From assembly GCA_009787835.1 (NCBI GenBank), contig WQSN01000033.1, positions 1 through 33,260 on the forward strand: a stretch of 33,260 nt of DNA, in the 5' to 3' direction. A program made the position numbers and the translations under genes. The DNA comes from Treponema sp. GTDB lineage: Bacteria > Spirochaetota > Spirochaetia > Treponematales > Breznakiellaceae. The stretch's first letter is position 1. Each line of letters opens with the position of its first letter. Of the stretch, positions 1-33,260 are shown piece after piece. The notes below the pieces were generated by a model. It saw nothing but the letters and a program-made list of their open reading frames with translations. It ran no database searches and had not been told where the DNA came from.

Positions 1-77
1 AAACTTACATTATCAATTGCCCTGACCCCGGGGAATTCCTTTGTCAGATTTTCTATCTCAAGAATGTATTCACTCAT
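1..77 (-). CDS. Sugar ABC transporter ATP-binding protein (CUT2, MglA/XylG/GguA type), N-terminal fragment
   Basis: Only the first 25 codons are inside the window; the gene runs off the left edge. The translation contains LEIENLTKEFPGVRAIDNVS, the usual first strand of the nucleotide-binding domain of CUT2 sugar ATPases, just before Walker A. A ribosome binding site GGAAGG (complement of 82-87) lies 4 bases before the ATG. It follows the ChvE-like binding protein gene on the same strand, so it should be the ATPase energising uptake of the sugar bound by that protein, with a permease gene expected next, outside the window. The family call rests on a short stretch and on context. Confidence 0.8.
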   Translation of the reverse strand, partial: MSEYILEIENLTKEFPGVRAIDNVS

Positions 78-90
78 AAAACCTTCCAAA

Positions 91-124
91 AAATCTGACC
101 ACTTTTGATAAAGCGGTCAGATTT
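91..124 (-). other. Intercistronic stem-loop 1 (binding protein / ATPase gap)
   Basis: Perfect 10-bp inverted repeat, AAATCTGACC at 91-100 and GGTCAGATTT at 115-124, with a 14-base loop. It ends about 14 bases before the ATPase start codon and could limit or time read-through into that gene. No T-run follows on the coding strand, so it is more likely an RNA stability or processing element than a terminator. Confidence 0.65.
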
Positions 125-154
125 GACCATGCGAATACTAAATAACCAGTAAAA

Positions 155-180
155 TGGCCAATTGATTATTCAATTGGCCA
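155..180 (-). terminator. Intercistronic stem-loop 2 after the binding protein gene (attenuator or mRNA stabiliser)
   Basis: Perfect 10-bp inverted repeat, TGGCCAATTG at 155-164 and CAATTGGCCA at 171-180, with a 6-base loop. A flanking AAAA/TTTT adds pairing. On the minus strand it starts 10 bases after the binding protein stop codon and is followed by ATTTTACTGG, a weak U-tract. Such hairpins between a binding protein gene and its membrane components commonly keep binding protein mRNA in excess; that role is inferred here. Confidence 0.65.
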
Positions 181-189
181 CATTTTAGG

Positions 190-1350
190 CTATCTTAACT
201 GAGCGGCTTCGGCGTCAGGAAAGAAACCAGCCTGGACTGGAACTTGCAGATTAGCTCTGGTAACTTTAATCGGATCCAAAAGCAGAGTCTTTACATAACC
301 TCTGCCGGTATTGGCGATTTCTGTTGTCGCACCAGCGGCAAGTACTGCACCGGGGATATTAACAGGCTGGCCCTTGAGGAGCTGATCTGCCAACATTACG
401 GCCGCTTCCGCGAGTTTTGCTGTGTCTTTGAATACTGTACCGGTCTGCTCGCCATTCTTAATTGACATCATGGAATCAAATTCCGCATCCTGTCCGGAAG
501 TAACGGGGAGTTTACCCTGATACTTTGCGTCAGCTTTGCAAGCTTCAATGATGGCGCGGGCCAATGTGTCATTGGGGCATAATACCGCGTCGAGTGTTAC
601 GTTACGGGCATCGCCGATAAGGAGGGCTTCCATTCTTGCTTTAGCAATAGCCGGCTGCCAGTTTTCAGTTGCAATTCTCTGGAAGTTGGCTGTGTCTGTG
701 TAGTGCCTTGGGAAAGGACCTACAACCTGTAATGCGCCTCTTTCAATATGGGGCAGAAGAACATCCATAGCGCCCTGGAAGAAGAAGTTTGCATTGGCGT
801 CTGTCGGTGAACCGGCAAACAGTGTGATGTGTTTTGGCGCTGCGGAGGTTGCCGCTGTCAAATTCAAAGCTTCCGCGATAATCTCACCCTGGAGTGTGCC
901 GACTTTGTAGTTGTTAAAGGTGATATAATACTCATAATCATTGGTTCCCTGGATAATGCGGTCATAGGCGATTACAATCGCGCCTTCACGTCTGGCGCTT
1001 GATACAACCGAGCCAACACCGTCATTGATGTTACCAATAATTAAAGCTTTTGCTCCCTGGGTCAGGAAACTTTCAATCTGCTGATTCTGTGTGGCCTGAT
1101 TTGCATCACCATACTGAACTTCCGCGCGATAGCCCCTCTTTACCGCTTCATCTCTAAGGGAGTTACCATCTTTTACCCAGCGCTGAACGTGGGTCTCTGG
1201 CATTGCGAGACCAATAAAAGCCTGGGATGCACTGGCACTGGCACTGGCGCCGCCGCTTGCCGCGCTGCCTGAGCTTCTCTGATTGTTTCCGCCTGCAAAG
1301 GCGAAGCCTGCAATGAGCAGAACCAGGAGAACTGCTAAAATTTTCTTCAT
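190..1350 (-). CDS. ChvE-like multiple-sugar periplasmic binding protein (CUT2 ABC transporter)
   Basis: Predicted periplasmic binding protein of 386 residues with a signal peptide (MKK, hydrophobic core, ...GFAFA-GGNN, cut near residue 19-20). A Gly/Ser/Ala-rich linker follows, then a type I periplasmic binding fold from about residue 45. Segments such as FIGLAMPETHVQRW, AKALIIGNINDGVG, VIAYDRII and YYITFNNYKVGTLQ match the ChvE/XylF branch of the pentose/hexose binding family. The late SGQDAEFDSMMSIKNGEQT segment is the typical hinge and ligand region. ATG at 1350 is preceded by GGAGGAAAAAC. The gene is first in a minus-strand operon with the ATPase fragment at 1-77 and has its own promoter at 1381-1409. 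The ligand cannot be fixed from sequence; xylose, glucose, galactose or arabinose are usual for this group. Confidence 0.88.
   Translation of the reverse strand: MKKILAVLLVLLIAGFAFAGGNNQRSSGSAASGGASASASASQAFIGLAMPETHVQRWVKDGNSLRDEAVKRGYRAEVQYGDANQATQNQQIESFLTQGAKALIIGNINDGVGSVVSSARREGAIVIAYDRIIQGTNDYEYYITFNNYKVGTLQGEIIAEALNLTAATSAAPKHITLFAGSPTDANANFFFQGAMDVLLPHIERGALQVVGPFPRHYTDTANFQRIATENWQPAIAKARMEALLIGDARNVTLDAVLCPNDTLARAIIEACKADAKYQGKLPVTSGQDAEFDSMMSIKNGEQTGTVFKDTAKLAEAAVMLADQLLKGQPVNIPGAVLAAGATTEIANTGRGYVKTLLLDPIKVTRANLQVPVQAGFFPDAEAAQLR
1231..1248 (-). repeat. In-frame hexanucleotide tandem repeat (ACTGGC x3) in the binding protein linker
   Basis: Three copies of ACTGGC on the plus strand (1231-1236, 1237-1242, 1243-1248) encode part of an alternating Ser-Ala linker between the signal peptide and the folded domain. 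The unit is a multiple of three, so slippage would change linker length without shifting the frame. Confidence 0.7.
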
Positions 1351-1380
1351 GTTTTTCCTCCGAAAAATATAATTTCATAC

Positions 1381-1409
1381 ATGATACACAAATATAAAAA
1401 ATATTGCAA
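1381..1409 (-). promoter_or_regulatory. Candidate sigma-70 promoter for the ChvE-like operon
   Basis: On the minus strand TTGCAA (complement of 1404-1409) and TATCAT (complement of 1381-1386) are 17 bases apart, about 30 bases before the start codon. It lies in the 151-bp divergent gap shared with pheT. Confidence 0.5.
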
Positions 1410-1453
1410 GTAGTAATAGAATAAATTCAGAAAAAACATATAAAAATTACTCA

Positions 1454-1482
1454 TAGACGTTATTGTGAAAAAAAAATATAAT
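1454..1482 (+). promoter_or_regulatory. Candidate sigma-70 promoter for pheT
   Basis: TAGACG (1454-1459), 17-base spacer, TATAAT (1477-1482). The -10 is perfect and the -35 matches 4 of 6. It ends 19 bases before the pheT start codon. Confidence 0.45.
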
Positions 1483-1501
1483 GCAAAACAGGAATAATTG
1501 A

Positions 1502-3295
1502 ATGCCAAAAATTGAAGTAAATGAAGGTGTATTTTATTATCTGGCTGGCTGCAAATGGAACAACAAAGAAGAGTTAGAAGAGGCTCTGGTATGCGCAAAA
1601 GCCGAGCTGGACATGGATCCATGGTTAGCGGATAAAGAAAATTCATCGCCAACAGAAGAAAGAACGCTTAAAATAGAACTAAACGACACTAACCGGCCAG
1701 ATTTATGGGGAACCGCAGGCTGCGCCCGCCAACTGCGGGTATACAATGGCGGCAAAATACCAGAATATAATTTTTTTTCGCGTCCAGGCGATGTAAAAAA
1801 ACCAAACCGTAAAGTAAAAGTCCAGACCAGCGTAAAACAGGTGCGCCCGTATCTGTCAGGTTTTATCGCATGCGGCAAGACCATTACAGACCCCATATTG
1901 CGAGACATCATTCAGACGCAGGAAAAACTTGCCTGGAACTACGGAAGGAAACGGCGAAGCATATCCATGGGTATTTACCGTATTTCACGGATTTCCTGGC
2001 CAATTATTTATAAAGGCGCGGATCCGGATTCTGTTTCATTTACACCCCTGCAATGGGATACGCCGCTTACATTACGCGAAATTTTAAAACAGCACCCTAA
2101 AGGCAAAGAATTCGCCTTCATTCAGGAGCATGAACCTGTACACCCGCTGCTGACAGATTCAAAAGACTTTATTCTCTCCTATCCGCCCATCATTAATTCA
2201 AACGATCTTGGCGCTGTACAGGTTGGGGACAGTGAAATTTTTGTGGAACTTACAGGAACAGATTTCGCGTCAATTACCCTTGCCGCATCCATTGTCGCCT
2301 GCGATCTTGCAGATAACGGTTTCACAATCGAACCTGTTGAAATTGAATATGAATTTGATACGCCGTTCGGCAGAAATATTGTTATGCCGTTTTATTTCCA
2401 GGAGCCGGTTTTCTGCCCGCTGTCAAGAGTAGAAAAATTCCTCGGCGAAAGTTTAAACGCAGATGAATGTGTACTGGCTCTTGCGCGCATGGGCGTTAAA
2501 GCGGAAAAAGCCGCAGACAGGGAAAAAGGATCGGCAGATCAGGAAATTTGCAGCGGAGTGCGCGCATGGCCGCCTGAATACCGCAACGATTTCCTTCATG
2601 CCGCAGACATTGTAGAAGATATTATGATTGGACGCTCCCTTGACTCATTTAAACCGCAGCGGCCCGCAGACGCGACAGTCGGTAGGCTTTTACCGATCAC
2701 CCTGTTCAGCAGACAGGTAAAAGAACTTCTGATTGGCATGGGTTATCAGGAAATGATCTACAATTACCTTGGCTCGCGCAAAGATTTAATTGAAAATATG
2801 CGCCCTAAAACGCAAAACTCAGGCGAGTCTTCAGACGGCGATAAAACCATTCGTATTTTCAATCCCATGACAGAAAACTATGAGTATGTGCGCGATTCCA
2901 TAATCGCTTCATTAATGATTAGCGAATCAATTTCAGGACATTCAGTCTATCCGCATAAAATTTTCGAAGTGGGAAAAATAGCGTATTTAAATGACAGCGA
3001 AAATTACAGATGTTCAACCCGCCAATATGCGGGCTTTCTTCACGCGGGAACGGATGCCAATTTTAATACAGCGGCAGGAGAGCTTCAGACAGTATTTTAC
3101 TATCTCGCGCGTGAATACGATGTGGAAGAAACCGATGACAGGCGGTTTATCGCAGGGAGAGCTGCCTCTATTCTGTATCAGGGGAAAAAGATAGGCGTTT
3201 TCGGCGAAATTCACCCGGAAGCTTTGGAAAACCGGGGCGTTACAGTGCCATGTACTGCCGGAGAGATTGATTTAGACGTGCTTATGCAATTTTAA
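1502..3295 (+). CDS. pheT: Phenylalanyl-tRNA synthetase beta subunit, archaeal/spirochaete type
   Basis: Cytoplasmic enzyme subunit of the alpha2-beta2 synthetase that charges tRNA-Phe. The 597 residues are much shorter than the roughly 800 of the common bacterial form; there is no N-terminal tRNA-binding (EMAP/B2) extension. This is the archaeal-like form known in spirochaetes. The N-terminus (MPKIEVNEGVFYYLAG) leads into a B3/4 editing-type region at about residues 100-270 (VELTGTDFASITLAASIVACDLADN is part of its end). A B5 domain (FCPLSRVEKFLGESLNADEC) lies at about 300-390, followed by a catalytic-like C-terminal fold from about 395 (LLPITLFSRQVKELLIGMGYQEM; FNPMTENYEYVRDSIIASL). AGGA lies 8 bases before the ATG. 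pheS is not in the window; unlinked pheS and pheT are usual in spirochaetes. Confidence 0.93.
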   Translation: MPKIEVNEGVFYYLAGCKWNNKEELEEALVCAKAELDMDPWLADKENSSPTEERTLKIELNDTNRPDLWGTAGCARQLRVYNGGKIPEYNFFSRPGDVKKPNRKVKVQTSVKQVRPYLSGFIACGKTITDPILRDIIQTQEKLAWNYGRKRRSISMGIYRISRISWPIIYKGADPDSVSFTPLQWDTPLTLREILKQHPKGKEFAFIQEHEPVHPLLTDSKDFILSYPPIINSNDLGAVQVGDSEIFVELTGTDFASITLAASIVACDLADNGFTIEPVEIEYEFDTPFGRNIVMPFYFQEPVFCPLSRVEKFLGESLNADECVLALARMGVKAEKAADREKGSADQEICSGVRAWPPEYRNDFLHAADIVEDIMIGRSLDSFKPQRPADATVGRLLPITLFSRQVKELLIGMGYQEMIYNYLGSRKDLIENMRPKTQNSGESSDGDKTIRIFNPMTENYEYVRDSIIASLMISESISGHSVYPHKIFEVGKIAYLNDSENYRCSTRQYAGFLHAGTDANFNTAAGELQTVFYYLAREYDVEETDDRRFIAGRAASILYQGKKIGVFGEIHPEALENRGVTVPCTAGEIDLDVLMQF

Positions 3296-3324
3296 CTTAA
3301 ACCTAAATTCATTAAAAACATACA

Positions 3325-3353
3325 TTGACATATAATTATATTAATTTTATTAT
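3325..3353 (+). promoter_or_regulatory. Candidate sigma-70 promoter for the 3406-5043 gene
   Basis: TTGACA (3325-3330), 17-base spacer, TATTAT (3348-3353), in the AT-rich gap after pheT. It suggests that the downstream gene is transcribed independently of pheT. Confidence 0.55.
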
Positions 3354-3405
3354 TTTAAAAAAATGCTTATGTTTCGATAATATATAAATTTTGGGAGATG
3401 CTAAG

Positions 3406-5043
3406 ATGGCAGAAAATTTTGTTCCGGGAGATATGGATCCTGAAATTGCCGCTTTAATGGGGACAGGTGAAGACGGCAGCCCGCCTCCTGACTTTACCGA
3501 TATGTTTGATAACAAACAGACAGGCAAACCAGCGGGAGGGGCAGACTTATCATCTACAGGCTTTCCGCCAATAACCAAGCGTTTTGAAGAAAAACCTCAT
3601 GGATACTTTAGTGATCCCAATTATTATAAAATAGCCCTCTCGAACGAAGGAGATATTTCCCAGAGAATTCACGGTATTTTACAAAAATACCTTACGACCA
3701 AGGATCCGAAGGATCGCAGTGTATTCAGGCAGCAGCTTATATCCCCTTTCTGGGAATTCGAGACAAACGTGGCGAAAAAAGCCGCAGGGAATCTTCCTCC
3801 GCCCAAACGATTTCTGCTTCGTTTCTCTTTACTGCATCCTACGTTTATAAGCGCTGAAACAAGAGAGCTGTTGGGCAAGATTGTGGTAGAAAACGAACTT
3901 CAGCAGCCAATTTATTATCTTGATGAATGGATAAAAGCCATAGGAACCGGCGCAATTTCGCCTTCCACTACAGATGAAGTAAAAGTTGCCGCCAAGTCCA
4001 GCAATGTTTCGTCAAAATTAACGCAGCTGCTGGAAAAAGCGTCGGGGAAACTTGACGGCTCCAGGGCTATGCTGATAGCCAAAGACAAGGAACGAATTGA
4101 TATTGAAAAAATAATACAAAGCCGGATTGAGTCAATTTTTGAACATACGCCGCTTCGGGAATTCAACAATGTGAGCGATTGTTTAAACGAAAGGCAGAAA
4201 GCGGCCATCAATGAGATTCAGAACCTGTTAAAGGATCTTTTAAAAGTTGATCACGATATAGAAGGAAGCATAAAGGACTATATAAGTTCTGAGACTGATG
4301 TCACATCCCTGAAGGAAAAAATAGCGTCAGAAGGCGGAGGCGGCGCGGCTGTATTGGATGTCGGCGCGATAGACAATGAATTCGGCACCATCCGCCAGAT
4401 GGCAAAAATGACCTGCGGACGGCAGGGAAATCACTTTCCGATACTAATGGGAGAATATTTTCACTGCGGCCCCAATGATGTGGGCTTAAGGGAAAATATT
4501 ATCGCTATTTTAACAAAAATAGAAAGTATTGACGGAGAAGTATACTGCCGGGTGTATAAAAACAAATTAAACCGCATAGTCCCATTTGTTTTATTATTAC
4601 CCACATACGGCGACACTGGCTTCTGCTGGGAACCGTTTGACCGCCATAACCGCGCTACAAGCCGCGGACGGATTATTGTACCAATGTATCCCAAAAACCT
4701 GTTTATCGCGGTTCTTTACGCTGTAGCCGATCTCCGCTGGCAGGTTGCAAAGGAAAAAGCCTCGTTTTACTGGATGGAAGAGGGGCTAACAGGCAACTAT
4801 TACCAGTGGTTTCAGGCCCAAAAATTAAAAGGCGATATAAAAGAATATTTTATCCGCGATTATATCCTGTGGATGACCAAAGAAGCGGAAGGCATACAAA
4901 AACTTGATAAAGAAGTCCGCGGAACCTTCTGGCGGTTCATGCCCTTTAGCAGAGATGTAAAGGAAAAACTAAAAACACGCAGTTTTGTTTACCAGGAACT
5001 ATACCAGCGCGATTTGAACCGCACAATGTCAGACGGGTATTGA
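3406..5043 (+). CDS. Conserved hypothetical protein (spirochaete), 545 aa
   Basis: I do not recognise a named domain. ATG 3406 is chosen because GGGAG (3393-3397) lies 8 bases before it; an upstream TTG at 3391 would overlap that site. The first ~65 residues are acidic and Pro/Gly-rich, probably disordered (GEDGSPPPDFTDMFDN). Residues ~70-300 look helical and charged, with a coiled-coil-like stretch. The C-terminal half is aromatic and more conserved-looking (CGRQGNHFPILMGEYFHCG; LLLPTYGDTGFCWEPFDRHN; YWMEEGLTGNYYQWFQ), suggesting a compact folded domain. There is no signal peptide or membrane segment, so it is probably cytoplasmic. It has its own promoter, follows pheT on the same strand, and meets flgM tail to tail. 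Function unknown. Confidence 0.8.
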   Translation: MAENFVPGDMDPEIAALMGTGEDGSPPPDFTDMFDNKQTGKPAGGADLSSTGFPPITKRFEEKPHGYFSDPNYYKIALSNEGDISQRIHGILQKYLTTKDPKDRSVFRQQLISPFWEFETNVAKKAAGNLPPPKRFLLRFSLLHPTFISAETRELLGKIVVENELQQPIYYLDEWIKAIGTGAISPSTTDEVKVAAKSSNVSSKLTQLLEKASGKLDGSRAMLIAKDKERIDIEKIIQSRIESIFEHTPLREFNNVSDCLNERQKAAINEIQNLLKDLLKVDHDIEGSIKDYISSETDVTSLKEKIASEGGGGAAVLDVGAIDNEFGTIRQMAKMTCGRQGNHFPILMGEYFHCGPNDVGLRENIIAILTKIESIDGEVYCRVYKNKLNRIVPFVLLLPTYGDTGFCWEPFDRHNRATSRGRIIVPMYPKNLFIAVLYAVADLRWQVAKEKASFYWMEEGLTGNYYQWFQAQKLKGDIKEYFIRDYILWMTKEAEGIQKLDKEVRGTFWRFMPFSRDVKEKLKTRSFVYQELYQRDLNRTMSDGY

Positions 5044-5071
5044 TACCATTTAATAACCTCAACATTATTCC

Positions 5072-5111
5072 AAAAAAAAAGCGCCTGACCGCCTATCAGG
5101 CAGCCAGACGC
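5072..5111 (-). terminator. Rho-independent terminator of flgM
   Basis: On the minus strand a GC-rich hairpin (GCGTCTG ... CAGGCGC, complement of 5105-5111 and 5081-5087, with inner GCCT/AGGC pairing) is followed by nine T (complement of 5072-5080). It starts 21 bases after the flgM stop codon. Confidence 0.85.
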
Positions 5112-5132
5112 TGTAAAGGTTCCATTGTAGTC

Positions 5133-5417
5133 TTATGTAAACCACGTGTTCATAAGTTTTTCTGCTGTGGCATTGATAACCATTTCATTAAGGTATGCGG
5201 GGTCATCAATTTTTTGCCTGAGTTCAGCAATTTTGGCGTCATCCAATTCCGGGGCGGCTTTAATAAGTTCTACAACCTGATACATTTCCGCCTTCTTCAA
5301 TGCTTCTGAAGAAAGGCTGATAGAATCAGTCCTGATGTTCCCTCCCACTTGCTCACTTCGACCCGGTTTCTTGCCGGGAGAAATGGGTTCTACATGACCT
5401 ATCCTGTCTACTGTCAT
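5133..5417 (-). CDS. flgM: Anti-sigma-28 factor FlgM
   Basis: Small cytoplasmic protein (94 aa from the chosen start) that binds sigma-28 (FliA) and holds back late flagellar genes until it is exported through the finished hook-basal body. The N-terminal MTVDRIGHVEPISPG with a basic, disordered segment, then TDSISLSSEALKKAEMYQ and a C-terminal helical FliA-binding part (AELRQKIDDPAYLNEMVI) fit the family, as does the length. ATG 5417 is preferred over ATG 5423 because AGGG (complement of 5425-5428) sits 7 bases before the former and only 1 base before the latter. The promoter at 5441-5468 is sigma-28 type, giving negative autoregulation. A terminator follows at 5072-5111. Confidence 0.9.
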   Translation of the reverse strand: MTVDRIGHVEPISPGKKPGRSEQVGGNIRTDSISLSSEALKKAEMYQVVELIKAAPELDDAKIAELRQKIDDPAYLNEMVINATAEKLMNTWFT

Positions 5418-5440
5418 AATCATACCCTACCTATGTCTAA

Positions 5441-5468
5441 TTATCGGCAACACTATACTATAAGTTTA
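5441..5468 (-). promoter_or_regulatory. Sigma-28 (FliA) flagellar promoter of flgM
   Basis: On the minus strand the -10 element GCCGATAA (complement of 5441-5448) is an exact match to the enterobacterial sigma-28 consensus. TAAA (complement of 5465-5468) lies 16 bases upstream; the consensus spacing is about 15. It occupies the 55-bp gap between rsmI and flgM and places the transcript start about 15-20 bases before the flgM ATG. Confidence 0.75.
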
Positions 5469-5472
5469 CCAG

Positions 5473-6153
5473 CTAATTGAATTTATTACCAGATATAAAT
5501 AAAGAAAATTCACCAATTTGTTCCTTTTTTTGACATAAAATGTCAAGAATTTCCTTTACAGTACCCCGTAAATACTCTTCGTGCACCTTTGTCATTTCAC
5601 GCCCAAGACAAATATACCGCCCAGAATCAATTTCGGCAATGTCACCCAACAGCTTAAGTATTCTGAATGGCGATTCATAGAGAACACAGGCCGCGTCCAT
5701 TGCCATTAGTTCTTTTAGGCGGCTCTTTCTGCGGCCTGGTTTTGGCGATAAAAATCCTTCAAAAATAATAGTTTTATTTTTTCCGCCTGCCACGCTCAAT
5801 AGGGCCGCAAAAGCCGACGGACCTGGTATGGGAATAACATCATGACCGGCTTGTGAAGCAGCCCTTACCAGTACCGCGCCGGGATCGCTTAACGCCGGAG
5901 TGCCAGCATCGCTGGCATACGCCACTGTTTGCCTGTGATTTAGCGCTTCCAGAATTTTTCCCGCTGCGAATTCTTCATTTTGCGACCGGCAGGAGAGCGT
6001 CTTTACTTTAATCCCCAAATGATTGAGAAGTTTCAGGGTACGGCGGGTATCTTCGCAGGCTACAATATCAACATTTTTAAGAATTTCAACCATTCTAAAG
6101 CTAATATCGCCCAAATTTCCTATCGGAGTGCCGATAATATATAAAGCTGCCAC
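5473..6153 (-). CDS. rsmI: 16S rRNA (cytidine-1402-2'-O)-methyltransferase RsmI
   Basis: SAM-dependent tetrapyrrole-methylase-fold enzyme that 2'-O-methylates C1402 in the decoding centre. Diagnostic motifs are LYIIGTPIGNLGDISFR at the N-terminus, VACEDTRRTLKLLNH, ASDAGTPALSDPG near residue 80, and IPGPSAFAALLS near 110. The start is GTG at 6153 (then AALYIIG), with GAGG 4 bases upstream. At 226 residues it is shorter than the ~285 of E. coli RsmI and lacks the small C-terminal helical domain; the catalytic domain is complete. It is transcribed toward flgM, which has its own promoter, so the two need not be co-expressed. Confidence 0.93.
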   Translation of the reverse strand: MAALYIIGTPIGNLGDISFRMVEILKNVDIVACEDTRRTLKLLNHLGIKVKTLSCRSQNEEFAAGKILEALNHRQTVAYASDAGTPALSDPGAVLVRAASQAGHDVIPIPGPSAFAALLSVAGGKNKTIIFEGFLSPKPGRRKSRLKELMAMDAACVLYESPFRILKLLGDIAEIDSGRYICLGREMTKVHEEYLRGTVKEILDILCQKKEQIGEFSLFISGNKFN

Positions 6154-6201
6154 ATTACCTCATCATATGTTTTTCTAAATTATAGTGTATTATGGAGAAA
6201 T

Positions 6202-6645
6202 ATGGGATCATATATTCAGGTATTGGCATTAATTATTGCCGGTATTGTTCTGCTTTGGTTTGGATACTCATTGTTTTTTGGCCCGCTCTCTCCGTTTTAT
6301 CCGGGCAGATTATCCTGGAAAAGCTGGAAAAAAAAGGGAAACATTAAAGGAGAAGCAGGCGATCCGCAGATTTGCCCGGTTTGCTGCATTAAACTTGACA
6401 GAGGCGAACTGGTAAAGTCAATTGCTTTCCCGTCCATGACAGGCGGCAGAGACCGTCTGATGTATATTAATGGCTGCTTTAGCTGTTTAAATAACCGTTT
6501 ACCGCGCAGATGTCCTGTCTGCGGATCAAGGCTGAGCGTCAGCGACTACCTTATCTCGCGCATGTTCGAGAGGTCTAACCGGCGTAATCATGTTCATGTG
6601 CTGGGATGTAACCAGTGCAGGAGAACGGGAAGTTTAGCGCGGTAA
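6202..6645 (+). CDS. Membrane-anchored four-CxxC (zinc-ribbon-like) conserved protein
   Basis: 147 residues with one N-terminal transmembrane helix (about residues 5-27), a basic stop-transfer region (SWKSWKKKG), then a Cys-rich domain. The four CxxC pairs are C58-C61, C92-C95, C104-C107 and C136-C139, enough for two structural zinc sites. CPVC appears twice (58-61 and 104-107), as in zinc ribbons. The start ATG has GGAGA 3 bases upstream and is divergent from rsmI with only 48 bp between. I cannot assign a function; the topology (short N-terminus, positive residues after the helix) suggests that the Cys domain is cytoplasmic. Confidence 0.75.
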   Translation: MGSYIQVLALIIAGIVLLWFGYSLFFGPLSPFYPGRLSWKSWKKKGNIKGEAGDPQICPVCCIKLDRGELVKSIAFPSMTGGRDRLMYINGCFSCLNNRLPRRCPVCGSRLSVSDYLISRMFERSNRRNHVHVLGCNQCRRTGSLAR

Positions 6646-6659
6646 TTTGTATAGATTTA

Positions 6660-7544
6660 CTATTTCTTTATTAACAGAACTATCCTGTCAAAAAAATTAT
6701 AAATAAACATTCCTACTAAAATAATTATTCCTCCGGTGATTGTCGCCAGATCCGGCGTTTCTTTAGCCAATATCACTCCCAAAACAGTCGTAATAAAAGG
6801 CGTTAAAAACATATAATTTGATACAGATGAAATATCTTTCGATTTGCTAAAGGCTGTTGTCCAGGATAAAAATCCAATCGCGCTGCTGAATACTCCCAGA
6901 ATGATTACATGGATAATCTGTATAAGAGGAGCGTTAACCGCTTCTGCTGCGGAACCCGGCATGAATATCAAAAGTAAAACTGTTCCAAACCAGATGCCGT
7001 ATACGGATGCCTGCAGCGCGGAATATTTTTTAGTCAGTTTCTTTTGGAATAAATTATACAGGCTTAGCGCAAGGCTTGCCATCATAAGCCATATTAAACC
7101 GGTATTTATGGAAAATATTCCATTCATCAGGGTAATAACGCCGACACCGGTAAATTCAATTATTATCGCAACATACTGCGCTGTTTTCAATTTTTCTTTA
7201 TTTACAATCCTGGCCAATAGGGTAGTAATAACAGGCGCGGTCGCTATTATCAAACTGCTTGTTGACGCTGATACAGTAGTTGATCCTATATTAAATAATA
7301 TTATATAGGAGAAAAAACCAAAGAACCCGGCCAGAACAAACCATTTAATATCTTTTTTATCCGGCATTTTAATTTTTATAAACATTGCCAAAACAATAAA
7401 GAAAAGAGAGGCAAAAAAATATCTTAAAAAACCAAGTGAAAATGGAGTAAAATATCTCAGCGCCAGCCGTGTAAAAACAAATCCGCAGGACCAGAAAAAA
7501 ATTGTTATAACCGCGTATATGTGATAATTATCTTTTAATTTCAT
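6660..7544 (-). CDS. EamA/DMT-family permease (RhaT-like transporter)
   Basis: 294 residues, almost entirely hydrophobic, with about ten transmembrane helices arranged as two EamA repeats (about 8-135 and 150-285). The first helix with FFWSCGFVFTRLALRYFTP and LGFLRYFFASLFF, and the fourth with SASTSSLIIATAPVITTLLA, are typical of drug/metabolite exporters in this superfamily. The C-terminal repeat shows SSAIGFLSWTTAFSKSKDIS and YMFLTPFITTVLGVILAKE. It probably exports an amino acid or metabolite across the inner membrane; the substrate is unknown. It lies 63 bp downstream of the Dam-type gene on the same strand and meets the four-CxxC gene tail to tail. No strong ribosome binding site is visible at ATG 7544. 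Confidence 0.9.
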   Translation of the reverse strand: MKLKDNYHIYAVITIFFWSCGFVFTRLALRYFTPFSLGFLRYFFASLFFIVLAMFIKIKMPDKKDIKWFVLAGFFGFFSYIILFNIGSTTVSASTSSLIIATAPVITTLLARIVNKEKLKTAQYVAIIIEFTGVGVITLMNGIFSINTGLIWLMMASLALSLYNLFQKKLTKKYSALQASVYGIWFGTVLLLIFMPGSAAEAVNAPLIQIIHVIILGVFSSAIGFLSWTTAFSKSKDISSVSNYMFLTPFITTVLGVILAKETPDLATITGGIIILVGMFIYNFFDRIVLLIKK

Positions 7545-7607
7545 AAATTTGTTTATTGTAAATAAAATAATCAGATTTGTCGATTAAGCGGTTGCGGCGA
7601 ATTTTTA

Positions 7608-8465
7608 TTAATCTTTCCAATTTTTAATCAGGACTTCATTAACATTGCCTCTTCCGGCAGAATCGGAGTTAATTTTTCTTTTTGCCTGAACTGATACAAT
7701 TTTAAATAATTTATTTTTATATAATTCCCGGATATAGTCTGTATCAGAATTACTTAACAGGCATTTTACCTCCTGGTTAGTTAATTTAATCATAACATCA
7801 CATAACCGTTCCTGTTCATTTTCGCCAAACTTTCCTGCCTGATATCCTGTAAAATTGGTATTATCGGGGCTATGATAAGGAGGATCAAAATATACAAAAG
7901 AATTTTTATCCGTTTTGGCAACAGCATCTTCAAAATCACAATTTAATATTTCTATCCTGCCGGAATTTAAATATTCGCTGATCCGGCGCAATACAAACTC
8001 TTCACATATTGCGGGATTTTTATACTTACCGTAAGGCACATTGAAAAGTCCCTGTGAATTGACACGGTATAAACCATTAAAACATGTTTTATTTAAAAAT
8101 ATAAAACGGGCCGCTTTTTCTGTATTTGGCAGTCTTTTGAATTTCTCCGGTTCACGATCAATATTTCTAATGGAATAAAAACTGTTTTCATCATTTTTTT
8201 TCTGATAATTTTTTAACAGGATAATAAGCTCATCAATATTATCTTTTATAACATTGTAGGTTAAAATTAATTGTTCATTATAATCATTTATAACAGCATT
8301 TTCCGGCTGCAAATGCAGAAAAACTGCGCCGGCGCCCAGGAATGGTTCAAAATAAGTATAGTTTGCAATTCCATCAGGAATTTGTTTAATAATTTCCGCC
8401 AGTAATTGCCTCTTCCCTCCCGCCCATTTTAAAAATGGTTTAATGTGAGGGTTATTGTTTATCAT
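7608..8465 (-). CDS. dam: Dam-type DNA adenine N6-methyltransferase (D12 class)
   Basis: 285 residues. The SAM-binding motif FLKWAGGKRQLL (residues 11-22) and FEPFLGAGAVF (39-49), NDYNE (60-64), KTCFNGLYRVNSQGLFNVPYG and the catalytic DPPY (194-197, in FVYFDPPYHSPD) appear in the order of the alpha/D12 class. Dam homologues of this kind methylate adenine in GATC. No restriction endonuclease gene is adjacent, so it looks like a solitary methylase, perhaps for regulation or repair, or a stray from a mobile element. Its A/T-rich codon use looks different from the catabolic genes to its right. ATG 8465 has no ribosome binding site and a TATAAT lies just 7 bases upstream, suggesting a leaderless mRNA. 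Confidence 0.92.
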   Translation of the reverse strand: MINNNPHIKPFLKWAGGKRQLLAEIIKQIPDGIANYTYFEPFLGAGAVFLHLQPENAVINDYNEQLILTYNVIKDNIDELIILLKNYQKKNDENSFYSIRNIDREPEKFKRLPNTEKAARFIFLNKTCFNGLYRVNSQGLFNVPYGKYKNPAICEEFVLRRISEYLNSGRIEILNCDFEDAVAKTDKNSFVYFDPPYHSPDNTNFTGYQAGKFGENEQERLCDVMIKLTNQEVKCLLSNSDTDYIRELYKNKLFKIVSVQAKRKINSDSAGRGNVNEVLIKNWKD

Positions 8466-8466
8466 G

Positions 8467-8515
8467 GAGGCATTATATATGAGCCTCTTTGAAAAACAAA
8501 GCTCCGTGATGCCTC
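8467..8515 (-). promoter_or_regulatory. Dam-type gene promoter with nested inverted repeats
   Basis: On the minus strand TATAAT (complement of 8472-8477) is the likely -10, with only a poor -35 (TTGTTT). GAGGC (8467-8471) pairs with GCCTC (8483-8487) around it. GAGGCAT (8467-8473) also pairs with ATGCCTC (8509-8515), and CTTTG/CAAAG forms a hairpin in between. Such symmetry over the -10 and start codon could be an operator. Confidence 0.4.
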
Positions 8516-8604
8516 GTATAAAAACCAGAACAATTGAAATCTATGGTAGCTGTTTCAAAAACGCAAACCTGCGGTTCGAAAGTTTTGGAACAACCTCAAT
8601 TCTA

Positions 8605-8633
8605 TTGACAAACCAAAATTAATATAATAAAAT
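8605..8633 (+). promoter_or_regulatory. Candidate promoter of the aldobionate/gluconate-type catabolic operon
   Basis: TTGACA (8605-8610), 17-base spacer, TAAAAT (8628-8633). The predicted transcript start near 8640 coincides with the palindrome at 8641-8651. It is the only good promoter I see before the 8684-18520 gene series. No gene is evident in 8466-8683. Confidence 0.6.
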
Positions 8634-8640
8634 TATCTGG

Positions 8641-8651
8641 CTGTAATACAG
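8641..8651 (+). promoter_or_regulatory. Palindromic operator candidate CTGTAATACAG
   Basis: Perfect 11-bp palindrome CTGTA-A-TACAG placed about 7 bases after the -10, at the expected transcript start. FadR-type GntR regulators bind short sites with a GT-N3-AC core (consensus TNGTNNNACNA); this site keeps GT-AAT-AC and differs at the outermost base on each side. The regulator encoded at 9503-10219 is the obvious candidate; binding is inferred. Confidence 0.5.
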
Positions 8652-8683
8652 GTAGACAGGTTAACAGCGCTGAAGGAGCCATT

Positions 8684-9499
8684 ATGCCGGTGTCCATTGC
8701 TCAAAATCTGGAAAAATTATTCTCCCTTGAAAATAAAGTTATATTACTCACAGGCGCAGCGGGTGGAATTGGTAAAGCACTGGCTGAAGGTTTCGCGGCG
8801 GCGGGAGCAAAAATGGCTTTATGCGACCTGGATAAAGCTAAACTGGAAACCATTGCTGACGGAATTAAGGCCAATGGCGGGACTGCGGGTTGTTATCATC
8901 TGGATCTGGTTGAGATGGACAGCATTAAAAAATGTGTAGATACGGTGATAGCCGAATACAGCCGCATTGATGTGCTGGTAAACTGCGCCGGAATCAATGT
9001 ACGCGAAGGTTTTCTGGATGTCGAGGAATCAACCTACGACAGGATAATGAACATCAATCTTAAAGGTTTATATTTTATTTCTCAGGAAACCGCCATACAC
9101 ATGATAAAACAGAAGAAGGGAAATATTCTGAACATCGCCTCGCATAACTCTGTGGGGATGATGGGAGGGTGCAGCGTTTACGGCGCGAGTAAAAGCGCTG
9201 TAGCCGCTTTAACGCGGAGTATGGCCATTGAATGGGCCAAGCATGGAATTCGCGCGAACGCTCTGGCGCCGGGCCATATTCTAACAAGCCTTACCACTGT
9301 AACCTGGGAACATCCGCAGCGCAGCAAATATCTCCGCGAACGTATCGCAATGGAGCGACCCGGTAATCCGGAGGAACTGTTGGGTATCGCATTGATGCTG
9401 GTCTCCGATTCTTCGTCATATATAACCGGTTCCATGATGCATGTGGACGGCGGTTGTCTGGCCGGAGGTTCGCCCTGGCCGTATGATACCAGGTATTAA
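8684..9499 (+). CDS. Short-chain dehydrogenase/reductase, gluconate 5-dehydrogenase-like
   Basis: Classical SDR of 271 residues. TGAAGGIG at 23-30 is the cofactor loop, NCAG at 100-103, and the catalytic Ser153 (IASHNS), Tyr166 and Lys170 (YGASK) are present. An Asp at the end of strand 2 (D48, ALCDLD) favours NAD(H) over NADP(H). The overall pattern fits sugar-acid SDRs such as gluconate 5-dehydrogenase or KduD, which oxidise gluconate-type polyols to keto-acids. Start ATG has AAGGAG 6 bases upstream. It is the first gene of the operon, just downstream of the operator-like palindrome, and its stop is 3 bases before the GntR start. With the GH94 enzyme at the far end, gluconate is a plausible substrate; this is inference. 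Confidence 0.85.
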   Translation: MPVSIAQNLEKLFSLENKVILLTGAAGGIGKALAEGFAAAGAKMALCDLDKAKLETIADGIKANGGTAGCYHLDLVEMDSIKKCVDTVIAEYSRIDVLVNCAGINVREGFLDVEESTYDRIMNINLKGLYFISQETAIHMIKQKKGNILNIASHNSVGMMGGCSVYGASKSAVAALTRSMAIEWAKHGIRANALAPGHILTSLTTVTWEHPQRSKYLRERIAMERPGNPEELLGIALMLVSDSSSYITGSMMHVDGGCLAGGSPWPYDTRY

Positions 9500-9502
9500 A
9501 AT

Positions 9503-10219
9503 ATGAATATAAAACCAATTCGCCGCGTAAATGTAAGCGGCCAGGTATTTGAACAGATGAAAAGCCTGATACTTTCCGGTGATTGGGCGCCGGGTACGCG
9601 TCTGCCTTCAGAGAATAATCTTGCGGATCTTTTCAGCGTCAGCCGCATTACCATAAGGCAGGGTATTCACCGTCTGGTTGCGCTCGGTCTTGCGGAGACT
9701 CATCCCGGCGAAGGAACATATATCCGCACCCTGTCTCCGGGTCAGTCCATTTCGGGCTTAATGTCCGCAGCGTATTTAAGCGATGATGATATGTTCTCGG
9801 TGCTGGAATTCAGAAAAGCCATTGAAGGATATACCGCGGAGTTAGCCGCTCAAAAAGCAGAAGCTGACGATATAAAAAACCTGGAAATAATTTACGCAGA
9901 GATGGAACAAAAAAAAGGCGATGTGGAAGAATTTTCAGAAGCAGATTACCGTTTTCACTATGAATTGGCTGTCATCAGCCGCAATCCATTGATTTTGGAA
10001 AGCTACAATTTAATAGGAGATTTATTCCGTACCGCGATGAAACATATTGTGGAAAAACGCGGACATTCCCAGGGCCTTTATTATCACCGTTTAATACTGG
10101 ACAGTATTCGCTCTCAGGATGCGGATAAATGCCGCGTCTTCATGACTCAGCATATTGATAACACCTATGCCGATATGGCAGCGAGTATTGGTTCAGGGCA
10201 AACAGCGTCCGCCGCATGA
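9503..10219 (+). CDS. GntR-family regulator, FadR (FCD) subfamily
   Basis: 238-residue DNA-binding repressor/activator. The N-terminal winged helix-turn-helix (about 5-75) shows GTRLPSENNLADLFSVSR and ITIRQGIHRLVALGLAE. The C-terminal helical FCD ligand domain (about 85-225) shows FSVLEFRKAIEGYTAELAA, DYRFHYELAVISRNPLI and YYHRLILDSIRS...TQH, including the His/Asp residues that bind metal and carboxylate ligands in this domain. FCD regulators usually sense small organic acids such as gluconate-type molecules, which fits the locus. It starts 3 bases after the SDR stop (AGG 9 bases upstream), so translation is probably coupled. It probably acts on the palindrome at 8641-8651. Confidence 0.9.
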   Translation: MNIKPIRRVNVSGQVFEQMKSLILSGDWAPGTRLPSENNLADLFSVSRITIRQGIHRLVALGLAETHPGEGTYIRTLSPGQSISGLMSAAYLSDDDMFSVLEFRKAIEGYTAELAAQKAEADDIKNLEIIYAEMEQKKGDVEEFSEADYRFHYELAVISRNPLILESYNLIGDLFRTAMKHIVEKRGHSQGLYYHRLILDSIRSQDADKCRVFMTQHIDNTYADMAASIGSGQTASAA

Positions 10220-10240
10220 CCGCGGAGCAATTGGAGGTAT

Positions 10241-11092
10241 ATGAACACAAATGAGATAAAACTGCTTGCTGAAAAAATCCGACGCGATACTGTGCAGATG
10301 ATTGGCTGTAAAGGCCAGGCAGGTCATCTAGGCGGTTCATGTTCAAGCGCCGAAATTGTCGCGGCGCTCTTTGGCGACAGACTGCGTTTCAGACCTGAAG
10401 ATCCGAAATGGGAAGGACGCGATAAATTTATTTACAGTAAAGGTCACGCGGCAATTGCTCAGTATGCCGTCATGGCCGAAATGGGTTATTTCCCGCGCGA
10501 GGAACTCTGGAAAGTAAAAGCGCTTGGTTCAATGCTGCAGGGACATCCGGACCGGCTCAGAACGCCGGGTATAGAAGCGGGAACAGGCAGCCTCGGTCAG
10601 GGTTTAAGCATAGCGGCAGGCATGGCCTTAGCCATGAAACTGGACAAGCGTTATGAGAATAAAGTTTACTGCGTGATGGGCGACGGAGAAATGGCGGAAG
10701 GGCAGGTTTGGGAAGCAGCAATGGCCGCCGTCAATTTCAAACTGGACAATCTTACCGGCATTATAGATCGCAACGGGATGCAGGCCACAGGTTTCATTGA
10801 TGAGCGGTTCAACACCAATCCGCTGGCTGATAAATGGAGAGGCTTTGGGTGGCATGTCATTGAAATTGACGGCCATGATGTTGACGCAATCCTGGCTTCC
10901 TATGATGAAGCGGCAGGCATAAAGGGAAAACCAGCAGTTATCATCGCGAACACTGTTAAAGGAAAAGGAATCAGTTTTGCGGAAAAGCAGGCGGCTTTTC
11001 ACAACGGAACGCTGACAAAAGAACAATATGACAGCGCGTTAGCTGAAATTGATGAAAAAATCGCCGCGCTGTCACAGGGATTTAAGGATTAA
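10241..11092 (+). CDS. Transketolase, N-terminal (ThDP/pyrophosphate-binding) subunit
   Basis: First half of a split, two-gene transketolase (283 aa). His residues of the active-site channel are in AGHLGGSCSS (H29), SKGHAAIAQ (H69) and QGHPDR (H102). The thiamine diphosphate motif GDG at 147-149 is followed by DRNGMQ at 176-181 (Asn178 for Mg2+). GTGSLGQGLSIAAGMA at 114-129 is typical. GGAGG lies 4 bases before the ATG. Six bases separate it from the C-terminal subunit gene. Split transketolases embedded in sugar operons are usually dedicated catabolic enzymes rather than the housekeeping pentose phosphate enzyme. Its donor here is unknown; a keto-sugar acid is my best guess from context. Confidence 0.92.
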   Translation: MNTNEIKLLAEKIRRDTVQMIGCKGQAGHLGGSCSSAEIVAALFGDRLRFRPEDPKWEGRDKFIYSKGHAAIAQYAVMAEMGYFPREELWKVKALGSMLQGHPDRLRTPGIEAGTGSLGQGLSIAAGMALAMKLDKRYENKVYCVMGDGEMAEGQVWEAAMAAVNFKLDNLTGIIDRNGMQATGFIDERFNTNPLADKWRGFGWHVIEIDGHDVDAILASYDEAAGIKGKPAVIIANTVKGKGISFAEKQAAFHNGTLTKEQYDSALAEIDEKIAALSQGFKD

Positions 11093-11098
11093 AGATAT

Positions 11099-12022
11099 AT
11101 GGAAAAATACAGTCAGAGACTGGCGTACGGCGAAGCCATTGTAGCTCTTGGCGCGGAAAATCCCCGTATTGTGGCATTGGAAGCCGATCTTGGCAAATCC
11201 ACAATGTCAGCGATGTTTCAGGCGGCGTACCCTGACCGCTATTTTGAAATGGGTATCGCAGAAGCGAACATGATATCTACGGCGGCAGGGCTTGCGGCAT
11301 CAGGAAAAATCGCCTTTTGTTCATCTTTCGCGGTTTTCGCTTCCGGCCGCGCTTACGATCAAATCAGGCAGACAGTCGCAATCGGAAAATTAAATGTAAA
11401 AATATGCGGCTCTTCATGCGGTCTTTCCGACTTCGGGGACGGAAGCACTCATCAGGCGGTGGAAGACATCGCAATTATGACAGCCATTCCCAACATGACA
11501 GTATTTACTCCCGCAGACGCAAACGAAACGCGCCAGGCAGTACGCGCGGCTGCGGCCATTGAAGGACCCGTTTATATCCGCGTTGTACGCTGTGATGTGC
11601 CATCTTACACAAGCGGCGAATTTGTACCCGGTAAACTGAGCGTTATACGCCCGGGAACCGACGCTGCGATAATCGCTCACGGGATAATGATTGAGGCGGC
11701 AATGAACGCCGCTGACATTTTAAAAGAAAAGGGAATATCAGCGAAAGTGATCAATGCCGGAACAATGAAGCCATTTGATTCTGAAGGTGTAGTTGAATTG
11801 TCAAAACAGGTAAAGGCGGTTATCACCGTCGAAGATCACAGCCGCATCGGAGGTCTTGCGTCTAATACCGCAATGGCGCTGAGAAAAAGCGCAACACCGA
11901 TGGACTATGTCGCCATTGAAGATCACTTTGGGCAAAGCGCCCACAGCATGGGCGATCTTCTGGAGCATTACGGTCTTACCGCGAATGCGATTGTGGAAAA
12001 AACCGTTTCATTGCTGAAGTAA
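11099..12022 (+). CDS. Transketolase, C-terminal (pyrimidine-binding) subunit
   Basis: Second half of the split transketolase (307 aa). The catalytic glutamate that activates thiamine diphosphate is E55 in FEMGIAEANM. Next come the cofactor/subunit interface (CSSFAVFASGRAYDQIR), the GLSDFGDGSTHQAVEDIAIM loop (about 106-125) and a C-terminal ketoacid dehydrogenase-like domain from about 180 (PGTDAAIIAHGIM; INAGTMKPFD). AAGGA about 10 bases upstream of the ATG is the ribosome site. It must pair with the preceding subunit to form the active site. It ends 12 bases before garR. Confidence 0.92.
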   Translation: MEKYSQRLAYGEAIVALGAENPRIVALEADLGKSTMSAMFQAAYPDRYFEMGIAEANMISTAAGLAASGKIAFCSSFAVFASGRAYDQIRQTVAIGKLNVKICGSSCGLSDFGDGSTHQAVEDIAIMTAIPNMTVFTPADANETRQAVRAAAAIEGPVYIRVVRCDVPSYTSGEFVPGKLSVIRPGTDAAIIAHGIMIEAAMNAADILKEKGISAKVINAGTMKPFDSEGVVELSKQVKAVITVEDHSRIGGLASNTAMALRKSATPMDYVAIEDHFGQSAHSMGDLLEHYGLTANAIVEKTVSLLK

Positions 12023-12034
12023 GGAGTAGCGTTT

Positions 12035-12919
12035 ATGAAAATAGGATTTATCGGTCTTGGCATTATGGGAAAGCCCATGGCAAAAAACCTACTGCGGGCA
12101 GGCCATCAGCTAACGGTTTTTGATATCGTAAAGGACGCAATGAATGATGTCGTAGCAGCGGGCGCCGCCGCCGCGGCTTCGGCGAAAGATGCGGCCCTTT
12201 CCAGCGAATACATCATAACAATGCTCCCCAATTCCCCGCATGTTAAAACCGCTGTGTTAGGTGAAAATGGAGCGCTGCAAGGCGCCAGAAGAGGCTGCGC
12301 GCTGATTGACATGTCTTCCATTGCCCCTGGCGCTTCGCAGGAAATAGCCGCGGAATGCGCGAAGGCGGGAGTAAGAATGCTTGACGCTCCGGTATCAGGA
12401 GGAGAACCCAAGGCCATTGACGGAACATTATCCATCATGGCGGGCGGCGACAAGGATCTGTTTGAAAGCGTTAAGGATAACATTCTGTTAAAAATGGGCG
12501 CATCCGCCGTTTACTGCGGCGGGATCGGCGCGGGCAACACCACAAAACTCGCCAATCAGATTATCGTTGCGTGTAACATCGCAGCGTTGGCTGAAGCGCT
12601 GACATTGGCGAAAAAGGCAGGCGTTGACCCCGGGCGCGTGTTTGAAGCAATCAAGGGCGGTTTGGCGGGATCAACCGTGATGAACGCAAAGACGCCAATG
12701 ATGCTCTCGGGCGATTTCAAACCGGGTTTTCGCATTGATCTTCATATTAAAGATCTGGCCAACGCGCTGGAAACCGGACACAGCGCCGCATCTCCCTTAC
12801 CACTTACTTCTTCGGTAATGGAGATGTTTCATGCGTTACGCGCAAGCGGCGCAGGACAGGATGATCACAGCGCACTTGCAAAATATTACGAGAAACTGTC
12901 CGGCGTAAAAATCAGTTAA
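12035..12919 (+). CDS. garR: 2-hydroxy-3-oxopropionate (tartronate semialdehyde) reductase-like, beta-hydroxyacid dehydrogenase family
   Basis: 294-residue NAD(P)-dependent reductase. The Rossmann motif GFIGLGIMGKPMAKNL is at the N-terminus, the substrate motif DAPVSGGEPKAIDGT at 117-131, and the catalytic Lys171 in GNTTKLANQ. IITMLPNSPHVK, DMSSIAPGAS, GGLAGSTVMNAK and FKPGFRIDLHIKDLANALE are very close, as I recall them, to E. coli GarR, closer than to 3-hydroxyisobutyrate dehydrogenase or YihU. The known reaction is tartronate semialdehyde to D-glycerate. AAGGAG lies about 10 bases before the ATG. No GarD, GarL, Gcl, Hyi or glycerate kinase gene is nearby, so the source and fate of the C3 acid are open; it might act on another aldehyde acid made by the transketolase. 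Confidence 0.88.
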   Translation: MKIGFIGLGIMGKPMAKNLLRAGHQLTVFDIVKDAMNDVVAAGAAAAASAKDAALSSEYIITMLPNSPHVKTAVLGENGALQGARRGCALIDMSSIAPGASQEIAAECAKAGVRMLDAPVSGGEPKAIDGTLSIMAGGDKDLFESVKDNILLKMGASAVYCGGIGAGNTTKLANQIIVACNIAALAEALTLAKKAGVDPGRVFEAIKGGLAGSTVMNAKTPMMLSGDFKPGFRIDLHIKDLANALETGHSAASPLPLTSSVMEMFHALRASGAGQDDHSALAKYYEKLSGVKIS

Positions 12920-12940
12920 AAGACCCTTTAGGGTTTTTAA
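12919..12940 (+). terminator. Weak intrinsic terminator/attenuator between garR and the ABC genes
   Basis: Stem of 8 pairs (AAAGACCC / GGGTTTTT with one G-T pair) around a TTTA tetraloop at 12927-12930. The T-run forms the 3' arm. There is little room for a new promoter before 12966, so it probably tunes the ratio of enzyme to transporter mRNA. Confidence 0.5.
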
Positions 12941-12965
12941 TAAATGCATTTCAGGAGGAAAGGAA

Positions 12966-14249
12966 ATGAAAAAAATCATCGTTTTTGTTCTGCTGGTATG
13001 TTTGACTCTGCCGGTATTCGCCAGAGGTTCAAGCGAGCAGGAGCAGGGTCAGGTTACCCTGCGGTTCTCATGGTGGGGCACTGACGCGCGCCATGAAGCC
13101 ACGTTAGCTGCCATTGCGGCATTTGAAAGGGCCTACCCAAACATCAAAATTGAACCTGAATACGGAGCGCAGGCCGGTTATAACGAGAAAAAAACAACAG
13201 AGTTCGCATCAAGAACCGCGCCGGATATCATGCAAATAGAAACCGGAGCCGGTCCGGAATATTACAGGCTTGGCGTACTCAGAAACCTCTCGCAGCTTCG
13301 TTCAATCAGTTTTGAAAAGTTTGATCCGGGTTTTCTGCAAAGGAACGGCCAGTTCGGTTCAGGCAGCCAGTGGACAATCCCGACCGGCGTAGCTGGATCC
13401 GCGGTTATCGTAAATAAAACATTGGCTGACAGACTTGGTATTGATTTTTCAAGGCCGTATGACTGGGAACAGCTTATCACATGGGGCCAGCAGGTAAGAG
13501 CTGCCGATCCGACATGTTACCTGTTATCAGTCAATACCAATGACGGAACGGATTTCTTTGTCCGCGCTTATGCCCGTCAGCTTAACGGCGCTGCCATCAT
13601 CGACGATGCGAACAAACGCCTAAATATGACCGAAGCGCAGTTTACGCAATGCTTTGATTTCATCCGCAGATTGTATGAGTCAGGAACCGCTGCGCCTGCC
13701 GCGTACAAAGCGCCGTTCGGCGATCAGGATCAAAATGATCCTAACTGGATTGCCGGCAAGTATGTCGCGTCAATTGGTTTCACTTCAAGAGCCGCCCCTC
13801 TGCAGGCCGGCAACCGTAATGTTCAGTATATGGCAGGACGTTTGCCGTTATTGGCAAACCGCAGGAGTGACGGATGGTTTAACGACTGCCCTCAGTACAT
13901 GGGCATTTACGCCGGAACAAGATATCCTGAACAAGCCGCAACATTCCTGAATTTCTTCTTTAACTCGGAAGAAGCCGCAAGGCTGCTCGGTACAGTAAGA
14001 ACAGTACCGCCTACAAAAATGGCGCAGGATATTGTGACAGCTAACGGAACTCTTGACAGAGTTACGGCAGAGGCGACAACAATAAGCCTTTCATACAACG
14101 GCCAGAGCGACGGCGGATACACCACAGCCGGAGAAGTCCAGGCAATTTTAAGAAACGCCTTTGAGCAGGTTTCATACGGGAGCGCAACTCCGGCTGTAGC
14201 AGCCAGAAATGTAGTTACCCAGCTCAATGATTTTCTTTTACGGCAATAG
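12966..14249 (+). CDS. CUT1 ABC transporter extracellular sugar-binding protein
   Basis: 427 residues, solute-binding protein family 1. A signal peptide (MKKIIVFVLLVCLTLPVFA, cut before RGSS) has no lipobox Cys, so the mature protein is probably periplasmic. The fold starts with VTLRFSWWGTDARHEATLAAI and FERAYPNIKIEPEYG, both typical of oligosaccharide-binding proteins. TAPDIMQIETGAGPEYYRLGVLRNLS and GSAVIVNKTLADRLGI continue the pattern. CAGGAGGAAAGG precedes the ATG. It is the first gene of the transporter half of the operon and is followed by a long hairpin. It should deliver the substrate later cut by the GH94 enzyme. Confidence 0.92.
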   Translation: MKKIIVFVLLVCLTLPVFARGSSEQEQGQVTLRFSWWGTDARHEATLAAIAAFERAYPNIKIEPEYGAQAGYNEKKTTEFASRTAPDIMQIETGAGPEYYRLGVLRNLSQLRSISFEKFDPGFLQRNGQFGSGSQWTIPTGVAGSAVIVNKTLADRLGIDFSRPYDWEQLITWGQQVRAADPTCYLLSVNTNDGTDFFVRAYARQLNGAAIIDDANKRLNMTEAQFTQCFDFIRRLYESGTAAPAAYKAPFGDQDQNDPNWIAGKYVASIGFTSRAAPLQAGNRNVQYMAGRLPLLANRRSDGWFNDCPQYMGIYAGTRYPEQAATFLNFFFNSEEAARLLGTVRTVPPTKMAQDIVTANGTLDRVTAEATTISLSYNGQSDGGYTTAGEVQAILRNAFEQVSYGSATPAVAARNVVTQLNDFLLRQ

Positions 14250-14266
14250 TTTATTTATTTTAATAA

Positions 14267-14319
14267 CAACCGGTATACGGGATGGAGTGTCAGCTAACAC
14301 TCCCCCGCATACCGGCGTT
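14267..14319 (+). other. Long intercistronic hairpin between binding protein and permease genes
   Basis: Interrupted stem of about 20 pairs: CCGGTAT (14270-14276) with ATACCGG (14309-14315), CGGG (14278-14281) with CCCG (14304-14307), GGAGTGT (14284-14290) with ACACTCC (14297-14303); loop CAGCTA. No U-tract follows. It probably protects the upstream message and gives excess binding protein over permease, like the hairpins at 91-180. Confidence 0.7.
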
Positions 14320-14342
14320 ATGGAAACCCGGAGGAAGCTGTA

Positions 14343-15233
14343 ATGAGTGGCAGAAGCCTGGACAGACGGAACAATATCGCGTACCTGTATTTATTGCCGT
14401 GGTTAATCGGAATATTGGGATTACAGATGTATCCGTTTATTGTTTCATTTTACTACGCTCTTTGCGATTATAATCCGCTTATATCTCCCAGATTTAACGG
14501 TTTAGACAACTTTAATAGACTTTTTACAAGAGACCCGGAGTTTTGGATATCGCTTAAAGTAACATTGCTTTATGTGATCTACACAGTGCCTCTAAAACTT
14601 ATCATGTCTCTTTTTATCGCTGTACTGCTTAACAGATCCAGAAAAGGAATCGGCGCGTTACGCACCGCGTACTACCTTCCATCTTTATTCGGAGGAAGCG
14701 TAGCGATCGCCGTTCTCTGGCGAATTATGTTTATGGATTACGGAATGGTTAACGCCTTTTTAAACTCTATAGGCATTTCTACCATTTCATTTTTGGGAGA
14801 TCCCAGAACAGCCCTTCCCACGCTGAGCCTATTGGAAGTATGGCAGTTTGGATCCTCAATGGTCATGTTTCTCGCCGCGCTGAAACAGGTGCCGTCCACC
14901 CTGTATGAAGCGGCGATCATTGACGGGGCAGGCAGCGCGAAAAGGTTTTTCAAGATTACGATGCCCTATATCTCTCCCATCCTTTTCTTCTGCATAATCA
15001 TGCAGACGTTAAACGCCATGCAGAATTTTACTTCGGTCTTTGTCATAACAAGGGGAGGGCCGATGAAATCCACATATATGCTCGGACTGAAACTTTATAA
15101 TGACGGGTTTCATTACATGAGAATGGGATACGCGAGCGCTACATCATGGATAATATTTACCATAATAGCGCTTTTTACTTTATTATTGTTTACCAGTCAA
15201 AAATACTGGGTTTTCTACAGCGATGACAATTAA
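14343..15233 (+). CDS. CUT1 ABC transporter permease (UgpA/LacF/MalF type)
   Basis: 296 residues, about six transmembrane helices. The N-terminus AYLYLLPWLIGILGLQMYPF is the usual first helix of this class. LRTAYYLPSLFGGSVAIAV and the cytoplasmic EAA loop (YEAAIIDGAGSAKRFFKI, about residues 188-205), which docks the ATPase, are clear. GGAGG lies 9 bases before ATG 14343. It pairs with the permease at 15248. No ATPase gene is present in the locus, so a shared MsmX/UgpC-type ATPase encoded elsewhere must serve it, as is common for CUT1 systems. Confidence 0.93.
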   Translation: MSGRSLDRRNNIAYLYLLPWLIGILGLQMYPFIVSFYYALCDYNPLISPRFNGLDNFNRLFTRDPEFWISLKVTLLYVIYTVPLKLIMSLFIAVLLNRSRKGIGALRTAYYLPSLFGGSVAIAVLWRIMFMDYGMVNAFLNSIGISTISFLGDPRTALPTLSLLEVWQFGSSMVMFLAALKQVPSTLYEAAIIDGAGSAKRFFKITMPYISPILFFCIIMQTLNAMQNFTSVFVITRGGPMKSTYMLGLKLYNDGFHYMRMGYASATSWIIFTIIALFTLLLFTSQKYWVFYSDDN

Positions 15234-15247
15234 GACAAGGATGTAAC

Positions 15248-16096
15248 ATGATGATTTTTACTAAAAAGACTTTAAAAGAAATATTTTCATACACCGTTTT
15301 AATCATTATTGCGTTCTTTCTGTGTTACCCCCTGCTGTGGATGTTTTTTGCGAGTTTTAAAACAAACGCCGAAATATATACCGGAGTCAGTTTATTTCCG
15401 CAGGAAATAAATTTTGACGCGTTTCGCGACGGCTGGAAAGGAGTCGCAGGCAATACCTTTACAAAATTCTTCGGCAACTCGTTTTTGCTTGTAATACCGA
15501 CAGCTTTATTTACAATAATATCAAGCACGCTAGTAGCGTATGGTTTCGCCCGTTTTGAATTTAAAGGGAAGAAAATTCTATTTATTGTTCTGCTCTCAAC
15601 GCTCATGCTTCCCAATTCCATACTGATTATTCCCCGTTATACGATATTCCGCACATTAAGCGCGCTTGACAGCTACACCCCGTTCTATCTGATGTCAATT
15701 TTCGCTTGTTACCCGTTCTTTACCTATATGCTTGTGCAATTTATACGCGGAATCCCGAAGGAACTTGATGAATCTGCGCTAATGGACGGCTGCGGCTCGT
15801 TCAGGACTCTTATAAGCATTCTATTGCCGCTATTAAAACCGGCCCTGTTTTCCGCGGGGCTTTTCCAGTTCTTATGGACATATAATGACTATTTTAATTC
15901 CCTGATTTACATTAACAGCGTTAAAAAATTTCCCGTATCCCTTGCTTTGCGGCTAACGCTCGACGCAGACGCGATTATAATCTGGAAAAATGTCATGGCC
16001 ATGTCTTCCCTTGCAGTGCTGCCTGTTGTCATATTATTCTTCCTCTGCCAGAAATACTTTGTCGAAGGCATCGCCACAACCGGTTTAAAGGGTTGA
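15248..16096 (+). CDS. CUT1 ABC transporter permease (UgpE/LacG/MalG type)
   Basis: 282 residues with about six transmembrane helices. Features of the class: FFLCYPLLWMFFASFKTNAE at the N-terminus, STLVAYGFARFEFKGKK, STLMLPNSILIIPRYTIF, and the EAA loop PKELDESALMDGCGSFRTLI (about residues 173-192). The C-terminus ending ...YFVEGIATTGLKG is typical. AAGGA lies 6 bases before the ATG, 14 bases after the first permease. Together the two permeases form the membrane channel for the sugar (probably an oligosaccharide or aldobionic acid). Confidence 0.93.
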   Translation: MMIFTKKTLKEIFSYTVLIIIAFFLCYPLLWMFFASFKTNAEIYTGVSLFPQEINFDAFRDGWKGVAGNTFTKFFGNSFLLVIPTALFTIISSTLVAYGFARFEFKGKKILFIVLLSTLMLPNSILIIPRYTIFRTLSALDSYTPFYLMSIFACYPFFTYMLVQFIRGIPKELDESALMDGCGSFRTLISILLPLLKPALFSAGLFQFLWTYNDYFNSLIYINSVKKFPVSLALRLTLDADAIIIWKNVMAMSSLAVLPVVILFFLCQKYFVEGIATTGLKG

Positions 16097-16159
16097 ACTG
16101 AAGCTCAGGCTTCTGAACAGCCGCCTGAAAACATTTCACATAACAAAAGGGAGAAAAAT

Positions 16160-18520
16160 ATGATTTATACAAATACAGACGAATATTGCGAACTGACAGA
16201 TCCTGTCAGCGTGCCAAAAGCTTCCGGTTTTTTATGGAACGATACGATGATGATTCAGGCAACCTGCCGCGGTTACGCGACAGCGCGTTTTATGCAGCCT
16301 GAACCGACAAAATATTCCTGCGCGCCAACCATGGAAGCGAAAAATTTTATGGTTCCGGAACCTTCATATTACGCGCATCATCCCGGACGCTTTGTCTATG
16401 TAAAAGATGAAGATGAAAAAAAATTATTATTCTCTGCCCCTCATGAGCCTGTAAGGCGAAAACCTGAACGTTTCGCGTTTCAGGTCTGGAAACACAAACT
16501 AATCTGGATTACGGAATGTTGCGGCATTGAAGTGAATATGAGCCTGTTCCTTCCGAAGAGCGATTCTCTGGAATTATGGCGCATAACAGTAAAAAATCTT
16601 TCCGGCAGGAAGCGTAATTTAGGCGTTTATCCGTATTTTACAGTCGGTTATATGTCATGGATGAATCAGAGCGGAAGCTACAATGAAAAGCTGGGAGCGA
16701 TAGTATGTTCCTGCATAACTCCATATCAAAAATCAGAGGACTACCCAAAAATCAGGGAATTAAAGGATAAAACTTTTCTTTGGGCGAAGTATACTCCCGC
16801 CGCGTGGGAAACAAGCCTTGAGAATTTTGAAGGTGAAGGAGGGCTTTCTTCGCCTTCGGCTATAGCTCCTGAATACCTTTCCAAAGGAGACTGTCAATAT
16901 GAAATATTGGCAGCCATTATGCAATACAGGATTGAAATGCGCGCGGGAGAGGAAAAGGAATTTCAGTTTATTTTCGGTCCTGCGAAAGATGAGAATGAAA
17001 TCGCGTCTCTAATCAATCGTTATAAAGATAATTTTGACGCCGCCGAAAGCGAATACGCCTCCTATATTAAACAGGGACGCGGTGTTATGCAAATTACCAC
17101 AGAGGACAGGGGATTTGACTCTTTTGTAAACAACTGGCTGCCGAGGCAGGTTTTTTACCACGGAATAACAAACCGCATGTGCACCGATCCGCAGACGCGC
17201 AATTATATTCAGGACAGCATGGGCATGAGTTATATCATGCCACAAATGGCGCGTAACATGTTTTTACACGCGCTTGGACAGCAGAAGGAAAACGGAGAGA
17301 TGCCGGACGGGATTTTATTGACTCCTGACGCTGAACTGAAATACATCAACAAAATACCGCACAGCGATCACTGCGCATGGACGCCTATAGCTCTCGCATC
17401 CTATCTTGATGAAACCGGCGATTACGCGTTACTCGACGAAGAAGCCACTTTTGAAGGAGGAAAAAAGACCGCAAACGTGTCGCATCACATCGATATTATG
17501 ATGGATTGGCTGATAAATGACCGGGATGAAAGAGGCTTAAATTTTATCCGCCAGGGCGACTGGTGCGATCCCATGAACATGGTAGGTTATAAAGGCAAGG
17601 GCGTTTCAGGCTGGCTGACAATGGCAACATCTTACGCCCTGCGCTGCTGGGCCGCTATTTGCCGTGAAAACGGAAGGCTGGACGCAGCTGAACGTTATCT
17701 GACAATATCAGAAGAAATAAACGCGGCAATAAACCGCTGGCTGTGGGACGGCGAGTGGTATGCGCGCGGAATTACAGACGACGGCGTCCTGTTCGGCGTC
17801 AGCGAAGACAAAGAAGGAAAAATATTTCTTAACGCGCAGAGCTGGGCGATTCTGTGCGGCGCTGCGGATGATGATAAAAAACAAAAAATAATCAAGTCTG
17901 TTGAAAAATATCTCGAAACGCCATTCGGCGCGGAAATACTGACTCCGCCGTATACCGCAATGAGGGAAGACATTGGACGCGTTACACAAAAACAGCCAGG
18001 CGCGGTAGAAAACGGTTCTGTTTACAATCACGCGGCAATGTTTTATATATACGCTCTTTATACCGCCTGCGATTATGACAGCGCATTCAGGCTGTTACGC
18101 AAAATGCTGCCGGGTGAAAGCGATGAGGATATAATAAAGCGGGGACAGCTTCCGGTATTCATTCCGAACTACTACCGCGGGGCGTATAAACAAATGCCTC
18201 GCACAGCGGGACGCTCCAGCCACCTTTTCAATACCGGAGCTGTGTCCTGGTATTACCGAAGCCTTATTGACGGTTTGTTCGGTTTTCGCGGCGTAAAAGC
18301 CGGTTTAAGGATACATCCGAATTTACCGTCCCACTGGAAAGAAGCGTCTGTTATACGCTACTTCAGGGGTGCGGAGATTCACGCGGAAATCAAGCGCTGT
18401 AATACGCGGGAAATTACCGTATTATGTGACGGAAAACCTCTCGCGGGCGGAGTGTTAGCTGATATTATTGAAGGCAAAAGTTACTGCTTATTGGTAAATA
18501 TGCCTTTAAATGAAGCGTAA
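16160..18520 (+). CDS. GH94 glycoside phosphorylase, cellobionic acid phosphorylase-like
   Basis: 786-residue cytoplasmic inverting phosphorylase. The N-terminal beta-sandwich (about 1-280: SGFLWNDTMMIQATCRGYAT; YMSWMNQSGSYNEKLGAIVC; VTPYQK-like CITPYQK) is followed by a helical linker and an (alpha/alpha)6 catalytic barrel with NYIQDSMGMSYIMPQMAR, HSDHCAWTPIALASYLDETGD and GDWCDPMNMVGYKGKG. Asp470 (in GDWCD) is the predicted general acid. His624 and Thr692-Gly693 (NTGAVSWYY) match phosphate-binding positions. Length and motifs such as FMVPEPSYYAHHPGRFVY recall cellobionic acid phosphorylases (about 790 aa, giving glucose 1-phosphate and gluconate) more than cellobiose phosphorylases (about 810-820 aa), but that sub-call is from memory. 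GGGAG precedes the ATG. It ends the operon, and there is no signal peptide. Confidence 0.85.
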   Translation: MIYTNTDEYCELTDPVSVPKASGFLWNDTMMIQATCRGYATARFMQPEPTKYSCAPTMEAKNFMVPEPSYYAHHPGRFVYVKDEDEKKLLFSAPHEPVRRKPERFAFQVWKHKLIWITECCGIEVNMSLFLPKSDSLELWRITVKNLSGRKRNLGVYPYFTVGYMSWMNQSGSYNEKLGAIVCSCITPYQKSEDYPKIRELKDKTFLWAKYTPAAWETSLENFEGEGGLSSPSAIAPEYLSKGDCQYEILAAIMQYRIEMRAGEEKEFQFIFGPAKDENEIASLINRYKDNFDAAESEYASYIKQGRGVMQITTEDRGFDSFVNNWLPRQVFYHGITNRMCTDPQTRNYIQDSMGMSYIMPQMARNMFLHALGQQKENGEMPDGILLTPDAELKYINKIPHSDHCAWTPIALASYLDETGDYALLDEEATFEGGKKTANVSHHIDIMMDWLINDRDERGLNFIRQGDWCDPMNMVGYKGKGVSGWLTMATSYALRCWAAICRENGRLDAAERYLTISEEINAAINRWLWDGEWYARGITDDGVLFGVSEDKEGKIFLNAQSWAILCGAADDDKKQKIIKSVEKYLETPFGAEILTPPYTAMREDIGRVTQKQPGAVENGSVYNHAAMFYIYALYTACDYDSAFRLLRKMLPGESDEDIIKRGQLPVFIPNYYRGAYKQMPRTAGRSSHLFNTGAVSWYYRSLIDGLFGFRGVKAGLRIHPNLPSHWKEASVIRYFRGAEIHAEIKRCNTREITVLCDGKPLAGGVLADIIEGKSYCLLVNMPLNEA

Positions 18521-18528
18521 ATTATACT

Positions 18529-18543
18529 GTAATATAATATTAC
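18529..18543. repeat. Perfect palindrome GTAATAT-A-ATATTAC after the GH94 gene
   Basis: Two perfect 7-base arms around one central A, starting 9 bases after the GH94 stop codon. With the preceding CT it reads CTGTAATA, the same left half as the operator candidate at 8641. It may be a second regulator site or simply an RNA hairpin; AT-rich palindromes also arise by chance. Confidence 0.4.
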
Positions 18544-18727
18544 CCTTGAATCTCTCGCGGATAAATAAAAGTACGCTGCCCTTTCTAAATTCACGGCTTT
18601 CTTTAATTGAACCGTCCATCATGTCCGATTGAATTTCCGCGTCATTTTTACCCATTTTTAAGGTATCTATCATAACTACAGCGAAACTTCCGGAACGCCC
18701 GGAAAATGGCAATTTTACATCGTTATA

Positions 18728-18755
18728 TTGACATTTTTGTTGAGAATGGTATAAT
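18728..18755 (+). promoter_or_regulatory. Consensus sigma-70 promoter of the 99-aa gene
   Basis: TTGACA (18728-18733), 16-base spacer, TATAAT (18750-18755): both hexamers are perfect. The gene starts 42 bases after the -10. The 277-bp gap 18521-18797 otherwise holds the palindrome at 18529, a weak ccgg hairpin at 18688-18704 and a doubtful minus-strand open frame. Confidence 0.8.
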
Positions 18756-18797
18756 ATTTTCCATAGCAGAAAATTTTTTTATAAGAAGGGGTAAAAA

Positions 18798-19097
18798 ATG
18801 ATTAATGTAGAAGCAGAAGTTAATAAACACAAAAACATGAAAGACAAAGGCGAACTCGGATTAATAATTAGTGAGTACAAGAACCTTGCCTTGCAAAATT
18901 CAAGCAATATTGTCATGGCAGGGCAATTTAATATGGTAGCGCATAAGCTGCAGGAATTTTACGAAAAACTTCCTACGCCGGGTCTTAAAAAGATACCCGG
19001 CAACACTCAAGGCGGCGCGCAGACAAAAACTGCCAAGATATCCAAAGATGAAAAAGCAAAAATAAACGACGCGTGGAACAAAAGGGCAACGAAATAA
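18798..19097 (+). CDS. Small conserved hypothetical protein, 99 aa
   Basis: Lys-rich, soluble-looking protein with no signal peptide or membrane helix. A helical N-terminal half (about 5-60: KGELGLIISEYKNLALQNSS; MVAHKLQEFYEKL) is followed by a flexible Gly/Thr/Lys tail (GNTQGGAQTKTAKIS). I do not recognise the family. Expression is likely to be high: a perfect promoter lies at 18728-18755, and AAGGGG is 5-6 bases before the ATG. It stands alone on its strand and meets the DUF2259-like gene tail to tail with 9 bases between. Its small, helical, basic character is compatible with a nucleic-acid or protein-binding adaptor, but nothing proves it. Confidence 0.75.
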   Translation: MINVEAEVNKHKNMKDKGELGLIISEYKNLALQNSSNIVMAGQFNMVAHKLQEFYEKLPTPGLKKIPGNTQGGAQTKTAKISKDEKAKINDAWNKRATK

Positions 19098-19106
19098 AAG
19101 CGTAAA

Positions 19107-19808
19107 TTATAATTTCAGCGCTTCAATCATGTAACGGATATCGAAGCCGTTTTCCGCGACACGCTTCATTTCTATGACAAAAATCAGTGATTCGCCCAGA
19201 GAGTCTACAAGCACTCTTTTAATATTATATGAAGCAATCAGTTGCCGCCTAACCTGCGGATTGCCGACAGTGAAATTCCTAACCTGACCGTTTTGGGATC
19301 GAACTTCAAGTTTTATACTGAATGATGAGCTTGTAGTCTGATCGCTGCCGCTTATCGCTGGTACCAGTTCCGCTTTGTAGGCTCTTTCGGAAATAAAATC
19401 ACGGAAATCAATTGTTTCCCCGTTATCGGGCGGATTATCATTTCTGGAAATATAAAGCGGCAGGCCCTGATTTTTAAAATTAATATTATAACGGTTCACA
19501 AGGCCGGAATTATTTGCCAAAAGATTGTAAAAAACTCCAGAACCATCCTGTCCGGCGTTTATTGGGCTGTTCTGTGTGAATGATACCCTGCCGTTCTGTA
19601 CAAAGTTATTATTGCAAACATCCACAATATACAATTCAGACCATGGTTTTAATGTTGATAACTGCACCCCGTACTGACCAAACATATATGTCCTGCCGTC
19701 CGCAGAAAAGCCCAAATCCACAAAAGAAGCGCAATCACCCGCCCAAAGACCGTAAACGTTTATTAATAGAATACTTATTGCCAATAATAAAATTTTTTTA
19801 GCTAACAT
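19107..19808 (-). CDS. Predicted secreted protein, DUF2259-like
   Basis: 233 residues with a signal peptide (MLAKKILLLAISILLINVYGLWA, cut before GDCAS) and a mature beta-rich domain. The segment FVDLGFSADGRTYMFGQYGV near residues 29-48, followed by WSELYIVDVCNNNFV, matches my memory of DUF2259, a periplasmic family annotated only as predicted secreted protein: a WD-like strand pattern in which a 'sample/property' sentence is read out. Two Cys (C26, C65 region) could be oxidised in the periplasm. GGGGGAACTCA precedes the ATG. It is divergent from the membrane protein gene at 19862. Function unknown. Confidence 0.7.
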   Translation of the reverse strand: MLAKKILLLAISILLINVYGLWAGDCASFVDLGFSADGRTYMFGQYGVQLSTLKPWSELYIVDVCNNNFVQNGRVSFTQNSPINAGQDGSGVFYNLLANNSGLVNRYNINFKNQGLPLYISRNDNPPDNGETIDFRDFISERAYKAELVPAISGSDQTTSSSFSIKLEVRSQNGQVRNFTVGNPQVRRQLIASYNIKRVLVDSLGESLIFVIEMKRVAENGFDIRYMIEALKL

Positions 19809-19861
19809 TGAGTTCCCCCTGTTAACGATTATCGGTATTAATTGGTCTGTCTTGAGGTAAA

Positions 19862-20716
19862 ATGTTTATTAAGGTAGACTTAGCTATGACTTTTTCGGAA
19901 AGAAACGCCATTTTTAAGATTGGAATTGCCATTTGCGCAATCTCCACCCTGTTAATAACGGCCGCTTCTTTTCAGGTATTACCGGCATATCAGACAATGA
20001 ACGATGATGTTCTTCGTCCTGCGGGTATATTACATGTAATAATCAGCCATATTCTGAATAATAATTATATCGCCGTACATGTATCAGTGATATTGGCGGT
20101 TTTATATTCCTTGATAGGAACTTGCTTAATCCATTATTTCTTTGAGCAGACATCAGCTCCCGAGATTCTTTATATTTCCTTTTTTACAATTTCTTTAACT
20201 TTCGAAATAATCCGCCTTAACCTGCCATTATATTCCATTTACAATATTCCGTCCTTTTATCTGCTTATAACATCGCGTTTTTTACTGTTCGCGAGGTATT
20301 TTGGAATGTTTTCGCTGTTTGCCGCCAGTATGTGCGCCGCAGGACTTGAAGCGCAAAAAGCCGGTATCATTATACTGATTATAGTAATAGCGGCTCTTGT
20401 TATTACATTCAGCGTTCCAATAAACACGCAAAACTGGGATACAAGTCTGAATATGGTCAATGGCTACATTTCCATGTTCAGATTGATTGAAACAATAGCG
20501 TTTTTATCGACAATTATCAGTTTTTTAATAGCGGTAAATGTTCACGGCTCAAAAGATTACGCCTATATTGGGCTGGGCGTCATGATCGCCCTGATTGGCA
20601 GGAATTTATTAATCAACGCTGACAACTGGGTATGCTCTGTAATGGGCATACTGTTATTATCCACCGGAACATGGTTTATTTGTACCAAACTCCATAATAT
20701 ACATCTATGGCTGTAA
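19862..20716 (+). CDS. Conserved integral membrane protein of unknown function
   Basis: 284 residues with about eight hydrophobic helices (first at about 18-40, last at about 258-278). Short charged loops and no recognised motif. Two starts are possible: ATG 19862 (GAGG 4 bases upstream) and ATG 19886 (AAGG about 11 bases upstream, giving MTFSERNAIF); I keep the first. The layout (alternating helices with FLLFARYFGMFSLFAASM in the middle) resembles sensor or 7TM-type membrane modules seen in spirochaetes, without a signalling domain attached. Its last 10 bases overlap the next gene, so the two products probably work together at the envelope. Confidence 0.7.
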   Translation: MFIKVDLAMTFSERNAIFKIGIAICAISTLLITAASFQVLPAYQTMNDDVLRPAGILHVIISHILNNNYIAVHVSVILAVLYSLIGTCLIHYFFEQTSAPEILYISFFTISLTFEIIRLNLPLYSIYNIPSFYLLITSRFLLFARYFGMFSLFAASMCAAGLEAQKAGIIILIIVIAALVITFSVPINTQNWDTSLNMVNGYISMFRLIETIAFLSTIISFLIAVNVHGSKDYAYIGLGVMIALIGRNLLINADNWVCSVMGILLLSTGTWFICTKLHNIHLWL

Positions 20717-21795
20717 CAATAAGAAAATTATTTGAAAGTGAAGATTTTCCGCTTTTTTGCCGAAAATTAATAACAATGTTGTCAAGAAAATTTATCCTGT
20801 TTAATACAATTTTGCTGTTTATCATTTGCGGCGGAATAACAGCGCAAGTTCATGCTTTTAATTCGCCCGGAGCGGATACAGCGTCAAAAACCGGACCGAT
20901 TTTTCCCTCGGTATATTTTACTGATACGATAAATAATATCAGGAAAGCCGATACATCCCGTCCTTATTGGGTAAATTCAAAAGAAGAATTTGACAGTATT
21001 AATCAAAATAACGCCAATCACGCTTCATTACTATTGAATAACGATATCCTGGCATACTACGGACATCCCAATTCCAGGAATATGGGGATTTTGGGCCGCT
21101 ACACAATGGAAGAATTAAATTCCATGCTTGATGATCTTGCCGAAGATTACAAAGCTGTAAGCGGCGGACGTGGAATCATAAAAGCGTTTTATATTATTTT
21201 TGGTACTGTCTGGCCGGAAGGCGAAATAGGAATTATAAACAGTAATACCCTTACGCGTTATATTGAATTCGGCCTGGAAAACGATATTTTGGTTTTTATA
21301 GATCATCAAATCGGGCGGTACGACCCAATAGACGCCACGAAGAGGATGCTTCCCTGGCTGCGGTATCCCAATGTACATTTAGCGCTGGATCCCGAATGGC
21401 GCACTACAAGGCCGATGCGGGAGTTCGGACATATTACCGGAGAGGAAATAAACAGGGCGCAGCAAGTAATGGAAGATTATATCGTAGAAAATAATCTGCC
21501 GGGAGAACGTTTCCTTGTCATACATCAATTTCATTACTCAATGATTAGAAACCGGGGAGAAGTAAGAAGCGATTTTGACAGGGTCAGGCTGGTTCACTGT
21601 ATGGATGGAATTGGACGACCATCGGTGAAACGCGATACCTATTTCTATAACGCTCAGGCTACCAATATGCCCATAAAAAGTTTTAAATTATTTTATAACT
21701 TCGGAATTCCAGGCGCAGGTTACGATAACCCGATAATGACGCCGAAAGAAGTGTATGAGCTGTCGCCCCGGCCGTATATAATCATGTACCAGTGA
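20707..21795 (+). CDS. Secreted/envelope protein of unknown function (possible TIM-barrel-like)
   Basis: 362 residues. A cytoplasmic N-terminal stretch precedes a signal-like hydrophobic segment (about 28-47, FILFNTILLFIICGGITAQV). ATG 20776 (MLSRKFILF...) would give a more ordinary signal peptide, but neither start has a clear ribosome site; the 20707 start overlaps the upstream stop and can be coupled. The mature part has LAYYGHPNSRNMGILGRYT, DILVFIDHQIGRYDP, YPNVHLALDPEWRT and FLVIHQFHYSMI, a strand-helix series ending in acidic or His residues, like a (beta/alpha) barrel hydrolase. I recall similar segments in actinobacterial secreted proteins of unknown function; I cannot confirm this. 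It overlaps the membrane protein gene by 10 bases. Confidence 0.75.
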   Translation: MAVTIRKLFESEDFPLFCRKLITMLSRKFILFNTILLFIICGGITAQVHAFNSPGADTASKTGPIFPSVYFTDTINNIRKADTSRPYWVNSKEEFDSINQNNANHASLLLNNDILAYYGHPNSRNMGILGRYTMEELNSMLDDLAEDYKAVSGGRGIIKAFYIIFGTVWPEGEIGIINSNTLTRYIEFGLENDILVFIDHQIGRYDPIDATKRMLPWLRYPNVHLALDPEWRTTRPMREFGHITGEEINRAQQVMEDYIVENNLPGERFLVIHQFHYSMIRNRGEVRSDFDRVRLVHCMDGIGRPSVKRDTYFYNAQATNMPIKSFKLFYNFGIPGAGYDNPIMTPKEVYELSPRPYIIMYQ

Positions 21796-21832
21796 ATTTT
21801 TTTATGATAAGTCTGTCTAAAAAAATCAATTT

Positions 21833-22603
21833 TTAAACTACATCAGCTTTTTTGAAAAAAATTTTATAAATCAAAAGTAAAATCTTGTAGTAAATATAAG
21901 GGAATATTCTGAAAAATTTAAATGGGCTTTCAAAACAGTAGCCTATCCATTCAAGCCCATGTTCAAAAGCGGAACGGGAAGGATGTTTTTTCTTTTCCGC
22001 GAAAACATCAAAAATATCACTGCACCAAAGTCTAAGGCCGTTTCCAAGTGTACTGTTGTTTCTGGCAATCCAGTTTTCTTTACCGCGGATACCCTTGCCC
22101 GCCAAAAGCAGCGAAGGCGATGATTTTCGGATAGCCTTTATAATGGTAGGTTCATCATGATGTTTAAAAGAACCCGGAAACCGTCCTACAATACGCAGAC
22201 GCGGAAAAGTCTGCCGTATGTTTTTTTCTGTTTTTAAAAGAACCTTGTTTCTTCCGCCAAGCAGATAGCAGGTAAATTCACGCTCTTCCAGAATTGTCAA
22301 TAAATTAACGACAAAATCGAAGGGCATATAACGATAGGCTTTCTGCCCTGTTAAAAATTTTATACCGCCAATAAGGCTTTTTGATATAGGCACTATCAAA
22401 GAAGCCTTTAATACATAACTGCGGTATTCATTGTTTCTTCTGGCGCGTAAAAGATCCCAAAGGGAAAGCAGAACAATGTTATGTTCTTTTCCATCCTTAA
22501 GCATATCATACACCAGAGGAGCAATCTGACCAGGTTCAATAATATCAATAGGGACTTTAAGCAGTTTTACGCGCTGTAAGGTTTCATTTGTTTCAGTTCC
22601 CAC
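21833..22603 (-). CDS. WecG/TagA/CpsF (GT26)-family protein lacking the usual catalytic motif
   Basis: 256 residues. The C-terminal two thirds fit the GT26 glycosyltransferase family: YLLGGRNKVLLKTEKNIRQ, FPRLRIVGRFPGSF, LLLAGKGIRGKENWI and HGLEWIGYCFESPFKFFR. In the N-terminal third the family's T-x-N and PDG (catalytic Asp) motifs are replaced by SLWDLLRARR and VPISKSLIGG, so activity is doubtful. A basic, hydrophobic tail (about 228-250) could sit on the membrane. GTG 22603 is the start, with AGAGG 5 bases upstream. The gene overlaps the end of rsmE by 37 bases, third in the ctpA-rsmE-GT26 operon. Possible roles are a non-canonical glycosyltransferase for envelope sugars or a regulatory pseudoenzyme. 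Confidence 0.78.
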   Translation of the reverse strand: MGTETNETLQRVKLLKVPIDIIEPGQIAPLVYDMLKDGKEHNIVLLSLWDLLRARRNNEYRSYVLKASLIVPISKSLIGGIKFLTGQKAYRYMPFDFVVNLLTILEEREFTCYLLGGRNKVLLKTEKNIRQTFPRLRIVGRFPGSFKHHDEPTIIKAIRKSSPSLLLAGKGIRGKENWIARNNSTLGNGLRLWCSDIFDVFAEKKKHPSRSAFEHGLEWIGYCFESPFKFFRIFPYIYYKILLLIYKIFFKKADVV

Positions 22604-23427
22604 GAATTCCTCTCAAGTAATAAAATCCGGATTGCCGCTGTACAGAAGACCGCAGCAGTTTCTGTTCTTAATACGGTATCCCCTATGGTCACAGGCTTAA
22701 AACCGACATCCATAAAAAGCGCTGCTTCCCTGTCAGAAAATCCCCCTTCCGGTCCGATGACAAGCGCGACAATTTCAGGATCAATATCAAGATACCTATG
22801 AAGGCAATTATTTTCAAGACCCCCATGAACAGAGTTCCTATCATGGTGAAATAAAACTCCAAGAGCGCCATCGCCGTTCGCGCCTTCAGCGGCGCAGGTT
22901 TCATTAATTTTCTTCCAATAATCGAAAACATCGCTTATACTTTGAAGCGGACATACAGATGTCGCAATTTTTGAGCCGCTTTGCTGTCTTGCTTCCTTAA
23001 TGATACGTTCCCAGCGGGAGAATTTTTCACCCCGGGCATTAATCTTTCCAATGGAAAATTCTGACATAAAAGGAACAATTTCTGTGATACCGTTTTCAGC
23101 CGCCTGCCTTACTATTAAGTCCATTTTATCACCCTTGGGCATAGCCTGGAATAAAATAATCGGCGGGATTAAATTATTATATTGATTGAGGTTTTGTTCT
23201 GATGCCTCAATATTACTGGCGGAATCACTGCGGGAACATTTTCCGGTCAGTGTATTATGATTAATCGAGATTACCTGAACAAGCGTTTCTTTGCCATTTG
23301 GGAGAATGGCGGGGAAAAATTCTCCTACGGCATAGCGCCGCACGCGAACAAGATAACGGTAATCGCCGCCTTCGAGCCGTACAAGACCGTCTTTGTCCGG
23401 CTCTTTGCCCAGAATAAACTGTTTCAC
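22567..23427 (-). CDS. rsmE: 16S rRNA (uracil-1498-N3)-methyltransferase RsmE
   Basis: 286-residue SPOUT-class methyltransferase that N3-methylates U1498 of 16S rRNA. An N-terminal PUA-like domain (about 1-80, with YRYLVRVRRYAVGEFF) precedes the knotted catalytic domain: ILFQAMPKGDKMDLIVRQAA, ENGITEIVPF, RWERIIKEARQQSGS, then the SAM knot VIGPEGGFSDREA and LRTETAAVFCTAAIR near the C-terminus. An Asn/Glu-rich insert near 170-190 is longer than usual. The start is GTG 23427, overlapping the ctpA stop as GTGA, without an obvious ribosome site, so translation is probably coupled. It ends 37 bases inside the next gene. Confidence 0.93.
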   Translation of the reverse strand: MKQFILGKEPDKDGLVRLEGGDYRYLVRVRRYAVGEFFPAILPNGKETLVQVISINHNTLTGKCSRSDSASNIEASEQNLNQYNNLIPPIILFQAMPKGDKMDLIVRQAAENGITEIVPFMSEFSIGKINARGEKFSRWERIIKEARQQSGSKIATSVCPLQSISDVFDYWKKINETCAAEGANGDGALGVLFHHDRNSVHGGLENNCLHRYLDIDPEIVALVIGPEGGFSDREAALFMDVGFKPVTIGDTVLRTETAAVFCTAAIRILLLERNSWELKQMKPYSA

Positions 23428-24932
23428 GAAGCGAGAGCTATCGGTAATTCTTTTTCCGCTTCTTCCTGTAAAACCTTCAGAGTCTTGGAATTCCGCATCA
23501 ACGCCGGGTAACTGCCATTTTGAAAAATATTAATAGCTTCCTGAAGCTGAACATCATACTCTAAATCATAAACCGGAGCGATAATTGTTCTGTTCAGTTC
23601 ATTTCTAATCATTCTTTTAAGCAGGGAAATATCCAAATGGTATTCATTTTCCAGGCTGACGGCGAAAGCTTCAATCTGGGCGGTATTGGCGTGCGGGTTT
23701 CTTTCCGCGAATTCCGGAATCCTGTTTGCGTTGATAAGCTCATTTAATTTAATAGCGTCTTCTTCCGTGTATTCGGGAAAGTTTACTTCGCGATCAGGCG
23801 GGATGCCAATTCTGTCAATATTAACATCGCTGGGCGTATAATAACGCGCTGTGGTAAGCCGGAAACCAGTGCCATCCAGCGGGTATACCTGCTGTACTGA
23901 ACCTTTTCCAAATGTTCTCTCTCCGACAAGATAAGCCCTGCCCCTGTCTTTAAGAGCGCCGGCTACTATTTCAGAAGCGGATGCAGAACCTCTGTTAATT
24001 AACACAATAACCGGAACATTATCGGGAACAAGTGAAGATCGTCTTGCGTTGTAATTCCTGTTTTCAGACGCGATTCTGGATTTTATGCTTACAACAGGCC
24101 CGCCGTCAAGGAAAAGATCAGAAACATCTACCGCAGAGTTTAAAAGGCCGCCGTAATTGTTCCTTAAATCGAGAATCATGCCTTTAAAGTTTTTACTTCT
24201 GAATTCATTAATGGCGTCCCTTGCTCTGTCTACTGTCATGGGGGTAAAGGTAAGCAGTTTTAAATAACCAATATCGCCAATCATTGCGTGTTTGGCGGTA
24301 GGCACTTCAATTACAGCCCTGGTTAATGTGACGGGAAATTCCAGCCTTTCACCGCGCCTTATCAGCAGTTTTACATTTGTCCCCGGCGTTCCCCTTAATT
24401 TACCGAGCACTTCATCCATGGTGATTTTTTCCGTAGGCGTTCCGTCAATTTCTACAATAAAGTCGCCTGGATTGATCCCGGCGCGCCAGCCTGGAGTATC
24501 CTCAATGGGAGACGCAACTTCAACCCACATTGGTTTTCCGTCAGGTCTGGGGCTGACAGCTTTTGTAATATTCAGTCCGACACCGCCAAAACTTCCCTGG
24601 GTTGTATCATTCATATCAGTCATATCGGATTCCGATAAAAATGAAGAATACGGGTCTTCAAGAGCGCCGAACATACCATTCATCGCGCCTTCAAAAAGCG
24701 CTTTAGCGTCAACTTCATCAACATAATTACGCTGAATGAAATCAAACACATTCTGCATAATGGAGTTATATCTGCGGTTCTGCTGAGTCTGATTTGTCCC
24801 GGAAGAGGTTGAGTTATTGCCTCCCTGCGCCGCAACCGACGGAATTATGGCAAAAGTAAACAATACGCAAAGCAATACAGTCGTGCTGACCCACACCCAT
24901 GTAAATGATTTATCACGCTTTATATCACTCAT
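23424..24932 (-). CDS. ctpA: Carboxy-terminal processing protease (S41 family)
   Basis: 502-residue periplasmic or membrane-anchored serine protease. An N-terminal signal/anchor (about 9-35) precedes a low-complexity Ser/Asn/Gln linker (37-52), an S41 N-terminal domain (about 55-110), a PDZ domain (about 115-200: SFGGVGLNI; GWRAGINPGDFIVEIDGTP), and the catalytic core. Ser318 (NRGSASASEIVAGAL) and Lys343 (ERTFGKGSVQQV), 25 residues apart as in E. coli Prc, form the Ser-Lys dyad. It cleaves C-termini of envelope proteins. GAGGAGGAG lies 3 bases before the ATG. First gene of the ctpA-rsmE-GT26 operon and divergent from the cyclase. Confidence 0.95.
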   Translation of the reverse strand: MSDIKRDKSFTWVWVSTTVLLCVLFTFAIIPSVAAQGGNNSTSSGTNQTQQNRRYNSIMQNVFDFIQRNYVDEVDAKALFEGAMNGMFGALEDPYSSFLSESDMTDMNDTTQGSFGGVGLNITKAVSPRPDGKPMWVEVASPIEDTPGWRAGINPGDFIVEIDGTPTEKITMDEVLGKLRGTPGTNVKLLIRRGERLEFPVTLTRAVIEVPTAKHAMIGDIGYLKLLTFTPMTVDRARDAINEFRSKNFKGMILDLRNNYGGLLNSAVDVSDLFLDGGPVVSIKSRIASENRNYNARRSSLVPDNVPVIVLINRGSASASEIVAGALKDRGRAYLVGERTFGKGSVQQVYPLDGTGFRLTTARYYTPSDVNIDRIGIPPDREVNFPEYTEEDAIKLNELINANRIPEFAERNPHANTAQIEAFAVSLENEYHLDISLLKRMIRNELNRTIIAPVYDLEYDVQLQEAINIFQNGSYPALMRNSKTLKVLQEEAEKELPIALAS

Positions 24933-25047
24933 AATCTCCTCCTCATTATAAATCCATTATGGCGCAAAAAATAAGGTTTTTCCAGTAGCCGCGTTGGACT
25001 CCCGTAATATATTATTTTATGATATAATCCGGAAAAAGGAGTCCAGC

Positions 25048-27477
25048 ATGAAAAAGAAAACCAATCTTGGTAAAAAAATTGTCGCATTGATTATTATAGG
25101 AATAATTTTTATTGTCACTTCCGGTTTGCACTTATTGGGTGTATTTAATTTTCTGGAGTATAAATCCTATGATCTGCGGGTACGGTTAATGGCAGGATAT
25201 ACCCGCGCTTCAAATGATATAATCGTAATCCTGCTGGATCAGCACAGCCTTGATTGGGCTCAGCAGGAGCGGGGATGGGGATGGCCGTGGCCACGGCAGG
25301 CTTACGCTGAAGTTGTAAATTACATGAATCTTGGCGGAGCCAATTCAATCGCTTTCGACGTTTTATTCTCTGAGCCGTCGGTATACCGTAACGCCAAACA
25401 GGATGAAATAATTGATAACGCGGTTCGCAGCCTTCAGGATGTCCAGGTTTCCATGACAGAATTGCAGCGCGGAACCTCCGGTGAGACTCCCCGCGGAACT
25501 TCCGGCGAAACATCCCGCGGCGGATCTTCGATTTTTAATATCAGGAATATAATGTCGAGCCTCTACAGCTTAAGCGCAAGGGAGGATGACGCCTCTTTTA
25601 CCAGAGCCAGTCAGAATTACGGAAAAGTGGTGCAGGCTGTTTTCTTCTCCAGCAAGACCGGAAGCGCCCTTACCTGGCCCAATAATCTGAATAAACCCCT
25701 GTTTCAGCCGGAAAGATTTGATTCCATGCTGAATTATTATAGTATTGGCGAAGGGACAGGCGCGCAGTTTCCAATTCAGGAATTGAGGGAAAGCGCGGGA
25801 GCATTGGGGAGCGTTACAGGCACCGCGGACTCAGACGGAATAATAAGGCGGTTAAAACCTTTTACTCTATTCGACGGAAAAGCGGTGCCGGGTTTATCTG
25901 TGGCGTCATTAATGGTTTCCGGAATTGAGCCGCAGATAACCTATAACAAAAAAAAGAATTTACTTGAATGGGGAAATTATTCCATTCCCGTTAACAGTAA
26001 AGGCGAAGCTCTGCTGCGTTACCGCGGAAGTCTGGAAGAGCGGTATTTCCCGTATTACGCAATGGACATTCTGCAAAGCGCCGAAGCGTATGAGAAGGGC
26101 GAAGAGCCTTTATTGCCGCCTGATAATTTTGAAGGCGCTTATGTATTCTTTGGATTTTACGCTCCGGGACTCTATGATATTTTCAGTTCACCGATTTCAT
26201 CACTGTACCCGGGAATGGGCTGCCATATCACAATGCTGGACAATCTGCTTCAGAGGGACTTTAACCGTGAAAGCGCCATGTGGGTTAACTTGCTTATACT
26301 TCTCGCGGTTGTAGGTCTGATAGTCTGCCTTACCATGTTTTCAAACCGGCTTTCACTGACAATAGGCGGAACAATTATAATTGTTGTTGTCATTATAACA
26401 GGTGCTTTTATCGCCTATCTGCTGGGCGGCCTATGGGTTCCAATGGTTACTTACCTGATTGGCATCTTCGCCGCTTTTATCACAGTTACCCTTTACAATT
26501 ACGCGACAGAGGGAAGCCAGAAACGTTTTATAAAATCCGCTTTTTCCCAGTATCTGTCACCAAAAGTTATTGAACAAATCATTCAGGATCCTTCCCAGTT
26601 AAAACTTGGCGGTGAAAAAAGGGAAATGACAGCCATTTTTACGGATATACGCGCCTTCTCCACATTCTCGGAAGCGTTAGGTGATCCGTCAAAACTTGTG
26701 GAACTTTTAAATTTCTACCTGACAAAGATGAGCAACATAGTGCTGGAAAATCAGGGAACAATTGATAAATACGAAGGAGACGCCATTATCGCTTTCTTCG
26801 GCGCGCCTGTTCACATGAGCAATCACGCATCTCTTGCGTGCCGCGCCGTTGTCAAAATGAAAAAAGCCGAAGTTGAAATAAACCGCGAAGCGCTTGCGCA
26901 GGGTTTTTTAACTCCCAAAGTCCTGGAAGCGTTAGCTGCAAAAGGAGCCACAAAAAGCGTTGATGACCCCTGCCCCATTTTTACAAGGCTCGGCGTCAAT
27001 ACAGGCGACATGGTTGTAGGCAACATGGGCACTCCCAACAAGATGGACTATACAATTATGGGAAACGCCGTAAATCTCGCGGCGCGTCTTGAAGGAGTGA
27101 ATAAACAGTACCACACAGGCGGCATTCTGATTAGCGAATATACTCAGCAGAAAACCGGCGATGAATTTATCGTGCGCCCTCTGAGCCGGGTGCGCGTTGT
27201 GGGAATCAATACACCCCTTCGTCTCTATGAACTTCTGGACATCGCAGGCGAAGCGCCGCCCCAACTGCTCGAAATGGTGGAAAACTGGAAGAAAGCCTTT
27301 GATTTATATGAAAAACGCGATTTCACAGGCGCGCAGAATATCTTCCAGACAATCTATAACAACAACAATTCGGATCTGACAGCGAAAATGTACCTTACAA
27401 GGTGCCGTAAGTGCATCGCCTCTCCTCCCGATGACGAGACCTGGGATAACGGAGTTGATAACCTGACAGAGAAATGA
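25048..27477 (+). CDS. CHASE2-domain membrane adenylate cyclase (class III)
   Basis: 809 residues. One N-terminal helix (about 9-32) leads into a periplasmic CHASE2 sensor (about 35-380: YKSYDLRVRLMAGY; ANSIAFDVLFSEPS; TADSDGIIRRLKPF; VFFGFYAPGLYDIF). Three more helices (about 405-485) precede the cyclase domain. FTDIRAFSTF (near 531) and DKYEGDAIIAFFGAP provide the two metal Asp residues, the Lys of DKYEGD specifies ATP, and GNAVNLAARLEG carries transition-state Asn/Arg. A C-terminal tail (about 735-809) looks TPR-like. ATG 25048 is chosen for GGAG 6 bases upstream. It makes cAMP in response to an unknown envelope signal. An 8-residue repeat sits in CHASE2. Confidence 0.92.
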   Translation: MKKKTNLGKKIVALIIIGIIFIVTSGLHLLGVFNFLEYKSYDLRVRLMAGYTRASNDIIVILLDQHSLDWAQQERGWGWPWPRQAYAEVVNYMNLGGANSIAFDVLFSEPSVYRNAKQDEIIDNAVRSLQDVQVSMTELQRGTSGETPRGTSGETSRGGSSIFNIRNIMSSLYSLSAREDDASFTRASQNYGKVVQAVFFSSKTGSALTWPNNLNKPLFQPERFDSMLNYYSIGEGTGAQFPIQELRESAGALGSVTGTADSDGIIRRLKPFTLFDGKAVPGLSVASLMVSGIEPQITYNKKKNLLEWGNYSIPVNSKGEALLRYRGSLEERYFPYYAMDILQSAEAYEKGEEPLLPPDNFEGAYVFFGFYAPGLYDIFSSPISSLYPGMGCHITMLDNLLQRDFNRESAMWVNLLILLAVVGLIVCLTMFSNRLSLTIGGTIIIVVVIITGAFIAYLLGGLWVPMVTYLIGIFAAFITVTLYNYATEGSQKRFIKSAFSQYLSPKVIEQIIQDPSQLKLGGEKREMTAIFTDIRAFSTFSEALGDPSKLVELLNFYLTKMSNIVLENQGTIDKYEGDAIIAFFGAPVHMSNHASLACRAVVKMKKAEVEINREALAQGFLTPKVLEALAAKGATKSVDDPCPIFTRLGVNTGDMVVGNMGTPNKMDYTIMGNAVNLAARLEGVNKQYHTGGILISEYTQQKTGDEFIVRPLSRVRVVGINTPLRLYELLDIAGEAPPQLLEMVENWKKAFDLYEKRDFTGAQNIFQTIYNNNNSDLTAKMYLTRCRKCIASPPDDETWDNGVDNLTEK
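25468..25515 (+). repeat. Two 24-bp tandem units inside the CHASE2 domain
   Basis: 25468-25491 and 25492-25515 differ at 7 of 24 positions or fewer; a partial third unit (CGCGGCGGA) follows. They encode RGTSGETP and RGTSGETS, then RGGSS, a Gly/Ser/Thr-rich insert at about residue 141 in the middle of the sensor. The period is a multiple of 3, so copy-number change keeps frame. Confidence 0.8.
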
Positions 27478-27533
27478 GCAGCGCCGGTAATTCTCATAAT
27501 TTGGATTGTTTTTCCGATAATGAAAGATATCCG

Positions 27534-27575
27534 ACTACCTAATAATTTGCGAACAGATTATTAGGTGGTTTTTAT
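27534..27575 (+). terminator. Terminator of the cyclase gene
   Basis: Perfect 10-bp stem ACCTAATAAT (27537-27546) / ATTATTAGGT (27557-27566), extended by three more pairs (ACT/GGT with one wobble), loop of 10 bases, followed by TTTTTATACTTT. The stem is AT-rich but long; it starts 57 bases after the cyclase stop. Confidence 0.7.
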
Positions 27576-27584
27576 ACTTTATTA

Positions 27585-27614
27585 TTGACATTTACATATC
27601 TGAATTGTTATAAT
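27585..27614 (+). promoter_or_regulatory. Consensus promoter of the 27829-28853 module
   Basis: TTGACA (27585-27590), 18-base spacer, TATAAT (27609-27614), both perfect. The expected start near 27621 gives a leader of about 208 bases before the first gene. The 351-bp gap 27478-27828 also contains the cyclase terminator, an attenuator-like hairpin and two mini-ORFs. Confidence 0.8.
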
Positions 27615-27663
27615 GTTATTAGAGCAAGTTTTGCCTATTTAGGTGATAAGTGAATATGAAAGC

Positions 27664-27697
27664 AGCCAGCAACTAAAGAAGAAAAGCTGGCTTTTTG
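27664..27697 (+). terminator. Attenuator-like hairpin in the leader
   Basis: AGCCAGC (27664-27670) pairs perfectly with GCTGGCT (27686-27692); loop 15 bases; then TTTTGTG. It lies about 45 bases after the predicted transcript start. It would end most transcripts as a small RNA of about 75 bases unless read through. The short ORF ATG-AAA-GCA-GCC-AGC-AAC-TAA (27656-27676) runs into its 5' arm. Confidence 0.6.
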
Positions 27698-27746
27698 TGT
27701 CTATAAACGAAAAAGCCATTTTTTACCTAAAAAGAAAAGTACAGCA

Positions 27747-27803
27747 ATGAAAAGAATTTGTAGAGGAGGGGAATTTACCTGTTTTGGTAAAGGTCGCAAA
27801 TAG
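27747..27803 (+). CDS. Possible 18-aa basic Cys peptide ORF in the leader
   Basis: Reads MKRICRGGEFTCFGKGRK and then stops at 27801-27803, 25 bases before the 74-aa gene. The same frame is open from 27660 without an ATG. No good ribosome site precedes ATG 27747. It has two Cys and seven Arg/Lys in 18 residues. It may be chance, a leader peptide, or a remnant of a somewhat longer basic protein. Listed at low confidence because of its position. Confidence 0.25.
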   Translation: MKRICRGGEFTCFGKGRK

Positions 27804-27828
27804 CCTATGATTTTGGAGGATAAAGGCT

Positions 27829-28053
27829 ATGTATGAAGGAAGGGATCTCAGACAAGAGATTGACGAGTTAGGAATTGTCGCCATGGAAGATTTTGGTACA
27901 GGAAGTCCTGAATCTGCATTTGCGGCACTAGACGCAATCCGTGAGCATAATAAGCAATATCCCGTAAAAAAGCTGATAGAAATGAATGACAATGCGATGA
28001 AAGAGGTATATGCAATTATGTCCGGCATAAGAAATACGGAAGGCGAAAATTAA
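27829..28053 (+). CDS. Small protein of unknown function, 74 aa (first gene of zincin module)
   Basis: Acidic, soluble, probably alpha-helical (MYEGRDLRQEIDELGIVAME; YPVKKLIEMNDNAMKEVYAI). No domain recognised. GGAGG (27815-27819) lies 9 bases before the ATG, and a 6-bp inverted repeat (ATAGCC 27800-27805, GGCTAT 27825-27830) brackets that site, so ribosome access may be controlled by RNA folding. It stops 2 bases before the next ATG, so the two genes are translationally coupled. A small first gene coupled to a larger enzyme, with its own promoter, is the layout of antitoxin/toxin or target/protease pairs; that is inference only. ATG and ribosome site are good, so the gene is probably real. 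Confidence 0.65.
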   Translation: MYEGRDLRQEIDELGIVAMEDFGTGSPESAFAALDAIREHNKQYPVKKLIEMNDNAMKEVYAIMSGIRNTEGEN

Positions 28054-28055
28054 CA

Positions 28056-28853
28056 ATGATAAAACTGTTTCCGGGATTTAATACCGATATTGAATCGGCG
28101 GTTGCATGTTTTCGGCCAATATTGCAACGTTTAAAAATAAGACAGGGAATCACAGGGTTCCCTGTTTTTTTATCATTATTCCCTCATTTATGGAACCTTA
28201 ATAAAAATTGTATATGGATAATTACTATTCTAAAAGCCAATATGCCGGTTGATAGCATGGCAAAGTTTATATCACAGTATCATAAAAAAGAAAAAGTAAT
28301 GGAATGTTATATAATTCTATCTGATATTTTTTTTGTAAATGCCAAAGTTCCCAAAGAAATCAGAAAGGCTGTTATTGTTCATGAATTCTGCCATTTTATC
28401 GCTCTAATATATGCCAGTGTCAGTACATCCGAAGATAACCTTCAGGAAAGGCTAAAAGAACGTCTATCTAAAGTTATTGATGAACTGACAAATGATCAGG
28501 TATTAAAGCTATATCAATTATTAAATAAGTTAAGACAACCATATAATGATTTTTCCGCATTTGAACAAACAAGGGATGATCATTTCAGGTTAAACTGTGA
28601 AAACCTTGATTTAAGTTATACAGATTTGTTTAAAAATTTTTTACTTTCTCGCCAAATGTTCATAGAATTTTTATCAAAAGAGGAAAGAGAAAAATTTTCG
28701 AATTTATTATCAGAAGGGAAAACACAGGAAGCTTTTGATTTATATATGAATACTGCAAGAAAAATCGCACATGAAAAATGGCTCCCGGAAAATTTTGCAA
28801 TAAATCAATCAATTGATATTCTGATAAAATATGGCATTAATGCGGTAAGGTGA
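28056..28853 (+). CDS. HExxH zincin-like protein, 265 aa
   Basis: Putative metalloprotease. The helix KAVIVHEFCHFIALIY carries His109-Glu110-x-x-His113, preceded by a strand-like segment (CYIILSDIFFVNAKVP), as in many gluzincin/minigluzincin folds. A third ligand is not obvious; later acidic or His residues (DDHFRLNCENLDL, ARKIAHEKWL) are candidates. No signal peptide. It is AT-richer than the flanking genes. ATG 28056 follows the 74-aa gene stop by 2 bases. Residues ~1-60 look unlike the rest (hydrophobic, irregular), and a terminator-like hairpin lies inside them, so a later start (ATG 28242 or 28257) is possible. I do not recognise a family name. Protease activity on the small partner or on a host protein is speculative. 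Confidence 0.65.
   Translation: MIKLFPGFNTDIESAVACFRPILQRLKIRQGITGFPVFLSLFPHLWNLNKNCIWIITILKANMPVDSMAKFISQYHKKEKVMECYIILSDIFFVNAKVPKEIRKAVIVHEFCHFIALIYASVSTSEDNLQERLKERLSKVIDELTNDQVLKLYQLLNKLRQPYNDFSAFEQTRDDHFRLNCENLDLSYTDLFKNFLLSRQMFIEFLSKEEREKFSNLLSEGKTQEAFDLYMNTARKIAHEKWLPENFAINQSIDILIKYGINAVR
28142..28171 (+). terminator. Terminator-like hairpin inside the 265-aa reading frame
   Basis: Perfect 8-bp stem ACAGGGAA (28142-28149) / TTCCCTGT (28158-28165) with an 8-base loop and T's from 28165 to 28171. This is a textbook rho-independent terminator. Its place inside the frame suggests that transcription mostly stops after the 74-aa gene, or that the annotated N-terminus is wrong. Confidence 0.65.
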
Positions 28854-28887
28854 AAATAAAATCCGCTGTCCTTTCGAACAGCGGTTT
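28854..28887 (-). terminator. Terminator of the giant surface protein gene
   Basis: CCGCTGT (28863-28869) / ACAGCGG (28878-28884), loop 8 bases, with AAA/TTT flanks. On the minus strand it is followed by ATTTTATTTT (complement of 28853-28862), a good U-tract. On the plus strand the tail is weak, so it mainly stops minus-strand transcription 44 bases after the stop codon. Confidence 0.75.
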
Positions 28888-28928
28888 GAATGCAGCGGCA
28901 GTTAATATGCGTTAACGAACATCATTAA

Positions 28929-31900
28929 TTAAGGCGCTGTAACAGTAAGTGTCGTTGGTCTGATATTCGTTTGAGTTGTCCAGTTTACTCTTGCGCCGGG
29001 AGAGTAAGTATCCGCTTCAACTAATCTAACCCAGCGATGTCTTCCAGGGTATATGGTATATAAATGCTTACTGGCTACCCAACCGCCGCGAGGGTATCTC
29101 CACATTCGCGGACCGTACTGCCATGCTTCATTTGCCTGGTCAACAGTGGGAGTGCCTGTGGCGGTAGCATTAAAATTTTCGCCTAAAATAACTTCGTTAT
29201 ATGTATTCACATTTATTTCCCATGTTACCCATCTCCAAATTTGCGCGTTAGCGATGGAATCTTCTCCTTGCGGTGAATTTCCCTGTACCCTTCTCATCGC
29301 CCTGACTCCAGCTCTTCCTCCCGAAGCGCTAAGCGCTTGATAATCATCATCCCATGTTAGCGGAAATCCGACAATTGATGATACACCTGGAGCGTCTCCT
29401 CCCCTAATCCATAAGGTATTACCAGTCATGGGCCGCCAGCCGATACTAGCTGTACCGCCGCTGGCGGCAAGTCCGTTCACATTTCTTAACTCATAAGTTA
29501 AAACAGAACGGAAGGCAACTTCTTCGGAATAACTGCTGTTTCTTGTAGTACCATCAGCTGTAACATGGCTTCTTGCGGCAATACGCAATGTATACCCGCT
29601 TTCATTAGTGTTACCTACAGTAAAATGAGGTCCTGCATCCGCTGTACCCGTTCCGGTAAAAATGTTATATGTCCTGACTCCTGTGGTTGTACTATCAGAT
29701 TCCGTGTTTCCTTCATCATTTATTACCGGCCTTATTAAAAGGTTTGCGCTGTTTGTGCCTGTATCAGCAAAAGTAATCATTGCGTCCGCCGCTCCTGAAT
29801 TTCTCCAGTTAGGACCTGCACCACTACCATGCCCATGGGCGTTAACATCACCTGTAACAGCAGCATGTTCATACCATCCGGCATTGTAACGTACAACGGA
29901 ACCCGGAGTTCGGCAGTCAAGACGCGCGGTTGTTTGTAAAACATTCGTAAAGAGTCCGCTCATCTGAGGAGTGCCGTTTGCGTTTCCTGCCGCGCGTGTT
30001 ATTTGATCCGCGTCAACTTTTTTATCAATCCTGATAAACGGCTTATTAATGCCTGATGTAATATAATTATAATCAATAGCCGCAGCGGGCCATGTGTAAC
30101 TTAAAGTATCCTGCACGGCATTTGGGGGAATATTTATTCTATATTCCGCTCCAAGAACGGCAAGAGCGTTTGAACCTGTTAATTTAATCCGCAAGGTATG
30201 ACCGTTAACAATTTCAATGTCTTGTGATGATAACGGTATAGTTACAATTTCCGCCTGATGGAAATCGTACGCCATTTTATTAATATCTGATGCCGCCACT
30301 GCATTGCTTGGTTCTACAATTGTTGACTCCGAATAATTTAATATAAACTTGGTACTTGTATCAGGAGCGGTTCCCGATAAGCCGTTTACTCCCCTCTTGT
30401 AAAATGTGTCAAAGTTAGTGATGCTTCTGTACTTTGAAGCCTGAGCCTCTGTCAGAACAGCGGGGAGTCTGTATTTCCGCAGGGTATCCGAATTCGTATT
30501 ATAAACTTGCGTAATGGTAATGTTTCCGCTTCCCTTGGAAATCGAGCGGGTAAAACGTAAATCGAAATACCCTGTCCATGCGTCATTAGCTGTTATTGTT
30601 GCAGGATTATCAGGAATAAATGTTGGAGTTGTAGCATCTATTACTTCAGCACCTGTTGAAAGATTAGCTCTTCTTAGCTCGCCTGTTTGAATAATTATGG
30701 CTTTGCGGTTACGCAGCCTGTTTACATTTGATAAATCAGTTGTATCGCCGGGGACATTTAATAAATTTGTTACTGACACTCCGCTTTGATCATCCGCGAA
30801 TATAGCCATTGATGTTACATCTAGAGGCACACCAGCGGGCGTGTTTTCATTATTATTAACAGAGTACGTAAACGAAATTGAATTTTGGTTATTCACATGA
30901 GCAGCAGCTTGAACAGTTCTTGATGGCGTTACATTAAGAGTCAAAGTCGGCAATGTTCCGCTTGTTGTAATATTCTCCCTAAAATAAACAGTAATGTTTA
31001 CATTGTCCTGCCTTGCTACAGCGCCCGTTAAACCGTTATTTGTATAAATTCCGTTAGCTGAAGTGGAATCTATTCGTGTGACAAGCTCTCCGGGATTCCA
31101 GGTGAAAGGAGCAATTGATGTTTCTTCGGATACATTCCCGGCTTTGTCAACCTGTCTTGCCTTTACAGTATAAGAACCGCTGCTTGCAAGCTGTACATTC
31201 ACAGGATGCGTTTCAGATGAAGCCCAGCTTACGCCGTTATTTGTTGTATATTCTATTCTTGATAAATGTGCGTTTCCTGTATGACTCGTGTCAATATGAA
31301 TATAAACAGAGCTGTTATATAAATTCACTGTTACAGGATCTATTTCATTGACGGAAGGAGCTGTTCCACTGTAGATTTGAATAAAAGGGAATCCGGGTGG
31401 TGTATTATCAAGATGTACTCCGGGAATAATATGTTCAAACGCAGTAAGAGCTGTTCCGGGAATATCTGTTATTGTGCCGCCGTAACTTGTTATTTTCAAA
31501 TTCTCTTCATCATCACCTGATTGCACAGTGTACTTGAATGTTATAGCGTTATTATTAAGCCTAACATCCGCGGCATTGCTACTTGTTCTCCCGCCGGTAT
31601 TAAGATTTAAATATGGCAGGTCTGTAGAAACTATTTTAACATTTTTATTAAAAGTAACAGTAATAAATATTTCTTTACCGGCGCGATGCCAGCCAGTAGG
31701 ATTGACGGTTACGCCTGATACACCAGGCGCTGTTGTATCAATAATAATTTCTTTTCCTGAGACAAGAGAGCTATTGTCAGACGCAACCGGCAAAGGAGCA
31801 TAAACTGCTTTATCCGTGTTAGATAAACTACTGTATGTACTTTGCGTAACAATCCGCATATCCTCTGTAACTTCAACATTATCTATCGATTGCTTGAACT

Positions 31901-33260
31901 GCCATCTAAAAGGATAATTATTTGAATCCCAACCGGTATCTGCGTTAGTTTCTCCACCATTTACAGAGAGTCCTGTTACATTCAGAAAATTTTCTGGCAA
32001 GTTCGTAGTTTTATGGTTTTCTCCAACTATATAAGTAAAATACTGACGGGAACTTTCTGTGCTTTGTGCTACTGCGTCTTTTCTCCCATAATAAGCTCTT
32101 CCTCCTGTATTCAAAATCAAAACAGGATCATTCGCTGTGCCTTTATTTAACGTAACAGGTTTGCTGAATTCCAGGAATAATTCAATTTCATCGCCTGCTT
32201 TATATGCCATATCCGGATCAGAACTGGAAATGCGAAGGAACCTGAGCGCGTCGCTTTCTATAAGCCATGAAGCGCCGAATTCAGCGGGGTTTCCTCCTAT
32301 ATCTTCTATCACCGCGTTAACAACAATAGTATCCTTTATGGCTGTTGTTAATAGAGGTCCGATTGTATCACTAAACGTACCCGTAACCGTAAATGTACCT
32401 TGCGTATTATTTCCGGCTGCGGTGCTTATATCATTTGGACCGATATTTAACTGGTTACCGTTAACGCTTATTTTTATACTCGGATACAGATAGCGCTGAA
32501 CATTTAAATATTCGGTTGAGTCTTCTTTCCAACTGCCTGTAATTATTATTCGATCATTTTCCTCAAATTTGGGAATTAACGCGTATTCTCCCGGGATACA
32601 TTCCTTTTGAACTTCAGCGCCTCTCATAATTGTAACACTGTCAATTACAATTTCAGGCGGAAGCGTATCACCCTGCGGAGCGTAAGTAATTATTGTAGTT
32701 TTATTGTTTGGGTTTTCCGCTCTAAGCAAAAATATCTGGCTCTTTAAAGGCTGCCCGCCAATGCCAATAATTAACTCACCGTCAATATTTAACTCTTCGC
32801 CAATATTTAACTCATCATGCAGATGTATTCTCTGTGAATAGCTATAACGCTGTCTGTTTGTATCAGGATCTTCGCCCATAGGCGTTAAGGCAAGATTCCA
32901 CAATCTGTTTGGTTTAGATTCGTCATACGGGAAATTATTTCCGTACAGAGAAACATTTTTAACTTCTCCGGCTGAATGACCGGGTTGAAGTTCTTTTGCC
33001 ATTTCCCATCCTGCGTATTCCGGATCGCGGAAATACTGAAGCTGGCTCATCGCAGCAAAGTTTCTTGACTCAGGGTTAATCCACACCATTGTAAGCGATG
33101 TAATTTGCGTAGCGTCGCTTAACCTGCCGCTGATGGTAATTGAGTTATCACTGTTATTAATGTGCATGAACAACGGTTCTGTAGCTACAGGACTCGGCTG
33201 AACGGTAAAATCGGGATAGGTGATATCCTGCACCATAAAGAGGCTCTGCCATTCATCGCC
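28929..33260 (-). CDS. Giant Ig-like repeat surface/secreted protein, C-terminal 1443 residues (5' truncated)
   Basis: The frame is open to the right edge (GDEWQSLF precedes the first visible Met at 33236), so the true start is outside. The visible part is Asn/Thr/Ser-rich, beta-strand-rich and extracellular in character. Three related modules share a 'GD-ITVxF-KPV/NV-P-L-LNTGGR' pattern and a later FTYIVG/FKYTVQ/FTYSVN strand: KAGDEIELFLEFSKPV, RAGKEIFITVTFNKNV, RQDNVNITVYFRENIT. DNTPP and a Big/fibronectin-like module (RIEYTTNNGVSWASS; QVDKAGNVSEET) lie between. The last ~330 residues are different, Trp- and Arg-rich (GPRMWRYPRGGWV; YPGRHRWVRLVEAD), with no membrane helix or sorting motif, so anchoring must be by the missing N-terminus. 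Probably an adhesin or glycan-binding surface layer component. Confidence 0.75.
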   Translation of the reverse strand, partial: GDEWQSLFMVQDITYPDFTVQPSPVATEPLFMHINNSDNSITISGRLSDATQITSLTMVWINPESRNFAAMSQLQYFRDPEYAGWEMAKELQPGHSAGEVKNVSLYGNNFPYDESKPNRLWNLALTPMGEDPDTNRQRYSYSQRIHLHDELNIGEELNIDGELIIGIGGQPLKSQIFLLRAENPNNKTTIITYAPQGDTLPPEIVIDSVTIMRGAEVQKECIPGEYALIPKFEENDRIIITGSWKEDSTEYLNVQRYLYPSIKISVNGNQLNIGPNDISTAAGNNTQGTFTVTGTFSDTIGPLLTTAIKDTIVVNAVIEDIGGNPAEFGASWLIESDALRFLRISSSDPDMAYKAGDEIELFLEFSKPVTLNKGTANDPVLILNTGGRAYYGRKDAVAQSTESSRQYFTYIVGENHKTTNLPENFLNVTGLSVNGGETNADTGWDSNNYPFRWQFKQSIDNVEVTEDMRIVTQSTYSSLSNTDKAVYAPLPVASDNSSLVSGKEIIIDTTAPGVSGVTVNPTGWHRAGKEIFITVTFNKNVKIVSTDLPYLNLNTGGRTSSNAADVRLNNNAITFKYTVQSGDDEENLKITSYGGTITDIPGTALTAFEHIIPGVHLDNTPPGFPFIQIYSGTAPSVNEIDPVTVNLYNSSVYIHIDTSHTGNAHLSRIEYTTNNGVSWASSETHPVNVQLASSGSYTVKARQVDKAGNVSEETSIAPFTWNPGELVTRIDSTSANGIYTNNGLTGAVARQDNVNITVYFRENITTSGTLPTLTLNVTPSRTVQAAAHVNNQNSISFTYSVNNNENTPAGVPLDVTSMAIFADDQSGVSVTNLLNVPGDTTDLSNVNRLRNRKAIIIQTGELRRANLSTGAEVIDATTPTFIPDNPATITANDAWTGYFDLRFTRSISKGSGNITITQVYNTNSDTLRKYRLPAVLTEAQASKYRSITNFDTFYKRGVNGLSGTAPDTSTKFILNYSESTIVEPSNAVAASDINKMAYDFHQAEIVTIPLSSQDIEIVNGHTLRIKLTGSNALAVLGAEYRINIPPNAVQDTLSYTWPAAAIDYNYITSGINKPFIRIDKKVDADQITRAAGNANGTPQMSGLFTNVLQTTARLDCRTPGSVVRYNAGWYEHAAVTGDVNAHGHGSGAGPNWRNSGAADAMITFADTGTNSANLLIRPVINDEGNTESDSTTTGVRTYNIFTGTGTADAGPHFTVGNTNESGYTLRIAARSHVTADGTTRNSSYSEEVAFRSVLTYELRNVNGLAASGGTASIGWRPMTGNTLWIRGGDAPGVSSIVGFPLTWDDDYQALSASGGRAGVRAMRRVQGNSPQGEDSIANAQIWRWVTWEINVNTYNEVILGENFNATATGTPTVDQANEAWQYGPRMWRYPRGGWVASKHLYTIYPGRHRWVRLVEADTYSPGARVNWTTQTNIRPTTLTVTAP
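32766..32813 (-). repeat. 18-bp tandem repeat x3 in the surface protein gene
   Basis: Near-identical 12-mers AATA(A/T)TTAACTC at 32766-32777, 32784-32795 and 32802-32813 recur every 18 bases. They encode ELNIGE-ELNIDG-ELIIGI, a six-residue alternating acidic/hydrophobic repeat. Confidence 0.75.

Follow-up and report, generated by a model that had tools for sequence, protein, structure and literature searches.

A candidate C2-transfer route for gluconate and related sugar acids beside a predicted cellobionic acid phosphorylase gene in Treponema

Gene content of the locus

The window, i.e. the whole stretch of DNA analysed, comprises 33,260 nucleotides of contig WQSN01000033.1 from Treponema sp. 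(GCA_009787835.1, a draft assembly with 8.4% contamination). Nine open reading frames, all present, follow one another on the + strand between positions 8684 and 18520, with intergenic gaps of 3 to 93 bases (Table 1). The Pfam and NCBIfam assignments are consistent with all of these gene calls, and all nine recur in identical order in a Treponema MAG (locus L007, genome G392), so the gene order is above chance. L007 is the nearest relative at the operon level, and the window's phylum is accordingly taken as Spirochaetota. A sequence-only reading of this DNA had described one operon-like series with an ABC importer, a FadR-type regulator and a two-subunit transketolase. These descriptions hold: Pfam identifies a sugar-binding protein, two permeases and a GntR/FCD regulator, and the transketolase domains are divided between TKa, whose best solved relative is 6yak, a split transketolase N-terminal component, and TKb, with 6yaj as solved relative. 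Also in line with that reading, no gluconokinase, dehydratase or KDG gene was recognised among the nine genes by Pfam or NCBIfam. The "single good promoter" it reported upstream matches the consensus at 11 of 12 positions; however, it is not the only one, as a 12/12 match lies just downstream of the operon at 18728-18755. Promoter-like sites with at least nine matches number 29 against 18.8 (sd 4.2) in shuffled sequence, and weak matches thus carry little meaning.

Table 1 Features of the operon and its promoter-like site.
Feature	Coordinates	Strand	Length	Basis
Promoter-like site, 5' of operon	8605..8633	+		TTGACA-17-TAAAAT, 11/12; consensus match alone
SDR dehydrogenase	8684..9499	+	271 aa	PF13561/PF00106
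GntR/FCD regulator	9503..10219	+	238 aa	PF00392, PF07729
Split transketolase TKa, ThDP-binding subunit	10241..11092	+	283 aa	PF00456
Split transketolase TKb, pyrimidine-binding + C-terminal subunit	11099..12022	+	307 aa	PF02779/PF02780; 6yaj
GarR-type reductase	12035..12919	+	294 aa	Over NF008592, TIGR01505 cut-offs
ABC sugar-binding protein	12966..14249	+	427 aa	PF13416/PF01547
ABC permease A	14343..15233	+	296 aa	PF00528
ABC permease B	15248..16096	+	282 aa	PF00528
GH94 cellobionic acid phosphorylase (assigned by sequence)	16160..18520	+	786 aa	PF17167/PF06165; 1037 bits to 4zle

The GH94 enzyme and the disposal of gluconate

Comparison with solved structures yielded 1037 bits to the cellobionic acid phosphorylase SdCBAP (PDB 4zle) and at most 204 bits to any of the 19 further sequences matched. 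The two proteins are alike over their whole length, share the GDWCDPMN motif and fall in the same group. This motif is found in 77 of the 78 other clade members, the remaining one having GDWNDPMN, and the window enzyme retains 274 of the 294 columns whose conservation among those 78 is 98% or higher. Residues R607, K611 and Q345 align with SdCBAP R609, K613 and Q347, of which R609 and K613 are the acid-binding residues; in the alignment SdCBAP position 188 is Pro, not Asn. Q347 is described as lying near the ligand in an excerpt of the SdCBAP literature (PMC5309861). Five further GH94 places occur in the window genome. In a tree of 23 of the 81 available sequences (window, SdCBAP as the sole characterised GH94 included, and 21 others) and these five paralogs, a branch with 100/100 support parts the window enzyme and SdCBAP from the paralogs. 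By score, grouping and conserved columns the enzyme is thus assigned as a cellobionic acid phosphorylase, as the sequence-only reading had proposed from motifs, and from this grouping gluconate is the expected product. Cellobionic acid phosphorylases are also documented, in the material available from PMC8950772, for Xanthomonas and Neurospora.

Gluconokinase-like genes lie near 8 of 80 related GH94 loci (two were scanned, both over the TIGR01313 cut-off) and IlvD/Edd-type dehydratases near 5 of 80 (three scanned); some of these loci are on short contigs, where absent neighbours mean little. The IlvD-type dehydratases may not act on gluconate, because they score best as amino-acid dihydroxy-acid dehydratase, under its cut-offs. 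In place of such genes, the window and L007 carry the SDR, transketolase and GarR-type genes. A profile search of the window genome gave no gluconokinase over the TIGR01313 or TIGR01314 cut-off, which extends the earlier claim that a gluconate kinase is lacking from the operon to the genome. Six FGGY-kinase matches reach up to 170 bits against a cut-off of 649, given which a divergent gluconokinase is possible. Across genomes, TIGR01313 passed its cut-off in 0 of 4 and TIGR01314 in 0 of 7. Gluconate is also disposed of by gluconate dehydratase (GAD) and by gluconokinase/Entner-Doudoroff routes, but the operon is without their genes. GAD clusters are known from gut Blautia, Enterocloster and others, according to portions of PMC11424487, and selected passages on anaerobic gluconate use (PMC5322786) name gluconokinase and dehydration routes and do not name transketolase.

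The dehydrogenase, transketolase and GarR genes

In what follows, paired values are score/cut-off in bits. The SDR had been called gluconate-5-dehydrogenase-like. Its membership of the SDR family and residue D48 stand, but it falls under the gluconate 5-dehydrogenase (IdnO/Ga5DH) and KduD model cut-offs (198/408, 196/279, 175/369) and just exceeds that of a generic glucose 1-dehydrogenase subfamily model (222/215). Relatives share 87% identity in G392, 61% in G393 and 59% in G099. In the window's phylum the SDR search matched 2 of 392 genomes at E 1e-55; in the phylum of G393 it matched 1 of 398 at E 1e-60, namely the search centre itself. Five more matches fell on plasmid records, none above 41% identity. 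The SDR was dropped as a marker of the module since its sequence varies too much, and the transketolase was used instead for the survey.

Split transketolases are common: in the window's phylum 156 of 296 genomes gave a match (E 1e-40), and in the G393 phylum 220 of 398 did (E 1e-78). TKb lacks the canonical RSFHR phosphate-head motif of pentose-phosphate transketolase and reads RSFSR, placing Ser at E. coli H461, a phosphate-contacting His; both arginine positions and H473 are retained. Among the best 30 loci from each phylum survey (TKb readable in 28 of the 30 from the G393 phylum), the RSFSR form occurs in at least 5 of the 296 and at least 4 of the 398 genomes. Usable TKb sequences were available from 64 of 66 loci, most comparison loci with ~1.5 kb of flank. 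The GarR-linked transketolases form one clade (support 100/96), and a GarR gene lies within 1.5 kb of 10/10 RSFSR transketolases versus 0/54 other split transketolases. This clade, with Ser for His461 and set in a conserved triad, appears to be new in this analysis. Ser at the His461 site is also seen in L118, where GarR is absent, and the other split transketolase of the window genome has RCFDR; by itself Ser at this site therefore proves nothing. Plasmid matches to the transketolase comprise 226 records; in the seven inspected, one of them unannotated, contexts varied and no GarR-type gene adjoined.

The sequence-only reading's GarR-like assignment is strengthened by tartronate semialdehyde reductase models NF008592 (458/397) and TIGR01505 (403/341) and by 388 bits to the solved enzyme 1vpd. 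By this last score the protein resembles E. coli GarR, whose gene adjoins garD, garL and garK, whereas the window gene is partnered by transketolase. With the window included, 10 loci from two phyla carry the triad of transketolase pair and GarR. The ten form one clade, so their agreement does not represent ten independent events. All ten clusters hold a GntR-type gene, and all ten GarR proteins pass the NF008592 cut-off of 397. That the triad is conserved and has a transketolase clade to itself favours the earlier suggestion that transketolase, dehydrogenase and GarR act in one pathway. The module is confined neither to this locus nor to a single phylum: 4 of the 10 loci are in genomes of Anaerocolumna's phylum, and the named strain Anaerocolumna sedimenticola CBA3638 (complete genome) carries the module.

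All four triad loci with an ABC importer encode an enzyme that cleaves glycosides. Two of them have a GH94, G393 has a GH43 whose C-terminal domain is of the beta-xylosidase type, and G418 has an arabinofuranosidase. In the six TRAP or TTT loci no such enzyme was recognised, a few neighbours there being unscanned (e.g. L215 7131-7490, L216 16274-17359); the TRAP genes of L160, L161, L162 and L216 were assigned by similarity to those of G099. This distribution is expected if the substrate of the module is the free acid. The G099 cluster includes a glycerate kinase (469/168). In G500 the triad adjoins an FGGY kinase nearest gluconokinase (561/649) and a 6-phosphogluconate dehydrogenase (428/271); the sole candidate there for the oxidising dehydrogenase is of MDR type, with threonine and inosose dehydrogenase models outscoring L-idonate dehydrogenase. 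No dehydrogenase was seen in the G212 cluster.

Candidate pathway and alternative readings

The steps that we infer from these genes are the uptake of cellobionate and all reactions that follow GH94, along with the C2 acceptor and what becomes of the C4 acid. The ABC transporter would import cellobionate, and its phosphorolysis by GH94 would yield glucose 1-phosphate and D-gluconate. For the SDR, oxidation of an aldonate's penultimate carbon is proposed; here it would oxidise gluconate at C5 to 5-keto-D-gluconate. Transketolase would transfer the C2 ketol group at the end of this molecule to a sugar phosphate, e.g. glyceraldehyde 3-phosphate to give xylulose 5-phosphate, leaving tartaric semialdehyde, a C4 aldehyde acid. 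GarR, to which the sequence-only reading had assigned no particular step, probably acts next and would reduce this aldehyde to L-threonate (a product derived by our own stereochemical reasoning) and re-oxidise the NAD(P)H of the SDR. No ATP would be spent, and the route would be redox-neutral provided that SDR and GarR share a cofactor. As the best explanation of the locus, this whole route is given an even chance. Its central step has been considered before. In the sections of PMC12016104 available, conversion of 5-ketogluconate to tartaric semialdehyde by transketolase is dated as a proposal to 2004, and the engineered E. coli enzyme TKTA_M is reported to catalyse it. The bond and product are the same as here, but TKTA_M was engineered for production and the present module would be a dedicated catabolic one. 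In the open-access literature searched, "split transketolase" and "tartronate semialdehyde" occur in no common paper, and no natural transketolase route for gluconate catabolism was found by title.

Several observations stand against this proposal. No gene in the operon provides for the use of threonate, the SDR stays below every gluconate 5-dehydrogenase cut-off, a dehydrogenase was not seen in the G212 cluster, the one in G500 is of MDR type, and GarR scores as a C3 (tartronate) semialdehyde reductase. Activity on a C4 semialdehyde would be compatible with the tartronate-type score, there being no model for the C4 substrate.

The native acid might instead be a C5 aldonate such as xylonate or arabinonate, whose 4-keto form would yield tartronate semialdehyde, then D-glycerate, and enter glycolysis through glycerate kinase; this would require either that the window GH94 releases a pentonate or that the module is promiscuous. 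The GarR scores at all ten loci, the GH43 and arabinofuranosidase genes of G393 and G418 and the glycerate kinase of G099 suggest such an acid, and a PF13660 glycerate-kinase-family gene is present in 4 of 7 genomes (window, G392, G393 and G212; absent from G099, G111 and G228). In the window genome this PF13660 gene does not lie near the operon, and its score as glycerate 2-kinase is 264 where the cut-off is 550; no PF02595 glycerate kinase was found there, in G392 or in G393. The columns conserved in cellobionic acid phosphorylases are retained in the window GH94, however, and the G500 triad adjoins gluconokinase-like and 6-phosphogluconate dehydrogenase genes. Our own comparison of Fischer projections suggests that 5-keto-D-gluconate shares its D-threo centres with known transketolase donors, but that 4-keto-D-xylonate and 4-keto-L-arabinonate do not. 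A C5 substrate is judged the less likely of the two but a serious alternative. A GH94 of other specificity (cellobiose, chitobiose or 1,2-beta-oligoglucan), releasing no aldonate, is conceivable in so diverse a family and in a genome with five more GH94 places, but the gap between 1037 and 204 bits and the 100/100 branch excluding those paralogs make it highly improbable.

The transketolase might also be an ordinary pentose-phosphate enzyme that is merely co-regulated, with the SDR and GarR in separate sugar-acid steps and gluconate handled elsewhere. The frequency of split transketolases in both phyla, the retained arginines and H473, and the fact that no other transketolase with an RSFHR motif was seen in the genome would fit; the separate clade with Ser at His461, its invariable GarR linkage and the second split transketolase of the genome speak against it and leave it improbable. 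The nearest precedent is the sulfo-TK pathway for sulfoquinovose. There, the accessible text of PMC12890257 describes a split transketolase, SqwGH, that accepts sulfofructose, a non-phosphorylated acidic ketose, and transfers C2 to glyceraldehyde 3-phosphate, with the final aldehyde reduced in one variant and strictly anaerobic clostridia and spirochaetes as hosts. Split transketolase plus reductase in such organisms is also the anatomy of the present cluster, in which the reductase would then act on a sulfo-aldehyde. However, SqwGH carries RAFDR at the canonical RSFHR (from a portion of PMC11659671) and not RSFSR, GarR falls under the sulfolactaldehyde reductase cut-off (228/348), Pfam and NCBIfam recognise no sulfoquinovosidase or SQ isomerase among the nine genes, and the cluster contains GH94. 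Membership of the sulfo-TK pathway, hardly credible on these grounds, was set aside; the window route would differ in acting on a carboxylate rather than a sulfonate, in its GarR-type reductase in place of SqwF, and in its initial oxidation.

The cellobionate route may be one case of a general clipping of sugar acids, with relatives applying the same dehydrogenase, transketolase and GarR logic to other acids. Oxidation of the penultimate carbon, C2 transfer by a Ser-type transketolase and reduction by GarR would give an aldonate two carbons shorter, ATP-free and redox-neutral, in at least two phyla, on C6 and C5 acids and perhaps repeatedly; gluconate would then have a third route in addition to those through gluconokinase and gluconate dehydratase. 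This broader reading is put forward tentatively, at somewhat less than even odds. If it is true, bacteria could use oxidised cellulose and hemicellulose fragments with no ATP cost for the sugar acid, and a subfamily that currently carries the plain annotation "transketolase" would consist of sugar-acid enzymes. RSFSR with an adjoining GarR gene offers a simple rule for finding the module in any genome, and the C2-transfer route, if confirmed, would be new for sugar acids.

Operon and GH94 enzyme

The series of genes recognized by the sequence-only reading was confirmed: nine closely spaced genes encode, in order, an SDR, a GntR/FCD regulator, the N and C halves of a transketolase, a GarR-type reductase, a sugar-binding protein, two permeases and GH94. 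Its closest large neighbours, one coding for a D12-type methyltransferase of DNA and the other for a protein of the DUF2259 family, flank the series on the opposite strand. The window genome is a draft assembly of 3.08 Mb, spread over 143 contigs (completeness 96%, contamination 8.4%). The very long ORF yielded no Pfam match at E 0.001.

Features of the window and of related loci
Feature	Location	Strand	Remark
Promoter-like site	8605–8633		Upstream of the nine-gene series; 11/12 consensus match
Nine-gene series	8684–18520	+	
Promoter-like site	region 18728–19097		12/12; right behind the operon, ahead of the small ORF
Small ORF, 99 aa by sequence reading	18798–19097	+	Sits in apparent intergenic gap
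Very long ORF, 1435 aa	28929–33260	-	ORF reading; open at window edge
Second split transketolase, window genome	G000:C8, L097 8102–9879		RCFDR, Asp at H461 site
GH43 ORF, Anaerocolumna sedimenticola	L119 14325–15764		Starts at Pfam profile position 51
UroD/MtaA-like genes	L162 7370–8587; L216 5558–6628		In two triad clusters
Phosphorylase cluster, Eubacterium MAG	L054 4287–17648		

GH94 aligned with SdCBAP, the solved cellobionic acid phosphorylase (PDB 4zle), at 1037 bits, the remaining 19 matched solved-structure sequences scoring at most 204 bits. Of 294 alignment columns with a conservation of 98% or more across 78 other members, it retains 274. In a tree with SdCBAP as the sole characterised GH94, a 100/100 branch places it with SdCBAP and 21 sampled members, apart from five paralogs of its own genome. 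At E 1e-120, this GH94 was found in one of 392 sampled genomes of the phylum, that of the window. The phylum is taken to be Spirochaetota, since L007, whose operon is most closely related, belongs to a Treponema MAG. Contigs C51 and C57 of that genome (L003–L006) carry two further GH94 genes apiece, each closely copied on the other contig, which reflects either a duplication or a mixture of strains in the assembled genome.

A scan of genome contigs found 512 GH94 relatives, and the best 80 were kept. Among these 80, the rest of the operon occurs in unchanged order only in the fetched stretch of L007 (Treponema sp. Co191P3bin16, GH94 75% identical), some stretches being short. The fetched stretches hold a gluconokinase-like gene at eight of the 80 loci and an IlvD/Edd-type dehydratase at five. 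Both scanned gluconokinase-like proteins pass the TIGR01313 cut-off. The three scanned dehydratases are nearest to dihydroxy-acid dehydratase yet fall under its cut-offs, so that they may not act on gluconate; a gluconate dehydratase is described as an anaerobic alternative to gluconokinase (PMC11424487). These neighbours point to one GH94 group with differing possible partners for gluconate disposal, the window's partner being SDR-transketolase-GarR. In the Eubacterium MAG cluster, genes for a cellobionic acid phosphorylase, for an IlvD-type dehydratase and for a protein similar (453 bits) to the L119 GH43 lie downstream of ABC transporter genes.

Loci with adjacent transketolase and GarR genes

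Following the SDR and transketolase through other genomes traced nine further loci in which TKa (the ThDP-binding half), TKb (the pyrimidine-binding/C-terminal half) and GarR are adjacent. L007 carries the complete nine-gene operon. Anaerocolumna sedimenticola (G393, L119) has GH43, GntR, TKa, TKb, GarR and SDR, with ABC genes that are closely similar, and its own cellobionic acid phosphorylase ~50 kb away. Given its position in the profile, the start of this GH43 appears cut or frameshifted in the record. G418 combines SDR, ABC genes, an arabinofuranosidase and GntR with the triad. In G099 (L096), a divergent GntR is followed by the triad, SDR, TRAP genes, a gene for a TIM-barrel protein and glycerate kinase. 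G111 and G228 share an MDR-type dehydrogenase, another SDR, the triad and TRAP genes. In G632, GarR, TKa, TKb and SDR accompany a tripartite tricarboxylate transporter (TTT). In G212, TRAP genes, a TIM barrel and a UroD-like gene accompany the triad, and no dehydrogenase was recognised in the cluster. In G500, TRAP genes and an MDR-type dehydrogenase stand with the triad, as do an FGGY kinase whose nearest kin is gluconokinase, a UroD-like gene and 6-phosphogluconate dehydrogenase. The UroD/MtaA-like genes may connect their clusters, through a corrinoid methyltransferase, with methylated sugar acids.

All four ABC-type loci encode a glycoside-cleaving enzyme (GH94 twice, GH43, arabinofuranosidase), whereas none was recognised in the six TRAP/TTT clusters by family scans of all but a few neighbours. 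This split is expected if what the loci share as substrate is a free sugar acid, imported as a glycoside by ABC systems.

Transketolase motif

The residues at E. coli positions R358, S385, F434, H461 and R520 were compared in 64 usable loci of 66, with ~1.5 kb of flank for most. RSFHR orients the substrate phosphate in Scheffersomyces and Carboxydothermus transketolases, and sulfofructose transketolase reads RAFDR at these positions (PMC11659671). All ten triad enzymes read RSFSR. The 54 other split transketolases, none with GarR within 1.5 kb, read RSFHR (48), RAFHR (3), RCFDR, RSASR and LSFHR (one each). The triad enzymes form a single clade (support 100/96; 99/99 with the first seven), so the Fisher value for this comparison does not test independent events. 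The L118 transketolase has Ser at the H461 site without GarR, and the second split transketolase of the window genome, whose motif is near that of the sulfofructose enzyme, has Asp at it; the H461-site residue alone is therefore no proof of substrate. Beyond this second enzyme, PF00456 gave one further match in that genome, a weak one (28 bits, C13).

Proposed route and chain length

SDRs related to gluconate 5-dehydrogenase act at the penultimate carbon. Acting on gluconate, the SDR would form 5-ketogluconate, whose CH2OH-CO-CHOH terminus carries the group that transketolase donates. GarR would reduce the aldehyde left behind and recycle reduced cofactor; in sum, gluconate and glyceraldehyde 3-phosphate would yield threonate and xylulose 5-phosphate without ATP. 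The sequence-only reading, which had run from cellobionate to such a C2 transfer, is partly supported: score, conserved columns and tree back its phosphorylase, and we infer every step after GH94.

All ten triad GarR proteins pass the cut-off of 397 for tartronate (C3) semialdehyde reductase (window 458, L007 472, L119 497, L096 487, L160 455, L161 457, L162 474, L214 514, L215 421, L216 526). Together with the glycerate kinase of G099 and the pentosidase-type enzymes of G393 and G418, these scores suggest that the native acids are C5 aldonates, giving tartronate semialdehyde and then glycerate. Our own Fischer reasoning prefers 5-ketogluconate to 4-keto-xylonate or 4-keto-arabinonate as donor, although an altered enzyme could differ. 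The window genome has a PF13660 glycerate-kinase-family gene (L180) remote from the operon. The FGGY gluconokinase model hits that genome six times, always far under the cut-off (best 170 versus 649), so the genome may encode a divergent gluconokinase. In view of the C3-type scores, the C5-type neighbours and the weak FGGY matches, the general dehydrogenase-transketolase-GarR mechanism, at either chain length, is about evenly balanced between right and wrong.

Conversion of 5-ketogluconate to tartaric semialdehyde is described for an engineered transketolase (PMC12016104). The sulfo-TK pathway of strictly anaerobic spirochaetes and clostridia, in which a split transketolase uses an acidic, non-phosphorylated ketose (PMC12890257), is a precedent for the proposed gluconate route. 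Novelty lies with the transketolase subfamily linked to GarR, which carries the sulfo-TK idea over, in variant form, to sugar carboxylates.
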